In this document: positions 1-64,000 of the stretch, in pieces | How positions within the stretch are numbered: position 1 is the stretch's first letter | How the letters are laid out: each line of letters opens with the position of its first letter | The notes under the pieces: model-generated | The model's database searches: none | The model's input: the letters and a program-made list of their open reading frames with translations, nothing else | Told to the model about the DNA's origin: nothing | Translations under genes and position numbers: made by a program | Source: Thermanaerosceptrum fracticalcis | GTDB lineage: Bacteria; Bacillota; Peptococcia; DRI-13 | NCBI RefSeq assembly: GCF_000746025.2 | Contig: NZ_CP045798.1 | Location: forward strand, 1,784,501-1,848,500 | Length of the DNA stretch: 64,000 nucleotides | Direction of reading: 5' to 3'

Positions 1-1055
1 ATACGGGGATTAAACTGGATGCTTTTAGACTCCAGGGTTTTCTTCGCATATAGGGCCAATTGCTCCTCCGACAGGTTAATGGAGGTTGGGGATAAGAGGA
101 GGGAAAGCATTTTCCCCACCTGCCAGGAGTAATCTAACCCCAGAGCTGCAAGGATGTTAGCTGTTTTAGCCGGTACGTCCTGAGCAATGAAAGCGAGAAA
201 AGCCTCCATCAGGTAACCGTTAGCAGCCCCGTGTGGAATATCATGGTAATATGTAAGGTTATAACCCAGGGCATGTACCAGGCAGGTACCTGTTTGGGCT
301 ATTACTAAACCTGCCAGCAAAGAACCGTAAAGGAGTTTTTCTCTTTCCTCCAGGGCGATGTTTCCTGAAAGTAAAGCGGGGAAAGTTCCCCGGAAACACT
401 TTATGGCCTCCAGGGCCAGATGGTCTGTTAAAGGAGTGGCCCTCCGGGAAACATAACCCTCTATGGCATGGGAAAGGGCATCAATGGCCGTATGGCATGT
501 AATGTCCAAGGGTAAGCTTTCCGTATACCGGGGATCCAGAAAAGCTACCACGGGAAAAGAAAAAGCTGTAGAAAGATTGCGTTTTGTTTCCACCGCGGGA
601 TCGGTAAGAATAGCATAGGGAGTAACCTCACTGCCCGTACCCGCCGTGAGAGGTATGGCAATGTACGGCAACATAGCTCCGGGATTCTCTAATTGAAAAA
701 TATCCTGATTAATTTTTTCCTGAGCAGACAGGAGGGCCACGGCTTTCCCCGCATCTAAAGGCGAGCCGCCACCACAGCCGATGATAAAATCAGCCTCCCA
801 CTCCTTTACTTCCCTGCACCCTTGTAAAACCGTAGCCAGAGAAGGGTTTTCCTCTACCTTGTCAAAAATACGGTAGACGATACCGTCCTGCTCCAGGATA
901 GCGATAATATCCTGTAAAGCCCCACTCTTCTTTGCCGAACTAGCTCCGGTAACGATGAGCGCTCTCTTTCCCCAGGAGGTTAACTGGGCCTTGTTTTTTT
1001 CCAGGACCCTTGTGCCAAAATAAACCTGTGTTGGTACATAAAACCGAAGATCCAT
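1..1055 (-). CDS. Iron-containing alcohol dehydrogenase, C-terminus cut by the window edge
   Basis: NAD(P)-dependent group III (Fe-type) alcohol dehydrogenase; such cytosolic enzymes interconvert an alcohol and an aldehyde or ketone. The reading frame is open from an ATG at 1053-1055 to base 1, so about 350 residues are present and the C-terminus lies outside. Visible family marks: the nucleotide-binding GCGGGSPLDAGKAVALL segment, TAGTGSEVTPYAI, the metal-binding HTAIDALSHAIEGY helix, and HALG..HDIPHGAANG supplying further metal histidines. GAGGTGG sits 8 bases before the ATG. The true substrate cannot be told from sequence. It stands alone, separated from the next gene by about 200 bases of word repeats. 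Confidence 0.9.
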   Translation of the reverse strand, partial: MDLRFYVPTQVYFGTRVLEKNKAQLTSWGKRALIVTGASSAKKSGALQDIIAILEQDGIVYRIFDKVEENPSLATVLQGCREVKEWEADFIIGCGGGSPLDAGKAVALLSAQEKINQDIFQLENPGAMLPYIAIPLTAGTGSEVTPYAILTDPAVETKRNLSTAFSFPVVAFLDPRYTESLPLDITCHTAIDALSHAIEGYVSRRATPLTDHLALEAIKCFRGTFPALLSGNIALEEREKLLYGSLLAGLVIAQTGTCLVHALGYNLTYYHDIPHGAANGYLMEAFLAFIAQDVPAKTANILAALGLDYSWQVGKMLSLLLSPTSINLSEEQLALYAKKTLESKSIQFNPR

Positions 1056-1095
1056 AATTTTCCACCTCTACATGCTATTTACTGTAATCTTTTTT

Positions 1096-1243
1096 GGGTA
1101 CATTCCTGTCCCTTTTTCCGATTTCCGTTTTCCGACTTCCGAAGTCCGACCCAAATCACTAGTAACTAACAACTAATAACTAGTAACTTCTTCAGATAAG
1201 CAGGTGTGTCCCCTTTCACTACGTTGGGGACATTCCCGTCCCC
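1096..1243. repeat. Intergenic word-repeat block A
   Basis: Three word types are packed together. GGGTACATTCCTGTCCC (1096) is echoed by GGGGACATTCCCGTCCCC (1225). TTCCGATTTCCG / TTCCGACTTCCGAAGTCCGAC runs over 1113-1150. ACTAGTAACTAACAACTAATAACTAGTAAC runs over about 1157-1188. A further word, GGTGTGTCCCCTTTC, occurs at about 1203 and again inside the 3' end of the next gene at about 1265. The same TTCCGA and AACTAAC words recur in other gaps of this window. Confidence 0.75.
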
Positions 1244-1253
1244 AAATAGCGAC

Positions 1254-2066
1254 TCATGCTTCAGCGGGTGTGTCCCCTTTCCGCTGATACCAGAATTCAT
1301 GGCTTTTTTGCCAGATTTCTTCTTTGGTCAGCTCCCGGGGCCATAATTGGATGTTGCGTCCCTGGCGCATGGCAGCTGCAAGGTGGGCAAAGATATTTTC
1401 GTTTTCTTTTCTAAGGCTTCGAATCATTTCTTTCACCACAGCCCGTTTTGTCTCGCCGTCACGGGGACAGGGACTGGGCATAGGGGTAATTCCCAGCTTT
1501 TTAATAGCCCCTTTTATTTCGGCTTCCCGTAAGTATACTAAAGGCCTGATAACGGTTATACCCGTTTTATCCAGGTACGTCTTGGGCAAAAAGGTAGAAA
1601 GCTGCCCCGAGTACAAAATACCCATAAGGAAGGTCTCTACTGCGTCATCATAGTGGTGGGCAAAGGCCACTTTGTTAAATCCCTTATCTTTGGCAAAATT
1701 ATGGATAATGGCCCGGCGGAAATAAGAACAGCGGGCACAGGGATTCTGTTGGGGATTGTTAAGAATGTCATCCGCCAGTTCCGCCCTGATCGTATGAAAA
1801 GGAACTTCCAGTTGGTTACACATGGTTTGCAAAGGACTTAAATCCATTTCTTCCTGCTTTTTAAATCCCAAATCGATGGTTAAAGCTTCTACTTCTATGG
1901 GGAAAGGAAGATGTTTCTTAAGGATGGTCAGAGCGTATAACAGGAGAGTACTATCCTTTCCTCCCGACAATCCCACTAAAATCTTATCATTGGTTTCCAG
2001 CAGCTCAAATTCAACAACGGCCCTTTGTATTGTTCTGATAATCGTTCTAGGAAGTGATATACGCAT
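1254..2066 (-). CDS. ttcA: TtcA-like tRNA 2-thiocytidine synthetase
   Basis: Predicted ATP- and Fe-S-dependent tRNA thiolase of the TtcA/TilS PP-loop superfamily, which in E. coli puts sulfur on C32 of certain tRNAs. The PP-loop SGGKDS is at residues 34-39. C110-A-R-C113 plus C200 match the three cysteines that hold the [4Fe-4S] cluster in TtcA. HHYDDAVETFLM at 137-148 is the second nucleotide-binding stretch. AAGGAG precedes the ATG at 2066. The last residues (KGDTPAEA) are encoded by a GTGTGTCCCC word also present in the downstream spacer, so the C-terminus appears rewritten by the repeat. The 270-residue length is normal for the family. Other PP-loop thiolases with the same cysteine pattern exist, so the exact tRNA target is inferred. 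Confidence 0.82.
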   Translation of the reverse strand: MRISLPRTIIRTIQRAVVEFELLETNDKILVGLSGGKDSTLLLYALTILKKHLPFPIEVEALTIDLGFKKQEEMDLSPLQTMCNQLEVPFHTIRAELADDILNNPQQNPCARCSYFRRAIIHNFAKDKGFNKVAFAHHYDDAVETFLMGILYSGQLSTFLPKTYLDKTGITVIRPLVYLREAEIKGAIKKLGITPMPSPCPRDGETKRAVVKEMIRSLRKENENIFAHLAAAMRQGRNIQLWPRELTKEEIWQKSHEFWYQRKGDTPAEA

Positions 2067-2188
2067 TTTTCCTACTCCTTATCCATGATGAACTCAAAAA
2101 TATATTCTACAACTTCCCCTGCTTTGTCAAGATTAAACTTCCCGAAAAGTAGTACAACCAGGCAATACATCCCAATAAATATCCATAT

Positions 2189-2218
2189 TAAAAGCCCCCA
2201 TCCAACTAGGGGCTTTTA
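2189..2218 (-). terminator. Intrinsic terminator after the Gly/Pro repeat gene
   Basis: Perfect 10-bp inverted repeat (TAAAAGCCCC / GGGGCTTTTA) with a 10-base loop, just downstream of the stop of the minus-strand 88-residue gene. A short T-rich run follows on the minus strand. Confidence 0.75.
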
Positions 2219-2232
2219 ACTTACTTATTTGA

Positions 2233-2499
2233 TCAGGCTTCTTCTTTTCTTTCGCGGGGCGGTACAGGTCCAGGACCAAAGAAATCAAAGATAGATTGAA
2301 AGAGCCAAGACCCAGAACCAGGTCTATAGGGGCCAGGACCGTAACCAGGTCCATAAGGACCAGGACCAAAACCGGGGCCATAGGGGCCGGGACCAAACCC
2401 TGGTCCATAAGGACCAGGACCGAAACCGGGGCCATAGGGGAAAACTTTACCACAGTACGGACATTTAAGTGGTGAAGGTCTATTTCTCTCATTATTCAT
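2233..2499 (-). CDS. Gly/Pro/Tyr-repeat protein with N-terminal CPYCG zinc knuckle
   Basis: Unknown function. The 88-residue product begins with a single CxxC knuckle (C13-P-Y-C16-G). It continues with four tandem copies of the 9-residue unit YGPGFGPGP (residues 22-57, the last copy with one Phe to Tyr change) and ends in a charged tail after a short aromatic segment (FQSIFDFF). One CxxC cannot hold zinc alone, so dimerisation or a partner would be needed. Low-complexity Gly/Pro/Tyr proteins of this size are often spore coat or surface components; that assignment is only an analogy here. A ribosome-binding AGGAGG lies before the ATG and a terminator follows the stop, so it is a single-gene unit. 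Confidence 0.7.
   Translation of the reverse strand: MNNERNRPSPLKCPYCGKVFPYGPGFGPGPYGPGFGPGPYGPGFGPGPYGPGYGPGPYRPGSGSWLFQSIFDFFGPGPVPPRERKEEA
2329..2436 (-). repeat. 27-bp in-frame tandem repeat
   Basis: Four 27-bp units encode YGPGFGPGP or its variant. DNA copies differ at third positions and alternate between CCTGGTCC-like and CCGGGGCC-like spelling, so the array is not freshly expanded. Copy number may vary between strains. Confidence 0.8.
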
Positions 2500-2583
2500 G
2501 CCTGAGGCCTCCTCCTTCCGGATGTAATTGAATGTCCATTACATCTTATGAGACAGGCAGAAAAATGGTTCAAAAATCCATCA

Positions 2584-2616
2584 AAAAAACTGCTGCCTGT
2601 GAAGACAGCAGTTTTT
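2584..2616 (-). terminator. Intrinsic terminator after the NCS2 permease
   Basis: AAAAACTGCTG / CAGCAGTTTTT stem with an 11-base loop, followed on the minus strand by a run of T. It lies 12 bases past the permease stop and closes the molybdenum hydroxylase-permease operon. Confidence 0.85.
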
Positions 2617-2627
2617 ACACTTAAGAA

Positions 2628-3902
2628 TTAATGGGAAACCTTCACGTCATCATCGTGATCATTCATAGCGCCCATCATCTCAAAGACTTTGAAAGCCAGG
2701 CTGATAAAGATGGAAATTACAGTGGCTAGGGCCATCCCTTTCAGGGATACAGTTCCCAATTCTACATGGGCGCCGCTGAGACCAATGGTAAGAACAACGG
2801 CAGTGAGTACCAGGTTCTTGGGTCTACTGTAGTCTACTTTCTGCTCAACCAGCATGCGGATACCGGAGGCAGCGATTACACCGAAGAGCAGTAGACAAAT
2901 ACCGCCCATTACAGGAACAGGGATACTCTGAATGAGAGCGGCTAGTTTGCCGGAGAAGGCTAAGATCATAGAAATCACGGCAGCCCCACCGATAACCCAG
3001 ACACTGTACACTCTTGTAATAGCCATTACCCCTATATTCTCACCATAAGTGGTGGTAGGAACGGAACCAAAGAAACCGGAGAGAGTAGTGGAAACACCAT
3101 CACCCATTAAAGAACGGTGTAAACCGGGGTCTCTGGCCAGGTCTCTACCCACAATATTACCGGTAACAATCAGGTGACCTACGTGCTCGGCAATAACCAC
3201 CAGGGCAGCGGGAATAATAGTAATTATAGCTCCCACATCAAAGGTTGGTGTATAGATAGTTGGCATTTTGACCCAGGCAGCTTGGGCCACTGGGGTAAAG
3301 TCTACCATGCCCATGGCTAAAGCAATGACATAACCGCCAACTACGCCAATTAACACGGGAATAACTGCCAGAAATCCTCTAAAGAGCACTGAACCCAAAA
3401 TAACGATTAATAAGGTAAGCATGGATACAGTAATGGTCTTGGGGTCTAAAGTCTTAGCCGTAAGTCCTGCCATGTCAGCAGCTACCGGAGCCAGTTCCAA
3501 ACCGATAATGGCAACAATAGCGCCCATGGCTGCAGGGGGGAAGACCACATCTATCCATTTGATACCTACAAAATAAATAAGAGTTGCAGTAGCCATAAAG
3601 ATAAGACCGGAAACAACGAATCCGCCCAGGGCATACTCATAACTATGGGTTGCCATTACAGCAAAAGCCGGTGACAGGAAGGCAAAACTGGATCCCAGGA
3701 AGGCCGGGGTTTTACCCTTACACAGTACAAGGTAAATAATAGTACCGATACCGTTAAAGAGAAGAACAGTGGCAGGATCGATTTTAAACAAGATAGGTAC
3801 TAACACAGAGGCGCCAAACATGGCGAACAAATGCTGGAAACTAAGAGGAAGGGCTTCTAACAAAGGTAGTTTTTCTTCAACTTGAATGACTCTTCTCGCC
3901 AA
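2628..3902 (-). CDS. NCS2-family uracil/xanthine permease (UraA-like)
   Basis: Inner-membrane proton symporter for a nucleobase. The 424 residues give about 12 to 14 hydrophobic spans. The start (LPLSFQHLFAMFGASVLVP) and the AFLGSSFAF and GNIVGRDLARDPG stretches are typical of the uracil-permease branch of NCS2. The TTG start at 3900-3902 is preceded by AGGAG at a good distance. The gene is last in the transcription unit FAD subunit, Fe-S subunit, Mo subunit, permease, so it very likely imports the substrate of that hydroxylase. The UraA-like N-terminus hints at a pyrimidine, but NCS2 specificity cannot be read with certainty from sequence. Confidence 0.88.
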   Translation of the reverse strand: MARRVIQVEEKLPLLEALPLSFQHLFAMFGASVLVPILFKIDPATVLLFNGIGTIIYLVLCKGKTPAFLGSSFAFLSPAFAVMATHSYEYALGGFVVSGLIFMATATLIYFVGIKWIDVVFPPAAMGAIVAIIGLELAPVAADMAGLTAKTLDPKTITVSMLTLLIVILGSVLFRGFLAVIPVLIGVVGGYVIALAMGMVDFTPVAQAAWVKMPTIYTPTFDVGAIITIIPAALVVIAEHVGHLIVTGNIVGRDLARDPGLHRSLMGDGVSTTLSGFFGSVPTTTYGENIGVMAITRVYSVWVIGGAAVISMILAFSGKLAALIQSIPVPVMGGICLLLFGVIAASGIRMLVEQKVDYSRPKNLVLTAVVLTIGLSGAHVELGTVSLKGMALATVISIFISLAFKVFEMMGAMNDHDDDVKVSH

Positions 3903-4029
3903 AATTAACTCAACTCCTACTACCCCTCAGGGCATAATTTTTAATGGCTAAAGTGCAGTCATACCTGGTTCATTCTTCCTGTCCCTGTCCTTCACCACCT
4001 TCCTTACGGGGGTATCCAGATTCTGAAAG

Positions 4030-6348
4030 CTATACGCAGTTCTTATCTTTGATGGCTTTCAGCACCTTTTCTGCTGTCATGGGTAGAGACTTAACCCTGA
4101 TCCCTAAAGCATCATATAAGGCATTGGCAATGGCCGGGGCTGTGGGAACCATGACGTGCTCGCCAAAACCCCTGGCACCATAGGGACCGTCTTCAAGGGG
4201 AGTTTCTACAAAATGGATGGACATCTTGGGCATTTCCACGGCGTTAATCAACTTATAATCCACAAAGGACGGATTCTTCAGCTTACCGTTTTCGTCAAAA
4301 ACCATTTGCTCGTGGAAGGCCACACCCTGTCCCTGAACAATACCACCCTGGGTTTGCCCTTCGGCCATACAGGGGTTAATTACCCTGCCAATATCATAAA
4401 CGGCAGCCACATTGACCAGGTCAATCTTACCTGTTTCCACGTCCACATCGATTTCCACGGCCTGGCAGCCAAAGGTCCAGTGGGCGACAGCCTTAGTTCC
4501 CTGTCCTGTCTCCGGGTCCAAACCCCCTAAGCCTTCGGGCACCCAGGAACCACGGCCTACAATGGGTCCTCCCACTCCTCCTCCGTTGGGTAAAACCAAT
4601 CCCAGGGACAGTTCAGCGATGGTATAGTATTTTTCAGGATTGGCGATCAAGAATACTTTGTCATTGGCTACATCCATCTCCTCCGGTGTAACACCAAAGC
4701 CCACGGCAGCAAGTTCTTTCAACTGGCGTTTCGCATCCTGGGCTGCCCGGATGACAGCATTACCGGCAGAATAAGTGATACGGCTGGCCACCGTCTGCCA
4801 TTCATAAGGAGTATACTCGGTATCGGGCAGAGCCACTTCGATTTTATCCACGGACATACCCAGTTCCTCCGCGGCAATCTGGGCCAATGCCGTCATGGAG
4901 CCTTGCCCGATTTCCGTAGCCGTGATGAGTAAATTAGCAGAGCCGTCTTCATTGATTTTTAATACTGCCGAAGAACCTGCATTAGGCGGCATAGCCGGAC
5001 CTTTTACCATGCAGGCAATACCACGGCCCCTTACTTTACCTGGAGTGTATTCTTTTGGCTTATCCCAGCCGATCATCTCCGCAGCCTTTTCAATACACTT
5101 GGTAAGCCCGATATCTTTGAGCTTTTCGCCGCAAGCATTGATGGATCCGTCGCGGCAGGCATTAATCATTCGAATCTGCACGGGGTCTATACCCAGTTTA
5201 CAGGCGATCTGGTCCAGCTGCTGTTCCAGGGCCCAATGTAATTCACCCATGCCAAAGCCCCGGAAAGGTCCACCTACGGGTTTATTGGTATAAACACAGT
5301 AAGAATCAGTTTTCATATGGGGGATTTCATAGGGCCCCCCTGAAGTATAACCTGCTGCCCTGGTAATGTTGGCGCCGTATTCTGTGTAAGCACCGCCATC
5401 CCAGATCATCTTCAGTTCCTGGGCCAGGATTTTTCCTTCCCGGGTAACCCCTGTCTTAACGTAGGCCTTCATGCCCTGCCTGACAAAGGTATCACGGAAC
5501 TCTTCTTCCCGGTTGTAGATTAATTTGACATAATAGCCAGGTGTTTTCATGGCTAAGGGCACAACCAGGGTCTCGATGGTAGCCCCCGCCTTACCGCCAA
5601 AACCACCACCCACATAAGGCGCAATAACCCGGATTTTGTTGACGGGGTAATTTAAAGCGGCAGAAAGCAGTTTTCTCGTGGCATTGGGGGACTGACAGCT
5701 GTTATAAACGGTAATCTTTCCCTTCTGGTCCATATGGGCTATGGTGCCGTGGGGTTCGATAGGGCAATGCTGCATGTGGGGGACATAGTATTCATCTTCA
5801 AAGATATAATCTGACTGCTTAAAACCTTCTTCCACATTTCCTTTCCTGATCTTGAAGTGGTTAGAGATATTGGTATGAGGCACCGGAAAAATAAAAGGCA
5901 CACATTTATATTCATGGAGTTTTTCATGAATAAGGGGAGCATCGGGTTTCATAGCTTCCTCAGGGTCTAATACCACAGGGAGGGGCTCATATTCAACTTT
6001 AATAAGTTTAACAGCTTCCTCGGCGATTTCCGGGCTGACGGCCGCCACACCCGCTACCGCCTCACCTATATACCTGACCTTTTCATAGGCATAGAGGGTT
6101 CTGTCTACCAGGTATAAACCCACATACTGGTGGAAATCATCCCCCGTTACGACTGCTTTAACCCCGGGGAGTTTCTTAGCTTCCGAGGTATCTATAGAGA
6201 CAATCTTGGCATGGGCATAGGGACTGCGCAAGATTTTGGCATGGAGCATGGGACTAAACTTTAAGTCACCTACATATTTAGCCGCCCCGGTGACTTTTTC
6301 CAAAGCGTCCTTACGAACTACACTTTTACCGATTACATTTCCTGCCAT
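4030..6348 (-). CDS. Molybdenum hydroxylase, large molybdopterin-binding subunit (xanthine dehydrogenase family)
   Basis: Catalytic subunit of a cytosolic three-subunit molybdo-flavoprotein that hydroxylates an aromatic N-heterocycle with water as oxygen source. At 772 residues it has the usual size. Visible: the N-terminal hammerhead domain (GKSVVRKDALEKVTGAAKYV), the Mo-cofactor loop VGGGFGGK, the GPFRGFGMGE loop, and near the end GARGFGEH whose glutamate, about residue 730, matches the invariant catalytic base. AGGGAGGT precedes the ATG, 16 bases after the Fe-S subunit. Substrate-pocket residues are not diagnostic by eye, so xanthine, hypoxanthine, a pyrimidine or nicotinate are all possible. 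yqeC in the accessory operon at 22.3 kb suggests a selenium-dependent member. Confidence 0.9.
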   Translation of the reverse strand: MAGNVIGKSVVRKDALEKVTGAAKYVGDLKFSPMLHAKILRSPYAHAKIVSIDTSEAKKLPGVKAVVTGDDFHQYVGLYLVDRTLYAYEKVRYIGEAVAGVAAVSPEIAEEAVKLIKVEYEPLPVVLDPEEAMKPDAPLIHEKLHEYKCVPFIFPVPHTNISNHFKIRKGNVEEGFKQSDYIFEDEYYVPHMQHCPIEPHGTIAHMDQKGKITVYNSCQSPNATRKLLSAALNYPVNKIRVIAPYVGGGFGGKAGATIETLVVPLAMKTPGYYVKLIYNREEEFRDTFVRQGMKAYVKTGVTREGKILAQELKMIWDGGAYTEYGANITRAAGYTSGGPYEIPHMKTDSYCVYTNKPVGGPFRGFGMGELHWALEQQLDQIACKLGIDPVQIRMINACRDGSINACGEKLKDIGLTKCIEKAAEMIGWDKPKEYTPGKVRGRGIACMVKGPAMPPNAGSSAVLKINEDGSANLLITATEIGQGSMTALAQIAAEELGMSVDKIEVALPDTEYTPYEWQTVASRITYSAGNAVIRAAQDAKRQLKELAAVGFGVTPEEMDVANDKVFLIANPEKYYTIAELSLGLVLPNGGGVGGPIVGRGSWVPEGLGGLDPETGQGTKAVAHWTFGCQAVEIDVDVETGKIDLVNVAAVYDIGRVINPCMAEGQTQGGIVQGQGVAFHEQMVFDENGKLKNPSFVDYKLINAVEMPKMSIHFVETPLEDGPYGARGFGEHVMVPTAPAIANALYDALGIRVKSLPMTAEKVLKAIKDKNCV

Positions 6349-6364
6349 AAAACTCTACCTCCCT

Positions 6365-6844
6365 TCAGGCCTGTTTTTGGGTAACATTTAGAATAGCTTC
6401 AATAATTTTCTCATATCCCGTACAACGGCAGAGATTTCCGCTAATGGCCTCTCTAATTTCCATTTCCGAAGGGTGGGGATTTTTCTTTAACAAAGCCTTA
6501 GCCGACATAATCATTCCCGGTATACAGAAACCGCACTGGAGGGCACCATGCTCTACAAAAGATTCCTGGATGGGATCAAGAACCATACCTTCGGCCAGTC
6601 CTTCAATAGTTAATATTTCTTTACCGTCAGCCTCTACGGCCAACATCAGGCAGGAGTTAATCGCCTTACCGTCAACGAGAACAGTACAGGCGCCGCACTC
6701 TCCTCCGGCACAGCCTTCTTTAGTGCCCGTCAGGTCCAAGTCATTACGAATCAGATCGAGGAGTCGCTGGTTAGATTTAACCTCCATCTCTCTTACTTCT
6801 CCGTTAATCGTAAAACGGATTCTATGTTTCATCATAGCCCTCAC
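6365..6844 (-). CDS. Molybdenum hydroxylase, 2x[2Fe-2S] subunit
   Basis: Electron-transfer subunit between the Mo centre and FAD. The plant-ferredoxin-like cluster is bound by C45, C50, C53 and C65 (GCAGGECGACTVLVDG). The second, all-helical cluster uses C104, C107, C139 and C141 (QCGFCIPG and LCRCTGY). Both sets are complete. The GTG start overlaps the stop of the FAD subunit as GTGA, so translation is coupled; an internal ATG three codons later is an alternative. Length 159 is normal for the small subunit of the xanthine dehydrogenase/CO dehydrogenase family. Confidence 0.92.
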   Translation of the reverse strand: MRAMMKHRIRFTINGEVREMEVKSNQRLLDLIRNDLDLTGTKEGCAGGECGACTVLVDGKAINSCLMLAVEADGKEILTIEGLAEGMVLDPIQESFVEHGALQCGFCIPGMIMSAKALLKKNPHPSEMEIREAISGNLCRCTGYEKIIEAILNVTQKQA

Positions 6845-7695
6845 TCCCCCCGTAGAAATTTTTGTATTTCATAGAGGCCGCGTCTAACAAGTACAGCTAT
6901 GATTTCCCGGCGGTATTCTTCCGTTGCGCGAATGTCGGTTATGGGAGATACCTCTTCTTGCACCAGGGCCACAGCCTCTTTGATTACGTAAGGGGTTATC
7001 TCTTTACCCTTTAAGAAAACTTCCGTCTTTTTGGCTCTGACAGGTGTAGGTGCCACAGCTCCCAAAGCAATGCGAATTTCTCCCGGCTTCAGGGCCAATA
7101 CGGCTACACCAACTGAGGCCAAGTCAACAGCTTTAGTCCTGGCATGCTTGTAATAAATCCCCTTGCTTTCGGTGGGTAAATAGGGGATACGAATTTCTTT
7201 TAACAATTCGCCCCTGGCCAGGGTAGTCTTCCCCGGACCGGCAAAGAACTCCGTCATAGGTATGAGTCTTTCCTCTTCTCCCTGTACAACTGCCACTGCG
7301 TCCAAGACCAAAAGAGCAGGCGCCGTATCAGCCAAAGGCGAGGCATTGCACAGGTTTCCTCCCAGAGTAGCACGATTCCGAATCTGGCACGAACCTATTT
7401 CATGGGCTCCTTCCGCTAAGATAGAAAAGCGCTCCTGGATCAAGGGATGTCCGATAATCTCGTTAAGGGGTGTGGCCGCCCCGATAGCCACACCATAATT
7501 ATCTATTTCCCTGATACCCGAGAGTTCCTTTAATCCTTTAATATCAATGACAACTTCAGGCTTCCATATTTTATCGACCATACGAACAATTAAATCAGTT
7601 CCACCTGCAAGCACCCTGGCTTTTTCTCCATTTTCTGCTAATGTTCTCACTGCTTCGGTGATATCCTTTGGTTTAACATACATGAATTGATGCAT
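6841..7695 (-). CDS. Molybdenum hydroxylase, FAD-binding subunit
   Basis: Flavin subunit that passes electrons to NAD+ or another acceptor. Residues about 25-35 (VLAGGTDLIVRM) and about 100-118 (IRNRATLGGNLCNASPLAD) are the two FAD-binding motifs of the CoxM/XdhB family, followed by the C-terminal CO-dehydrogenase flavoprotein domain. AGGAGGTGG lies before the ATG. It is the first gene of the hydroxylase-permease operon, after a 320-base gap. I see no TTGACA-like -35, which would suit activator control by the PucR regulator of this locus. Confidence 0.92.
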   Translation of the reverse strand: MHQFMYVKPKDITEAVRTLAENGEKARVLAGGTDLIVRMVDKIWKPEVVIDIKGLKELSGIREIDNYGVAIGAATPLNEIIGHPLIQERFSILAEGAHEIGSCQIRNRATLGGNLCNASPLADTAPALLVLDAVAVVQGEEERLIPMTEFFAGPGKTTLARGELLKEIRIPYLPTESKGIYYKHARTKAVDLASVGVAVLALKPGEIRIALGAVAPTPVRAKKTEVFLKGKEITPYVIKEAVALVQEEVSPITDIRATEEYRREIIAVLVRRGLYEIQKFLRGE

Positions 7696-8015
7696 AACCC
7701 CACCTCCTGACTTTTGTGTACATGGTTGCCACTTTTGACACCAATTGCGAATTGTCTGATAATTATAAGTCCTTTGCTCATCCGTCCATATAAAGCAATG
7801 TACGTTTTTAACAAATTTTCTTTTGTTGTTTTTATAATTCTTGCCTAAAAACTAAATTCCTTTGTTACCATTAGATAAATTCCCGTCATTTTATTTGTTA
7901 ATCAATGCCAATTGCTAAAAAATGGAGACCATCTTTTTCCCCGCAGCCAATATCTCCAGAGGTTTTCTCTATACATATTAGCAGGTCGTATATTGTCGAT
8001 AAAAATATTCTTTGC
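7696..8015 (-). promoter_or_regulatory. Intergenic control region of the Mo hydroxylase operon
   Basis: No gene is supported in these 320 AT-rich bases. On the minus strand TATAAT (7762-7767) lies about 70 bases before the FAD-subunit ATG, but the hexamer 17 bases upstream is TATGGA, a poor -35. GCATTGATTAAC at 7897-7908 resembles the B. subtilis PucR box core (CNTTGGTTAA, 9 of 10). An activator-dependent promoter is therefore plausible, but this is inference from short motifs. Confidence 0.35.
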
Positions 8016-8915
8016 CTACAATTCAGTCTTTTTATAAGGTATCCGTCTTGAGGGTTCAAAAGCACTTTTGGCCGGCGTGAGAATTTCCCGGTAAACACCT
8101 ACATTTCTATCTTCTAAATGGTCAAAAATTTGCGGTGATAAGGTCCCGTAACTCACATATTTTAAGGGTTCAGGATCTAATTTTGCCGAAATAATTTCTT
8201 CCGTTCCCCTGCCCTGGGCTAATTTCTGGGCTATGGGACTGACAATCATGCTATGGCCAAAATAGTAATTATTACCCGCATCGGGCCCAATAGCGTTAAC
8301 GGCTACCACATAGACATGGTTATCATAGGCCCGGGCATGATTGGTCAAAGACCAGATATCAAAACTTCTTAATAAGGCCGAGGGGCGGGTGATGATTTCA
8401 GCACCTTTGATGGCCAGAACCCTGGATAGTTCGGGAAAATCCCCGTCGTAGCAGATGATCATACCGATACGACCAAGTTTGGTCTCATAGACATTGGCTT
8501 CATTTCCGGGGGTAGTCCATCCTCCCCCTTCCAGCCTTTCTGTGGGGAAGGGATGAGTTTTACGGTATACTCCGACAATTCGTCCCAGGTCGTCAATTAA
8601 AACTGAAGAGTTGTAGATAATGGAAGGCTCAGGACCTTTTTCATACATGGGCAGAACCACATGAACACCCAACTTTTTAGCCTCTCTGGCAATCTGATCA
8701 GTAATTTTGCCCGGGATTGTATCGGCCAAATGGTAGAAATCACTAACAGCCATACAGGGTGTAAAACCAGTGGTAATACTTTCCGGAAAAACAACCAGCT
8801 GGGCCCTGTGTTCTTTAGCCGCCTTCTCTAACCACATAAGCATTTTGGCTACGTTATACTCTACATCATTGGGTTTGGCGGCAATTTGTACTCCTGCCAC
8901 AATATGCTCGATCAT
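8016..8915 (-). CDS. Nitrilase-superfamily carbon-nitrogen hydrolase
   Basis: Cytosolic amidase of 299 residues that would cleave an amide or N-carbamoyl bond. The catalytic triad is complete: E45 (VVFPES), K119 (YRKTHPF) and C155 (IICYDGDFPE). The family includes beta-ureidopropionase, N-carbamoylputrescine amidase and omega-amidase. The substrate is not evident, but placement 11 bases after carbamate kinase in an N-heterocycle cluster favours an intermediate amide of the same pathway, for instance the amide left after transcarbamylation. AGGAGGATT precedes the ATG. Confidence 0.88.
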   Translation of the reverse strand: MIEHIVAGVQIAAKPNDVEYNVAKMLMWLEKAAKEHRAQLVVFPESITTGFTPCMAVSDFYHLADTIPGKITDQIAREAKKLGVHVVLPMYEKGPEPSIIYNSSVLIDDLGRIVGVYRKTHPFPTERLEGGGWTTPGNEANVYETKLGRIGMIICYDGDFPELSRVLAIKGAEIITRPSALLRSFDIWSLTNHARAYDNHVYVVAVNAIGPDAGNNYYFGHSMIVSPIAQKLAQGRGTEEIISAKLDPEPLKYVSYGTLSPQIFDHLEDRNVGVYREILTPAKSAFEPSRRIPYKKTEL

Positions 8916-8926
8916 GATAAATCCTC

Positions 8927-9871
8927 CTACTCAGGAATAATAGTGGTACCTGTTTCTCCTTTTAAGGCTGGTCCAATCTCTTCCAGGGCCGCAATAATTG
9001 ACTTTTGGCCTCCCTTTTCCACAAATAAAAGAGCTGCTTCCATCTTAGGACCCATGCTGCCGGGCGGAAAGTGACCTTCTTTTTGATATTGGCGGCCTTC
9101 CCTGGCAGTAATAACGTCTAACTCCTTTTGTGAAGGCTTGCCAAAGTTGATGGCAACGCGGCTTACCCCTGTTAACAAGACAAAGGTATCCGCTCCTACA
9201 TCCCGGGCTAGCTGTTGACCGGCTAAATCCTTATCAATAACGGCTTCAACTCCACTATACTCTCCCAAATCATTTTGGGAGACCGGGATTCCGCCACCAC
9301 CGGCAGCAATAACCACAGCACCTGCCTCGATTAAAGCACGAATCGCATCTTTTTCTAGTATTTTCAGAGGAAAAGGTGAAGGAACGACCCTGCGCCAACC
9401 GCGCCCGCTATCCTCAACCATGGCATAACCTTTCTCTTCTCTAAGCTTTTTAGCCTCTTCTTCAGTATAGAAAGGACCCACAGGTTTGGTAGGATTTTGG
9501 AAGGCCGGATCATCTTTATCTACCTCGACTCTTGTGACTACTGTAACCACTGGAACATGAATACCCTCTTTAACTAAGGCATTGGTGAGTTCCTGCTGCA
9601 AAGCATACCCTAACGAACCCTGAGTATTAGATACACAAACATCCAAAGGCATAGCGGGTACAACAGATTTGCTTAACTCATTTTTAATTAGCAGATTACC
9701 GACCTGGGGTCCGTTGCCGTGGGTCAAGACTACGCGATGTCCTTCTTTAATAAGACCTACCAGATGAGCACAGGTTTCTTTAATATTGGCTAACTGTTCT
9801 GGAAAAGTCCCTTTTTGACCGGCCTTGGTGATGGCATTACCGCCAAAGGCTAATACAATGGTTTTTCCCAT
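8927..9871 (-). CDS. arcC: Carbamate kinase
   Basis: Converts carbamoyl phosphate plus ADP to ATP, CO2 and ammonia, the energy-conserving step of anaerobic ureide or arginine breakdown. The 314 residues start with GKTIVLAFGGNAI and carry THGNGPQVGNLLI and AAGGGGIPV, the family nucleotide- and carbamate-binding motifs. No arginine deiminase or ornithine carbamoyltransferase is nearby. The carbamoyl phosphate most likely comes from the AllF/AllG/AllH-type proteins encoded upstream, making this the functional counterpart of E. coli AllK. The ribosome site is only G-rich. A 10-bp hairpin separates it from the cyclase gene, so its level may be set separately. Confidence 0.93.
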   Translation of the reverse strand: MGKTIVLAFGGNAITKAGQKGTFPEQLANIKETCAHLVGLIKEGHRVVLTHGNGPQVGNLLIKNELSKSVVPAMPLDVCVSNTQGSLGYALQQELTNALVKEGIHVPVVTVVTRVEVDKDDPAFQNPTKPVGPFYTEEEAKKLREEKGYAMVEDSGRGWRRVVPSPFPLKILEKDAIRALIEAGAVVIAAGGGGIPVSQNDLGEYSGVEAVIDKDLAGQQLARDVGADTFVLLTGVSRVAINFGKPSQKELDVITAREGRQYQKEGHFPPGSMGPKMEAALLFVEKGGQKSIIAALEEIGPALKGETGTTIIPE

Positions 9872-9960
9872 CTAAAACTTGCCCCCCATAATTCTCCCTT
9901 TTTCAGAATTAACAGTATTTTATTACTGGTATTGATTTCCTGAAATAGCTATGAGGTAAA

Positions 9961-9986
9961 GTTGACAGGCCCTAAAGCCTGTCAAC
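9961..9986 (-). terminator. Intercistronic hairpin, terminator-like
   Basis: Perfect 10-bp stem GTTGACAGGC / GCCTGTCAAC with a 6-base loop, followed on the minus strand by TTTACC. It stands between the cyclase and carbamate kinase genes and may attenuate read-through or stabilise the upstream message. The T-run is short. Confidence 0.55.
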
Positions 9987-10002
9987 CTTCACTTCCATTA
10001 TC

Positions 10003-10788
10003 TTATTCTTCATCAAAGGCCACAATACGACAAATACTGGATTCACCGCCCACAAATCTCCAGGGGTAGCAGCCGATGATGAGGCGCTTGTTTAAGACTT
10101 CACGGATTTGTCCCCCTATATTTTCCACGTGAATTATATCATGGGGGAAGAGGTCAATGTGCATCAACTGATAATCTTCGGCAGGGAACATTTCTTCAAG
10201 GGATTTATTGTATTTCTTCCTAAAGTAGGCATCACATTCTTTAGCCTGGGCAGGCATCCAATCCCGGATCTTGGTATTCATGGGGTGGTCAGCAGAGCCG
10301 GCATCAATACCAATCCACTTGATTTTCATTTTCTTACACCATGCTGAGAATTCACGAGTAGGACCAGGATGTTTTACCATGTAGCGCACTTCATCGGCCT
10401 CGGGTTGATCCCAACTGTATTTAACGTAGCCGGTATGGATGAGGAGGATATCCCCTTCTCTAACCTCCACCCTGTCGGTAATATCTTTGGAAGTATAGAT
10501 ACCATAATCTTCAGCAATATCACTGAGGTCCACAACTACACCAGGTCCAATGAGGTCAGTAAGAGGAATGCTGGCAATGTCACGGCCGTGGGTACAGAAG
10601 TGTAAAGAACCATCCAGGTGAGTTCCTACGTGGTTGCTGGTGGTAATCAGCTGTCCGTTGGCGCCATTAGGGGCAAGACGCTTGAAGAATTTGATTTGTA
10701 AGGGTTCATAGGTAGGCCAGGCCGGAGTCAAGTGGCTGAGAGGTTGGGTTAAGTCATACATTTTTACTTTGTCCCAGTTTTTAATCAC
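10003..10788 (-). CDS. Cyclase-family metal-dependent hydrolase (kynurenine formamidase-like)
   Basis: 261-residue member of the cyclase/KynB/isatin hydrolase family, Mn- or Zn-dependent enzymes that hydrolyse amides or open cyclic amides. The metal motif HVGTHLDGSLHF (HxGTHxDxxxH type) is at about residue 53, and the family-typical start MYDLTQPLSHLTPAWPTYEP is intact. The start is GTG at 10788 with AAAGGAGAG upstream. It lies in one transcription direction between the CaiB CoA-transferase and carbamate kinase genes, so a ring-opening role on the product of the Mo hydroxylase is the simplest idea. This is inference; the family is broad. Confidence 0.85.
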   Translation of the reverse strand: MIKNWDKVKMYDLTQPLSHLTPAWPTYEPLQIKFFKRLAPNGANGQLITTSNHVGTHLDGSLHFCTHGRDIASIPLTDLIGPGVVVDLSDIAEDYGIYTSKDITDRVEVREGDILLIHTGYVKYSWDQPEADEVRYMVKHPGPTREFSAWCKKMKIKWIGIDAGSADHPMNTKIRDWMPAQAKECDAYFRKKYNKSLEEMFPAEDYQLMHIDLFPHDIIHVENIGGQIREVLNKRLIIGCYPWRFVGGESSICRIVAFDEE

Positions 10789-10859
10789 GGTAAATCTCTC
10801 CTTTTTTCTAATTTTATTTACTTTAGAAACTCTAGCTTTTAACAGTATTGAAATCTGTT

Positions 10860-10930
10860 GTCGGAAGTCGGTAGTCAGAGATGGGAAGTCGGTTAACGGT
10901 TAAAGGTTCAAGGTTTACGGTTAACGATTA
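10860..10930. repeat. Intergenic word-repeat block B
   Basis: TCGGAAGTCGGTAGTCAGAG and GGGAAGTCGG (inverse of the TTCCGACTTCCGA word) run into GGTTAACGGTTAAAGGTTC and GGTTTACGGTTAACG. It lies inside the 171-base gap between the cyclase and CaiB genes of one apparent operon. Confidence 0.75.
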
Positions 10931-10959
10931 TGCTCATGTGGCAAAACCTCCATTTCATC

Positions 10960-12159
10960 TCAGAGGGCACCTTTTGTCTTCAGGGAGGCTATCTTTTCTT
11001 CAGTATAACCCAATAAAGTCTTCAAAATTTCATCGGTATGCTCACCTAAAGCAGGGGCAGGCCCTTGCACACCACCCGGTGTCTCTGACAATTTTACAGG
11101 AACCCCTGGGGCAACAATTTCCTTGTCCTGAGGAATTTTAACTTTCACCAGCATTTCTCGAGAATTTATCTGGGGATGATTAAAGAGCTTATCAACAGTG
11201 TTGATGGGACCACAGGGGATACCCGCAGCATCCAACTCTTTCATCCATTGGGCAAAACTCTTGGTTTTAAAGATTTCTTCCAGTATGTTTCCTAATTCTT
11301 CAACATGTTCCGTGCGCTTAGCATTAGTGATAAACCTGCTGTCATCAATTAATTCTTCACGTCCGATCACCTTACAAAACTTGGCCCAGAGTTGATCATT
11401 GCCCACAGCGACAATAATCCAGTCATCTTGCGTTTTATAGGCCTGGAAAGGGGTAATGGAAGGATGACGTGTACCCAGGGGTTCAGGGGCCTTTCCGGTA
11501 ACGGCATACCTCGCAATAGCATTTTCCAGGATAGCCACCTGGCAATCCAGCATGGCCACATCAACCAGCTGCCCCAGCCCTGTCTTCTCCCGGTGGTACA
11601 AAGCAGTCATAATACCATAAGCAGTAAAAAGCCCTGCAGTGATATCCCCGATAGAAGCCCCGACCCGGACAGGTGGTCTGCCTGGTTCCCCGGTAATACT
11701 CATGATACCGCCCATTCCCTGTACTATCATATCATAGGCAGCTTTATGAGCATAAGGACCGGTCTGGCCAAAGCCCGAAGAAGCAGCATATATTAGCCTA
11801 GGATTAACTTTCTTTAATTCCTCATAGCCTAAACCCAGCTTTTCCATGGTTCCTGGCCGGAAGTTTTCCACTAATACATCTACTTTTTTCACCAGGTCCA
11901 GGAAAACAGCTTTACCCTCGGGAATCTTTAGTTCCAAAGTGAGTGATTTTTTCCCCCGGTTTAAACTGGCAAAGTAAGCGCTGAAGCCATCCACAAAAGG
12001 CCCAAACTCACGGGAATCATCCCCTACTTCAGGTCGCTCTATTTTGATGACTTCCGCCCCGAAATCGGCTAACATCATGGTGGCAAATGGACCTGCCAGG
12101 ACCCTGGTCATGTCCAGCACCTTAACTCCAGCCAGAGGCAGCTTTTTGGTATTGCTCAT
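10960..12159 (-). CDS. Class III CoA-transferase (CaiB/BaiF family)
   Basis: Moves CoA between carboxylic acids, or from a CoA thioester to a carboxylate. The 399 residues carry the family start LAGVKVLDMTRVLAGPFATMMLADFGAEVIKIE, the NRGKKSLTLELK segment and LVDVAMLDCQVA, where an aspartate in this position is the covalent catalytic residue of the family. Most annotated relatives act on carnitine, oxalate/formate or succinate; the acid here cannot be named. Presence within a transcarbamylase/carbamate kinase operon is unusual and suggests that the carbon skeleton left after nitrogen removal (malonate, oxalate or oxamate-like) is activated as a CoA ester. Confidence 0.88.
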   Translation of the reverse strand: MSNTKKLPLAGVKVLDMTRVLAGPFATMMLADFGAEVIKIERPEVGDDSREFGPFVDGFSAYFASLNRGKKSLTLELKIPEGKAVFLDLVKKVDVLVENFRPGTMEKLGLGYEELKKVNPRLIYAASSGFGQTGPYAHKAAYDMIVQGMGGIMSITGEPGRPPVRVGASIGDITAGLFTAYGIMTALYHREKTGLGQLVDVAMLDCQVAILENAIARYAVTGKAPEPLGTRHPSITPFQAYKTQDDWIIVAVGNDQLWAKFCKVIGREELIDDSRFITNAKRTEHVEELGNILEEIFKTKSFAQWMKELDAAGIPCGPINTVDKLFNHPQINSREMLVKVKIPQDKEIVAPGVPVKLSETPGGVQGPAPALGEHTDEILKTLLGYTEEKIASLKTKGAL

Positions 12160-12179
12160 ATCTTACACCCTTTATCAAG

Positions 12180-13598
12180 TTATTTTGCATACTCTTCAGC
12201 AAAAGCCAGGAGAGCCTTTTCAAAACACTCTCTGGGCGGATTCACTAATCCCGCACCTACCTGACCAACACCGGGCTCCTTATGGGCCATCCCCGTATTG
12301 ATCTGGGGTAAAATACCCAGCTCAATAACCTTTCTTAGATCAATCCCCGTAGCACTGCCGCGGAAATTAAATTGCGGAATAGTGAAGAATTTGTTTTCTC
12401 CAATAGTAATCTCATACATACGGTTGGAATAGGCGAGAGCATCATCCACAGTTCCACCCACAAACTGGACTATAGCCGGGGCAGCAGCCATAGCAAAACC
12501 TCCGATACCGGCTGTTTCGGTGATGGCGCTGTCACCAATGTCAGGGTTGGCATCAGCTTCCGTGAAACCTGGGAAAAGGAGCCCCTTAATCATTTGGGCC
12601 GGACCGGTAAACCATCTGGTCCCCAAGCCACTGATACGTATACCGAATTCTGTACCATTTCGAGCCATGGTTGTGACCATGGTGCTGTAAGGCACACCGT
12701 TTGCCGCATCCAAAGCGGCTTTACAATATGGCATAGAAAGATTCAAGAAGAAGTGGTCGTTACTATTGATAAAGTTAACTATTTTCACCAAATCTTCCTG
12801 CGGTATTCCTGCCTGGAGCAAATAGGGGGCAATAGCTCGAATAAAGAGAGAAGTACCGGCCTTATTACGGTTATGACCTTCGTCCCCCATGTGGACGGCT
12901 TGAGCTACCATGGCTCGAAGGTCGATTCCGCCAGAAAGAAGAATGGCTTTTTTCAGAGCAGGGGCCAGGACCTTCTCTATCCAGCGTAAACGTTCAATAA
13001 CCTCCTCACTATAGGCACCATAGCGCAGCACCTTACCCAGGCCTTCATTCAAAGTACAAAAAGCTGTATTGCCATGGGTAACATTTTTAATGACAAAGAC
13101 GGGCATAGAGGCTGAAACTACACCAGCCATGGGACCCACCCCGCCCCGCTCATGACAGGGAGAATAAGTGATTTCTCCTGAGGCAGCTAATTTTTCCGCT
13201 TCTTCCCCATTAGAAGCCAAACCTTCATAGATGAGGGCCCCCATCACGGCCCCACGCATGGGTCCGGACATTTTCTCCCAGGTTATGGGCGGCCCTGCGT
13301 GCAGGATAGTCTTTTTCGTCATACCGGGTATAAAGTCCAAAGCAGTCTCTATATCCACCAGCATGGGTTGGGCACCGGTATAACGATTAAATGCTTCCTG
13401 GTTTGCTTCATTAATTTTATCTTCTAAAGCTTTCAAAGCATCCAGAGCTTTGATCAGGCGAATATCCCCTCCAGCCGGAGGAGTCCAGTCCACCTGAACC
13501 ACAGGAATACCTTGCTTGGCTAAGTCGTTTTTAAAGAGTTCTGTTCCCAAATTAATAGCGTTGATTTTTTGTGCAAAGAGCTCCTTTATCTTTGTCAT
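12180..13598 (-). CDS. allG: AllG-like DUF1116 protein, transcarbamylase subunit
   Basis: DUF1116 family (E. coli YlbE/AllG), one of three proteins shown genetically and biochemically in E. coli to form oxamic transcarbamylase. The 472-residue product has the family stretches TGAQPMLVDIETALDFIPGM, GGVGPMAGV and the Gly/Ala-rich TAGIGGFAMAAAPA. AGGGAGGTT precedes the ATG. It follows the FdrA gene by 21 bases and is followed by the CaiB gene. The substrate need not be oxalurate here since the allantoin genes are absent. Confidence 0.85.
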   Translation of the reverse strand: MTKIKELFAQKINAINLGTELFKNDLAKQGIPVVQVDWTPPAGGDIRLIKALDALKALEDKINEANQEAFNRYTGAQPMLVDIETALDFIPGMTKKTILHAGPPITWEKMSGPMRGAVMGALIYEGLASNGEEAEKLAASGEITYSPCHERGGVGPMAGVVSASMPVFVIKNVTHGNTAFCTLNEGLGKVLRYGAYSEEVIERLRWIEKVLAPALKKAILLSGGIDLRAMVAQAVHMGDEGHNRNKAGTSLFIRAIAPYLLQAGIPQEDLVKIVNFINSNDHFFLNLSMPYCKAALDAANGVPYSTMVTTMARNGTEFGIRISGLGTRWFTGPAQMIKGLLFPGFTEADANPDIGDSAITETAGIGGFAMAAAPAIVQFVGGTVDDALAYSNRMYEITIGENKFFTIPQFNFRGSATGIDLRKVIELGILPQINTGMAHKEPGVGQVGAGLVNPPRECFEKALLAFAEEYAK

Positions 13599-13619
13599 GT
13601 CTTAACCTCCCTTCCGGAC

Positions 13620-15170
13620 CTATTGTCTGTCCTTCACGATTGTACCTGCCAGTTTGGCGGCTTTTACATTACTGGATGCAATAACGACACCCGCTTCTTT
13701 CAGTTTGGCCTCTTGTTCAGTGAAATTTTGCGGGTCTTTATGGGTTCCACAAATGGATGCTACAACGGACAGGTATCGTCCTTGGGCTTGAGCCAGAGCC
13801 TTAGCTTCCTTAATCACGGGCACAAGAATCCCTGCAGGATCGGGATGGGAACCGTAACCTAAAACAACATCCAGGAGGATAACGGCTGTTTCTGGATCCC
13901 GGGCCTCCTGTAAAAGCCTGGAGAGCCTGAGGGTGGGGTCAATCATGGGGTGGGGCCGTCCTACTGTAAACTTGTCATCACCTAAGTCTATAGCTGTATG
14001 TTTCTTGCTCTTAGAGGTGTCCTCCAGCATCAACTCGGGCTTAAAGGCAATATTTGAGTAGATACCGCCCAGGTCCTCCTGCAATACTAACATGGCTTCA
14101 TCGCACAGTGTTCCACCCGTATAAAGGGCACGAACATATTTTTGTCCAGGAGCCATTCCAGCCTGTTCACGCTCCACAACGGCCAGATCCTCTACACAGC
14201 ATACACAATCTGTGGGAATTTCTTTGCCTAAGGCTAAGGCCACCGCTTTCCGGGCAGTATCCTCTAGGTTATATCCCGCGATGGCTCCAGCCTTTTCAAT
14301 AGCACTGCGGTCACCCCCTAGGAAAAACACTACTTTGGGTTTGGACCCATTCTTTACTGCTGCCAGAACTTTTTCTGCGACTTGAGGCGCAGGGGGCTTG
14401 GAAATAATCACAATAACAGCAGTAGCGGGATCCTCTTCTAAGGCCTTGAGGCCGTCCAGCATCATAATTCCGCCTACCTCTGCCTTTAAATCCCTGCCTC
14501 CTGTACCGATGACCTGGGAGATCCCGCCACCGAAACGGTCAATCAAAGAAGTAACTTCCTGGGTACCTGTTCCTGAAGCAGCCACAATACCAATATTCCC
14601 GGGACGGACTACATTGGCAAAACAAAGGGGAACATGGTTAATAATGGCTGTGCCACAGTCAGGTCCCATCATCAAGAGACCCTTTTCATGGGCTAATTTT
14701 TTTAGGGCAATTTCATCTTCCAGGGACACGTTATCGGAAAATAACATGACATGGAGATTGTTTTCCAGGGCTTTTTTCACTTCCCTGGCCGCATAAGCAC
14801 CTGGCAGGGAAATCACAACTAAATTACTTTCAGGAGCAAGATTTAAGGCCCCGTCCAGGCTTTTAGGCACCTGTTCGGCTGCTTTTTTGGCACCTTTACG
14901 TTGCACCAATGCTTCCTCTACTGCTTGGATGGCTTCTGCCAGAATTGTTTCGTTTTCAGCCTTGACAGCGATTAAGAGGTCATTGGGCCCCGCTTTCACC
15001 ACTTCCGGGGTTTCCATGCCAACATTAGCAATTAGTTCTTTATTTAAGTCTGTCCCCATACCAACGACAGCATCAAAGACCCCTGCCCTTTCTGTTATTT
15101 TTTTAGAAATGGCCATGAGGGTAACAGAGTCAAAATAGGCATTAGCCTTTACGATAACTTTTACAACCAT
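13620..15170 (-). CDS. fdrA: FdrA-like (AllF) acyl-CoA synthetase-fold protein, transcarbamylase subunit
   Basis: 516-residue FdrA/AllF protein with a succinyl-CoA synthetase-like fold: a Rossmann CoA-binding-like region (VAASGTGTQEVTSLIDRFGGG at about 205) and a ligase-like C-terminal domain (VILLDVVLGYGSHPDP). In E. coli AllF acts with AllG and AllH to phosphorolyse oxalurate to oxamate and carbamoyl phosphate. AAAGGAG lies before the ATG. The start overlaps the end of the allH-like gene by 10 bases and the allG-like gene follows, so the trio is translationally tied in the order H-F-G. Confidence 0.87.
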   Translation of the reverse strand: MVVKVIVKANAYFDSVTLMAISKKITERAGVFDAVVGMGTDLNKELIANVGMETPEVVKAGPNDLLIAVKAENETILAEAIQAVEEALVQRKGAKKAAEQVPKSLDGALNLAPESNLVVISLPGAYAAREVKKALENNLHVMLFSDNVSLEDEIALKKLAHEKGLLMMGPDCGTAIINHVPLCFANVVRPGNIGIVAASGTGTQEVTSLIDRFGGGISQVIGTGGRDLKAEVGGIMMLDGLKALEEDPATAVIVIISKPPAPQVAEKVLAAVKNGSKPKVVFFLGGDRSAIEKAGAIAGYNLEDTARKAVALALGKEIPTDCVCCVEDLAVVEREQAGMAPGQKYVRALYTGGTLCDEAMLVLQEDLGGIYSNIAFKPELMLEDTSKSKKHTAIDLGDDKFTVGRPHPMIDPTLRLSRLLQEARDPETAVILLDVVLGYGSHPDPAGILVPVIKEAKALAQAQGRYLSVVASICGTHKDPQNFTEQEAKLKEAGVVIASSNVKAAKLAGTIVKDRQ

Positions 15171-16099
15171 ATCTGGGCACTCCTTTCTTGATATAAAGTA
15201 TCTTGGGTTAATAAAAACTCCATAGCCATACCAATACCGGCCAGCAGGTCACTGCCAGAAGTGCTGCCCATCCCCAGTACCCTTTTTACGGCTTTTATTA
15301 ACTGTTCATCATCCTCGCCGTAGTAAAGGGCATTAAGGAGGGCATGTATATGTTCCGGTGTTTGACCCTGGCTGGCATATAAGATTTGTGTATAACTGAT
15401 CAGGTTGGTGCGGCCCTTAGCTGCTCTGACAATCTCCTGATTGCAGCGCCAAACCCCTGTAGTTTCAAATCCCAAGGCCTTGGCGCCACAATAAAGACTG
15501 CTCATAAAACCGCTTAAAAAATCATCCCCCGAGGGAGTTAATCCCGGTCCAAGGCCAATCAGCGAACGGCCCCCCCTGTAAACACCTACCTGATCCCCGG
15601 AACGGATAGCTTCAGTAAGAGGAATCAATACTTTCAAAACGGCCTTGATGAGATAGCTGTCCGGAGGTTTATCGGCAAGAAGCCCGCCTAATCCTTCAGG
15701 AAAGCCATCCCTCACCACTTGTTTTTTTAAAATCATGAGATTTTTTAGTATTTGATGCCGGGAAACTGGACAATCCATATCCCCCAGGGTCCATAGCCCA
15801 GCTTTACTGAGATCAATAAAATAATCATCAATTAAGAGGGTACTTGTACCAATAGCCATGAATTTCCCATTCTGCACGAACCCCCATGATATAAAATCTT
15901 CTCCGGGGGGCAGTGCCACCAGTAAACTGTTAGGACTGTTGCCCACCTCCGGTAAGGCCAGAGAGTACAGTTCACCCTCCATAGTGAAAAGATTACAGAC
16001 CCGGTGAAACACACTGTGCACAGTTCCCGTAAAGGAGCCCTGCTTAAGTCTATGGCGGAACGCTTCGCCAAGGGAAACTCCACGTAACATCAATCCCAT
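15161..16099 (-). CDS. allH: AllH-like DUF2877 protein, transcarbamylase subunit
   Basis: 312-residue DUF2877 protein (E. coli YlbF/AllH). The C-terminal segment GLGPGLTPSGDDFLSGFM is the family hallmark. It is the first gene of the H-F-G trio on the minus strand, with a purine-rich AGAAGAGGGGGG before the start; an in-frame ATG three codons on is a possible alternative. The family is known mostly from clusters with FdrA, DUF1116 and carbamate kinase, exactly as here. Confidence 0.82.
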   Translation of the reverse strand: MGLMLRGVSLGEAFRHRLKQGSFTGTVHSVFHRVCNLFTMEGELYSLALPEVGNSPNSLLVALPPGEDFISWGFVQNGKFMAIGTSTLLIDDYFIDLSKAGLWTLGDMDCPVSRHQILKNLMILKKQVVRDGFPEGLGGLLADKPPDSYLIKAVLKVLIPLTEAIRSGDQVGVYRGGRSLIGLGPGLTPSGDDFLSGFMSSLYCGAKALGFETTGVWRCNQEIVRAAKGRTNLISYTQILYASQGQTPEHIHALLNALYYGEDDEQLIKAVKRVLGMGSTSGSDLLAGIGMAMEFLLTQDTLYQERSAQIWL

Positions 16100-16160
16100 G
16101 GCCTAAGCCCCCCTCTTCTTATGCTAATCTGTATAACATTTCATAAAAATATTCTCTTTT

Positions 16161-16176
16161 TGCAAGGTTTATACCT
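16161..16176 (-). promoter_or_regulatory. Possible sigma-54 type -24/-12 element before the allH-like gene
   Basis: Minus-strand AGGTATAAACCTTGCA keeps GG and GC exactly 10 bases apart with a perfect TTGCA at the -12 side, about 60 bases before the start codon. The -24 half is weak (AGGTAT against TGGCAC) and PucR is not a sigma-54 activator, so this may be chance. Confidence 0.25.
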
Positions 16177-16248
16177 TTGTTACTGTTTTACAAACGTCAC
16201 TTGCTTATTTTGTATAGTATTTTACATCCAGTTCATCCTTGAAAAGAG

Positions 16249-16270
16249 AAAAGCCCTCTTAAGGGCTTTT
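16249..16270 (-). terminator. Hairpin after pucR
   Basis: AAAAGCCCT / AGGGCTTTT stem with a 4-base loop; a T-rich tract follows on the minus strand. It lies 73 bases past the pucR stop and would separate regulator and catabolic transcripts. Confidence 0.75.
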
Positions 16271-16343
16271 ACAGCATTTGGCTTAAACTACTATTCGAAT
16301 AATGAGGACTCGCCGCAAAAAGGTCTCAGTAGTTATCCAGGGG

Positions 16344-18008
16344 TCAAACTTTCGTTTGCATTAATTTGCATACTTTTAAGCCAACCTCAAGGTTAAACCT
16401 GTCCTCAGAGTCATTTAAATCCAGTCCGGTTATTTCCTGAATCCTTTCCAAACGATACAAAACCGTATTGTAGTGAGTATAGAGTTTATCGGAAACTTTT
16501 TTAGCATTGCCCTGACATCTGAAAAACATGTCCAGAGTCTTCACCAAATCTGAATTTCTCTCAGCATCATAATTAATGAGCGGCCTTACCGTTTCGTTAA
16601 GAAATTCCTCCAGTTCTTCCCGTTTATCAATGAGGACAAGGAGGCGGTAAATCCCAAGATCGTGGAAATTAATATTCTGCCCCCGGGAGCCTATTTGTTT
16701 CCCAATACGCAAGGCTTTAAAGGCTTCTTTGTAACTTTTCTGAATCCCGGCAATTCCCTCATAGTAACGTCCTACACTGATTGTAAGATCCCCTTCTTTT
16801 AAAAGATGAGAAAGGGCTTTCCGCATAAGCTTGGCTTCTTCCATAACCTCCCTGTATAAAAGTTTTGGTTCCTTTTTCTTTACTTCTAATAACAAAATAA
16901 CCATATTGCTTTTCGTGCCAGCAATAACAGCTCTATCTTCATCTTTATAAAAGTCGCAAACCATCTTAAAAATACTATTATTAATATCCTGTCGTCTCTT
17001 TTCACTTTCGCTGCCGGTTTTAATAGAGTCATTTTCGTACTGTAAAATCACTGCTACATAGGGTTTGGCAAGGTCCCAACCAAAAAACTTGCCGCGGTTA
17101 ATAAATTCACTTTCCTCTTCTATTTGTGAGAATAACAACAAATCTAAAAATTCGTTGGCATAACGTCTTTCCACTTGAATGAGTGCATGTTGATTGACAA
17201 TTTCTAAAGCCGCTACTGTAGCCAATCTTTCCACAATAGGGATATCCGAAAAACTAAGGGGCTTGTTTGTTTCACAAACAAGCACTTTACCATAGTATTC
17301 ATTTCCGGAATATATGGGAACCTCCAGGTTACAGAATTTGCAACCGTCGGCTTCTACAGGTACTTTACTTGTTTGTACATGTCCTCGAACAACTCCTACA
17401 CTTTCTTTATCCCATAAATCCCCGATTTTATCCTCGTCCCAATTTACCGTTTCCCAGGCCACCCGTTCATGTTTAACATCGTAGATGATTACAGTATTTT
17501 CAACGAGTTGGGCCAGACTTTTAGCCATGTCTTTTAGATCACCCCCATTTAGGACAATATCCATAAACAAGCGGTGCGCATTAAGGGAACGGTTTAAATA
17601 GTTGTTCTGCTTATCTACAATGGCTGTTAAGGCATGGTTAATCAAATCGGAAAAAGAAACTTCTCCTGGCAATTCTAGCAGGGGAAAATCATACTGATCG
17701 GCCTGTTCGATCATAATGTCGGGAATACGTTCAATATAGCGGCGGGGTTTGATGGCCAATCCCACCAGCCCTCTTTGGGCCAGTTGGGGAACAAGATTCT
17801 GCTGCGCCGTGACATTATCGCGTATGGAGTAAGCCGTAGTTAAAAGAAGCTCACCCGGCTTAATCCAATCAAGGATATCCGGCACTTCCATAACATTGAC
17901 ATTAATCACCGTTTTATCGAGCCCCTTATGGCCCCCTACAACTCTTGTATTGTGAAATGGCTCAAGTTCCAGAAGTTCTCTAAGGCTCAAACCAATTTCC
18001 TTGTTCAT
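16344..18008 (-). CDS. PucR-family transcriptional regulator
   Basis: DNA-binding regulator of purine or other N-compound catabolism. From the ATG at 18008 the product is 554 residues: N-terminal PucR sensory domain (about 1-125, LSLRELLELEPFHNTRVVGG...), a central region, and a C-terminal PucR-type helix-turn-helix (CQGNAKKVSDKLYTHYNTVLYRLERIQEITG). GGAGGT lies 5 bases before this ATG; an upstream extension to 18071 lacks family similarity and a ribosome site. It directly precedes the allH-F-G operon and is the probable activator of both catabolic units. The IS110 element begins close upstream, so its native promoter may be displaced. Confidence 0.9.
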   Translation of the reverse strand: MNKEIGLSLRELLELEPFHNTRVVGGHKGLDKTVINVNVMEVPDILDWIKPGELLLTTAYSIRDNVTAQQNLVPQLAQRGLVGLAIKPRRYIERIPDIMIEQADQYDFPLLELPGEVSFSDLINHALTAIVDKQNNYLNRSLNAHRLFMDIVLNGGDLKDMAKSLAQLVENTVIIYDVKHERVAWETVNWDEDKIGDLWDKESVGVVRGHVQTSKVPVEADGCKFCNLEVPIYSGNEYYGKVLVCETNKPLSFSDIPIVERLATVAALEIVNQHALIQVERRYANEFLDLLLFSQIEEESEFINRGKFFGWDLAKPYVAVILQYENDSIKTGSESEKRRQDINNSIFKMVCDFYKDEDRAVIAGTKSNMVILLLEVKKKEPKLLYREVMEEAKLMRKALSHLLKEGDLTISVGRYYEGIAGIQKSYKEAFKALRIGKQIGSRGQNINFHDLGIYRLLVLIDKREELEEFLNETVRPLINYDAERNSDLVKTLDMFFRCQGNAKKVSDKLYTHYNTVLYRLERIQEITGLDLNDSEDRFNLEVGLKVCKLMQTKV

Positions 18009-18119
18009 AAAAACCTCCATCTCGCGCCGCCGGTGCGGGCGACACAAATAGTAATGAAAACAGGTGCACACCCACCCTGATTACAGTACAATCTGTCTGA
18101 GGAGAAGGCACACTACAAA

Positions 18120-18265
18120 GCACGGTGAGGCGAGTTGCAGACTGCCTCTTGGCTTAAATCAGTATAAAAACCAGTGTAAGGATCGCCTTACAAGCACAAA
18201 TAAGTGGTGCCATGAGGCCGCACGCTAATCATTGTTTTAACTCAGCGTTAAATGTGCGGCGATCC
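18120..18265 (+). ncRNA. Candidate IS110 bridge (seek) RNA
   Basis: Three successive stem-loops lie upstream of the transposase: GAGGC/GCCTC (about 18126-18148), TGTAAGG-ATCG-CCTTACA inside an outer ACCA/TGGT pairing (about 18169-18209), and CCGCAC/GTGCGG enclosing a 30-base loop (about 18219-18260). A 5' stem followed by two looped stems on the left side of the element matches the layout described for IS110-group bridge RNAs, in which the loops guide target and donor recognition. The exact ends and guide bases are not resolved. Confidence 0.6.
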
Positions 18266-18308
18266 AGTCACTGTCTTCTCCCTCACAATTTCATTGCAAG
18301 GAGGGAGA

Positions 18309-19571
18309 ATTCTGAGAATCGTTTATCCCATCTGTTGTGGCGTCGATGTACACAAGACATTTCTCGTCGCTACGCTCATCACAACGCAGGGTATCGTTCC
18401 GAGTTACAAAAAAAAGCGTTTTTCTACCTTTAACAAATCCATTCTGGCGTTTAAGCAGTGGCTGATTGACAACAACTGCTTTGACGTTTGCATGGAGAGC
18501 ACCGGGAAGTATTATGTTCCCATATACAATTTGCTGGAGGACAGCATCCGGGTTACCGTCGCCAACCCCAAGTGGGTTGCTGCTGTTAAGGGCAACAAGG
18601 ATGATGTCAAGGATTCCAAGTGGATCGGCGATCTTTTTCGCCTCGGTCTGGTTCCCGGTAGCTTTATCCCGTCCAAGAACATCCGCATTTTGCGGGAGTA
18701 TACGCGATACCGCTTCAAGCTCGTTTCCTGTAAATCCAGCGAAAAGAACCGCTTTCAGAACGCTTTCACCGTTTGCAATGTCGCCCTTGATGCTGTCGTT
18801 TCCGACATGTTTGGCAAATCTGCCTCTTCCATCACGGACTACCTTGTAAACTCGGATTCTTTCGATCCAAAACATTGCGTTTCCTTGCTGCAACGCTCCT
18901 TGAAGAAGAAAGCCGACGAGGTCATCGAATCTATTGAGGGTTTTCAAATGTCTGCGGAACAGAAGACACGCATCCGTTTCGTCCGCAAACACTTGGATTT
19001 CGTGGAGCAGCTCATTGCCGACCTCGACCAAACCATCGCCCGGTTGGCTGCACCCTTGGAAAGCGCCATTGCCCTACTGTGTACCATTCCCGGAGTTGAC
19101 CGTAACATAGCCATTACGATCCTCTCCGAAATTGGTACGGATATGTCTCAGTTCTCATCCTCGAAACGCTTATGCTGCTGGGGGGGACTAACGCCCGGCA
19201 ACAATCAATCCGCAGGCAAAAAGAAGTCCGTTCGCATTACGAGGGCCGGGGTTTATCTCAAGCCCACGCTCGTGCAAGCAGCCCATGCCGCTGTAAAATC
19301 GAATTCTTCCGCTTACTACCGTATCAAATATGAGCGGATATCCAAGCGCCGAGGGAAGAAACGAGCCATAATCGCCATTGCCAGAATGATACTTACAGCC
19401 ACTTATCATATGCTCCAATCAGGTGAAGTCTTCAATCCTTGTGACCTCTACCATGTTGATATGCCGGTGGAGCTTCGCAATAAGCAAAAGGAGAAAGCTT
19501 TGAGGCAAGCTGCTAAACTCTTGGTTGCCCATGGTATCGTAAACCCCGAACATATCACGCTGCCTGCTTAA
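18309..19571 (+). CDS. IS110-family transposase (DEDD recombinase)
   Basis: Recombinase that moves the element with the help of its bridge RNA. About 420 residues: an N-terminal RuvC-like DEDD domain with GVDVHK, MESTGKYYVP and KDDVKDSKWIGDL, a helical linker, and a C-terminal Transposase_20 domain (LLCTIPGVDRNIAITILSEIG, CWGGLTPGNNQSAGKKK) with the conserved serine region. AAGGAGGGAG (18298-18307) directs a start at ATT 18309 or CTG 18312, giving LRIVYPICCGVDVHK; the first in-frame ATG (18252) lacks a ribosome site and lies within the presumed bridge RNA. No frameshift is seen, so it may be active. Confidence 0.88.
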   Translation: MLRIVYPICCGVDVHKTFLVATLITTQGIVPSYKKKRFSTFNKSILAFKQWLIDNNCFDVCMESTGKYYVPIYNLLEDSIRVTVANPKWVAAVKGNKDDVKDSKWIGDLFRLGLVPGSFIPSKNIRILREYTRYRFKLVSCKSSEKNRFQNAFTVCNVALDAVVSDMFGKSASSITDYLVNSDSFDPKHCVSLLQRSLKKKADEVIESIEGFQMSAEQKTRIRFVRKHLDFVEQLIADLDQTIARLAAPLESAIALLCTIPGVDRNIAITILSEIGTDMSQFSSSKRLCCWGGLTPGNNQSAGKKKSVRITRAGVYLKPTLVQAAHAAVKSNSSAYYRIKYERISKRRGKKRAIIAIARMILTATYHMLQSGEVFNPCDLYHVDMPVELRNKQKEKALRQAAKLLVAHGIVNPEHITLPA

Positions 19572-19668
19572 TCTTTCTGCGCTCTGCTTCCGTTAGGGCT
19601 TGTTTGCTATACCCTTTTTTAAGCTCAGGGGTCTTCGACGCTTGTCGAGAATGTTTTCACGCTACCTC

Positions 19669-20688
19669 CTAGGCCTTACCAAAACTACAAGCCGGATAGC
19701 GGCATACTTCACAGTCCATACATAACCCACCATGCCCTAATTGTATTAAATCCTGTTTTTTCAGGATTTCCTCTGCCAGCAAACGGGGAAACACCAGGTC
19801 AAAAACCGTCTGCTTGGCATACATGACACAGCCGGGTAAGCCCAGGATGGGTGTCCCAAGCCAGTAAGCCAGCAAGAACATAGCCCCCGGCAGTACAGGT
19901 GAACCATAACTGACAATATCCGCCCCTAATTCTCTGATGCTTAAAGGCGTAACATCATCGGGGTCTACTGACATGCCGCCCGTGGTTAAGATTATCTCCG
20001 CTCCTGCTTCTTTGACCTCAATAATGGCATTCTTAATCAACCTGGTATCATCGGGAACAATAATCTGCTTCACAATCTCACAGCCGTAATGGCCCATTTT
20101 CCTTTCCAGAGCCGGGCCAAAACCGTCTTTGATCCTTCCTTTGAATACTTCGTTTCCCGTAGTCACAATACCAACTTTTTTCGCCTTCAGGGGTATAACC
20201 TGGATGAGGGGGCTTTTTTGCCCTATGGCCTTGACCTGGTTTATTTTCTCTTCCTCGATGACCAGTGGTATAACGCGCGTACCGGCTACAACCTGCCCTT
20301 CTTTCACCGGCATATTGTTATGCAGGGTGGAAAGAACCACCTGATCTACGGAATTCACCCGGTACAGCCTTTCCACATCAATTTTCAGGATACCGGGAAA
20401 CTTAGCCACATAATTAATCTTTCCCTCTTTGGGTTCAGAAAAGGTTAAACCTGTTCCCGCCGTTGCTTCGACAATGGCCCTGGCGGCGTCATCCTCATGG
20501 AGCCAGCCTTCTTTGGCTTCCCAGACATAAAGATGTTCTTTTCCCAGGTCCAAGAGCCTGGGTATATCCTCAGAACGTACCACATGTCCTTTTTTAAAAG
20601 CAGCCCCCTTAAATTCCCCCGGTACAATCTTGGTAATATCATGGGCCAGGACCATCCCCACAGCCTCTTCCACCTTAACCTTACGCAT
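19669..20688 (-). CDS. MoeA/MogA-like molybdopterin-binding protein
   Basis: 339-residue protein with a MoCF-biosynthesis domain (about 165-310; VGIVTTGNEVFKGRIKDGFGP, LTTGGMSVDPDDVTP) and a degenerate MoeA-like N-terminal region. It ends in CMDCEVCRYPAC, a C-x2-C-x2-C-x4-C tail that could bind metal. Such proteins occur next to molybdenum hydroxylase genes and are thought to handle cofactor delivery; no enzymatic role is proven. It lies at the end of the unit rsuA-yqeC-mocA-xdhC-this gene. GGAGG is placed before the ATG. Confidence 0.82.
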   Translation of the reverse strand: MRKVKVEEAVGMVLAHDITKIVPGEFKGAAFKKGHVVRSEDIPRLLDLGKEHLYVWEAKEGWLHEDDAARAIVEATAGTGLTFSEPKEGKINYVAKFPGILKIDVERLYRVNSVDQVVLSTLHNNMPVKEGQVVAGTRVIPLVIEEEKINQVKAIGQKSPLIQVIPLKAKKVGIVTTGNEVFKGRIKDGFGPALERKMGHYGCEIVKQIIVPDDTRLIKNAIIEVKEAGAEIILTTGGMSVDPDDVTPLSIRELGADIVSYGSPVLPGAMFLLAYWLGTPILGLPGCVMYAKQTVFDLVFPRLLAEEILKKQDLIQLGHGGLCMDCEVCRYPACSFGKA

Positions 20689-20723
20689 GCTCTCAACTCC
20701 TCCAACTCTCTATTATCAACGAC

Positions 20724-20878
20724 ATCCGCTTTCCGCTTTCCGACGTCCGACATCAGATTTCCAACTAACTTAATCGCTGCCCGCCACCCGCTACCAGCTA
20801 CCCGAAAATATACTGCTAATTCGGGTATCGGGAATCGGGAAACGGGGAGCGTCCGTCACTACCAACTAACAACTGACA
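20724..20878. repeat. Intergenic word-repeat block C
   Basis: CATCCGCTTTCCGCTTTCCG and CGACGTCCGACATC, then CCGCCACCCGCTACCAGCTACCCG, then TCGGGTATCGGGAATCGGG, then CTACCAACTAACAACTGACA. The last word overlaps the 3' end of xdhC and encodes its final residues SVVSW and stop. Confidence 0.75.
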
Positions 20879-21662
20879 TAGGTCTCGGGTCGTGGCCGCC
20901 TCTCATCACCATAATAATTTCCCCTAAAATACTCACGGCTATTTCTGCCGGTGTTTCTGCTTTAATATCCAGACCGATGGGGGCATGGACAGCCTGCAGT
21001 CTTTCTGGGTCCACACCTTTTTGTTCAAGGTTCTTTTTGACCAGGGCCACCTTTCTTTGACTGCCAATCATGCCGATATAAGCGGCAGGAGAATGAATGA
21101 CTTCCTCCAGGACCTGGGCATCGGCATCCTTTGTCACAATAACGATATAAGCATTGTGCGTAATCTTAACTTTCCTGATGGCCTCCACATAGGTTTCACC
21201 CCAAACACCACATACGCCCGGCGGCAGTTTCCCGGGAGCAAGAAGCTCCTCCCTATCATCAACTACTGAAACCTGCCAATCTAATGCATGAGCAAATTGG
21301 GCTAAGACTTGGCCAATATGCCCGGCTCCTGCAATGATCAGGTGAGGTGGTGGGGCAATGATTTCGATAGATACCTGGACCTGTCCCCCGCACTGCATAT
21401 TCAAGCCGCCGCTTAACTCTTTGTTCAAGTCATATTCCAGCAGTTTGTTTTCCCGTTTGGCGATACTCTCTTTAGCTTCCTGAATAACCCGGGCTTCTAG
21501 GGGTCCACCCCCAATGGTGCCAAAAATGGAGCCATCCTGGCGTACCAGCATCTTGGCCCCTGACCCCCTGGGGGCCGATCCCTTTTGACTGGTAATGCGA
21601 GCTAAAGCAATAACCTCTCCCTGCTCCAGTAATTCAACGATCTTTTGGTATATCTTCATCAT
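20859..21662 (-). CDS. xdhC: XdhC/CoxI-family Mo-cofactor maturation protein
   Basis: Binds the molybdenum cofactor, promotes its sulfuration and delivers it to the hydroxylase apoprotein. 267 residues: N-terminal XdhC/CoxI domain (ARITSQKGSAPRGSGAKMLV, GTIGGGPLEA, CGGQVQVSIE) and C-terminal Rossmann XdhC_C domain (LIIAGAGHIGQVLAQFA, IGMIGSQRKV). AGGAGTGG precedes the ATG, and the gene overlaps mocA by 29 bases. The C-terminal SVVSW is encoded by an intergenic repeat word, which suggests the original stop was further on. Confidence 0.92.
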   Translation of the reverse strand: MMKIYQKIVELLEQGEVIALARITSQKGSAPRGSGAKMLVRQDGSIFGTIGGGPLEARVIQEAKESIAKRENKLLEYDLNKELSGGLNMQCGGQVQVSIEIIAPPPHLIIAGAGHIGQVLAQFAHALDWQVSVVDDREELLAPGKLPPGVCGVWGETYVEAIRKVKITHNAYIVIVTKDADAQVLEEVIHSPAAYIGMIGSQRKVALVKKNLEQKGVDPERLQAVHAPIGLDIKAETPAEIAVSILGEIIMVMRGGHDPRPMSVVSW

Positions 21663-22263
21663 CCATCCACTCCTTACATAGGGAATTATAATCTTCTATG
21701 GTATCAATATCATAAAAGGGCTCATGTTTATCCCAGACCAGCGGAATCACCGCTTCAGGATGATTGCGGATTAGCCTCCTGCCTCCTTCATCACCGCAAA
21801 GCTGGAGTAATTCATCCCGCCAGTTACAACCGAAAAGCACAGGGCTATAATACTGCCCCCTAAAACTTGGCACAATGATAGCCCCAGGATTTTTCCTGGC
21901 AGCAAACTCTCGCGTCATGGCCTTTATTAAATCCAGTGTAATAAAGGGCTGATCTCCTAAAAGAAAGATAATCCCATCAACTGTGAGAGGAAGCTCCTGT
22001 AAAGCTCTGCGCAAGGATGTGCTCATACCCTGTTCATGGTTTGGATTATAAACAGCGGGAAACTTGTAGAGCTGGCAAATATTCCTTAGCAACATCTGAG
22101 GTTCACCTATAACGGCCACTTTTCCCCCCCAGGGAAGAGCACTGGCTGTGCGCAGGACATGACCCAGGATAGTATCATGACCAAAAGGCAAAAGAAGCTT
22201 CGGTTTTCCCATGCGCCTGGCCAAACCTGCCGCTAACACTGCCACTCCCAAGTTTTCCGTCAT
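21634..22263 (-). CDS. mocA: Molybdenum cofactor cytidylyltransferase
   Basis: Adds CMP to Mo-molybdopterin to make the cytosine dinucleotide cofactor used by this hydroxylase family. 209 residues with the nucleotidyltransferase start VAVLAAGLARRMGKPKLLLPFG, a GDQPF metal/nucleotide motif and a Tyr-Asp-Ile-Asp-Thr near the end. The start overlaps the yqeC stop as ATGA. Confidence 0.92.
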   Translation of the reverse strand: MTENLGVAVLAAGLARRMGKPKLLLPFGHDTILGHVLRTASALPWGGKVAVIGEPQMLLRNICQLYKFPAVYNPNHEQGMSTSLRRALQELPLTVDGIIFLLGDQPFITLDLIKAMTREFAARKNPGAIIVPSFRGQYYSPVLFGCNWRDELLQLCGDEGGRRLIRNHPEAVIPLVWDKHEPFYDIDTIEDYNSLCKEWMDDEDIPKDR

Positions 22264-23018
22264 AAATGAAACACCTCGATTACGCGCATCTTTCCGCCGA
22301 ATCCCTCTGTTAATATAAAGTGCTTAATGCCAACCTCGTTGGCAGTTGACAAATATTTCAGTATTTTCTCTCCAGAAGATACATTTGTCCGGCTCCCGCC
22401 GGTGAGAACCAGGGCTTTTTTCCCCGGGGTCCCTTTAAAAATTCCCTCTTTATGTCCGGCAAGAACAGCAATGTCTCTCACCTCTATGGTATCACCCAGG
22501 GATTTACCAAGTAAATGGGCAAGAATTTCCGGCCGGTGCACATACTGGGGAGTAAGATCACGGCCAAGGGCCCCCAGGTTAATCACACCCAGTGTCAGGT
22601 GGTTGGAAAGGGGAACCACTGGTTCATGAGGTGCCGGCGCTTTAATCAGTTTACGCCTGGCCCCATCCCCCTCTACAAAAATATGGGGAACCAATTGAGC
22701 TTGAAAAAACATGTCCAACCAGTGGGGTGGAACTCCGTCTACCTTGGTCCCGCGCCACCTGGTAAACCAGGAAGCAAAGCCGTGCCTGTCCAGCGATTTG
22801 CGAAGATATCGTACACCGCGTTCATAATCCCTGCACATCACGGGCCGGTGATTTTGCACCTGCCAGAAGAACATTTTCGTGGTTGTCGTAAGTAGAAAAG
22901 GGGCTTTTCTCTCACGCCACTCGGCGGCTAAAGAGAGGAGCAGGGAAGTTTTTCCCCCTGCCCCTACGGCAGTGATGATTCCCGCTTCCCATACCTTCAG
23001 GGCTTCAGAAAATTTCAT
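22260..23018 (-). CDS. yqeC: YqeC-like accessory protein for selenium-dependent molybdenum hydroxylase
   Basis: 252-residue P-loop protein: TAVGAGGKTSLL is a Walker-A-like motif near residue 17, followed by LLTTTTKMF and FVEGDGARRKLIKAPAPHEP. The family is known by genome association with selenium-dependent molybdenum hydroxylases (with YqeB and SelD); its biochemical role is unproven. It is coupled on both sides by ATGA overlaps, with rsuA upstream and mocA downstream. Its presence is the only hint here that the Mo hydroxylase may carry a labile selenium instead of sulfur ligand; yqeB and selD are not in the window. Confidence 0.88.
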   Translation of the reverse strand: MKFSEALKVWEAGIITAVGAGGKTSLLLSLAAEWRERKAPFLLTTTTKMFFWQVQNHRPVMCRDYERGVRYLRKSLDRHGFASWFTRWRGTKVDGVPPHWLDMFFQAQLVPHIFVEGDGARRKLIKAPAPHEPVVPLSNHLTLGVINLGALGRDLTPQYVHRPEILAHLLGKSLGDTIEVRDIAVLAGHKEGIFKGTPGKKALVLTGGSRTNVSSGEKILKYLSTANEVGIKHFILTEGFGGKMRVIEVFHL

Positions 23019-23746
23019 TGGGGGATATCCTCCTTTAGTCGCGCAAGTTCCTCAGGAGTCAATTCCCGATATTCCCCGGGGGCTAAGCTTTCGTCCAGAG
23101 CAAGAGGACCCATCTTGATTCTTTTTAAGTATATAACCTCTTTACCCCGGACCTCAAACATTCTTTTTACCTGGTGATATTTTCCCTCATAGATAGTAAG
23201 TTCAATTTCTGACCGCACGCCTGCGTTGAGGATGGTAAGCTGGGCGGGAAGAGTATGATAGCCGTCATCGAGTACTACGCCTTCAGCAAAGGCACTTTGG
23301 TCCTCTGTGTCAACTGTACCCTTAATTAAAGCATAATAGGTCTTCGGTACGTGCCGGCGCGGTGAGGTTAGATGATGCCCCAACTTGCCGTCATTGGTAA
23401 GGAGCAGCAATCCCTCGGTATCTTTGTCCAAACGTCCCACAGGAAAAGGGGCAAAAATCTGGTGTTCCGGAGTTAATAGATCAAGTACGGTTTTCTCATA
23501 TTCATCGGTGGTAGCCGAGAGGTAACCGCCAGGTTTATTCAGCATCAGGTAGATAAACTGTTTATAAATGACGGGCTCCCCTGCCACCATAATAGAACTT
23601 TCTTCCGGATTAATCTTGTGCGCAGGGTCTTTGATGATTTCCCCGTTCACACTGACCAAACCTTTTTTCATCATTTTTCTAATTTCTGTGCGCGTTCCTA
23701 TGCCCATGTGGGCCAGGATTTTATCAAGGCGTAAATATTCTTTCAC
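23015..23746 (-). CDS. rsuA: 16S-type rRNA pseudouridine synthase (RsuA family)
   Basis: 243 residues: an N-terminal S4 RNA-binding domain (LRLDKILAHMGIGTRTEIRKMM) and a pseudouridine synthase domain with the catalytic aspartate in GRLDKDTEGLLLLTNDG. The start is GTG with AAGGGGTG upstream, 10 bases after rsmF. It likely modifies 16S U516, as RsuA does. Its position at the head of the cofactor genes appears to be an operon accident. Confidence 0.9.
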   Translation of the reverse strand: MKEYLRLDKILAHMGIGTRTEIRKMMKKGLVSVNGEIIKDPAHKINPEESSIMVAGEPVIYKQFIYLMLNKPGGYLSATTDEYEKTVLDLLTPEHQIFAPFPVGRLDKDTEGLLLLTNDGKLGHHLTSPRRHVPKTYYALIKGTVDTEDQSAFAEGVVLDDGYHTLPAQLTILNAGVRSEIELTIYEGKYHQVKRMFEVRGKEVIYLKRIKMGPLALDESLAPGEYRELTPEELARLKEDIPQ

Positions 23747-23756
23747 AATACACCCC

Positions 23757-25124
23757 TTACTCCAACAGGCGCCAGCCAGGTGGGTAATAGTTTTTCAGAT
23801 ACTCGCCCGTTTGTTTCCCCCAACCCAAGGGGAATTCCTCCAGGCAAACCAGGGTCCACCCTTTTTCGCCATCTACCAGCAGGGTTTCTCCTTTCAAATA
23901 GCGTTCCACCTCTTCATCCCCCAAGCTAAATGAGAGGGTCCTTTGGACATCGTTTTTATATAAGCCCATAGCCAGAGCCTGAGACGGCTCGAACCGTTTA
24001 TTTTTCAGAACACCGATAAACCACCCGGGCCGTACCACCTTCAGTCCCTGCATGACAGGAAGGCCCTGGGGTATTCTATACACATACTGGCCCTGGAGCA
24101 AAAAAGGACCTGCTAAGGGGTGAGTCAAATTTTCTTCCATAAAAGCGTAAAGTGGCTCAAGATTTTTCTCTTCCCTGTAATGCACAGGTGAAAGGGGCTT
24201 ACTTAATAGTTCTGTACTATCTTTCTCCAAAAGTGCCAGAAAGTGCCCTTCCCCCTTCACCCTATGGGGCCACAGCCTCCTGGCTTCTTTTACCAATCCT
24301 GCGGCATCATTTACCCATTCGGGTCTTCCCTGAGCCCAACCATGAGTCAGGGGAAGGGGTGCTATTTTAAAATCAGGACGTTTCGCCAGGAAATCGGCTA
24401 TGACACCTTCATTTTCCTCAGGAGAGAAGGTACAGGTTGAATACAATAACCGTCCTCCGGGACTCAGCATGCTGGCGGCCAGTTCCAGGATATCCTTTTG
24501 TAAAAGGGCACAGTTTTCCACACTGTAGTTCTCCCAGCTCTTGATGGCCCTGGGGTCTTTCCTGAACATCCCTTCCCCTGAACAGGGAGCATCTACTAAA
24601 ATTTTATCAAAATAGGAAGAGAACACACGGGCTAAGCGTTCAGGTGTCTCATTTGTCACCACAGCATTGGTGGCTCCCCAGTGCTCCATATTCCACACTA
24701 AGGCCTTGACTCTTTCGGCGTTATTATCATTGGTAACGAGAAGCCCCTGACCCTGTAGTTTGGCCGCAATCTGGGTGGACTTTCCACCGGGGGCGGCACA
24801 AAGGTCTAATACTTTTTCTCCCGGTTTGATGTCCAAACAGGCTACAGGGGCCATGGCGCTGGGTTCCTGCAAATAATAAAGCCCTGCCTGGTAATAGGGA
24901 TGCTTGGCCGGTCTTTCCCCTGAAGGGTAATAATAGCCCTCTTCTACCCAGGGTATAGGTTCAAGCCTAAAGGAAACCCGCTTTTTTAATTCTGGGGCAC
25001 TTATTTTAAGGGTGTTGACACGTAAACCCTGGTAAGGTTCCCCTTGCCAGGCCTGAAGAAGCTCCCGCCACTCTTCTTTTAACAAGTCCTGCATCCGTAA
25101 CGCGAAGCTTTCCGGCAAACGCAT
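23757..25124 (-). CDS. rsmF: RsmF-like rRNA (cytosine-C5) methyltransferase
   Basis: 455-residue NOL1/NOP2/Sun family enzyme using S-adenosylmethionine to methylate a cytosine in rRNA. SAM motif LDLCAAPGGKSTQIAAKL; the two catalytic cysteines lie in DAPCSGEGMFRKD and YSTCTFSPEENE. The long C-terminal extension past residue 300 fits the YebU/RsmF branch. AAAGGAGTG precedes the ATG. It probably shares a message with rsuA. Confidence 0.92.
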   Translation of the reverse strand: MRLPESFALRMQDLLKEEWRELLQAWQGEPYQGLRVNTLKISAPELKKRVSFRLEPIPWVEEGYYYPSGERPAKHPYYQAGLYYLQEPSAMAPVACLDIKPGEKVLDLCAAPGGKSTQIAAKLQGQGLLVTNDNNAERVKALVWNMEHWGATNAVVTNETPERLARVFSSYFDKILVDAPCSGEGMFRKDPRAIKSWENYSVENCALLQKDILELAASMLSPGGRLLYSTCTFSPEENEGVIADFLAKRPDFKIAPLPLTHGWAQGRPEWVNDAAGLVKEARRLWPHRVKGEGHFLALLEKDSTELLSKPLSPVHYREEKNLEPLYAFMEENLTHPLAGPFLLQGQYVYRIPQGLPVMQGLKVVRPGWFIGVLKNKRFEPSQALAMGLYKNDVQRTLSFSLGDEEVERYLKGETLLVDGEKGWTLVCLEEFPLGWGKQTGEYLKNYYPPGWRLLE

Positions 25125-25181
25125 GGTTTCACTCCTTTCACTCCCATTTTCAACTTGTCCGGGAGTGATGTCAAGCTTACT

Positions 25182-25214
25182 TTCGACTTCCGAAATCCGA
25201 CTTCCGATTTTCGA
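25182..25214. repeat. Intergenic word-repeat block D
   Basis: TTCGACTTCCGAAATCCGAC and CTTCCGATTTTCGAA, the same word family as blocks A, E, F and G. Confidence 0.7.
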
Positions 25215-25249
25215 ATGAATGGGGCTATACTTTTTTTGATATTACGAAA

Positions 25250-25423
25250 AAAACGCCAGTGCTGGCGTTTTGCTCTTCCTAAGGAATTGATATAATTCCT
25301 TAGGAATCAGGGGTCTTAGGGGAAGGTATTCCCCTATGTTCAATGAGGAGGGTAACGGCGGAGCCTCATTGGGAACGCAGGGGTTCCCGTTGAAGAACAA
25401 AGCGCGCATTAGCGCCTTTGTTC
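25250..25423. other. Spacer made of six consecutive hairpins
   Basis: Between trmB and rsmF nearly every base belongs to an inverted repeat: AAAACGCCA/TGGCGTTTT (25250-25271), a perfect 13-bp TTCCTAAGGAATT/AATTCCTTAGGAA (25276-25306), TAGGGGAA/TTCCCCTA (25317-25336), CAATGAGG/CCTCATTG (25341-25371), GGGAAC/GTTCCC (25371-25388), and GAACAAAGCGC/GCGC-C-TTTGTTC (25395-25423). The last overlaps the trmB stop and the first resembles a bidirectional terminator. No known RNA family is recognised. Confidence 0.6.
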
Positions 25424-26066
25424 ATTCCGGTAAGACGATGGCTTCACAGCGGTAAATGGGCTGCCCCAAATTAACAAATCTCTCTTCATACTCGGTCATG
25501 ACGTTACCGCTAAAGCCGCTGTTATGTAAATCAAAAGTAATATTGCGCAGGCGAAACCCCATTTCGGAAAATTCATTAAGAGAAAATTCAAAGAATCCCT
25601 GGTTATCCGTTTTCAGATGAATTTCCCCGGGCCTTTTCAAAACTTTTTTATAGATTTCCAGAAAGTGGCGGTGTGTGAGGCGCCTTTTACTGTGCCTTTT
25701 CTTAGGCCAGGGATCACTGAAATTCAAGTAGATACGGTCCACCTCGCCATCTTCGAAAATAAAAGGCAGATTTTCCACATCCATATGCAAAAAACGCAAA
25801 TTAGGCAAGCACTGGGCAATGGCTTTTTTAGCAGCAATATAGAGAATATCGGGTACTTTTTCCACACCGAGATAATTAATTTCCGGATTTATTCCCGCCA
25901 AAGTCGTAATAAAAGTCCCTTTCCCCGTACCCAGTTCTACATGGAGGGGATTGGTGTTGCCAAAGACAGCATGCCAATTACCCTTATTTACTTCGGGATT
26001 AGGGATAACTAACTCCCGCATTTCCTGTAATTTGTTTTGTACGCCAGGTTTTTTCCGCAGCCGCAT
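25422..26066 (-). CDS. trmB: tRNA (guanine-N7)-methyltransferase
   Basis: Methylates G46 of tRNAs with S-adenosylmethionine. From the ATG at 26066 (GGGAGG 7 bases upstream; an upstream GTG is less likely) the product is 214 residues. Motifs: VELGTGKGTFITTLA for SAM binding, and YLNFSDPWPKKRHSKRRL, the TrmB signature. It is transcribed alone toward the multi-hairpin spacer. Confidence 0.92.
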   Translation of the reverse strand: MRLRKKPGVQNKLQEMRELVIPNPEVNKGNWHAVFGNTNPLHVELGTGKGTFITTLAGINPEINYLGVEKVPDILYIAAKKAIAQCLPNLRFLHMDVENLPFIFEDGEVDRIYLNFSDPWPKKRHSKRRLTHRHFLEIYKKVLKRPGEIHLKTDNQGFFEFSLNEFSEMGFRLRNITFDLHNSGFSGNVMTEYEERFVNLGQPIYRCEAIVLPE

Positions 26067-26129
26067 AGGTATTCCTCCCACAAGGACTCACATTAGATAT
26101 TATATTTTTTCCTCATTTAGCGCAAGGGC

Positions 26130-26537
26130 CTAAATCCTGATTTTATCTAATGTCCTGTGAAGGCGTTCAAAAAGCAAACCTGCGATAAACCAGGCCGGGG
26201 CGTAATCCAGCCTGATCAAACCCCGGACATGAAAAGGAGTAGTCCCACTGTAATCCCAAGGACAGCTTCCCAGGATCATTCCCAGTAACCAGCCCGTACT
26301 ATACTCAATGGCGAAAATAACTACCACCCACACCAGCCCCCTGATGTACCAGGGCCAAATACTAATTTCATCATGGAGTGGTTCCAGCAGTACCGCCAAC
26401 CCATAAATGGGAAACATCCAAAGATAAGTAAACCCCGGAAGCTGCCAGTTACCTGAGAACAATGCCCCCATACCTGTCCAAAATATTTCTAAAGCCCAAC
26501 CGATTATGCCATAAATTACAAAACGCATTATCATCAT
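26130..26537 (-). CDS. CmpB-like putative membrane protein (ABC_trans_CmpB family)
   Basis: 135 residues with about four hydrophobic spans (FVIYGIIGWALEIFWTG, FTYLWMFPIYGLAVLLEPLHD, GLVWVVVIFAIEYSTGWLLG, YAPAWFIAGLLFERLH). The YGIIGWALE..., FPIYGLA and EYSTGW..G..PWDYS features mark the Pfam 'putative ABC transporter type IV' family, whose real function is unknown. No clear ribosome site precedes any of the three N-terminal methionines, so the start is uncertain by a few residues. Confidence 0.75.
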   Translation of the reverse strand: MMIMRFVIYGIIGWALEIFWTGMGALFSGNWQLPGFTYLWMFPIYGLAVLLEPLHDEISIWPWYIRGLVWVVVIFAIEYSTGWLLGMILGSCPWDYSGTTPFHVRGLIRLDYAPAWFIAGLLFERLHRTLDKIRI

Positions 26538-26645
26538 AACTTTAGTTTAAGTATTTTTGCAAAATTTATAGGAGCTAATCTCTGGTAAATCTGTCCTGCC
26601 ACCATTAATTCCATAAAGTTATACTTTCAGAAATTGCAAAAAAAA

Positions 26646-26674
26646 TTGCAAATTGCGGTTTTCCGTTGTATACT
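26646..26674 (+). promoter_or_regulatory. Sigma-A promoter of the zinc-ribbon gene
   Basis: TTGCAA (26646-26651) and TATACT (26669-26674) with 17-base spacing, about 125 bases before the ATG at 26798, leaving a long leader. Confidence 0.75.
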
Positions 26675-26738
26675 TGAATTGGTGATACCTGCTTTCTGCT
26701 TGAACGGTTAGTATTTCCATCTATTCTCTTTTCCCAGG

Positions 26739-26780
26739 GTTAGATTTGGAGGTCCCGACAAGTGAGCAGGCAAATCTAAC
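26739..26780 (+). promoter_or_regulatory. 5' leader hairpin before the zinc-ribbon gene
   Basis: A perfect 9-bp stem GTTAGATTT / AAATCTAAC encloses 24 bases and ends 3 bases before AGGAGGA. It sits so close to the ribosome site that folding could control translation or message stability. Confidence 0.55.
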
Positions 26781-26797
26781 ACTAGGAGGAAGAGAAC

Positions 26798-27088
26798 ATG
26801 GATAAGACTCTGGTATGTAAAGACTGTGGTTCCGAATTTATTTTCAGCGAGCAAGAACAAGCTTTCTACGCTGAAAAAGGATTCCAGAACGAACCCGCTA
26901 GATGCCTGCCCTGCCGTAAAGCCCGCAAACAGCAAAGCGGAAACCGCGGTAATGCCGGTCGTAGTGGTGGGGATCGTCAGTACTACACTGTAAACTGCTC
27001 CAGCTGTGGTGCTGAAACTCAAGTACCTTTTAAGCCAACGGGTGTAAGACCTGTCTACTGCCGTGACTGCTACACAAATTCCAGATAA
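26798..27088 (+). CDS. Double zinc-ribbon protein (CxxC-x17-CxxC type)
   Basis: 96-residue cytosolic protein with two Cys4 knuckle pairs. C7-C10 and C36-C39 (VCKDCGSEFIFSEQE...ARCLPC) form the zf-trcl type ribbon, and VNCSSCGAE...VYCRDCY a second, CxxC-x17-CxxC ribbon, joined by a basic Gly/Arg-rich linker that could touch nucleic acid. Proteins of this kind are common in Clostridia; function unknown. It has a good sigma-A promoter, a hairpin leader, AGGAGGA 7 bases before the ATG, and its own terminator. Confidence 0.85.
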   Translation: MDKTLVCKDCGSEFIFSEQEQAFYAEKGFQNEPARCLPCRKARKQQSGNRGNAGRSGGDRQYYTVNCSSCGAETQVPFKPTGVRPVYCRDCYTNSR

Positions 27089-27106
27089 CTCCAGATAACT
27101 AAATAA

Positions 27107-27135
27107 AAATAAGCCCCGCAAAAGCAGGGCTTATT
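27107..27135. terminator. Bidirectional terminator between convergent genes
   Basis: AAATAAGCCC / GGGCTTATTT stem with A-rich flanks on one side and T-rich on the other, between the stops of the plus-strand zinc-ribbon gene and the minus-strand 102-residue gene. Confidence 0.85.
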
Positions 27136-27138
27136 TTA

Positions 27139-27447
27139 TTATTTTTCCACCCATTTGAGCAAAACCTGACGCGCAATATTTTGGAAAGCAGGTGACTTTA
27201 GCATTTCCAATAAACTGTCAACCTGCTCCGCGTTCAATTGCTGGATTACGGCCGGACTTGCACCCGTGGCGATGATATTTTGTTCCCTGGTTTTAAGGTT
27301 ATTTACAATATTTAAAATAGCATCCAGCTTATAGGTTCCTTCGTCTATCATATTACTAAGATAGCTGCACAAACCTTTCACTTGGTATAGCTGAGTGGTT
27401 AATGTCGATACCTCTTCCATAACCTTGGAATTTACGTTATTCTCCAT
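27139..27447 (-). CDS. Small helical protein, paralogue of the 209-residue protein at 29.1 kb
   Basis: Function unknown. 102 residues, almost all predicted helix. The C-terminal VDSLLEMLKSPAFQNIARQ segment matches VDEFLELLQTPVMQNAMRQ at the end of the protein encoded at 29087-29716, and both share an N-terminal heptad-like region (L..L..VKG...YLSNMIDEG..KLD against L..V...LRGHAVTIKLLFDEINFKLD). AGGAGGTG lies before the ATG. It belongs to the run of small spore-type genes on the same strand. Confidence 0.75.
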   Translation of the reverse strand: MENNVNSKVMEEVSTLTTQLYQVKGLCSYLSNMIDEGTYKLDAILNIVNNLKTREQNIIATGASPAVIQQLNAEQVDSLLEMLKSPAFQNIARQVLLKWVEK

Positions 27448-27584
27448 TTCCTACACCTCCTATAAACTCGCATCTTATTGTATGTAAACCCCTTTCATAA
27501 TGCTACAGAACAAAGGCACGTACGGAATTAACTATTTTTGTTGTTTTTTTTGTTTGCTAAAGTGATCCTTTCTAGTATTTAAAA

Positions 27585-27607
27585 AGACGCAAGCTTAACT
27601 TGCGTCT
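27585..27607 (-). terminator. Terminator after the YjcZ-like pair
   Basis: AGACGCAAG / CTTGCGTCT stem with a 5-base loop, followed by TTTTT on the minus strand. Confidence 0.85.
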
Positions 27608-27624
27608 CAAACATTTTTCAGATA

Positions 27625-27747
27625 TTAGTAGCCGTAACCACCAAAGAAACCAGGGAAGAGTAAGAGGATGAGAATTACCAGGAAGAGGATCGCAAAACCG
27701 CGTCCAAAAGGATAATAGCCATAGCCATGAGCAGCAGTGTCAGCCAT
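27625..27747 (-). CDS. YjcZ-like tiny hydrophobic protein, copy 1
   Basis: 40 residues, MADTAAHGYGYYPFGRGF followed by one transmembrane helix of Ile/Leu/Val and ending FPGFFGGYGY. The layout (Tyr/Gly/Phe-rich N-terminus plus a single helix) is like YjcZ-family sporulation proteins. AGGAGGT is 10 bases before the ATG. It is nearly identical to copy 2 about 154 bases upstream, differing at the last residue. Confidence 0.75.
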   Translation of the reverse strand: MADTAAHGYGYYPFGRGFAILFLVILILLLFPGFFGGYGY

Positions 27748-27778
27748 TATTAAATACCTCCTTTAGCTTTTTTTCATT

Positions 27779-27901
27779 TTAACAGCCATAACCACCAAAG
27801 AAGCCAGGGAAGAGTAAGAGGATGAGGATTACCAGGAAGAGGATCGCAAAACCGCGTCCAAAAGGATAATAGCCATAGCCATGAGCAGCAGTGTCAGCCA
27901 T
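27779..27901 (-). CDS. YjcZ-like tiny hydrophobic protein, copy 2
   Basis: 40 residues identical to copy 1 except a C-terminal Cys in place of Tyr. The ATG at 27901 follows AGGAGGT; an upstream in-frame ATG at 27961 has no ribosome site. With copy 1 it forms a recent tandem duplication that includes the leader. Confidence 0.75.
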   Translation of the reverse strand: MADTAAHGYGYYPFGRGFAILFLVILILLLFPGFFGGYGC

Positions 27902-28028
27902 TATTAAATACCTCCTTTTAATTTTACCGAAAGGAGTCATTTCCTCCTTATCTGCTTTCATTGTATGAAGTACAATTTTATGTGGTGACTGATTTTTTTA
28001 TGACTAAAAATTTCGCAAATAAGAATTG

Positions 28029-28157
28029 TTAGTATACATAGGGATAAGGAAAGAAGATAGGCCGGAAAATGGCGCAAATGATAATAATCGCGAAAATCAA
28101 CCAAATCAAGCCAAAGCCACCAAAGAACATTTCAGTTTGAGCATTTTCATTTACCAT
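28029..28157 (-). CDS. Tiny hydrophobic protein related in layout to the YjcZ-like pair
   Basis: 42 residues: MVNENAQTEMFFGGFGLIW, a helix of Ile/Leu/Ala, then a Pro/Tyr/Phe-rich tail. GGAGGTATTTTT leads into the ATG. Third of a series of single-helix mini-proteins; a spore or forespore membrane place is likely by analogy only. Confidence 0.65.
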   Translation of the reverse strand: MVNENAQTEMFFGGFGLIWLIFAIIIICAIFRPIFFPYPYVY

Positions 28158-28180
28158 AAAAATACCTCCTTCACGTTTTT

Positions 28181-28477
28181 TTATTGGTTAATATTCTCTT
28201 GCCCTTCTGAAGGTTGAGGAATTTCTTCTTTTTTGACCTGGGATGAGGAAACTCCTATGCCGGGAAAAAACAGCAGGGCAAAAAGAACCATAAAGGCAAT
28301 ACCAAAAGTTTTTGCGTAACTCATTTTTACACCAAACAATGTAATTTCGTTGGGGTTCTTTTTTTCCTTATCTTCATTATCTTCATTCACTTCTTTGCTA
28401 TCTTGGGGCAAATTCGTTTGTGTCTGCCTTTCCTCACTGATATGATGAAAAGAACTTTTCTCGTGATAGCCGGTCAT
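28181..28477 (-). CDS. Small single-helix membrane protein with acidic N-terminus
   Basis: 98 residues: about 45 polar, Glu/Asn/Lys-rich residues, LFGVKMSYAKT, one transmembrane helix (FGIAFMVLFALLFFPGIGV), then a short polar tail. The helix ends in FPG like the YjcZ-like neighbours. GGGAGGT precedes the ATG. Function unknown. Confidence 0.7.
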   Translation of the reverse strand: MTGYHEKSSFHHISEERQTQTNLPQDSKEVNEDNEDKEKKNPNEITLFGVKMSYAKTFGIAFMVLFALLFFPGIGVSSSQVKKEEIPQPSEGQENINQ

Positions 28478-28570
28478 CCACTTTTACCTCCCTACAGCTT
28501 CTTGAGGCGTTCCTGTAATCTATCCTATGTTTAAGCTTAATTACTGGTTACTTGTTTACACGATTTATCT

Positions 28571-29005
28571 TTACCCAGTTTCGATTGGTATGCTCTGCCT
28601 GTTTAGATACTTATCTCTTGGTAAAATAACTTCCAGTTTACCCTGGCTATATTTTGCTCTGCCCCCATATTTCTGGACTGCCACGGGCAAAGGAATTTTC
28701 TCCTGGATAACCCCGTCTACAATTAAGTGATTACCTTCCAGATAGATTTTTGTATTCGTTTTATCAGTAACCTGATTAACAGTAAAAGTCACAGCTACGG
28801 TGTCATTACTAATCTGTATTTCATGCGAGGATCCTGCAGGCCAATTCCCCAAGCCTACGGTACCGGCATCCTTTACTCCTCTGGATATAGGTTCAAGATA
28901 GGTGTTCATACTTTGGAGGAGTTTTTGTGTCCCGGCCAGAGTATCCTGCATCATGCGCTGGTACTGCTCCCAAAATTCCCTCATGGCAGGATGATTATTA
29001 TACAT
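28571..29005 (-). CDS. Hsp20-like (CotP-type) small heat-shock domain protein
   Basis: 144 residues from the ATG at 29005 (AGGAGGTG upstream). An N-terminal helical region (FWEQYQRMMQDTLAGTQKLL) is followed by a beta-rich alpha-crystallin-like domain ending YGGRAKYSQGKLEVILPRD, resembling the A-x-[YF]-x-[DN]-G-[VL]-L block of Hsp20 proteins. In Bacillus the relative CotP is a coat component. The match is remote but fits the small-protein, spore-type neighbourhood. Confidence 0.65.
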   Translation of the reverse strand: MYNNHPAMREFWEQYQRMMQDTLAGTQKLLQSMNTYLEPISRGVKDAGTVGLGNWPAGSSHEIQISNDTVAVTFTVNQVTDKTNTKIYLEGNHLIVDGVIQEKIPLPVAVQKYGGRAKYSQGKLEVILPRDKYLNRQSIPIETG

Positions 29006-29057
29006 CAACCCCACCTCCTTTCATTACAAGATATGAAACTGCACCCTAAAATGATAA

Positions 29058-29082
29058 AAAGTCGGTTATATTAACCGACTTT
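29058..29082 (-). terminator. Terminator after the 209-residue gene
   Basis: AAAGTCGGTT / AACCGACTTT stem with a 5-base loop, followed by a T-rich tract, 4 bases past the stop. Confidence 0.8.
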
Positions 29083-29086
29083 CGTT

Positions 29087-29716
29087 TCACTTTTTGACCA
29101 GCATATTAATTAAAAACTGCCGCATGGCGTTTTGCATGACTGGTGTCTGTAGGAGCTCCAGGAACTCATCCACAGTGTCCTTGGCCGTCTTCTGGGAAGC
29201 TACCTGGATTTGGGTCCGGTTAACTCTTCTTTCCTCATTGGCACGAATTATCTCTAAAATCTGCATAAAGCTATCCAGTTTAAAATTGATCTCGTCGAAG
29301 AGAAGCTTTATCGTAACTGCATGTCCCCGCAGGTTACTAAGGGTAGTTTCTACCTGGTCCAACTTGGCTACAAATTTTTCACTGACATGAAGCGGTGACA
29401 TTTCCTGCTTTGGCTCATAAGAACTCTCTTTTTGTTGAGTATTATCTTCTATTGGAGGAAGGGTTACTTGTTCTTGTTTAATTTCGTCTCTAATAATCTT
29501 TAATTCCTCAGGCTCTCTTTCTGTGACCTTTTCCGATAACGCTTCCTCTGAAGTTTTATTTGGTTCAACTGGCTCCTCTTCCCTGGGATATCCTCCCATT
29601 GGCATCATATAAGGCCTGGACTGTACAGGTCGTGCCATAAAAGGTGGAAGAGGTCTAGGTCTTTCTGGCCGTCTCTCCCCATCAAATGTAAACCGCAAAC
29701 TTGCCACCAACATCAC
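29087..29716 (-). CDS. Proline-rich/coiled protein with C-terminal domain shared with the 102-residue paralogue
   Basis: Function unknown. About 207-209 residues: a Pro/Arg-rich N-terminus (PERPRPLPPFMARP), a Glu-rich linker, then from about residue 110 a helical domain shared with the protein at 27139-27447. The start is ambiguous: AGAGGG lies too close to the ATG at 29713, so the TTG at 29710 or the GTG at 29707 may be used. An inferred role in spore structure rests on neighbours only. Confidence 0.65.
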   Translation of the reverse strand: MMLVASLRFTFDGERRPERPRPLPPFMARPVQSRPYMMPMGGYPREEEPVEPNKTSEEALSEKVTEREPEELKIIRDEIKQEQVTLPPIEDNTQQKESSYEPKQEMSPLHVSEKFVAKLDQVETTLSNLRGHAVTIKLLFDEINFKLDSFMQILEIIRANEERRVNRTQIQVASQKTAKDTVDEFLELLQTPVMQNAMRQFLINMLVKK

Positions 29717-29816
29717 CCTCTTACACTATTCACTGATGCATAATATGAAATTTCCTAAGAAAAAGTGTTTAACAAATTACAAGAACAAAATAGGAGGCAC
29801 CAGCCTCCATAGTTTA

Positions 29817-30092
29817 CTACTTCTTCATCCCCATATTGAGGAGAGTGGATAGATCCATATTATTCATTTTTAATGCTTTTTCCAAAAGAATCTGGGCTTT
29901 TACCTGTTCATCCGGGCTTAATTGTTTCCCCTCCTGGAACCTTGTGATAACGGTATAAGCTGCTTCCTTTTCTTCACCTTCCAGACCCAGGGACTGTACG
30001 AACACGTCCTTTTCCCCAGGACCCATTTTCTTGATGGTCTCTACAATTTGCGGTAGAGCAGACATGATCTGCAGCATTTGAGTCAAACTCAT
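29817..30092 (-). CDS. Small helical protein of unknown function
   Basis: 91 residues from the ATG at 30092, which has AAGGAAGGTGA upstream; the frame continues to 30179 but that start has no ribosome site. Sequence MSLTQMLQIMSALPQIVETI, a KKMGPGEKD turn, then two helices ending LLNMGMKK. It is the promoter-proximal gene of the small-protein cluster and is divergent from the chromate transporter pair. Confidence 0.6.
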   Translation of the reverse strand: MSLTQMLQIMSALPQIVETIKKMGPGEKDVFVQSLGLEGEEKEAAYTVITRFQEGKQLSPDEQVKAQILLEKALKMNNMDLSTLLNMGMKK

Positions 30093-30218
30093 GGGTTTGG
30101 TCACCTTCCTTCTCACACCATTTTGTTTAAATTTATGTCTAAGTGGAGTATCTGGTGCATGACCTGTAATTCTTTTCATTTTGCTTTTTTATCCTTTGGT
30201 ATAAAAACTTGGGCATTT

Positions 30219-30246
30219 TTGTACATTTTATATGTTATGATATAAA
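30219..30246 (+). promoter_or_regulatory. Probable promoter of the chromate transporter pair
   Basis: TTGTAC and TATAAA with 16-base spacing, 37 bases before the ATG at 30283. Confidence 0.4.
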
Positions 30247-30282
30247 AGTATTAACCTTATCATCTTACGTGGAGGAGATCCC

Positions 30283-30858
30283 ATGTCACGTCCATCGATT
30301 TTATCTAAATTTCTTTTTGCCCTCTTCCTCTCTTTCTTTAAAGTGGGGTGCTTTACCTTCGGCGGCGGTTTTGCCATGATTCCTGTCATTCAAAGGGAAG
30401 TTTGCGAAAACAAATGCTGGATGGAACAAGAGGAATTCATCGATATGATTGCCGTAACACAATCTGCTCCAGGCCCCGTCGCTGTAAATTCTTCCGTTTT
30501 CATAGGTTATAAGTTAGCGGGAATTCCGGGAGCAGTCACTGCTCTTTTAGGTACTGTCCTCCCTTCCTTCATAACTATTCTCTTGTTTGCCATCTTCATT
30601 GCCTCCCAAAGTGGAACCCAGTACATGACTAAGTTTTTTGAAGGCGTTCGCCCCGCTGTGGTAGCTCTGATTCTTGGTGCAGGGCTGGGCATGGGGAAAA
30701 AGAGCATTAAGGACCCCTTTAGTGTCATTTTAGGTCTTCTGGCTATTACTGCTCTCGTCTTATTCAAAATTCATCCCATTGTCCTTATCATATCCGGAGC
30801 CATAGCCGGAATCGCACGAAGTATTATTCTCTCCAAACGGAACAAGGAGGTCTCATAA
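30283..30858 (+). CDS. Chromate transporter (short form), subunit A
   Basis: 191-residue CHR-domain membrane protein, half the size of the fused ChrA. GCFTFGGGFAMIPVIQREV and QSAPGPVAVN are the family motifs; about six transmembrane spans. Exports chromate or a related oxyanion, or in many anaerobes an unknown anion. GGAGGAG precedes the ATG. It overlaps the second half by one base, so the two act as a heterodimer. Confidence 0.9.
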   Translation: MSRPSILSKFLFALFLSFFKVGCFTFGGGFAMIPVIQREVCENKCWMEQEEFIDMIAVTQSAPGPVAVNSSVFIGYKLAGIPGAVTALLGTVLPSFITILLFAIFIASQSGTQYMTKFFEGVRPAVVALILGAGLGMGKKSIKDPFSVILGLLAITALVLFKIHPIVLIISGAIAGIARSIILSKRNKEVS

Positions 30859-31373
30859 TGCTTTGGGAACTTTTTCTTACTTTCACCTTTATTGGCGCTT
30901 TCAGCTTTGGCGGAGGCTATGGTATGCTCCCATTAATCCAACAGGAAGTGGTGTATAATCATCAATGGCTGACCATCCAGCAGTTTACTGATATCCTGGC
31001 CGTTGCGGAAATGACTCCTGGCCCCGTAGCTGTAAACACTGCAACTTATGTGGGATACAAAATGGCGGGAGTTTTAGGTTCTGCCCTGGCTACTACAGGC
31101 GTTGTTTTACCTTCCTTTGTTTTAATCACCACTTTAGCCAGTATTGTGATTAAGAATAAGGATAACCCCCGCTTTCAGGGGGCCTTTCAAGGTCTTCGCC
31201 CTGTGGTCGTTGCCCTTGTCATCGGTGCCGCGATTCTGGTAGGTAAAGACACCATTGTTAATATAACCAGTGTTATCCTGGCTTTAATTGCTCTAGGACT
31301 AATGGAATATACAAAGCTGCACCCTATCTTTATCCTTCTGGCCTTTGGGGTCCTTGGTATCATTATTTACTAG
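30858..31373 (+). CDS. Chromate transporter (short form), subunit B
   Basis: 171 residues with the same motifs as its partner (GAFSFGGGYGMLPLIQQEV, EMTPGPVAVN). The start codon shares a base with the stop of the first half (TAATG), giving translational coupling. Bacillus ChrA/ChrB short-chain pairs work together. Confidence 0.9.
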   Translation: MLWELFLTFTFIGAFSFGGGYGMLPLIQQEVVYNHQWLTIQQFTDILAVAEMTPGPVAVNTATYVGYKMAGVLGSALATTGVVLPSFVLITTLASIVIKNKDNPRFQGAFQGLRPVVVALVIGAAILVGKDTIVNITSVILALIALGLMEYTKLHPIFILLAFGVLGIIIY

Positions 31374-31391
31374 GAGAATAACATCGCAAAA

Positions 31392-31700
31392 ATCGAGTAG
31401 GAGGGGGCGATAAACCCCCGCCTCTCACACCACCTGGCATGCGGGTCCGCACTAGGCGGTTTCTAAAGATTGACGAATTTGGACTGTACTCGGTTTGCTG
31501 GACACATTGCTATGCACCGCACAAGACTCGGTACATGACTGTTGGTTAAACTTTATCATGGTAACCATTTCAGGTTACTTGTTACTCATGCGCTTTCAAG
31601 GCGCAACACGATGTACACCCTTGCCGTCAGCTAACGGTAGGCACTCGCCAGCCCCCGTTCGGGACTTTCACCCTAGAGATGACGCCCATGCTGGGCGTAC
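31392..31700 (-). mobile_element. Group IIC intron remnant without ORF
   Basis: Read on the minus strand the segment begins GTACGCCCAGCATGGGCG, then AGGGTGAAAGTCCCGAACGG and GACGGCAAGGGTGT, all close to domain I of the Oceanobacillus IIC intron. It ends with a domain V-like ACCGCC...GGTGGTGTGAGAGG, a G-rich domain VI hairpin, and CCTACTCGAT. The 309 bases lack most of domains I-IV and the reverse transcriptase. It lies directly after a transcription terminator, the classic IIC target. The EBS1-bearing part of domain I seems missing, so self-splicing is unlikely. Confidence 0.85.
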
Positions 31701-31710
31701 AGGAAAAATA

Positions 31711-31734
31711 AACCATTAGCCATCGCTAATGGTT
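31711..31734 (-). terminator. Terminator of the amidase-deacetylase gene
   Basis: AACCATTAGC / GCTAATGGTT perfect 10-bp stem with a 4-base loop. It overlaps the last codons of the gene and is followed on the minus strand by TTTATTTTT, where the intron remnant begins. The T-run on the other side makes it bidirectional. Confidence 0.85.
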
Positions 31735-33206
31735 TTTTTGAAAGGATTTTGCTCAACAAATAGCTCTGAAACGAATACAAGATCAATCCCTTGTTCTTCT
31801 AAGAGCGGCAGTGTATCAGCCAACGCTTTGGCTGTGTTTAATCCTTGAGGTCCTACATGGCCAATGCCAATGGCGTAGCCATTTAACTGGGCCAATTGAC
31901 CTAATTTTAAAATCTCTCTCTTTATAGAAGCATAATCATACTGATTATCTAAAAACAGCGTGCGTTCTGTATATGGCACTCCTACCTCCCCGGCAATATC
32001 TCTGCAGACTGTTTTTTCCGAAGTACGGCTGTCAACATAAAACAGGTAGTTTTCTTTTAAAAATTCCATAACAGGCAGCATAAGTTCCCTTTTTTGGGTA
32101 ACCAGGGAACCCATGTGGTTGTTTAAACCTACAGCATTAGGAATTTGATCCAGGGCTTTCCTGAGGTTCAGGGTGATTTCCTGCCTTGACATCTTATTCT
32201 TGATGGCACCGGGCCCTAACCAATTACTGTTCCCATACTCCGGCTCCATAGGCATGTGAATCAATACTTCAAACCCATTTTTCTCAGCCCTTAAAGCGTG
32301 TTCCACAGTTTTCTCCATATTGGGCATAACGGCTAAGGTTAACGGGTACTTGTGCAGGGCCATAATTTCCTCAACACCTTTGTTGTAAGGATGTCCAAGG
32401 TCATCAATAATGATAGCCACCTTGGGTTTTTGTATGGCTATGACATCAGTGACCGAAGGAGATTCCAGTCTTAATGTGCAATCTTTAAAATAGTCGATCA
32501 AACCTCGGCTTATGGCAAGAGCCAGTGCTTCCTGGTAACTTTCCTGTACCAGTAACTCTTTCTCTTTACTATTTGACAAATAGCCCATCTCGACGATGAC
32601 TGAAGGCATGGAAGCATTCTTCAGAAGAAAATAGTTTCCTGGCTTAGGAATTCGCTTCGTCATATCGGGGATACTGCGCAAATGTTTTTGAATATTTTGG
32701 GCAAGGAGAACACTGTCAGGTTCAGCAGGATTATAAAAGGTTTCAGCACCGGCATATGACCGTTTCCTGGTAGCATTAACGTGAAGGGATACAAATACAT
32801 CGGCTTTACCCTCTTCTGCAATGCTGATGCGGGTTGTAAGGTCACAACGTTTTTTGGTCATATCCCCTCTTAGAGCTTTTGGTAAGACGTAATCTTTATC
32901 CGACTCCCGGGACATTATGACCTCTGCACCAGCTTTCGTTAATATCTCCCTGGTTTTGGAAGCAACTTTAAGGTTAATGTCCTCCTCGTAAATACCTAAA
33001 CGCGGATCATTACATCCCGGGTCTTCACCACCATGCCCCGGGTCCAGAAAAACTTTTTTGTTAATGATACAAATGGGTGCCATGAGTTCGCCAAATGTGG
33101 TTGTTATGGGCTTATATTCAGTATATGTGAGGATAAGAGTTAAAAAACTCAGAATGAACAAGTATAGTACCCGTTTTTTTATAACCAGTAATCTGAGTTT
33201 TTTCAT
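31716..33206 (-). CDS. Fusion of N-acetylmuramoyl-L-alanine amidase and divergent polysaccharide deacetylase
   Basis: 496-residue exported or membrane-anchored protein. Residues 1-30 form a signal anchor. Residues about 50-235 are a zinc amidase_3 domain: DPGHGGEDPG with a zinc His, E in YEEDINL, SLHVNA, and VIVEMGYLSN with the catalytic Glu. Residues about 262-480 are a YibQ-like divergent polysaccharide deacetylase domain (KVAIIIDDLGH, LIHMPMEP, LNNHMGS, FYVDSRTS). It would cut and trim peptidoglycan, plausibly of the spore cortex. AAGGTG precedes the ATG. The two domains usually occur in separate proteins. Confidence 0.88.
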   Translation of the reverse strand: MKKLRLLVIKKRVLYLFILSFLTLILTYTEYKPITTTFGELMAPICIINKKVFLDPGHGGEDPGCNDPRLGIYEEDINLKVASKTREILTKAGAEVIMSRESDKDYVLPKALRGDMTKKRCDLTTRISIAEEGKADVFVSLHVNATRKRSYAGAETFYNPAEPDSVLLAQNIQKHLRSIPDMTKRIPKPGNYFLLKNASMPSVIVEMGYLSNSKEKELLVQESYQEALALAISRGLIDYFKDCTLRLESPSVTDVIAIQKPKVAIIIDDLGHPYNKGVEEIMALHKYPLTLAVMPNMEKTVEHALRAEKNGFEVLIHMPMEPEYGNSNWLGPGAIKNKMSRQEITLNLRKALDQIPNAVGLNNHMGSLVTQKRELMLPVMEFLKENYLFYVDSRTSEKTVCRDIAGEVGVPYTERTLFLDNQYDYASIKREILKLGQLAQLNGYAIGIGHVGPQGLNTAKALADTLPLLEEQGIDLVFVSELFVEQNPFKKTISDG

Positions 33207-33315
33207 GGAACACCTTCTTTATTAAAGAAACGCATATAAAAGTTTTAATCAATATTTATTTATCCAGGATAAATTTATGTTAGTTTTCAAACTTAATTTA
33301 AAAAACCAGGATAAA

Positions 33316-33489
33316 ATCATTTCTCTCTTAATAAAGAGGGTATTCCCGTTTGGAAGGCCGGACATATTGCAACGTCATGCTTTTGCCGCTACCGGACGGC
33401 CCAAACAGGGCTACAACCCGATTGTTGGCTTGAAAGGAATATGCAAATAAAAAACCCGCTAAGTTCTCTTTTATGTTTACTTCAAGCAT
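33316..33489 (-). pseudogene. modC: modC fragment (molybdate ABC transporter ATPase, truncated after Walker A)
   Basis: ATG at 33489 leads to MLEVNIKENLAGFLFAYSF and VVALFGPSGSGKSMTLQ, the start and Walker A of ModC, then runs into unrelated sequence and a TGA after 57 codons. The Walker B, signature and C-terminal molybdate-binding parts (about 300 residues) are gone. It lies 24 bases after modB in the expected modA-B-C order, so it is a decayed third gene. Confidence 0.85.
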
Positions 33490-33513
33490 CCTCTCTAACC
33501 TCACGAGAATAAG

Positions 33514-34188
33514 TTATACCTTTACCCTGTCCTGATATGATTTCCATTGGTTAAGAACAAAGATCATCCCCAGGGAAATACCCATAATTACCAGCATATA
33601 AAACAAGGCCTTAGAAGTATCACCAGCTTCCACAGCAAAATAAATGGCTACGGGTGCAGTTTGGGTCTTGCCTGGGAGATTACCTGCCAACATTAAGGTA
33701 GCTCCGAACTCTCCCAGTGCCCTGGCAAAGGAAAGAATTGTTCCTGCCGCAATACCCGGCCACACCAGAGGTACAGTAATACGCCAGAAGATAGTCCATT
33801 CACTGGCCCCTAAAGTCCGGGCAGCGTTTTCAAGGTTGGGGTCGACCTGCTCAAAAGCTCCCCTGGCTGTCTGGTACATGATGGGAAAAGCAACAACCGC
33901 AGCAGCAATCACTGTTGCCTGCCAGGAAAAAATAATGGTTTTCCCCAGTTTTAATAAAACACTTCCAATAGGACCATTCTTCCCAAATATCAACAAAAGA
34001 ATAAACCCGACTACAGTAGGGGGGAGGACAAGAGGGGCAATGAATAACCCATCGAGGATGCTTTTTAGCCCCCCTTTATACCCAGCCATCCAGCGGGCAG
34101 TCGCTATCCCCAGGAAAAATGTGATTACAGTGGCTGTTGAGGCAGTTTTAGCAGAAATCCATAAAGGAGACAAGTCTAAGCTAGCCAT
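33514..34188 (-). CDS. modB: Molybdate ABC transporter permease
   Basis: 224-residue membrane protein with five to six spans and the inner-membrane EAA loop AARTLGASEWTIFWRITVPL that would dock onto ModC. Start MASLDLSPLWISAKTAS is typical of ModB. AAGGGG precedes the ATG, 20 bases after modA. Without an intact ModC beside it, it must borrow an ATPase encoded elsewhere or be idle. Confidence 0.92.
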   Translation of the reverse strand: MASLDLSPLWISAKTASTATVITFFLGIATARWMAGYKGGLKSILDGLFIAPLVLPPTVVGFILLLIFGKNGPIGSVLLKLGKTIIFSWQATVIAAAVVAFPIMYQTARGAFEQVDPNLENAARTLGASEWTIFWRITVPLVWPGIAAGTILSFARALGEFGATLMLAGNLPGKTQTAPVAIYFAVEAGDTSKALFYMLVIMGISLGMIFVLNQWKSYQDRVKV

Positions 34189-34208
34189 TCTAAAACCCCT
34201 TTAATGAT

Positions 34209-34994
34209 TTATTTAGTCTTGACAGTAAAACCGTATTTTTCAAAGACAGCCTTTGCTTTATCACTTGCTAAGAAGCTAATAAAACTTTGAGCTTGCTCCA
34301 TATTCTTACTACTTTTAATTGCCGCTATAGGATAAACAACAGGAGCATGAGACTTCTCGGGAGCAACAGCCGCTATCTGCACCTTGTGAGAGATTTTGGC
34401 ATCTGTTTGATAAACAATACCTGCCTCCACGTTTCCAGTCTCAACATAAGTCAAAACCTGACGTACATCCTTGGCTAAGACTAGTTTCGATGCTATCTGG
34501 TTCCAGATACCAAGGGAGGTTAAGGCATCCTGGGCGTATTTCCCAGCAGGGACAGACTCCGGAGCACCGATAGCAATTTTCTGCACTTCTTTTTTCCCAA
34601 GGTCCTCAAAAGAAGTTATGAGCCGTCTATCCTTAGGAGTAACCAAAACAACCTTGTTTTCCAGAAGATCTTTTCTCGTGTCTTTGACAATTAAATCTTT
34701 CTTTTGTAGTTCGTCCATCTGTTTAGGGGCTGCTGAAATAAAAATATCAGCGGGAGCCCCTTGTTCTATTTGCTGTTGTAAAGCACCCGATGCACCAAAG
34801 TTATATGTAATTTCCACTTTTGAGTTTTCTTTGGCATAAATTTCTTTGATTTCTTCCATCGTATCCTTTAGACTGGCAGCAGCGGACACCGTTAATGCTC
34901 CTGGCTTTGTTGCTTTCGCAGTACAACCAACACCAAAGATAAATGTGCTAAAGATAAGTGCAAGTAAGGCTAAAACAGACACAACTTTTTTCAT
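34209..34994 (-). CDS. modA: Molybdate-binding lipoprotein
   Basis: Periplasm-side (outer face) solute-binding protein that captures molybdate or tungstate. The ATG at 34994 has GAGGAG 9 bases upstream; the ATG at 35003 is too near the ribosome site. A signal peptide ends with GVGC, the probable lipidated Cys. The mature part LTVSAAASLKDTMEEI, FGASGALQQQIEQGAPADIFISA is the classic ModA anion-binding start. 261 residues from this start. Confidence 0.92.
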   Translation of the reverse strand: MKKVVSVLALLALIFSTFIFGVGCTAKATKPGALTVSAAASLKDTMEEIKEIYAKENSKVEITYNFGASGALQQQIEQGAPADIFISAAPKQMDELQKKDLIVKDTRKDLLENKVVLVTPKDRRLITSFEDLGKKEVQKIAIGAPESVPAGKYAQDALTSLGIWNQIASKLVLAKDVRQVLTYVETGNVEAGIVYQTDAKISHKVQIAAVAPEKSHAPVVYPIAAIKSSKNMEQAQSFISFLASDKAKAVFEKYGFTVKTK

Positions 34995-35014
34995 AAGTAC
35001 CATCTCCTCATTAA

Positions 35015-35344
35015 TTAACTAAAATGCTTGGCAAATAATTGTTGTAAAGCTTGGTCAGCCTCTTCCATAAAAGAGCTGTATTTTCTCAGCATGTTTTTTC
35101 CTTCTTCGGTTAAGTAAGAACCGCCCCCTGACATACCACCCGTTTCTCGATGAATTAAGGCCATGCCCAGTCTCTCTTCCACCATATTTATGATTTTCCA
35201 AGCCTTACTATAGGAGATGTTTAATTCTTTTGCAGCTTTATTCAGTGAACCAAAAACTTCAACATGCTTAAGAATCTCATAGGGGCCAGTGCCAAAGGCT
35301 TTCCCCTCGTCCACCTCAAGCCAAAGCTTGTACCTAAGTTTCAT
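35015..35344 (-). CDS. modE: ModE-type winged-helix regulator, DNA-binding domain only
   Basis: 109 residues from the ATG at 35344 (AGAGGT upstream); the frame runs to 35437 without family similarity. LRYKLWLEVDEGKAFGTGPYEIL and GSLNKAAKELNISYSKAWKII form the LysR-like winged helix of ModE, and GGMSGGGSYLTEEG the wing. The C-terminal molybdate-binding TOBE domains are absent, so ligand sensing must come from elsewhere or the protein senses nothing directly. It heads the mod operon. Confidence 0.85.
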   Translation of the reverse strand: MKLRYKLWLEVDEGKAFGTGPYEILKHVEVFGSLNKAAKELNISYSKAWKIINMVEERLGMALIHRETGGMSGGGSYLTEEGKNMLRKYSSFMEEADQALQQLFAKHFS

Positions 35345-35360
35345 ATAACTACCTCTCATT

Positions 35361-35382
35361 ATTTTCATATAAACATAACGAT
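35361..35382. promoter_or_regulatory. Possible ModE half-site
   Basis: CATATAAACATAACGAT contains the E. coli ModE half-site spelling ATAACGAT and, on the left, an imperfect partner, about 20-38 bases before the modE start. Suggestive of autoregulation, but short and imperfect. Confidence 0.3.
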
Positions 35383-35477
35383 GTCTAAAAAAAATAGCCC
35401 ATTTGATGGCAGAAAAATAAAATCCAATTCTAGACAATAGTAATTATATTACATGAAAAGATTATGAACAACAGTTA

Positions 35478-35693
35478 TTAAGTTATAATGGTTAGGAAGT
35501 TCTTTACAAGAAACTCTATGCCCTTCACAGGATTAGGCACTTTAACCCCTAAGACTTGTAGAAGGCTCAGTATGAAAGCCCCTAGTAAGAACATCAAAAA
35601 AACTATAAGTTCCCGCCAATATTTCTTTTGTATAAGGCCCGGCACTTCAAATAGGGCAATGCCTACAAAAGCTGCGATCAACAAGACAATCAC
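35478..35693 (-). CDS. Small two-helix protein at the end of the ger operon, candidate D-subunit
   Basis: 71 residues with two hydrophobic helices (IVLLIAAFVGIALFEVPGLI and LIVFLMFLLGAFILSLLQVL) joined by a basic loop, then a short tail. The GTG start has AAGGAG 7 bases upstream and lies 2 bases after the gerB stop. Several Bacillus ger operons carry such small D genes that modulate receptor activity; by place, size and topology this is one. No sequence motif proves it. Confidence 0.65.
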   Translation of the reverse strand: MIVLLIAAFVGIALFEVPGLIQKKYWRELIVFLMFLLGAFILSLLQVLGVKVPNPVKGIEFLVKNFLTIIT

Positions 35694-35695
35694 TT

Positions 35696-36796
35696 CTATG
35701 CTCCTTTCGCTTTTTTTGGTACCTCCCGTATCATAGCAATAATTAGTGAAAGAAGAGGTAGTCCAACTTCAAAGGGAAGACTGTAAAAAGGATAGATATT
35801 AAAGGCAAAAAACATATTTTCTATATTACTGTCAAACTGCAAGATACTCAGGCTGACCATCATAGCGCCAATAGGAAATACCAGGGGCAGATAGGAACGT
35901 AAATTTAATAATTGGGCCATACCCAGTACCGTTCCATAATAGAGGACGGAAATTTTCAAGAACCCCATAGCTAACAGGTTAACAGCCACTACAATTTCCA
36001 GCCTGGTTATTACTTTTCCTACTTCAATTAAGCGTACTGTTTGATAAGAAGGATAAACAGAAATGTTTTTGGTAATTCCCAGGACAGCTGTATCTCGTAC
36101 TGCAGCTATTACCAGGAGTATACCGGCAATGATTAAAGCCATTATGGTAGATGTCTTGGCCTGTTTTACCTTATTTAAAAAGGCCATTACCATAAGAAAG
36201 GCCACTGTTTCACCAAAGGGAAAAGTAGCTGCAGCATGGCTGGCCTTTAAAAATTCCTTTAAAGGAAGGTCGAAAACAGGTAAAAAATTGACAAACTCCA
36301 TGTCTTTCAGGAGTAAAATTGTCGTACCTAAGATCATAAAAGCTGTGAAGGATATTAATATTAAACTGCACCGGCTTATTACTTCTATCCCGTTTCGTAC
36401 CGCCGAGGCACAGATTAAGGCAACAAGGATTATAAATACCACCATAGGAGTTTCCGGGTAGATTATAGCAGTAAAAAAATCCCCAAAGTTGCGCAAAACT
36501 AAACTAGCCAGGTGGAAGAAAAACCATAAGTAACTTAAAGAAATTACCTTACCTAAATAGGGGCCGTAAATGATATCATTAAATTGGACTAAGGTCTTAC
36601 CGGGGAACCTCATAGCCAGGGTTGTAAAAACTAGCGCAAAGACCAGGCCTTCGCCCAGGCCCGCTAAAATGGCCAGCCAGGCATCATGTTTGGCTGCTTG
36701 ACCGGGGCTCAAGATTACGGAGGAACCCAGAGTAAACCCTGTGATTAAAAAGGTTAACTGGGACCTGGATATTTTACCTCCTTCAAGCTTCATCAT
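35696..36796 (-). CDS. Spore germination receptor B subunit (GerAB/GerKB family)
   Basis: 366-residue integral membrane protein of the APC-like endospore germination permease family, with about 10 spans. Start GGKISRSQLTFLITGFTLGSS and the WLAILAGLGEGLVF region are typical. It forms the nutrient-sensing channel with the A and C subunits in the spore inner membrane. AGGTGGG precedes the ATG. Confidence 0.92.
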   Translation of the reverse strand: MMKLEGGKISRSQLTFLITGFTLGSSVILSPGQAAKHDAWLAILAGLGEGLVFALVFTTLAMRFPGKTLVQFNDIIYGPYLGKVISLSYLWFFFHLASLVLRNFGDFFTAIIYPETPMVVFIILVALICASAVRNGIEVISRCSLILISFTAFMILGTTILLLKDMEFVNFLPVFDLPLKEFLKASHAAATFPFGETVAFLMVMAFLNKVKQAKTSTIMALIIAGILLVIAAVRDTAVLGITKNISVYPSYQTVRLIEVGKVITRLEIVVAVNLLAMGFLKISVLYYGTVLGMAQLLNLRSYLPLVFPIGAMMVSLSILQFDSNIENMFFAFNIYPFYSLPFEVGLPLLSLIIAMIREVPKKAKGA

Positions 36797-36806
36797 TAAG
36801 ACCCAC

Positions 36807-37988
36807 CTATTCCGGTTTAGCTGGTTTTGTCGTTATGCCTGATTTGCGCAATTTAGCATTTACTATTACCGTTACTTCAATGTCCGGGAAAAAATCATCC
36901 CAGTGGTCTTCTATATCTTTCCACAGCTTAGGATATTTTCTGTGTACAGCCTCACCAAAGCCAAAAATATCCGTGTTAAGTTCCTGCGCTTTTTTTAAGG
37001 CGGCCTTCACTTCACTGCGAATAGCGGCAGCCTGTTTCCTTTCCAGGTTCATCCATGCTGACAGTGATGTTAAATCTTCAGAGCACATTTGGCTGCCTAA
37101 ATTTCCTTCTTCATCAACTTTTACCGTAATATGTATTTTATTATCCTTTATTTCCGGGATAATTTTACTGCGGGCCCGGATAATTTCCAAGCTTGCTTTG
37201 CCTTTACCGCCAGGACATTCCACAACAATAATACCGCTTTTTATTTCATTGATGACCCAGAGAAGGCCCCGGGTCTCTGTCTTGTCAAGATAACCCACCA
37301 ATTTGTCTCTTTTGAAAACTGCCGTTCCTGTAAGAATGGCTGTTTTTTCTTTTCCCTGGCCTGAGACCTCAATAAGCGAGGCTACCGGTGCCGTGGTTTT
37401 ACTCATCAAACGGGTCAAAAACTCGTGCATCTTCACAGCACTTGCTTCCGATGTGGCGGCCCGGGCTTCGATTAAATGGGAAATACTGATGGCAGGTACT
37501 TTTTCTAATTCTGCTTTTGTTTCTAAAATTTCACTTGCTGTACCTTTGGTAACTAAAATCCAAATCAGGCGACGGGGCTCGGGGTCACGGTCAAGAAAAT
37601 CGAGATATTCTTGCACTCCTTCTTTAGCGACATCCTGGCTAAATATAACAATTTCATTATGCGGAAAAAATAACTTACGACTTGACTGGTGGGTAATTGC
37701 CCTTATTGTATCGAAGATGGTATCTCCTGTGGCCGATACATTCCAGTAAGGTTTTTGTCCATCACCGCCTCCTCCACTACCACCCCCTGCTTGAGGGACT
37801 TTCATCTCCCCCGGTTTAATGATTTGGGCTGTTATGCGAATTTTACCGGGTTCCTCAGCTTTATCAAGTGCTAGACCAGAGACAATGGCTAAAGTATTTA
37901 ACTCCCGGCGGTTCCAACAGCCGCCTATAATCAGTATTATAAGCAATAAAACCAATATTTTGCTAAGTAAACTACCAGGTTTTATCAT
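36807..37988 (-). CDS. Spore germination receptor C subunit, lipoprotein (GerAC family)
   Basis: 393 residues from the ATG at 37988 (GAGGTG upstream); the frame extends to 38045 but that part lacks a ribosome site. A lipoprotein signal ends LIIGGC, then WNRRELNTLAIVSGLALDK, the hallmark of Ger(x)C proteins. A Gly-rich stretch (QAGGGSGGGGDGQ) is unusual in the first domain. It lies between the A and B genes, an A-C-B order known from clostridial ger operons. Confidence 0.92.
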   Translation of the reverse strand: MIKPGSLLSKILVLLLIILIIGGCWNRRELNTLAIVSGLALDKAEEPGKIRITAQIIKPGEMKVPQAGGGSGGGGDGQKPYWNVSATGDTIFDTIRAITHQSSRKLFFPHNEIVIFSQDVAKEGVQEYLDFLDRDPEPRRLIWILVTKGTASEILETKAELEKVPAISISHLIEARAATSEASAVKMHEFLTRLMSKTTAPVASLIEVSGQGKEKTAILTGTAVFKRDKLVGYLDKTETRGLLWVINEIKSGIIVVECPGGKGKASLEIIRARSKIIPEIKDNKIHITVKVDEEGNLGSQMCSEDLTSLSAWMNLERKQAAAIRSEVKAALKKAQELNTDIFGFGEAVHRKYPKLWKDIEDHWDDFFPDIEVTVIVNAKLRKSGITTKPAKPE

Positions 37989-38037
37989 AGAACACCTCAA
38001 GACAAAATTTCCGTGTAGGCCTGTAATGGGCAACCAG

Positions 38038-39636
38038 TTACTCATCTTTTTTGGGAGGATGGGGCATTAACCCCCATTCTTGCCGTTGGTAATCATGCCA
38101 GCCAATGGTACGGGGACGGGTGAGCATGGCCCACATAGGTACTCTAAAAAATACGTCTTTCACGTCGCCAAGACTTAAGGGAGCCAAAGGTGAGAAATAG
38201 GGAGTGCCAAAAGACCTTAAAGCACACAGGTGGATTAAAACACCCATTAATCCAATCATAATGCCGAAGGCACCCAGGAATCCGGCCAAAACGGTAAAGA
38301 TTAGGCGAAGGAGAGCGGCCACATCAGACTGGGAAGGAACCACAAAGGAAGCTATAGCTGTTAAAGCTATGACAATAACCATGGGGGCACCAATAAGCCC
38401 GGCTGATACAGCGGCCTCACCGATTACCAAAGCCCCTACGATGCTTATGGCTGAACCAACAGGGCGTGGTAAACGGACGCCCGCTTCTCGCAGGATCTCA
38501 AATACTGTTCCCATAATAAGGGCTTCTGCTACTGCAGGAAAAGGAGTACCTTCCCTGGCCGCTGCCATGGTGATTAATAAGGGTGTGGGGATTAATTCCT
38601 GGTGAAAGGTTGTTAAAGCTACATATACTGCTGGGGCTGTGATAGTTATAAAAAAAGCCAGGAATCTCAGCATTCTAACAATGCTTGCATAATAAGGACG
38701 AGAATAGTAATCTTCCGCGGTTTGAAAGCTTTCGATAAAAACCATCGGTACAGTTAGCACCATAGGAGTACCGTCAACCAGGATGGCCACCCTCCCTTCC
38801 AGTAGTTTTGCCGCAATAACATCAGGTTTCTCACTGTTAGCAACTGTCGGAAAGGGAGAAAAAGGGGCATCTTCAATAAATTGTTCAATATAACCGGACT
38901 CCAGGATGGCATCCGTCTTAATCCTCTTTAAGCGGCCCTTCACTTCCTCTACAAGCCGCGGATTTACTACCCCCTTTAAATAGGCAATACAAACATTGGT
39001 TTTGGTTTTTTCACCTAATTGCAGCGTTTCAATAATAAAATTAGGGTTGCGAATTTTGCGCCGTAACAGGGTTGTATTGGAACGTAAGGTTTCGGTGAAG
39101 CCTTCCCGGGGTCCTCTTACCACGGCTTCAGTCTTAGGTTCTTCTACGCTGCGGGATTCCCAGCCTTTGGTACTAATAACCAGAGCTTCGTGGAAACCAT
39201 CTATCAACAAAATAGTATCTCCGTATAAACAGTCATTAACCGCTTCATCTAGAGAAATAACTTTTTTAACCTCTCCCACGGAAAGCATTGTTGTTCGGAT
39301 AATTTCAATATTAATTGTTACCGATAATTCTTGGGGACTGAACAAGTGGCTGTCGTACATCAAAGGCTTAATGATACTTTCATTAATTATAGCTTTATCT
39401 GTCATGCCATCCAGAAAGATAAGAGCGGCATTAATCTTTTCTTCGTAACCAAAACTGAATTCGCGTATAATAACATCACTACTCGTACCTAAAATGTTTC
39501 GTAAAACTTTTAGGTTCTGTTTAAGGTCACGGGAAATGTTAGCTTGAGATAGTTTTGAGGAAGTACCGTCCTGTTCATGATAATTTGCGTTAAACATTTG
39601 CCAAAAATGAAGTTTTTTAAATATATGACGAAACAT
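38038..39636 (-). CDS. Spore germination receptor A subunit (GerAA/SpoVAF family)
   Basis: 532 residues from the ATG at 39636, which has GAGGAG 6 bases upstream; the longer open frame to 39909 is not supported. Soluble N-terminal domains with SSDVIIREFSFG and the family block ETLRSNTTLLRRKIRNPNF, then about five transmembrane spans. EGRVAILVDGTP and ITAPAVYVALTTFHQELIPTPL belong to the conserved GerA core. First gene of the A-C-B-D operon. Confidence 0.92.
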   Translation of the reverse strand: MFRHIFKKLHFWQMFNANYHEQDGTSSKLSQANISRDLKQNLKVLRNILGTSSDVIIREFSFGYEEKINAALIFLDGMTDKAIINESIIKPLMYDSHLFSPQELSVTINIEIIRTTMLSVGEVKKVISLDEAVNDCLYGDTILLIDGFHEALVISTKGWESRSVEEPKTEAVVRGPREGFTETLRSNTTLLRRKIRNPNFIIETLQLGEKTKTNVCIAYLKGVVNPRLVEEVKGRLKRIKTDAILESGYIEQFIEDAPFSPFPTVANSEKPDVIAAKLLEGRVAILVDGTPMVLTVPMVFIESFQTAEDYYSRPYYASIVRMLRFLAFFITITAPAVYVALTTFHQELIPTPLLITMAAAREGTPFPAVAEALIMGTVFEILREAGVRLPRPVGSAISIVGALVIGEAAVSAGLIGAPMVIVIALTAIASFVVPSQSDVAALLRLIFTVLAGFLGAFGIMIGLMGVLIHLCALRSFGTPYFSPLAPLSLGDVKDVFFRVPMWAMLTRPRTIGWHDYQRQEWGLMPHPPKKDE

Positions 39637-39659
39637 AACGCTCCTCGTTTTCTCAGGAT

Positions 39660-39695
39660 TCCACCTTCTAGGTAGTTTTACTAGAAGTAGGTGGA
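39660..39695 (-). promoter_or_regulatory. Leader hairpin before the ger operon
   Basis: TCCACC-TTCTAG pairs with CTAGAA-GTA-GGTGGA around a 9-base loop, a stem of about 12 pairs with one bulge, 24 bases before the gerA start. It may influence translation of the forespore message; no sigma-G promoter could be fixed confidently. Confidence 0.45.
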
Positions 39696-39817
39696 AATAT
39701 GTATAGAAGGAAGAACGATTGGAGGATGAGGATATAGCATAGTAAGACATTTTTTCATTCTGGAAAGGCTTTATTTCACGGAATGTCTTTAGCCCAAAAC
39801 AAATATTTTCTTTAACT

Positions 39818-40492
39818 TTAGCCTCCCGTAACTGTGACGATGAAATTCTTTTTTTCTTTTGCTCTATAGAGAGCTGCATCAGCAGTTTTAATGAATTGTT
39901 CTGTGCCAATATCTGCCCCTTCTTTTATCGAGGTTATGCCGATACTCACAGTAATTTTGCAAGTAATATTTTCATAAGAAAAAAGGTGATTTTCTACTAT
40001 CGTTCTAATCCTATTGGCAATTTTAAAAGCCTCTTTGACATCAGTTTGGGGAAGAATTACCATAAATTCTTCCCCGCCCCATCGGGCAATTATATCGTTT
40101 TTTCTTGTATTGCTTTGCAGAATATCGGCGAACTGCTGTAAAACCTGATCGCCTGCTATATGCCCGTATGTGTCATTTATACTTTTGAAATCATCTATAT
40201 CTATTAAAATTAATGAGACTGGAGCTTTAGATTTTAGTTCTGACAGTTTTGTATAAAAATATTTCCTGTTGCGCAGGCCAGTTAGCGAATCAGTATGTAC
40301 CTGTTGGTGCAGTTTTTTAATGAAGATGCCACAGATTGTGCTAATTACCACCTGGATTATTACAAACGGCATCCATACCGCCAGACCTTGATTATGGTTG
40401 TAATGTCTATCTATCAAAAATGCGATAAGCCATAAGATCAGCCCACCTGACAATAAAATAACAGGAGCATATTTATACATCTTCTCTTTCAT
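39818..40492 (-). CDS. Membrane diguanylate cyclase (GGDEF domain)
   Basis: 224 residues from the ATG at 40492 (GGGTGG upstream). Two N-terminal transmembrane helices without a sizeable sensor, then a complete GGDEF domain: TDSLTGLRNRKYF, IDIDDFKSINDTYGH, and the active-site RWGGEEF. The RKND five residues before it is the RxxD product-inhibition site. It should synthesise c-di-GMP. The start overlaps spo0E by 20 bases, so the two are co-translated. Confidence 0.92.
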   Translation of the reverse strand: MKEKMYKYAPVILLSGGLILWLIAFLIDRHYNHNQGLAVWMPFVIIQVVISTICGIFIKKLHQQVHTDSLTGLRNRKYFYTKLSELKSKAPVSLILIDIDDFKSINDTYGHIAGDQVLQQFADILQSNTRKNDIIARWGGEEFMVILPQTDVKEAFKIANRIRTIVENHLFSYENITCKITVSIGITSIKEGADIGTEQFIKTADAALYRAKEKKNFIVTVTGG

Positions 40493-40649
40493 TGAAACCA
40501 CCCTTTTGGCCTTCACCTTCACGAAAATACTCAACAATATATTTATCGATTTTTTGGCTTATTTTTAAGAGAATTTCTTTGCTCATGTTCATATTTGCTG
40601 CATTATTAAGGATATTTCTTGCTATTTCTATTTTATCTTTTATATTCAC
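40473..40649 (-). CDS. Spo0E-like aspartyl-phosphate phosphatase
   Basis: About 58 residues if the GTG at 40649 is used (CGGAG/GGGAGAG nearby); the frame extends to an ATG at 40682. ILLKISQKIDKYIVEYFRE matches the Spo0E signature (S-x-x-[LI]-D-x-x-I-x-x-Y). Such proteins dephosphorylate Spo0A and hold back sporulation. Coupling to a diguanylate cyclase would link c-di-GMP and the sporulation decision. Confidence 0.8.
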   Translation of the reverse strand: MNIKDKIEIARNILNNAANMNMSKEILLKISQKIDKYIVEYFREGEGQKGGFNEREDV

Positions 40650-40792
40650 TCCGTTCACTCTCCCAAAAATAACCACAATCATAATTCTACATCAAATATT
40701 GGCATGTTGCAAACAATAAATGTATGCACATTGCAAATTCATCTATGGTTTAAAGTTAGATAAAGTATTTTAAAGTAGGGAGTGAACGAGAA

Positions 40793-41182
40793 ATGGAGAG
40801 AAATGTGGAGATAAATAACAAGGCTATCGGGCAAAGAATACGGGAAGAGAGAGAAAAACTCGAACTTTCGCGGGAAGAGTTTGCAGAAATTATAGAACTT
40901 TCAGATTACTACGTCGGGCAACTGGAACGGGGAGAGCGGCAAATGAGTCTCCCCGTTTTAGTGAAAGTCGCCAATTGTTTACATGTATCTTTAGATTACC
41001 TTATTTTCGGGAAAAACGCTTGTAATGCTTATTATGTTCACGATGCCCGTAATACTTACGATACTTTTGATAGTAACAAAGACACAGAGATAAATGATTT
41101 ACTTAACAAATGCTCGCCAAAAGAATTAGAGTTAGTCAAAAAGCTTATAAAAACTATCCTTCCTTATATGGGCAAGAACTAA
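40793..41182 (+). CDS. XRE-family helix-turn-helix regulator
   Basis: 129 residues: an N-terminal HTH_3 domain (IGQRIREEREKLELSREEFAEII..YVGQLERGERQMSLPVLVKVA) and a short helical C-terminus. GGAGTG precedes the ATG. Divergent from spo0E; two TTGCAAA words (40709 and 40731), 22 bases apart in the shared 140-base gap, might be operator half-sites. Confidence 0.88.
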   Translation: MERNVEINNKAIGQRIREEREKLELSREEFAEIIELSDYYVGQLERGERQMSLPVLVKVANCLHVSLDYLIFGKNACNAYYVHDARNTYDTFDSNKDTEINDLLNKCSPKELELVKKLIKTILPYMGKN

Positions 41183-41217
41183 AGTAGCTATTTTATTCAT
41201 AGTGTCCACCTTGAAAA

Positions 41218-41251
41218 CTAAAGGATGAGGGTATAATATAACCTCATCCTT
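41218..41251. terminator. Terminator after the XRE gene
   Basis: AAAGGATGAGG / CCTCATCCTTT stem with a 10-base AT-rich loop followed by TTTTT on the plus strand. Confidence 0.8.
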
Positions 41252-41405
41252 TTTTGGCAATCTATATTTATAATCGCTTTTATATAAACCAGTAAGCAAA
41301 TCGATATGCTTACCAAGTTAGCGCTTAAAAGCGTTTTCGTTATCAGCCCAACCAAGTTATTATCCTGTTGTACCAAAAGGACATCTATCCCCCATACCCG
41401 TTTTA

Positions 41406-41762
41406 TCATAGATCTATGGACTTGCTAACTTGAAGTATTATATTTACCTGTGCCTTTATAATCATCGATTCGTTAGCAATCTTGCCACCTTCCTCCAAAA
41501 TTAATGTAACAAGTTTTTCCTGCGGCAACATATTGAGAAGCACTTTTCTTATAACGATAGCCTCAATTGCAGCATGGTCAACCCCTATAATTTCATATTG
41601 TTCTGGTGATAAAATATCCACCATCCTTCTTGCGGCTTCTGGACCTATAGGAGCTTTTTTCCCAACGAGCAAAACATCCTGCATCGGGGGCATTTCAAAT
41701 TCAGATAATCGCATTGTTATTTCCGCTTTTTTCGTACTTTCTATGCATGTATCCATATTCAT
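41406..41762 (-). CDS. Hypothetical protein
   Basis: Not recognised. About 118 residues from the ATG at 41762 or, with better spacing to AAGGTGG, 41756. Sequence features: EMPPMQDVLLVGKKAPIGPE, then a helix-rich region with AAIEAIVIRKVLLNMLPQEK and a final beta-rich stretch. No signal peptide or membrane helix. It is alone on its strand between an XRE gene and a remnant-like region. Confidence 0.55.
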   Translation of the reverse strand: MNMDTCIESTKKAEITMRLSEFEMPPMQDVLLVGKKAPIGPEAARRMVDILSPEQYEIIGVDHAAIEAIVIRKVLLNMLPQEKLVTLILEEGGKIANESMIIKAQVNIILQVSKSIDL

Positions 41763-41873
41763 ACCACCTTCCAAGTAATTCAAAAAATATATTATCATAT
41801 TCTATCTAATTTTTCTATCTTTATAAAGTACGAGCCTTTTGCATAATTGTTGAGGTGTTGTCCAACAAAGGTT

Positions 41874-42122
41874 TCAAATGACAGAAAAAAGGACTTCACC
41901 CCAAAATGGAGAAGATTTCAAGTGACAAAACCCAAATTTCCCTAAAGGAGTGAAGTCACTTGTATATTCTCCAAAACATTGAGCTTCATCATATAATTCT
42001 AATTCACCTTTAAACTTTACTGTAACATTGATTGATTTAGGCGGAGGATTTGGCACTCTCCATTTATGCATGTATAATGTACTCTTCTCACCTGCTTCGT
42101 TATCGGCCCATTTATAACTCAT
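41874..42122 (-). CDS. Short hypothetical, possibly a gene remnant
   Basis: 82 residues, MSYKWADNEAGEKSTLYMHK..., not recognised. No ribosome site is visible. Its last codons overlap an imperfect inverted repeat built of GACTTCAC and GTGAAGTC. It may be the end of a decayed gene whose upstream part lies in 42123-42300. Confidence 0.3.
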   Translation of the reverse strand: MSYKWADNEAGEKSTLYMHKWRVPNPPPKSINVTVKFKGELELYDEAQCFGEYTSDFTPLGKFGFCHLKSSPFWGEVLFSVI

Positions 42123-42327
42123 TTCGCTGCTACCGCAAAAATAAAATGTTCTTTAACAGCCATGATACCCATCATTAATTTTTTTATTCTTTAATCATTT
42201 TTAGTATATAATTCTCCGTATCCTGGAAATATTCCTTTTGAATTCCAGCTTACAGCATTAAGTTTTTTCAACAATTCTTTATGTTTTTCCTGCATTATGC
42301 CAAAGGGATAGGCTCAAGGATAAATGA
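42123..42327. other. AT-rich region with possible gene remnant
   Basis: Part of a 332-base gap without a supported gene. On the minus strand a 34-codon frame (42191-42295, MQEKHKELLKKLNAVSWNSK...) without a ribosome site precedes the weak 82-residue frame, so both may be pieces of one dead gene. Confidence 0.3.
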
Positions 42328-42387
42328 AAAAAAGGGATAAGCAACATAAGCCTGTATTTTTCAAGGCTTTGTACTTATCCCTTTTTT
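42328..42387 (-). terminator. Long terminator of glmS
   Basis: AAAAAAGGGATAAG / CTTATCCCTTTTTT 14-bp stem enclosing an inner AAGCC/GGCTT stem, with a T-run on the minus strand; 68 bases past the glmS stop. Confidence 0.85.
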
Positions 42388-42454
42388 ATTCCTTATGCCT
42401 TTTCCTTTAATCCTTTTCCCTTAATCCTGCCCTAATCGGAATTCCCTTACCCCC

Positions 42455-44281
42455 CTACTCCACCGTAACACTCTTGGCCAAATTCCTGGGCTGGTCCACG
42501 TTGCATCCTCTTTCACAGGCGGCATAGTAAGCCAGGAGCTGGAGGGGGACAATGGCCAGGACAGGACTGACGATGTCGTCTATTTTAGGAATGTAAAGGA
42601 CTTTATCCACGGTCTTAAGAATTTCCGTATCTCCTTCCATAGCCAAACCAATGACGAAAGCGTCACGGGCTTTTACTTCTTTGACATTGCTCAATGTTTT
42701 GTCATAGGTTTTCTGTTGGAGAGCAATGGCAATAACAGGAGTCTCCTCAGTGATGAGGGCCAGGGTGCCATGCTTTAATTCCCCGGCTGCATAGGCTTCA
42801 GCGTGTATATAGGAAATCTCTTTCAGTTTCAGGGAACCTTCCAGAGCGATGTGGTAGTCATAGCTTCTGCCAATGAAGAAAAGGTTTTGCGCATCTTTGA
42901 TGTTTCTTGCCGCTTCCAGGAAGGCATCTTTGTTGGCCAGTATTTCCTGGCACTTCTTGGGAAGAAGCTGGAGGGCGGAGAGAATCTCTTCTGCCTTTCC
43001 TTGAGGCATGGTCCCTTTCACCTGGGCCAGGTAAATGCATAAGAGGTACTGGGCAATAAGCATGGTAGTATAGGCTTTGGTAGAAGCCACGGCTATTTCC
43101 GGCCCAGCCCAAAGATAGAGGGTATGGTGGGCTTCCCGGGAAATGGAACTGCCCACCACATTGGTAATGGCCAGGGTGACAGCGCCCCGGCTCTTGGCCT
43201 CCCTAAGAGCGGCCAGGGTATCTGCCGTTTCACCTGACTGGCTTATAAAAATAGCCAGGGTTTCCTCGTCTACCAGGGGATCCCGGTAACGAAATTCAGA
43301 GGCGATATCTACTTCCACAGGTATGCGTAAGAATTCCTCCAAGAGGGGCTTGCCTACCAATCCCGAGTGATAAGCTGTACCACAGGCCACAATGAAGATT
43401 TTCTTCCAGTTTTGTACCTGCTCTTTAGTAAATTCAAATTCACTAAACTTAACTTTATCATTCTGGATCCGGCCCGTTAAAGTCTTTTTAAAAGCTTCCG
43501 GCTGTTCAAAAATTTCTTTCAGCATGAAATGGTCGAAACCGCCTTTTTCGGCTGCTTCCGCATCCCATTCCACATGATAGATTTCGCGTTTAACCGGAGT
43601 ATTGTCACGATTAATAATTTGCACATTATCTTTGGTCAGCACCACAATTTCGCCATCTTCAATAAGGTAGACGTCACGGGTATGGTTTAAGACAGCGGGA
43701 ATATCTGATGCAATAAAGTGTTCCCCGTCACCCAGTCCCACAATCAGGGGACTGTCTTTCCGGGCAGCCACCAGTTTCTCCGGTTCCCGTACCGAAACTA
43801 CACCAATAGCATAGGACCCGTTCACCTTATCCAGGGTTTTGCGCACAGCTTCCACCAGATCTCCCCGGTAATACTCTTCTATCAAATGAGCAATAACTTC
43901 TGTATCCGTCTCCGAAGTAAAAACATGGCCTTTTTCATGAATTAACCATTCTTTTAGTTCCAGGTAGTTTTCGATGATACCGTTGTGTACCACGGCAAAG
44001 TCATCGGAGCACCCCTGATGAGGGTGAGAGTTGACATCACTGGGACGACCGTGGGTAGCCCAGCGGGTATGCCCTATACCCACATAACCCTGAGGAGTGT
44101 ACTCATCCAGCTTTTTCTCAAGGCTTGATAATTTCCCAACAGTCTTAACCACTGCTATACGGTTTCCTTCGATTACTGCCACACCGGCAGAGTCATAACC
44201 TCTATATTCTAATTTCTTTAAGCCGGACACCAGAACAGGTGTAACGTCCTTGTGCCCGACGTAGCCAACTATACCACACAT
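42455..44281 (-). CDS. glmS: Glutamine-fructose-6-phosphate aminotransferase
   Basis: Makes glucosamine-6-phosphate from fructose-6-phosphate and glutamine, the first step to cell-wall amino sugars. 608 residues: a class II glutamine amidotransferase domain with the nucleophile Cys2 (MCGIVGYVG) and HTRWATHG, two SIS domains (CGTAYHSGLVGK, SQSGETADT; GRSYDYHIALEGSLKLKE), and the C-terminal DQPRNLAKSVTVE. AGAGGAGG precedes the ATG. A glmS ribozyme lies in its leader, so the message is destroyed when glucosamine-6-phosphate is abundant. Confidence 0.97.
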   Translation of the reverse strand: MCGIVGYVGHKDVTPVLVSGLKKLEYRGYDSAGVAVIEGNRIAVVKTVGKLSSLEKKLDEYTPQGYVGIGHTRWATHGRPSDVNSHPHQGCSDDFAVVHNGIIENYLELKEWLIHEKGHVFTSETDTEVIAHLIEEYYRGDLVEAVRKTLDKVNGSYAIGVVSVREPEKLVAARKDSPLIVGLGDGEHFIASDIPAVLNHTRDVYLIEDGEIVVLTKDNVQIINRDNTPVKREIYHVEWDAEAAEKGGFDHFMLKEIFEQPEAFKKTLTGRIQNDKVKFSEFEFTKEQVQNWKKIFIVACGTAYHSGLVGKPLLEEFLRIPVEVDIASEFRYRDPLVDEETLAIFISQSGETADTLAALREAKSRGAVTLAITNVVGSSISREAHHTLYLWAGPEIAVASTKAYTTMLIAQYLLCIYLAQVKGTMPQGKAEEILSALQLLPKKCQEILANKDAFLEAARNIKDAQNLFFIGRSYDYHIALEGSLKLKEISYIHAEAYAAGELKHGTLALITEETPVIAIALQQKTYDKTLSNVKEVKARDAFVIGLAMEGDTEILKTVDKVLYIPKIDDIVSPVLAIVPLQLLAYYAACERGCNVDQPRNLAKSVTVE

Positions 44282-44313
44282 TCTATTTCCTCCTCTAGAG
44301 ACCTCATTTAAGC

Positions 44314-44437
44314 GGTCCGAAATCCGAACTCCGAATTCCGATATCCGAAGGACCTGATACCAGAAATTACGTTTCAGACAATAACAAATCAGCCGATTCC
44401 ATTCGGTAATCGGATAACGGTAATCGGTAATCGTAAT
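44314..44437. repeat. Intergenic word-repeat block E1
   Basis: GTCCGAAATCCGAACTCCG, AATTCCGATATCCGAAGGAC and, at 44396-44437, CATTCGGTAATCGG-ATAACGGTAATCGG-TAATCG. The block fills the space between the ribozyme and the glmS start, so it is transcribed. Confidence 0.7.
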
Positions 44438-44445
44438 ATGGCACC

Positions 44446-44574
44446 CGGTACCCTTTGTCCCCGGGATTGCTCCCGGTCTTTTGATACCTTTAACGGTGGT
44501 GCTGCACCGGAGGGCATCCGCCGAACACTTCGATAAACCCCCACCTCGTCAACCGCAGAGGCGGTCCTGGCGCT
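44446..44574 (-). ncRNA. glmS ribozyme-riboswitch
   Basis: The minus strand reads AAAGCGCCAGGACCGC, GGTTGACGAGGTGGGGGTTTATCG, TTCGGCGGATGCCCTCCGG, CACCACCGTTAAAGG and a P4-type GACCGGGAGCAATCCCGG hairpin, matching the order and conserved bases of glmS ribozymes (AGCGCC cleavage end, GTTGACGAGG, GGTTTATCG, CGGCGG-TGCCC). Self-cleavage is expected between A44574 and G44573. It senses glucosamine-6-phosphate as cofactor. Confidence 0.93.
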
Positions 44575-44581
44575 TTCCATG

Positions 44582-44621
44582 GTTGGTAGTTGTTAGTTGA
44601 TAGTTGGTAGTTGGTAGTACT
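44582..44621. repeat. Intergenic word-repeat block E2
   Basis: GGTTGGTAGTTGTTAGTTG and ATAGTTGGTAGTTGGTAGT, the complement of the CAACTAAC-type word, directly upstream of the ribozyme cleavage site. Confidence 0.7.
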
Positions 44622-44670
44622 CTTCTCTATAAAATCACCTCCTGAGATTTATTATGTATGAGCAGAGGGT

Positions 44671-44707
44671 AAAAATGTTGCCTGTCCCCTAAACTGGAAA
44701 CATTTTT
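44671..44707 (-). promoter_or_regulatory. AT-rich hairpin in the glmS leader
   Basis: AAAAATGTT / AACATTTTT stem around a 19-base loop carrying a GTCCCC word. It lies between promoter and ribozyme; the T-run in the 3' arm makes it weakly terminator-like. Confidence 0.4.
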
Positions 44708-44725
44708 CCCATGCTAAACGTAATA

Positions 44726-44754
44726 ATTTTACACTACTTATAACATATCATCAA
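44726..44754 (-). promoter_or_regulatory. Sigma-A promoter of the ribozyme-glmS unit
   Basis: Minus-strand TTGATG (44749-44754), 17 bases, TAAAAT (44726-44731), about 150 bases before the ribozyme cleavage site. Confidence 0.7.
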
Positions 44755-44782
44755 GAACCTCCCCTTGTTATTTTATGGGAAA

Positions 44783-44813
44783 GGCTTCCTCCTTTGTGAC
44801 AAAAGCGGAAGCC
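44783..44813 (-). terminator. Terminator of the purine operon after purD
   Basis: GGCTTCC / GGAAGCC outer stem with an inner CTTTTGTCACAAAG fold, 33 bases past the purD stop; the T-tract is short. Confidence 0.6.
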
Positions 44814-44845
44814 CTCTTGTTATTAGTTTTATGATGGTCTTGCTA

Positions 44846-46120
44846 TTACCTACTAAAAGCCCGGTGGGCTATATCCGTACGGTAGTGGGCTTTAGTAAAG
44901 TTAATCGCTTTTACCCCTTCATAAGCCTTGTCCACAGCCTGGCGAAGATCCGCTCCTAAAGCCGTTACGGCCAGGACCCGTCCACCTTTGGTGACTATTC
45001 TCTCACCGTCAAATGCTGTGCCGCTGTGGAAAACCATCACTCCCTCAGGCACCTGATCCAGGCCGGTGATGGGATAACCCTGTTCATAGTCTCCGGGATA
45101 TCCTCCCGAAGCCATCACGACGCTGACACAGGCTTCAGGCTTCCACTTTATTTCTATCTCTGCTAATCTTCCTGCGATTACTGCGTCCATAACCTCTATC
45201 AGGTCATTTTCCAGGCGGGGTAAAACCACCTGGGTTTCGGGGTCTCCGAAGCGGGCGTTAAATTCCAGTACTTTTGGACCCTCTTCCGTGATCATTAGTC
45301 CCGCATAGAGAACCCCCTTAAAGGGGCGTCCTTCCTGGGCCATGGCCTTTACCGTCGGCTCCAGTATAGTCTTTTGCGCTTCTTCCAGGAGACGGGGTGT
45401 AGCCACCGGTGCGGGCGAATAAGCCCCCATCCCCCCCGTATTAGGCCCCTGATCACCCGTAAAGACCCGTTTATGGTCCTGGGCAGAAACCATGGGTACC
45501 ACAGTTTCCCCGTCACAGAAGGCCATTAGGCTTAATTCCTCGCCTTCTAAAAACTCCTCAATGACCAGCCTGTCTCCCGCTGAACCAAAGTTTTTCCCCA
45601 CCAGGACCTGGTCAATAGCGGCAAAAGTTTCTTCCATGGAAGTGCAGATCAGAACACCTTTACCCGCCGCCAGTCCGTCGGCTTTTACCACCCAGGGCCC
45701 TTTCATTTCCCGGGCAAAGTTACGGGCTGTTTCCACATCGGTAAAAACTCCGTAACGGGCCGTGGGTATCCCGTATTTATGCATCAGGTCTTTGGCAAAA
45801 GCCTTGCTTCCCTCGATCTCGGCAGCCTTTTGAGAAGGACCGAAAGATCTGATACCCGCTGCCTCTAAAGCATCCACCAGACCTAAGGTAAGAGGCAGTT
45901 CCGGTCCCACAACGACCAGATCAATGGACTTTTCCCGGGCAAAGGCCACAATACCCGGGATGTCTTCCACTTTGATGGGAAAGCACCGGGCCAGCCGGCT
46001 GATCCCGGCGTTGCCGGGTACACAGTACAGATTTTCCACTTTAGGGCTCTGGGCTATCTTCCAGGCCAGGGCATGTTCCCTTCCCCCGCTACCTACGATT
46101 AAAACGTTCATTTTTCTCAC
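44846..46120 (-). CDS. purD: Phosphoribosylamine-glycine ligase
   Basis: ATP-grasp enzyme for step 2 of purine synthesis (GAR formation). 424 residues: N-domain MNVLIVGSGGREHALAWKI, ATP-grasp core (VVKADGLAAGKGV, VIEEFLEGEELSLMAF, EFNARFGDPETQ). The GTG start has AGGAGG upstream; an ATG three codons on is less well spaced. Last gene of the pur operon, 12 bases after purH. Confidence 0.96.
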   Translation of the reverse strand: MRKMNVLIVGSGGREHALAWKIAQSPKVENLYCVPGNAGISRLARCFPIKVEDIPGIVAFAREKSIDLVVVGPELPLTLGLVDALEAAGIRSFGPSQKAAEIEGSKAFAKDLMHKYGIPTARYGVFTDVETARNFAREMKGPWVVKADGLAAGKGVLICTSMEETFAAIDQVLVGKNFGSAGDRLVIEEFLEGEELSLMAFCDGETVVPMVSAQDHKRVFTGDQGPNTGGMGAYSPAPVATPRLLEEAQKTILEPTVKAMAQEGRPFKGVLYAGLMITEEGPKVLEFNARFGDPETQVVLPRLENDLIEVMDAVIAGRLAEIEIKWKPEACVSVVMASGGYPGDYEQGYPITGLDQVPEGVMVFHSGTAFDGERIVTKGGRVLAVTALGADLRQAVDKAYEGVKAINFTKAHYRTDIAHRAFSR

Positions 46121-46132
46121 CTGTGGTTCCTC

Positions 46133-47668
46133 CTAGTGTTTAAAATGCCGGATGCCGGTGAAGACCATGACCATTCCCCTGTCATTAGCCGCTTTGATGG
46201 AGTCCTCATCACGGATAGAACCACCAGGCTGGATAATAGCCTTAATACCATACTGGGCGGCCAGTTCCACCGTATCGGCGAAGGGAAAGAAGGCATCAGA
46301 GGCCAGAACTGCACCTTTCGCCTTTTCGCCCGCCTGTTCCAGGGCAATACGGGCGGCCCCCACCCGGTTCATCTGACCTGCTCCTACGCCAATGGTTTGT
46401 TTGTCTTTGGAAAGGAGGATGGCGTTGGACTTCACGTGCTTTACCACCTGCCAGGCAAAAAGGAGCTCAGCGAGCATTTCAGCATCGGGTGCTTTTTCTG
46501 TTACTACCTTAAGCTCTTTTTCCAGCACCTGTACAGTATCCAGCTCCTGAATGAGAAAACCGCCGCTCACAGGTTCCAGCCAGTAACCATGTTCCTCAGG
46601 CTGATTATCACCTATGGCCAAAAGCCGCAGGTTTTTTTTATCGGCGAGAAAAGCTAAAGCTTCCTGTGTATAGGAGGGAGCAATCACTGCTTCCATAAAA
46701 GTCTTGGCGATTTCCCCTGCTGTTTTCCCGTCCACCTGCCTGTTTAGTCCTATGATGCCGCCAAAAGCAGAAACAGGGTCGGCGGCAAAAGCCCGGGTGT
46801 AGGCCTCGTAGAGATCGCTCCCTAAGGCAGTGCCACAAGGGTTCGTATGTTTAATTATAGTCGCTGCCGGCTCTTTAAAATCTCTCACCACGGACCAGGC
46901 AGCCTGGAGATCCACCAGATTATTATAGGAGAGCTCTTTACCCTGGAGCTGTTTGGCGCCGGCCAGGGTACCCTCCATATTTCCCGGCAGTCGATAAAAA
47001 GCCGCCTTCTGGTGGGGATTTTCCCCGTAGCGCAGTTCCTGAACCTTGATCCCCTCCTCAAACCAGTGAACAGGGAATGCATCAGGATTAACAATTTTAC
47101 TTAAATAACGGCTGATGGCCATGTCATAGGAAGCCGTATGGCTAAAGGCTTCTAAAGCTAAGGCCTGCCTGGTCTCCCTGGTCACTTCACCCTTCTCCCG
47201 GAGCTGGGCCAGGATTTCCTGATAACGGTCAGGATTAACCACAATGGCTACCCGTTCATAATTCTTGGCTGCCGCTCTCACCATGGTGGGCCCGCCGATA
47301 TCGATGTTTTCAATAGCTTCTTCCAGGGTAACGCCTGGCCTGGCTATGGTTTCCCGGAAAGGATACAGGTTAACCACTACGAGATCAATAGGTGCTATCC
47401 CCAGCTCCGCCAGCTGCTTCAGGTGTTCCCCTGTTCCTTTGGCCAGGATACCACCGTGAATAAAGGGATGAAGGGTCTTGACCCTGCCTTCCAGGATTTC
47501 CGGAAAACCGGTAACGTTAGAAACATAGGTAACATCTATTCCTGCTTCTTTCAACGCACGGGCAGTTCCTCCTGTAGAAATGAGGGTGTAGCCCAGATCC
47601 GCCAACCCTTTAGCAAAATCTATCAATCCTCTTTTGTCAGAGACACTGATAAGTGCACGTCTAGCCAT
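46133..47668 (-). CDS. purH: Bifunctional AICAR transformylase/IMP cyclohydrolase
   Basis: Final two steps to IMP. 511 residues: an N-terminal MGS-like cyclohydrolase domain ([29 protein letters not shown]) and a C-terminal transformylase domain with IKHTNPCG and [12 protein letters not shown]. It overlaps purN by 8 bases. AAGGTG precedes the ATG. Confidence 0.97.
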
Positions 47669-48290
47669 CTACTTCACCTTCCCCTGAAATGATAACCTTT
47701 CTCCCCACGCACCGTACCCGTCCTTCACTCAAGAGCCGGACGGCCAGGGGATACAGTTTGTGCTCTTCCCTCAGAATACGCATGGAAAGGGTTTCTTCCG
47801 AATCGTCAGGAAAAACAGGTACCACGGCCTGCAGAATAATGGGGCCTGAATCCACACCTTCATCGACAAAGTGCACGGTACAGCCACTGTAGCGCACCCC
47901 GTAGTCAATGGCCTGTTTCTGGGCATTAAGCCCGGGGAAAGCAGGCAAAAGGGAAGGATGGATATTCAGGATAGGTATGCCGGCCTGCCGGATAAAGGAT
48001 GGGGAAAGAATGCGCATGAACCCGGCCAGGAGAATATAATCCACTTTATATGTTTTAATCACTTCTAAAACAGCGGCTTCAAAATTTTCTTTACCGGAGA
48101 AATCCCGGGGATTTACCCAAAGGGCCGGTATACCGTGCTTGCGGGCCCGCTCCAGGGCTTGAGCCTTTTCTTTATCAGAAATTACCACCACTACAGAGGC
48201 ATTCATTTGACCCCTTTCACTTGCATCCAGCAGGGCCTGGAGATTGGAACCCCTGCCCGAGGCTAAAACAGCCAACCGCAGATGAGCCAT
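47661..48290 (-). CDS. purN: Phosphoribosylglycinamide formyltransferase
   Basis: Uses 10-formyl-tetrahydrofolate to formylate GAR. 209 residues with [14 protein letters not shown] (phosphate loop), catalytic [12 protein letters not shown] and [14 protein letters not shown]. The start shares a base with the purM stop (TGATG). Confidence 0.96.
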
Positions 48291-49339
48291 CAGGGTAACC
48301 CCCTTACCGTTACGCCCGGCTCACCCTCAACCACTTGTCCAATGGGATAGGACCTTTCACCTCTAGCCGTAAGCCAGCCCAGTATTTTTTCGGCTTCCTC
48401 CGGAGCCACAACCAGCATATAACCAATCCCCATGTTAAAGGTGCGGAGCATCTCCAGTGTCTCCACCTGGCCCCCCTGGGCTAAAAGCTTAAAGACAGGA
48501 GGAACATCCCAGGAGCCATAATCAAGGAGGATATGGGAGCCTTGGGGTAAGATGCGGGGCGGGTTCTCCAGGAGCCCCCCGCCGGTGATATGGGCCATGC
48601 CTTTTATCGAAAAGTTGGCCATGATTTCCTGGATTAACTTCACATAAATACGAGTAGGGCGCAAAAGCTCCTCGCCCAGGGTACAACCCAGCTCGGGCAC
48701 ATACTTGTCCCCTTCCCAGCCCAATAGTTCAAAAAAGATTTTGCGAGCTAGAGAGTACCCGTTGGAATGCAGCCCCGAAGAAGACAATCCTAAAATAACA
48801 TCCCCGGGGACAATGTTTTTACCGTCAATTATTTTATCCCTGTCTACCACACCTACGGCAAATCCCGCCACATCATATTCGCCAGGGCGGTAAAATCCAG
48901 GCATTTCGGCGGTTTCCCCACCGATGAGGGCACAGCCTGACTGGAAACAGCCTTCGGCAATTCCGGCCACAATATCAGCCACCTGCTGCGGTTCTAATTT
49001 GCCCACGGCCAGGTAATCCAGAAAAAAAAGGGGTTCTGCACCCAAAACCAGGATATCGTTGGTGCACATGGCCACACAGTCGATACCAATAGTATCATGC
49101 CTGCCTATTTTATGGGCTACAGCCAGTTTAGTCCCTACGCCATCAGTACCGGATACTAAGACAGGCTGGGTGTATTTCTTTATATCCAGGGCAAAAAGGC
49201 CCCCAAAGCCGCCTAAGCCCCCCATTACTTCAGGCCGCATGGTCCTGGCCACCAGGGGTTTAAAGAGTTCCACGGCCTGGTTTCCTTTGTCTATGTCTAC
49301 TCCTGCCGCCTGGTAGGTTAATTTTTCAGTCGGGCGCAT
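48290..49339 (-). CDS. purM: AIR synthetase (phosphoribosylformylglycinamidine cyclo-ligase)
   Basis: Closes the imidazole ring with ATP. 349 residues of the PurM/PurL superfamily: [60 protein letters not shown]. Overlaps purF by 22 bases; GGAGGTTAAAGC precedes the ATG. Confidence 0.97.
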
Positions 49340-50772
49340 GCTTTAACCTCCCTCCGCCATTCCGTAGTTTCCAGGATATGTTTGCCCAGTTCTTCCTCGG
49401 CCGGAATATCAATACGGTATTCGCCGCTTAAGCACGCGGTACAAAAACCGCCTTCCCGGCCTAAAGCCCGGTAGAGTCCCTCCAGACTCAGGTAATGGAG
49501 ACTGTCGGCATCAATATATTTACGGATTTCTTCCAGAGGCTTTTGGGCGGCAATGAGTTGAGCCCGTTCGGAGGTATCTATGCCATAGTAACAGGGATGC
49601 ATGACGGGGGGAGAACTAACCAGCATGTGAACCTCTTTGGCTCCCTTGTCCTTTAGCATTTTCACAATTTTTTTACTGGTGGTCCCCCGTACAATGGAGT
49701 CGTCCACCACTACAACCTTTTTGCCCTCAATCAGCCTGGTGACAGGATTGAGCTTCAGGCGTACAGCCAGGTCACGTTCATTTTGTTCCGGATTGATAAA
49801 AGTCCGGCCCACATAGCGGTTCTTCATGAGACCCACTTCAAACATGAGCCCCATGGCTTCTGCATAGCCAAGGGCTCCCGCTATACCCGAGTCAGGTACA
49901 GGAATCACAATATCCGCTTCCACAGGATGTTCTTTGGCCAGTTCCCGGCCCATGGCCCGCCGTGCCGCCATCACATTAATCCCGTCAATGTTGGAATCAG
50001 GCCGGGCGAAATAGATATATTCAAAAATACAGACGGCAGGTTCATGAGCGGTAAGGAAACGGCGGGAACGGAGCCCGTGCTGGTCGATAGTGACAATCTC
50101 CCCCGGTTCCATATCCCGGACGAACCGGGCCCCTAGGGCATCCAGGGCACAGGTCTCTGAAGCTATGATATAGGAATCCCCCAGTTTGCCCAAACAGAGG
50201 GGCCGGTTGCCATAAGGGTCCCGTACCCCTAATACTTTTTCCTCGGTCATTACGACCAAGGAATAAGAACCCTTAATATCGATCATACATTTCATAAGGG
50301 CATCCTCTATAGAACTCTGGCCATAATGGGCAATAAGATTAACGATAACTTCTGAGTCTATCGTGGACTGAAAGACGGAGCCATTGGCAGCCAGTTTATC
50401 CCTGAGTTCATTGGCATTGGTAAGGTTGCCGTTATGGGCGACAGCCAGGCTGCCCTGGAGATAACGGCACACCAGGGGCTGAGCATTTACAGCCAGGCTG
50501 GCACCTGTGGTAGAATAGCGCACGTGTCCGATAGCCATATGTCCCGTTAATTTGGCTAGAATCTCTTCCGTAAAAACCTCAGACACCAGCCCCATGTCCT
50601 TATGCACTTTTATTCCTAAGCCGTCGGATACAGCAATACCTGCACTTTCCTGGCCCCGATGCTGCAGGGCATAAAGGCCGTAGTAGGTCAATTTGGCTAC
50701 ATCTTTTTGGGGTCCGTAGATGCCAAAAACCCCACAAGCCTCCTCCATTTTATCTCTTAACTCATATAACAT
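49318..50772 (-). CDS. purF: Amidophosphoribosyltransferase, Fe-S type
   Basis: Committed step: PRPP plus glutamine to phosphoribosylamine. 484 residues with a short propeptide before the nucleophile Cys in [11 protein letters not shown], the PRPP loop [13 protein letters not shown], and cysteines that match the [4Fe-4S] ligands of the B. subtilis enzyme ([34 protein letters not shown]). The oxygen-sensitive cluster suits an anaerobe. Overlaps purL by 16 bases. Confidence 0.97.
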
Positions 50773-52952
50773 GGTATAGCCCCCCGATATTTCTCCTCCA
50801 TGGTTTTAAGGTCCAGGCGCACTTTCCAACCGGTACCCACAATACTAAGCTCTGTATCGCCCACGGTACCTAAAACTTTATAGGGGACCTGTTTTTGACT
50901 TAAATGGTTTAAAACATTGTCCAATTCTTCTTTGGGTGTAGTCACAATAATACGTGACTGGCTCTCGCCAAAAAGGATACTGCTGGGACGTATGCTATCA
51001 GATAAACTAACTTCTGCCCCTATGCCACCGACCAGGCAACACTCGGCCAGGGCTACGGCCAAACCACCCTCCGAGCAGTCATGGGCGGAATTAATCAATT
51101 TCTCTTTGATTAATTCCAGGGTTGTCTGCTGCACCTGCTTTTCCAATTGGAGGTTAATTTCCGGCGGTCTTCCCGCTTCCAGTCCGTGGATGACGCTAAG
51201 ATAAGTGGAGGCACCCAGTTCGTCTTTATTTTGTCCCAGGAGAATGATAATATCGCCGGCCTTTTTAAAGCCCATAGTGGTCACATGGTCCAGGTCTTCC
51301 ACCAGACCGACCATACCAACGGTGGGGGTAGGATAGATGGCTTCACCTTTGGTTTCGTTGTAGAAACTGACATTACCCCCGGTAACCGGTGTTTCCAGTT
51401 CCCGGCAGGCGTCACTCATACCGGCTACCGCCTCTTTAAACTGCCAGAAGATCTCCGGTTTTTCCGGGTTACCAAAGTTCAGGCAGTCTGTTACGGCGAG
51501 AGGCATAGCCCCGGAACACACTAAATTACGGGCTGCCTCAGCGATGGCAATCTGGCCTCCCCGGTAGGGGTCAAGGTAGACATACCTGGAGTTGCAGTCT
51601 GTGGTAGCAGCAATCCCTTTCTTCGTACCCTTGACCCGTAAGACGGCGGCATCACTGCCGGGCGGTACCACAGTATTTAATCCCACCATGTAATCGTACT
51701 GGCGGTAAACCCATTCCTTACTGGCAATAGTAGGCGTACCTAACAAAGTCAATAACACTTGAGCATAGTCTTCGGGTTCGGGCAAGGTGCTTAAGTCATA
51801 GTTTTGAGCCTGAGCTAAATAAGCAGGTTCCACTGCCTCTCTTTCATAGACGGGACAGGATTCGGTCAGGGCCTTGGCAGGAATCCGGGCCACAATCTTG
51901 TCCCCCTCTTTGATGGTCATGTAGCCGTCGTCGGTAACATGGCCGATGACTGCTGCCTCCAGGCCCCATTTATCAAAGATCTCCTGGACCTCTTTTTCCT
52001 TCCCCTTCCTGGGTACCACCAGCATGCGCTCCTGGGACTCGGAAAGCATTACTTCATAAGGGGTCATGCCCGTTTCCCGGCGGGGTACTTTAGCCACATC
52101 GATTTCCATGCCTGTCCCGGCCCGGGAAGCCATTTCACAGGAAGAACTGGTAAGCCCGGCCGCTCCCATGTCCTGCATGCCCACCACATAGCCTGTTTTG
52201 ATGAGTTCCAGGCAGGCCTCCATGAGGAGCTTTTCCATAAAGGGATCCCCCACCTGGACAGCGGGCCGCCGCTCTTCCGAAGTTTCATTGAGTTCTTCGG
52301 AGGCAAAAGTAGCACCATGGATACCATCCCGGCCTGTCCTGGCCCCTACGACCATGACGGGGTTTCCCGGTCCTGCGGCCACACCTTTGGCAATATCCTT
52401 ATGCTCAATAAGGCCGATACACATGGCATTGACCAGGCAGTTATCCTCATAGGAGGGATGGAAATATACTTCGCCGCCGACCGTGGGAATACCGATACAG
52501 TTGCCATAACCGGCAATCCCGGCTACTACACCGCTAAAGAGATAGCGGGATTTTTTACTTTTTAAGCTTCCGAAACGTAAGGAGTCTAAAAGGGCAATGG
52601 GCCGGGCTCCCATGGTAAAGACATCACGAATAATGCCCCCTACCCCTGTGGCCGCTCCCTGGTAGGGTTCAATGGCCGAGGGGTGGTTATGACTTTCAAT
52701 TTTAAAAACAACGGCCTGGCCGTCACCAATATCCACCACACCGGCGTTCTCCCCCGGCCCCTGCAAAACCCGGGGCCCCTTAGTAGGAAATTTTTTCAAA
52801 ACCGGTTTGGAGTTTTTATAGCTGCAGTGCTCGGACCACATGACACCGAACATGCCCAGTTCCACTTCATTGGGCTCCCGGCCTAATATTTCTTTAATCC
52901 GTTCATACTCACTGTCCGAGAGACCCATTTCCCGCCACACAGGCTCTTTCAT
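50757..52952 (-). CDS. purL: FGAM synthase large subunit (small-type PurL)
   Basis: ATP-dependent amidation of FGAR, working with PurQ and PurS. 731 residues from the ATG at 52952, which overlaps the purQ stop as ATGA and has GGGAGGTG upstream; the frame extends 8 codons further. Motifs: [52 protein letters not shown]. Confidence 0.97.
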
Positions 52953-53653
52953 CGACCAGCACCTCCCATCCACCATTTCACCAGGGATTTAAAAAGTAAG
53001 AGGCCATCTTCTCCACCTAAAATTTTTTCGGAGCACCGTTCGGGATGGGGCATCATTCCCAGGACGTTGCCCTCATCATTGATGATACCGGCAATGTTAT
53101 GCAGGGAACCATTGGGGTTGGCCTCAGGGGTGATCTCCCCCCTGGCATTACAGTAGCGGAAAAGTACCTGACCGTTGTCCTCTATACGCTTTAGAGTTTC
53201 CTCATCAGCCACATAGCTTCCTTCCCCGTGGGCAATAGGGATTTGGATGACCTGCCCCCTGGTGAATTCATTGGTAAAAGGAGTATCTGCACGTTCTACC
53301 CGCAGGTAAGCATTCTCGCAGCGAAACTGGAGGCTGGGATTTCTGATTAAGGCACCGGGTAAAAGCCCTGCTTCGGTCAGAATCTGAAAACCGTTACAGA
53401 TACCGAGGATAAGGCCTCCTTTTTTGCCGAAATCCACTACTTTATTCATAACGGGAGAGAACCGGGCAATGGACCCGGTACGCAGGTAATCGCCATAAGA
53501 AAAACCGCCGGGCACAATGATGCAGTCTACCCCCTGTAAGTCATCGTGTCCATGCCACAAATAGGTTACGGGTTGTTCCAGGACCTTATCGATGACATGG
53601 TAGCAGTCGGCATCACAGTTGGAGCCTGGGAAAACGACCACACCGAATTTCAT
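52949..53653 (-). CDS. purQ: FGAM synthase glutaminase subunit
   Basis: Class I glutamine amidotransferase that feeds ammonia to PurL. 234 residues: [12 protein letters not shown], nucleophile in [20 protein letters not shown], and the His-Glu pair in MMPHPER. Overlaps purS as ATGA. Confidence 0.97.
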
Positions 53654-53904
53654 GCTCCTACCTCCACGATTTCTATACGATAATCCTCAATGACCGGGTT
53701 AGCCAGGAGTTTGGCACACATTTCTTTTACCTTCTCTTCGGCTTCCCCTTTATTGGTATCAGCCAAAAAAACCTCAATGTGCTTGCCGACCCGGACTTCT
53801 TCCACACCCTGGTAACCCAGGGCTTTGAGGGCCCGGTGAACGGCACTGCCCTGGGGATCAAGGATGCTTTTCTTCAAATGAATGGTGACGATGGCCTTCA
53901 ACAT
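53650..53904 (-). CDS. purS: FGAM synthase PurS subunit
   Basis: 84-residue structural subunit bridging PurQ and Pur[21 protein letters not shown] and [11 protein letters not shown] are family stretches. One base separates it from purC. AGGGGGT precedes the ATG. Confidence 0.95.
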
Positions 53905-53905
53905 T

Positions 53906-54619
53906 TTATTTACCCCCTGTCAGTCTCTGTAAAACTTCCTGATAGGCCTCTTCCACTTTGCCCAGGTCCCGGCGGAAGCGGTCCTTGTCCAGTTTTTCCT
54001 GGGTGGCCGTATCCCAAAAACGGCAGGTATCGGGGGAAATCTCGTCGCCTAGGAGAATCTCTCCCTCATGGCGGCCAAATTCCAGTTTAAAATCCACCAG
54101 CTGGATATTAAGGGGTGTAAGATGTTCCACCAAAATCTCATTCACCCTTAGGGCCATTTGGCTGATGGTCTTCATTTCCTCTTCCGTGGCAAGCCCCAAG
54201 GCCTTCACATGGTACTCGTTAATCATAGGGTCTCCCAGCGCATCGTCTTTGTAATAAAACTCTAAGACAGGAACAGCCAGCTGGGTTCCTTCCGGCTTGC
54301 CTATCCGTTTGGCCAGGGAGCCCGCTACAATGTTACGCACAACAACTTCCACAGGAATAATTTCCAGGGTTTTCACCAGCATGCTTCTCTCCCCGGTAAG
54401 CTCCACAAAATGATTGGGAATGCCTTTTTCCGTCAGGAGTTTAAAGAAAATAGCTGAAATCTGGTTGTTATAGTAGCCCTTGTCCTGAATGGAACCCTTT
54501 TTTGAACCGTTAAAGGCTGTGGCATCATCTTTGTAGTAAACCATGTAGAGTTTGGGGTCTGAAGTCCTATAAACCTTTTTGGCTTTCCCTTCATAGAGTT
54601 GTTCAAGAATTTCCACCAT
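53906..54619 (-). CDS. purC: SAICAR synthetase
   Basis: Ligates aspartate to CAIR with ATP. 237 residues: [66 protein letters not shown] precedes the ATG. Separated from purB by the repeat-filled gap F. Confidence 0.97.
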
Positions 54620-54644
54620 ATTTATACTCCTCCTTCATTAATTC

Positions 54645-54816
54645 ACGACTTCCGATTTCCGAAGCTAGTGACCAGTGAACCCAGGATCGTTAACCGTGAT
54701 GACGTGAACCGTAAACCGTATTATAGTTGCACCCTGTGGCCCCTAATGACGGTTAACTGTTAACGGTTAACGTGGTACGATAAAGTGCTGCCAACTGTCC
54801 ACTGCGCACTGCAAAC
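54645..54816. repeat. Intergenic word-repeat block F
   Basis: CGACTTCCGATTTCCGAAG, then GATCGTTAACCGTGATGACG, GTGAACCGTAAACCG, then GGTTAACTGTTAACGGTTAACG, and CCAACTGTCCACTGCGCACTG. It fills most of the 197-base gap between purB and purC. Confidence 0.75.
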
Positions 54817-56112
54817 TTATAGAATGCCTGCCCGCTTCAGAATATAGTCCACATGCTTGGTGTGGTAAGTATAATCAAAAAGATTTTCAACCTCCTCAGG
54901 AGTTAAATGGGTCATAATGTCCCCGTCCTCCAGAACCAGAGTTTTGAAATCCTTCTTTTCATCCCAAGCTCGCATAGCATTGCGCTGGGTCATTTGGTAG
55001 GCCGTATCCCGGGCGATTCCCTTTTCCACCAGGGCCAGCATCACCCGCTGGGAAAAGATCAGTCCCAGGGTTTTCTCAATGTTTTGCCGCATGTTATCCG
55101 TATTGACTTTTAGATTCTTAATAATACCTGTCATCTTGTCCAGCATGTAATGGACGAGAATGGTACTGTCGGGGAGAATAACCCTTTCCACAGAGGAGTG
55201 GCTGATATCCCGTTCGTGCCAGAGGGCTACGTTTTCATAAGCGGCTAAAGCGTTGCCGCGGATAACCCGGGCCAGGCCTGAAATTCTTTCGCCTAAAACG
55301 GGGTTCTTTTTATGGGGCATAGCCGAGGAACCTTTTTGCCCTTTTGCAAAGGGTTCTTCCACTTCCAGTACCTCGGTGCGCTGGAGATGCCTGAGCTCTG
55401 TGGCGAACTTGTCCAAAGAACTGGCGATGACAGCGAGGATAGCCATGTAATGGGCGTGGCGGTCACGCTGGATGATTTGGGTAGATACAAGGGCCGGCTC
55501 TAAACCTAATTTACGGCAGACATATTCTTCAATCTGAGGTGGAATATTGGCAAAGGTTCCTACAGCGCCCGAAATTTTACCCACGGAGACCATTTTGATG
55601 GCCTGTTCCAGGCGTTCCATGTTTCTTTGATTCTCTGTGTACCAGAGGGCCATTTTCAAGCCAAAAGTAACGGGTTCGGCATGGACACCGTGGGTACGTC
55701 CCATCATAATGGCATCTTTGTAAAGGGCTGCCTTTTCTTTTAGCACTTCCCCCAGGCCTTTCATCTTCTGCAGAATTAATTCACCAGCCTGCTTCATCTG
55801 AACGGAAAGGGCTGTATCCAGGATATCGGAGGAGGTCATGCCCATATGAATATACTTAGCATCCTCTCCTACATACTCGGCCACGTTGGTCAGAAAAGCA
55901 ATCACATCGTGTTTTGTTATTTCTTCTATTTCTTCAATGCGCTTTACATCAAAGGCAGCTTTGGCCCTGATGTTTTGGGCCGCCTCCCGGGGAATCATTC
56001 CCAGTTCCGCCATAGCCTCACAGGCCAGGATTTCCACTTCCAGCATGGTGGAAAGACGATTCTCTACAGTCCAAATTTTTCCCATCTCCGGCAAGGTATA
56101 ACGATCTATCAT
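54817..56112 (-). CDS. purB: Adenylosuccinate lyase
   Basis: Cleaves SAICAR and adenylosuccinate, releasing fumarate. 431 residues of the fumarase/aspartase superfamily; signature KGSSAMPHKKNP, GRTHGVHAEPVTFG, MGMTSSDILDTA. AGGAGGA precedes the ATG. Flanked on both sides by word-repeat gaps. Confidence 0.97.
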   Translation of the reverse strand: MIDRYTLPEMGKIWTVENRLSTMLEVEILACEAMAELGMIPREAAQNIRAKAAFDVKRIEEIEEITKHDVIAFLTNVAEYVGEDAKYIHMGMTSSDILDTALSVQMKQAGELILQKMKGLGEVLKEKAALYKDAIMMGRTHGVHAEPVTFGLKMALWYTENQRNMERLEQAIKMVSVGKISGAVGTFANIPPQIEEYVCRKLGLEPALVSTQIIQRDRHAHYMAILAVIASSLDKFATELRHLQRTEVLEVEEPFAKGQKGSSAMPHKKNPVLGERISGLARVIRGNALAAYENVALWHERDISHSSVERVILPDSTILVHYMLDKMTGIIKNLKVNTDNMRQNIEKTLGLIFSQRVMLALVEKGIARDTAYQMTQRNAMRAWDEKKDFKTLVLEDGDIMTHLTPEEVENLFDYTYHTKHVDYILKRAGIL

Positions 56113-56130
56113 CCTTTAGTCCTCCTATTC

Positions 56131-56222
56131 CGTCGACTTTCCCACTTCCGACTACCGATTTCCGACTTCCGCTAACCGTTAACCGTGAACCGTTTTCTTA
56201 CAACCAACTACCGTTAGTAATA
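56131..56222. repeat. Intergenic word-repeat block G
   Basis: CGACTTTCCCACTTCCGAC, TACCGATTTCCGACTTCCG, then CTAACCGTTAACCGTGAACCG, then CAACCAACTACCGTTAGTAA. A further GGATATCGGATGTCGGAT lies at 56274-56291, next to the purE stop. Confidence 0.75.
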
Positions 56223-56294
56223 GAGATACTTCTGTAGATATAAATATTCTCAGTATGAATTTTTCGGAAAGAGGATATCGGATGTCGGATAGAA

Positions 56295-56796
56295 TTATAA
56301 TTCCGCCGCCTGCTGCTGCACTTTTTTATGTTTAGCGACTACTTCTTCAGCCATCTGGGCTTTATAAGAGACAAATTTCTCCCGCAAAGCTTTGTCTTTC
56401 ACACCTAAAATCTGCACAGCCAGCAAAGCGGCGTTTTTCGCCCCGTCAATAGCCACTGTGGCTACAGGAATACCTGAAGGCATTTGCACAATGGCGTACA
56501 AGGCGTCAAGGCCATTGAGGGGTGTGGCATTGATAGGAATACCAATCACGGGGAGAGGCGTAACTGCAGCCAGGACACCAGGCAGGTGGGCAGCCGCGCC
56601 TGCTCCGGCTATAATGACTTCAATATCCCCGTTCTGCCGCTTCCCTGGCCAAAGTCAAAGCCCGTTCAGGGGTACGGTGCGCAGAAGCCACATGAACCTC
56701 ATAAGCCACACCAAACTCTTTTAAAGTAAGGGCTGCTTTTTGCATAATAGACCAGTCGGAATCGCTGCCCATGATCATAAGTACTTGTGTGTTCAT
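56295..56796 (-). pseudogene. purE: N5-CAIR mutase gene with a +1 frameshift
   Basis: PurE rearranges N5-CAIR to CAIR. The 5' frame from the ATG at 56796 (AAAGGGTGG upstream) gives MNTQVLMIMGSDSDWSIMQK and [20 protein letters not shown] then TGA. In the next frame, without a gap, follow [19 protein letters not shown], then [20 protein letters not shown] and the rest of PurE to 56295. A single base in the CGGGGAT run separates the frames. All catalytic stretches survive, so this is either a sequencing or assembly error, a recent mutation, or rare frameshifting. No purK is present in the window. Confidence 0.85.
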
Positions 56797-56841
56797 CTTA
56801 ACCACCCTTTCAAAATGTATATGATATGGCAAAGAAAACTT

Positions 56842-56875
56842 GGCTTGTACCGAGCCATAGGCGAAGGTAGAAGCC
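56842..56875 (-). promoter_or_regulatory. Leader hairpin before purE
   Basis: GGCTTCTACC / GGTACAAGCC 10-bp stem with one mismatch around a 14-base loop, 46 bases before the purE start. It may be an attenuator or only a stable leader structure. Confidence 0.4.
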
Positions 56876-56922
56876 TTAGTTGCACTTGTGCCTCTTAAAA
56901 TTTATACTTTCTAAATGGTGCA

Positions 56923-56945
56923 AAAGAGGGGGACAACCCCTCTTT
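56923..56945 (-). terminator. Terminator of pbuG
   Basis: AAAGAGGGG / CCCCTCTTT perfect 9-bp stem with a 5-base loop, 7 bases past the pbuG stop. Confidence 0.75.
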
Positions 56946-56951
56946 ATTCAT

Positions 56952-58298
56952 TTAATGCAGGAAAAACCTGATGACAAAAAGCACAGATAATACCCACATA
57001 GTAGTATTGATCTCTTTAGTTCTCCCCGTCAATATACGGAGAATAGTATAAGAAAGAACACCGGCTACAATTCCTTCAGCGATACTAAAAGTGAAGGGCA
57101 TAGCCACAATGGTAAAGAAGGCTGGAATAGCTTCCATGAAATCGGAAAAGTCGATCTTTGTGACAGGCTCCATCATAAAAATACCTACAATAATCAGAGC
57201 AGGAGCCGTTGCAGCCGCCGGTATGATACCCACCAGGGGTGCAAAGAAAATGGCCACGAGAAAGAGCAGGGCAGTGACCAGAGAAGTCAAACCGGTACGT
57301 CCGCCCGCAGCCACACCCGCAGCCGATTCCACATAAGTGGTAACAGTACTGGTCCCCATGGCGGCGCCAAACATGGTGGCTAAAGAATCAGCCAAAAGCG
57401 CCTGATTGGCCCGAGGAAGTTCTCCTTTTTCATTTAGCATGTTGGCTTTGGTAGAAACCCCTACCAGAGTCCCAATGGTGTCAAAGAGGTCGACAAAAGT
57501 AAAGGCAAAGATGATAGGTATAATGCCGAATTCGAAGACTGAGCGGAAATCGAAAGCCAAAAAAGCACCCAGAGGATTTTCCGGTAGACCGAAAATCTTG
57601 AAATCAGCAGGAATCTTCGTTACACCAAAAGGAATGCCCACCAATGTGGTCACAATAATCCCATAAAACAGGGCACCGTTTACCCCACGGATCACCAGAG
57701 CACCTGTGAAGAGAACACCAAAAACGGCCAATAAGACACTGGCTACGGTTGTGCCCGGAGGTAACAGTTTGGCTAGTTCAGGATCGGTAAAATGCTGGGG
57801 AGAAACTAACTGGACCAGCGTAGCACTGTTAGGTACCACAATTCCCGCGTTCTTGAAACCGATTAAGGCAATAAACAAACCGATACCTACGCCTACTGCC
57901 AGTTTTAGAGACATGGGAATATGATTAACGATGGCTTCCCGGGCCTTGGTCAGGGTCAGGAGTAAAAAAATCAATCCTGAGATAAAAACTGCGGCTAAAG
58001 CAGCTTGCCAGGGAAGGCCTAGGTTTAAGACAACGGTAAAGGTAAAAAAGGCATTTAAGCCCATGCCCGGCGCCAGGGCAAAAGGATAATTGGCCAGTAA
58101 AGACATCAAGATAGTACCTAAAGCCGCCGAAATACAAGTGGCAAACATCACGGCTCCGAATGGTATCTTGGCAATGCTCAGAATGCTGGGGTTAACAAAT
58201 ATGATATAAGCCATAGTCATAAAAGTAGTAATTCCAGCCATTACTTCTGTTTTTACATCTGTTTTATTTTCTTGAAGTCTAAACAATTTCTCTAACAT
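56952..58298 (-). CDS. pbuG: Purine base permease (AzgA/PbuG family)
   Basis: Proton symporter for hypoxanthine, guanine or adenine in the cell membrane. 448 residues, about 12 to 14 spans. Start LFRLQENKTDVKTEVMAGITTFMTMAYIIFVNP, NYPFALAPGMGLNAFFTF and the STVTTYVESAAGVAAGGRTG motif define the family. GGGAGG precedes the ATG. It lies upstream of the purine operon but behind its own terminator, and its promoter carries PurR-like boxes. Confidence 0.93.
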   Translation of the reverse strand: MLEKLFRLQENKTDVKTEVMAGITTFMTMAYIIFVNPSILSIAKIPFGAVMFATCISAALGTILMSLLANYPFALAPGMGLNAFFTFTVVLNLGLPWQAALAAVFISGLIFLLLTLTKAREAIVNHIPMSLKLAVGVGIGLFIALIGFKNAGIVVPNSATLVQLVSPQHFTDPELAKLLPPGTTVASVLLAVFGVLFTGALVIRGVNGALFYGIIVTTLVGIPFGVTKIPADFKIFGLPENPLGAFLAFDFRSVFEFGIIPIIFAFTFVDLFDTIGTLVGVSTKANMLNEKGELPRANQALLADSLATMFGAAMGTSTVTTYVESAAGVAAGGRTGLTSLVTALLFLVAIFFAPLVGIIPAAATAPALIIVGIFMMEPVTKIDFSDFMEAIPAFFTIVAMPFTFSIAEGIVAGVLSYTILRILTGRTKEINTTMWVLSVLFVIRFFLH

Positions 58299-58375
58299 CG
58301 ATTATTTCCTCCCACGTGCTGAAGTTACTTTCTTGATGGTAGCATTCGCCAAAGAGATTGGTCCTAAACATGCCT

Positions 58376-58476
58376 CATTTAACGAACTTATATTCTAATG
58401 TTATCTACAATAAGCCATGATGTCAAGGTAAATACGAACATTACATACAATATTTATTTTTATAATTCGTATATTT
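58376..58476. promoter_or_regulatory. PurR-like boxes around the pbuG promoter
   Basis: Three matches to the Bacillus PurBox (AWWWCCGAACWWT, here with ACGAA core): TTTAACGAACTTA (58378), AAATACGAACATT (58430) and, inverted, ATAATTCGTATATT (58462). The last two face each other about 19 bases apart next to the -35, the paired arrangement expected for PurR. No such box is seen before purE. Confidence 0.55.
58398..58426 (-). promoter_or_regulatory. Sigma-A promoter of pbuG
   Basis: Minus-strand TTGACA (58421-58426), 17 bases, TAACAT (58398-58403), about 100 bases before the ATG. No purine riboswitch is seen in the leader. Confidence 0.8.
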
Positions 58477-58579
58477 CCATTGTATGGTAAAGTTGGCCGC
58501 TAACCAAATTACCTCTCACATCATAAGTTAGAGAGAAGAGATATACTACTGACTAGCTTAGCTAGAGGGGGTTAACTTT

Positions 58580-59362
58580 GTGATAGAGTATTTAACCAGC
58601 CACTTCAGTATTATTACCTTGGGTCTTTTGTCAAGCCTAGCTGCAGGCCTGGCTACCGGAGCGGGTTCACTCCCCATTTTTTTCATAAAAGACTTTCCCA
58701 AAAAAATTCTGGATGCTCTCTTGGGTTTTGCCGCAGGAGTCATGTTAGCCGCCACTTCTTTCAGCTTGATCATCCCTGCCATTGAGGCAGCAGGGGGGGG
58801 TATCAGGGGAGCCGGCATTACTTTAATAGGAATATTAGGCGGTGGTATCTTTCTCGATATGGTCGATAAGTTTTTCCCCGATACCAATCTTTCCCTGGGC
58901 CCCAGTCAAAATCATAATAACCTGAGAAAAGCCTGGTTATTCATTACCGCCATCACCATACACAACTTTCCTGAAGGTTTGGCTGTAGGGGTAGGATTCG
59001 GTGACGGAAATATTTCAAACGGTATCAGCCTGGCTATTGCCATCGGGCTGCAAAACATGCCTGAGGGTTTAGCCTGTGCTTTACCTCTCATCAGAGAAAA
59101 AGTTCCTGTCTGGAAAGCTTTTTTAGCGGCTTTAGCCACCGGTCTGGTTGAGCCCATTGGGGGCTTATTAGGGGTAGGAATTGTCCAGGTGGCAAGGCCT
59201 TTACTCCCCTTTACCCTGGCCTTTGCCGCCGGCGCCATGCTCTTTGTGATTAGTCATGAAATCATCCCGGAAACCCAGAGGGATAAAAGTTCAAAATTAG
59301 CCACCCACAGCTTATTGATTGGTTTTGTGATCATGATGTTCCTGGATAATGTACTGGGGTAA
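58580..59362 (+). CDS. ZIP-family divalent metal transporter
   Basis: 260-residue membrane protein importing zinc or related divalent metals. Eight spans; the metal site is formed by HNFPEGLAVG in span 4 and QNMPEGLA in span 5. A GTG start with AGAGGGGG upstream. Divergent from pbuG and convergent with the dehydratase gene. Confidence 0.92.
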   Translation: MIEYLTSHFSIITLGLLSSLAAGLATGAGSLPIFFIKDFPKKILDALLGFAAGVMLAATSFSLIIPAIEAAGGGIRGAGITLIGILGGGIFLDMVDKFFPDTNLSLGPSQNHNNLRKAWLFITAITIHNFPEGLAVGVGFGDGNISNGISLAIAIGLQNMPEGLACALPLIREKVPVWKAFLAALATGLVEPIGGLLGVGIVQVARPLLPFTLAFAAGAMLFVISHEIIPETQRDKSSKLATHSLLIGFVIMMFLDNVLG

Positions 59363-59379
59363 ACCTTTGGTCTCTCCCC

Positions 59380-60816
59380 CTATTCTTCAATTTTAGCGAG
59401 CTTCTTAGCGAGGCTCTTTTTGTGTTCCAGGTTGGTCTCACGGTAAAGCATAACTCTCATGGCCTGGGGTGAGCCGGCCCCGTGCATGGATTCGGCCAAG
59501 GCGGTACCGCCGGTCATGTTTTCCAAGAGTCTTGCCATTCTGATTCTGTGTTCCGTGGGTACTTTGGGATTGGCGGCGAAGTATTTTTCAATGTAGGGCC
59601 CGGTGACAGGGGATTTGTAGTCAGCCTCATATGGCAGGGTGGCGATGAAGCCGCCGGCTACGTCATGGGCCAAACGGGAGATTTCGTACATGAATCTGGT
59701 ACAGTTAAGTTTGACGGTGTTGGCTAAAAGTGTGTTAACGTAGTAGTTCCCGGCCAGGGTCTTCTGGCCTTCAGCAGAGCAGGCGATGGAACAGTTGTAC
59801 ATGGTTTCGGCAAGGTGGATCATTTCGATGATTTTGTCTTTAATGTGAGAGGCGTTGGGCACGCCGTTGTATTCGGCCATGGCGGCAGTGGCACCGATGA
59901 TGACGTCGGCTACACCTACTTTGCAGCCGCCGTAGTTTTGTCTGTGATAAGCGGCGAAGGTTTCGACGTATTCCTGGGCGTACTGGTATTCACCGCACAT
60001 GAAGACTCTCTCCCAGGGTACGAAGACGTCGTTGAGGACGGTGAGGGTTTCGCCGCCTACGATGGCGTATTCGGCATTACCGGTGTCGATGTCACCCTGG
60101 AGTCTTCTCTGGTCATTGGTCTGGCGGCCAAAGATATGGATTACGCCCGGGGCGTCGACAGGTACGGCACAGGCTACGGCATAGTCTTTGTCATCAGGTC
60201 CCAGGTTGGTGGTGGGCAGGATGAGCATTTCGTGGGAGTTGACCATACCGGTCTGGTGAGCTTTAGCCCCGCGAATGACGATGCCGTCGTCTCTTCTTTC
60301 CACGATGTGAACATAGAGATCGGGATCAGCCTGCTGGCCGGGTTTTTTGCTCCGTTCACCTTTGACGTCGGTCATGGAGCCGGCAATCATCAGGTCATTT
60401 TCCTGGACGTATTTCATGTATTCTACGAATCTCTGGTGGTAGTTGGTGCCACATTCTTTATCGACTTTGTGGGTTACGATGAAGGTGGAGTTAAGGGCGT
60501 CAAAGCCTACACATCTCTGGAAGCAGGTGCCGGTCTTCTGGCCGATCATTCTTAGCATTTTAACTTTTTTGACCAGGTCTTCGGTGCTCTGGTGGATGTG
60601 GGTGAAGCGATTGATTTTCTTGCCGGTGAGGCTGGAGGTGACAGTCATCAGGTCTTCGTATTCAGGCTGGCAGGCCAGTTCATAAGTCATGGCTGCGGAG
60701 TTGACGTGGGGCCTGGTCATAGGATGGTCCACGACGCTCTCGATTCTCTCACCGTTACAGTAGATGATGGGTTTGAGTTTCCTCAAACTTTCTATGTATT
60801 GTTCTTTGTTCATCAT
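59380..60816 (-). CDS. abfD: 4-Hydroxybutyryl-CoA dehydratase / vinylacetyl-CoA isomerase
   Basis: Radical-type dehydration of 4-hydroxybutyryl-CoA to crotonyl-CoA, with FAD and one [4Fe-4S] cluster. 478 residues of the 4-hydroxyphenylacetate hydroxylase fold. The ligands of the Clostridium aminobutyricum enzyme are all present: C98 and C102 (TGTCFQRCVGFD) and HRQNYGGC with the His, Tyr and Cys of the active site. AAAGGGGTG precedes the ATG. It follows porB by 30 bases. Codon use is strongly biased toward G/C third positions compared with neighbours, leaving long open frames on the other strand, as in highly expressed or transferred genes. Confidence 0.93.
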   Translation of the reverse strand: MMNKEQYIESLRKLKPIIYCNGERIESVVDHPMTRPHVNSAAMTYELACQPEYEDLMTVTSSLTGKKINRFTHIHQSTEDLVKKVKMLRMIGQKTGTCFQRCVGFDALNSTFIVTHKVDKECGTNYHQRFVEYMKYVQENDLMIAGSMTDVKGERSKKPGQQADPDLYVHIVERRDDGIVIRGAKAHQTGMVNSHEMLILPTTNLGPDDKDYAVACAVPVDAPGVIHIFGRQTNDQRRLQGDIDTGNAEYAIVGGETLTVLNDVFVPWERVFMCGEYQYAQEYVETFAAYHRQNYGGCKVGVADVIIGATAAMAEYNGVPNASHIKDKIIEMIHLAETMYNCSIACSAEGQKTLAGNYYVNTLLANTVKLNCTRFMYEISRLAHDVAGGFIATLPYEADYKSPVTGPYIEKYFAANPKVPTEHRIRMARLLENMTGGTALAESMHGAGSPQAMRVMLYRETNLEHKKSLAKKLAKIEE

Positions 60817-60846
60817 AAGAATACACCCCTTTCAAATAATAGACTT

Positions 60847-61740
60847 TCAAAAACCATATCTTTGCCCCATGGTGGCCCATTCTTCATCCCGGTGTTTTTC
60901 AATGATGGCTATATGCTCGTCGGTAAGATGTTTAAAACGTTTTTGCTTTTTCAAATATTCCTCAACAGGTTTGAAGGTTTTAGGTACAAGGTTCATTTTT
61001 ACTTTGTTGTTTTCGTATTCAGCCAGGTACCAGAGGCCTGTTTCTACGGCCAGTCGCCCTATCTCAATAGTCCTGTCAGAGGGGAAACCCCAACCTGTGG
61101 GACAGGGAGCCATCACATGGATAAAGGAGGGCCCGTCGGTATCCTTGGCTTTTTCGATTTTATTGAGAAAGTCCACGGGATAAGACACACTGGCGGTGGC
61201 ACAGTAGGGAATCCGGTGGGCCATCATAATTTCAAAAAGGTTCTTCTTAAACTTACGTTTACCAAAGGAATCTTCATTTTCGCCAATAGGCGTGGTGGTA
61301 GTCCAGGCACCATAGGGAGTTAAACTGCTGCGCTGTACTCCCGTGTTCATATAGGCCTCGTTGTCATAACACACATAGAGGATTTTGTCTCCCCTTTCCA
61401 CAGCACCCGACAGGGCCTGTAAACCGATATCAGCTGTACCTCCATCCCCGGCAATACCTAGGACTGTGACATTCTCCAGTTTTTTCGCTTTCACCGCCGC
61501 AGCCATACCTGACAAAACTGCACCAGTAGCAGGAAAGGCCATAGTTAAGGAAGGAACCGCAAAGGCCATCTGGAGATAGATGGTGGATACAGTGGAAATA
61601 CAACTGGCGGGGTAGGCCAGGAAGGTTCTTTCTCCGGTAATTTTTAAGACCAGGCGTGCTGCCGTTGCCGCACCACACCCCTGACAGGCCTTATGGCCGT
61701 AAAACAGCTCCTGGTCCGGCAGATTTCGTACATTTACCAT
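60847..61740 (-). CDS. porB: Pyruvate:ferredoxin oxidoreductase beta subunit
   Basis: Thiamine-diphosphate subunit. 297 residues from the ATG at 61740 (GAGGTGGGAG upstream, 7-base overlap with porA). FYGHKACQGCGAA and PASC hold cluster cysteines; GDGGTADIGLQALSGAVERG with DNEAYMNTGVQRS is the ThDP/Mg motif. The TPYGAWTTTTP stretch is typical of pyruvate-specific enzymes. Confidence 0.93.
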   Translation of the reverse strand: MVNVRNLPDQELFYGHKACQGCGAATAARLVLKITGERTFLAYPASCISTVSTIYLQMAFAVPSLTMAFPATGAVLSGMAAAVKAKKLENVTVLGIAGDGGTADIGLQALSGAVERGDKILYVCYDNEAYMNTGVQRSSLTPYGAWTTTTPIGENEDSFGKRKFKKNLFEIMMAHRIPYCATASVSYPVDFLNKIEKAKDTDGPSFIHVMAPCPTGWGFPSDRTIEIGRLAVETGLWYLAEYENNKVKMNLVPKTFKPVEEYLKKQKRFKHLTDEHIAIIEKHRDEEWATMGQRYGF

Positions 61741-62939
61741 TGCTCCCACCTCAATCCTACAAATTGTATTTCCTCTTCGGCCTGTCCCTGAGCTGCCTTG
61801 ATCAGTTTCCGGTACATCATTTCCAGGTTTTCCTTGGTGATATCCCGGCCAGACAAACCTGCAATAAAGTTGATGGTCCGGGGGCAAGTTCCTTGAGAAT
61901 TGTATAAGGCAGCCTTGACATCGGCATAGAGGGCCCCTTCATAACCAAAAGAAATGTCCCGATCAATAACTCCCACAGCTTTTACCTTACTTCCAATACT
62001 GGCCAGCTCTTCCTTGGGAAAGGGACGATAGAAGCGAACTTTCACCAGGCCCACTTTCAAGCCCTCTTCTCTCAGCTTATCAACCACCAGCCTGGAAGTT
62101 CCTACTACGCTGCCCATGGCCATCAGGACATATTCAGCATCCTCACAGCGGTATTCTTCAATCAGGCCTCCGTGGGAACGGCCGAAATGGGCAGCGAATT
62201 CCTTATCAATCCCGGGTATAAGCTTTTTGGCTTCTTTCATAGCTTCGTACTGCTGATATCTAAACTCCGTCTGCCATTCGGGAGGGGCTGTGATACATAA
62301 GCTTTTAGGCTTAGCCAGGTCCAGTTTATTTTCCGTCACGAAAGGCGGCAGAAAGGCATCTACTGCGGACTGGTCCGGAATATCTACAAGTTCATATGTA
62401 TGGGTAAGAACAAATCCGTCCAGGCAGACCATAACAGGTGTTAAGACCTTGGGGTTTTCGGCTAGCTTGTAGGCCTGGATAATTGTATCGAGAGCCTCCT
62501 GCCCGTTTTCCACATAAACCTGCATCCAGCCTGAATCCCGCATAGCCAGGGAATCACGATGGTCACCAAAAATGTTCCAGGGAGCAGCCACGGTACGGTT
62601 GGCATTCATCATCACAATAGGAAAGCGGCTCCCGCTGACATAATGGAGCATCTCGCACATATAGAGAAGGCCCTGAGAAGAAGTGGCGGTAAAAGTCCTG
62701 CATCCCATGAGAGAAGCCCCCATTACAGCACTCATTACACTATGTTCGCTTTCCACATTGAGATATTCACATGCCATTTCTTTGTTCTCAATAAATTCGG
62801 ACAGCTTCTCCACTACTGTAGTCTGGGGTGTAATCGGATAAGCAGCAATGACTTCCGGCCGGCAGAGCTTAACACCATAAGCCACGGCATCATTGGCTGA
62901 GATAAAGTCACGTCTTTTTAATCCTGTACTCTTAACCAT
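61734..62939 (-). CDS. porA: Pyruvate:ferredoxin oxidoreductase alpha subunit
   Basis: 401 residues from the ATG at 62939 (AAGGTG upstream), overlapping porD by 8 bases. ANDAVAYGVKLCRPEVIAAYPITPQT and SEHSVMSAVMGASLMGCRTFTATSSQGL are the substrate- and cofactor-facing motifs; the later half carries the domain with FYRPFPKEEL. With the other three subunits it links pyruvate and acetyl-CoA to ferredoxin. Confidence 0.95.
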   Translation of the reverse strand: MVKSTGLKRRDFISANDAVAYGVKLCRPEVIAAYPITPQTTVVEKLSEFIENKEMACEYLNVESEHSVMSAVMGASLMGCRTFTATSSQGLLYMCEMLHYVSGSRFPIVMMNANRTVAAPWNIFGDHRDSLAMRDSGWMQVYVENGQEALDTIIQAYKLAENPKVLTPVMVCLDGFVLTHTYELVDIPDQSAVDAFLPPFVTENKLDLAKPKSLCITAPPEWQTEFRYQQYEAMKEAKKLIPGIDKEFAAHFGRSHGGLIEEYRCEDAEYVLMAMGSVVGTSRLVVDKLREEGLKVGLVKVRFYRPFPKEELASIGSKVKAVGVIDRDISFGYEGALYADVKAALYNSQGTCPRTINFIAGLSGRDITKENLEMMYRKLIKAAQGQAEEEIQFVGLRWEQW

Positions 62940-63240
62940 TGCTATCACCTTCTTTGACCATGGTTATGGCTTTTACCGGACATTCGTAAGCACAAAGCCC
63001 GCACCCTTTGCAGAAATTGTAATCAATCTGGAAATAGGGTTCCCCCCGTTCAATGACCCCGTCCGGACAGAGGAGCCAGCAACGCTGACACCTGGTGCAC
63101 TTTTCTCCATTAATCACCGGCCTAAAAGTACGCCAGCCGGCATTGGCTTCTACCAAAACTCCGGCCACGGCACTGGGCCCCAGGGGCATTCCCTCTTTCC
63201 TTGAGGGAAAAGCAAAGCTTGTAATTTGTGGTTTAGGCAT
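62932..63240 (-). CDS. porD: Pyruvate:ferredoxin oxidoreductase delta (ferredoxin) subunit
   Basis: 102 residues with two [4Fe-4S] motifs, CTRCQRCWLLCP and CKGCGLCAYECP, plus an N-terminal segment that docks on the complex. Overlaps porG by 8 bases. GGGAGG precedes the ATG. Confidence 0.95.
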   Translation of the reverse strand: MPKPQITSFAFPSRKEGMPLGPSAVAGVLVEANAGWRTFRPVINGEKCTRCQRCWLLCPDGVIERGEPYFQIDYNFCKGCGLCAYECPVKAITMVKEGDSNG

Positions 63241-63790
63241 GAATTTTCCCCTCCCGCAGTTTCTCGTAGGCCATTTTTACAACCTTTTTATTCTTTTCTT
63301 GAAGTTCTTTGGGCATGGAACGCTCAATGGCCTGTAATACAGCTTCTAAAGAAACAAAATCGGCCACAGCCACGAGAGCCCCCAACATAGCAGTATTAGT
63401 TACAGGTACACCCAGAACTTCTAAAGCAAGACTTGTTGCATCTATGGTATGTACGTTATAATCTTCGGAATCTTTAAACTTGTCCGGAGACAAAATGCTG
63501 TTTATTAGTAAAGTTCCTCCTTTTTTCAACCCCTCTTTTACATCTATGGTCTCCAGCAAACTCTCATCCAGCACAACTACATAGTCGCAAGTATAAACTT
63601 TGCTGTGATCATGGATGGGTTTGTTATCAACCCGGGTAAATCCTAATACCGGGGCACCCCGACGTTCGGGTCCGAAGGAAGGAAAGGCTTGAGCATAATA
63701 ATTTCCATAGACTGATGCTGCCATTCCCAGGAGACGTGCAGCTGTGAAACCGCCGTGACCTCCCCGGCCATGCCATCTGATTTCTTTCAA
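63233..63790 (-). CDS. porG: Pyruvate:ferredoxin oxidoreductase gamma subunit
   Basis: 185 residues; EIRWHGRGGHGGFTAARLLG and the FGPERRGAPV loop are the gamma-domain hallmarks. The TTG start at 63790 has GGGGGAG upstream. First gene of the por-abfD operon. Confidence 0.94.
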   Translation of the reverse strand: MKEIRWHGRGGHGGFTAARLLGMAASVYGNYYAQAFPSFGPERRGAPVLGFTRVDNKPIHDHSKVYTCDYVVVLDESLLETIDVKEGLKKGGTLLINSILSPDKFKDSEDYNVHTIDATSLALEVLGVPVTNTAMLGALVAVADFVSLEAVLQAIERSMPKELQEKNKKVVKMAYEKLREGKIHA

Positions 63791-63852
63791 TTAACTCCCC
63801 CCCATTCTTTTTCATACAGTGAAAATATATTTTCATTTAATCTTATGCCTTA

Positions 63853-63881
63853 ATTGTATTTTTAATTCTATAATATGTCAA
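63853..63881 (-). promoter_or_regulatory. Strong sigma-A promoter of the por operon
   Basis: Minus-strand TTGACA (63876-63881), exactly 17 bases, TACAAT (63853-63858), about 65 bases before the porG start. The 119 bases beyond, to the window end, hold nothing I can name. Confidence 0.8.
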
Positions 63882-64000
63882 TGACTCAAATGTTCTAAAA
63901 AGACAAGATATTTTAAAAAGAACTCTTTCCATCATGTGATAATAACTTTCTATTATGCACCTTTGCCACATCGTGGCGTTGTTCTCTTGTATTCCGGCTC

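Follow-up and report, generated by a model that had tools for sequence, protein, structure and literature searches.

Members of the IS200/IS605 family and their non-autonomous derivatives have hairpin ends, insert without target duplication and show a T-rich 5' flank, and group IIC introns also insert without duplication. Their insertion at structured DNA, terminators included, has been reported (PMC10190682). The BOX, RUP and SPRITE sequences of Streptococcus pneumoniae are small folded interspersed repeats that have been proposed to be non-autonomous parasites and are enriched 3' of genes, and SPRITE resembles a terminator (PMC3049150).

The locus described here lies in a window, i.e. the whole stretch of 64,000 nucleotides analysed, from Thermanaerosceptrum fracticalcis (GCF_000746025.2, contig NZ_CP045798.1, 1,784,501-1,848,500 of the forward strand), where an earlier note had pointed out a string of six hairpins at window positions 25250-25423. 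Our analysis showed the segment 25276-25423 to be one of the copies of a structured and dispersed element that is non-autonomous and was inserted with no evident target duplication. The fuller reading, to which we give a probability of about 0.8, is that it is a mobile element that targets terminators and whose fold is selected; the mobilising enzyme lies outside this claim.

The hairpin string and the boundaries of the element

The hairpin string is bracketed by trmB and rsmF, and the Pfam domains agree with both names (Table 1). Folding of 25230-25440 gave -85.4 kcal/mol for the plus strand (shuffles: mean -58.3, sd 4.3, z -6.3) and -79.6 kcal/mol for the minus strand (z -8.2), and none of 200 shuffles matched the native stability on either strand. 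The near-complete pairing claimed for 25250-25423 was thus borne out on both strands, and the hairpins are real and not a product of chance. The perfect 13-bp stem with a palindromic arm was likewise present (TTCCTAAGGAATT/AATTCCTTAGGAA at 25276-25306); judging from the other copies, most of which have well-paired, non-palindromic arms, the palindrome is incidental.

The string has two origins: its first hairpin belongs to the host, and hairpins 2-6 form one inserted element. Hence the six hairpins of the earlier note stand as hairpins but not as a single string, since the first is a host terminator-like hairpin; it was not called by a consensus terminator scan. At the trmB-rsmF site of a congener (L015) this first hairpin occurs alone, with no element, and the sequence reads ...CAACGCCAGTGCTGGCGTTGTTGTTC/ATTCCGG, while the window site reads ...AACGCCAGTGCTGGCGTTTTGCTC/TTCCTAAGG....CCTTTGTTC/ATTCCGG (slashes mark the junctions); the two share the terminal GTTC/ATTCCGG. 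Comparison of these junctions placed the element at 25276-25423, and its insertion left the trmB stop codon unchanged.

Two other sites occupied in the own genome (L006 and L007) are empty in the congener, and the congener site L009 has an empty counterpart in the own genome, within a repeated stretch. Since the left flanks of L006 and L007 do not match the empty allele even outside the insertion, the junctions there are approximate only. The empty sites indicate an insertion of about 150-165 bp, and no target site duplication was evident at the four of them, the junctions being approximate at two. No terminal inverted repeats were found, the ends matching at 3-6 of 12 positions against a shuffled mean of about 4. 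A MITE of a DDE transposon was ruled out by the lack of terminal inverted repeats and of an evident target site duplication. Full elements in the genus measured 148-168 bp, one copy of 108 bp being internally deleted; the family is about 150-190 bp long, and the element holds no protein-coding gene.

Table 1. Features of the trmB-rsmF locus (window coordinates)
Feature	Position	Strand	Evidence
Host terminator-like hairpin AAAACGCC-AGTGCT-GGCGTTTT, landing site, outside the element	25250..25271		Congener L015 has the hairpin without the element
Mobile element, 148 bp	25276..25423	+	Boundaries from copies and empty site; covariance model match
H1, left-end hairpin, 13-bp stem, loop GATAT	25276..25306	+	Sequence differs among copies, pairing kept (helices 1-2)
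Conserved linker GGGGT	25310..25315	+	Copy comparison, Rfam alignment
H2, TAGGGGAA-GGTA-TTCCCCTA	25317..25336	+	Fold; helix 3 of the alignment
Central domain, outer stem TTCAA/TTGAA	25339..25394	+	Helix 4, 78% of cells paired; conserved less than other stems
Central hairpin AATGAGG..CCTCATT, conserved loop segment AGGAGGGTAACGGCGGAG	25342..25370	+	Helix 5, 72% paired
H5, GGGAAC-GCAGGG-GTTCCC	25371..25388	+	Helix 6
H6, right-end hairpin GAACAAAG..CTTTGTTC	25395..25423	+	Helix 7, 97.5% paired
trmB, neighbour; right end of the element abuts its stop codon	25422..26081	-	PF02390
rsmF, neighbour	23757..25124	-	PF01189, PF17125

Copies and distribution

When the hairpin stretch was searched against its own genome, a single contig of 3.8 Mb, six other places were revealed; a BLAST search of one congener gave several more copies, while BLAST of a further 38 genomes from the order and class gave none. 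A covariance model built from ten copies, all of this genus, found 12 places in the own genome and 9 in the congener (copies or fragments) as well as one in G038, a genome from another family of the same class. The element is thus not single copy, its own genome carrying about 12 copies or fragments in all. The same genus-only model also scored full-length copies in distant Bacillota, with E values of 7e-24 (L216), 3e-18 (L209), 3e-17 (L161) and 5e-15 (L165). The element occurs in many Clostridia-type bacteria, and the layout recurred across genomes: a host terminator, a T-tract, a variable long H1, a GGGG linker, H2, the central domain, an H5-type hairpin, and H6 with a T-rich tail. Genome G272 contained at least 11 copies, some near-identical at unrelated sites, and G318 contained eight. 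The neighbouring genes varied among copies and many copies were truncated; plasmids and viral contigs gave no matches, the viral scans being of exact patterns only. The multiple copies and the empty sites uphold the suggestion of a non-autonomous mobile element.

Several variants and neighbouring repeats were also observed. Upstream of the core, four copies in G271 (L211-L214) carry an additional conserved segment, up to about 250 bp in length and apparently non-coding, which makes this subfamily longer; no ORF was common to these copies. Four copies from G248 (L232, L234, L235 and L237) contain, at the H2 and H5 positions, a nested palindromic repeat that is rich in GC (GGGCGGGTTTGAAACCCGCCC). 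Another family of dispersed palindromic repeats (L013, about 1379-1508; own genome 3059397, 208800 and others) lies beside a truncated element copy. The truncated copy L141 (own genome 1207878-1207936, minus strand) ends in ...GATAAGGAGGTGATGATG, and its conserved AAGGAGG may serve as the ribosome-binding site of the next gene. Three solo left-end fragments (L230, L231 and L233, in G272:C30, G272:C38 and G248:C81) stop within a base of one point (...GCTACGATCC), and each begins in or after a T-rich tract; such fragments suggest that H1 may be a separate unit.

Insertion after terminators

Flanks were compared for 25 full copies from nine genomes, using the 12 bases left of H1 and the 12 bases right of H6. 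The mean number of T residues was 7.1 on the left and 3.5 on the right, and a run of at least four T was found left of H1 in 21 of the 25 copies, usually just after a hairpin. The copies follow a host terminator, adjoining its T-tract on the 3' side, and are oriented as this tract is read. The left flank is T-rich, often TTTTTAT, with GTTC-like or AAT sequences in some copies; the T-tract of the window copy is weak (TTTTGCTC). In the relatives, H6 is itself terminator-like, with a hairpin and a T-rich tail. The right end in G272 is always C-T6-A even though the left T-tract varies in length (5-8), and the right T-tract therefore belongs to the element. In the tandem copies L181, L199 and L218 the right end of one copy is the left flank of the next.

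Of the 12 copies or fragments in the own genome, nine lie downstream of a gene in the same direction, according to simple ORF calling, the window copy being an exception. Orientation with respect to replication showed no bias there (seven against five, with the origin at about 2.7 Mb and the terminus at about 0.9 Mb as set by GC skew). Selection against harmful insertions elsewhere could contribute in part to the enrichment after terminators.

Conservation of the fold

The arms of the end hairpins were swapped among sequences. For H1, with 21 distinct sequences, an average of 8.8 of 9 pairs formed between own arms and 6.4 after swapping, and for H6 own arms formed 10.4 of 11 pairs and swapped arms 8.8 (p 5e-5 in both cases, 20,000 permutations). 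Within the genus alone the H1 values were 9.0 and 6.3 pairs (p 5e-5), and H6, which varies little there, gave p 0.016. Alignment of 46 distinct sequences revealed that 89% of cells pair and that all but one of the 47 base pairs (46) vary on both sides, so the compensatory changes looked for in relatives were found; the two central stems were weaker, with 72-78% of cells paired. The covariation score was 0.511 against 0.166 for shuffled sequences and at most 0.117 for slid partners; these figures are inflated by the kinship of the sequences and by an alignment that had been fitted to the fold, but the slid controls were still far lower. On the plus strand there were seven G-T pairs against two A-C mismatches, an excess that weakly favours folding of this strand. 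The fold, with two end hairpins and a conserved central domain, was thus shown to be maintained by compensatory changes across distant Bacillota, and the element is a bacterial repeat whose RNA-type fold is under clear selection.

These results, and the kinship to an orphan Rfam family described below, agree with the structured RNA proposed in the earlier note, while two of its other proposals did not survive the comparison of copies. The AACG/CGTT pairing, taken as a hint of a pseudoknot or switch, was rejected because it is not conserved among copies: CGTT is CTTT in most of them, and L009, the full-length copy closest to the window one, has AAGG in place of AACG. No evidence was found for recombination sites in an array, and this proposal was rejected; the hairpins differ from one another and are different parts of one unit, not mutual repeats.

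Relation to Rfam RF02937 and tRNA-linked relatives

The element core aligned end to end with the Clostridiales-2 model RF02937, over model positions 1-82 (L003, L132 and L145; E 0.0016-0.0096), and linked copies matched it at E 1e-10 to 5e-5. The scores were 18.9-29.2 bits in the genus and G038, with 26-29 bits for the end-to-end core alignment in this genus, and up to 56.5 bits in other genomes, all below the gathering score of 58.6. Among 398 genomes sampled from the phylum, 22 gave matches, in no case above that threshold, and several of the 22 had 8-11 copies. The model and the element share GGGGgUG, H2, AAGGAGGGU, CGUC and GGGAAC, but the model covers the middle only, ends inside H5 and lacks H1 and H6. 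The element is a relative of RF02937 and not a formal member. None of the papers searched names the Clostridiales-2 RNA; this orphan RNA family would gain a biological identity as the middle of a mobile element.

Two divergent family members, L145 (own genome 1456213-1456346, minus strand) and L132 (G038:C58:98758-98865), are each followed by the 3' end of a tRNA. The core of L145 is flanked by direct repeats of about 79 bp, comprising the 3' end of a tRNA-Ala and its terminator, and it opens with 13 bases of this tRNA-Ala in reverse complement. L145 and L132 may be integrations of a different kind.

Possible mobilisation and alternative explanations

We propose that the right end of the element, a hairpin with a T-rich tail, mimics a terminator. 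A trans-acting recombinase would recognise 'hairpin plus T-tract' at this end and so would accept host terminators and the ends of other copies, which would account for the tandem copies as well as for the location behind genes. The central domain would probably be read, as RNA or as a folded single strand, by the recombinase or a partner. Terminators would then be a safe landing site that the element's own end imitates, a testable idea. A broader generalisation, that widespread chromosomal RNA-like mobile elements with a 3' end mimicking a terminator colonise terminators without known reverse transcriptases or Y1 transposases, the Clostridiales-2 RNA being their central domain, is tentative.

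No autonomous version or mobilising gene was found at the loci examined. Copies with only a left or only a right end in G272 and G248 were considered as traces of an autonomous version, and those inspected were fragments beside ordinary genes. An IscB-like ORF with RRXRR and HNH domains adjoins an IS605-type Y1 TnpA/TnpB pair (L124:56-2977, own genome around 617650-620570). Any specific mobiliser is at best a doubtful assignment. The most concrete candidate, itself speculative, is a Y1 (HUH) transposase of the IS200/IS605 or RAYT kind that would act in trans, cutting and joining a folded single strand by a T-rich target; this would be a specific version of our preferred reading. The lack of an evident target duplication, the hairpins at both ends and the pairing of the right-hairpin foot with the end sequence that, in the window, agrees with the target (GAAC/GTTC) are consistent with it, as is the presence of Y1 genes in both congeners and in 12 of the 13 relatives that were tested. 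However, the Y1 loci fetched for comparison carried no element ends, which removed them as mobilisers, the unbiased orientation with respect to replication also speaks against it, and G318, with its eight copies, gave no Y1 match, although draft assemblies can lose repeats.

Another alternative is that the copies are no parasites but a non-coding RNA gene of the cell, or a regulatory tail of genes, duplicated often and kept for a host function. This would agree with the strong covariation and the conserved unpaired core, but is unlikely given the presence or absence of copies between congeners, the varied neighbours and the many truncated copies. A retroelement of the group IIC intron type, in which a reverse transcriptase inserts RNA after terminators, is very unlikely. 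Such introns are also reported to enter structured DNA or terminators (PMC10190682). The element copies do lie after terminators, with no evident duplication, but an intron would have to be longer, no group II intron was matched when seven relatives were scanned with Rfam, and no reverse transcriptase (PF00078) matched in G272, G318 or G077, draft assemblies being able to lose repeats. Ordinary terminators or chance hairpins, which the intergenic position and the terminator-like first hairpin might suggest, can be dismissed, since the shuffles and the homologous copies elsewhere rule out chance and these copies and the covariation refute ordinary terminators for 25276-25423.

Comparison with known systems

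The dispersed element found here resembles group IIC introns in sitting after terminators with no evident duplication, and differs from them in being far too short, in having no intron domains and in occurring in some hosts without a reverse transcriptase match. It shares with the IS200/IS605 family the hairpin ends, the insertion without evident duplication and the T-rich 5' flank, but it has a conserved central domain, and no transposase with matching ends was found. Like BOX, RUP and SPRITE, it is multi-copy, intergenic, folded and without coding capacity. Unlike them, it has no inverted repeats; no sequence relation to them was seen, and it is distinguished by an RNA-like core conserved over many genera, by a host range that is far wider and by inserting right at the T-tract of terminators.
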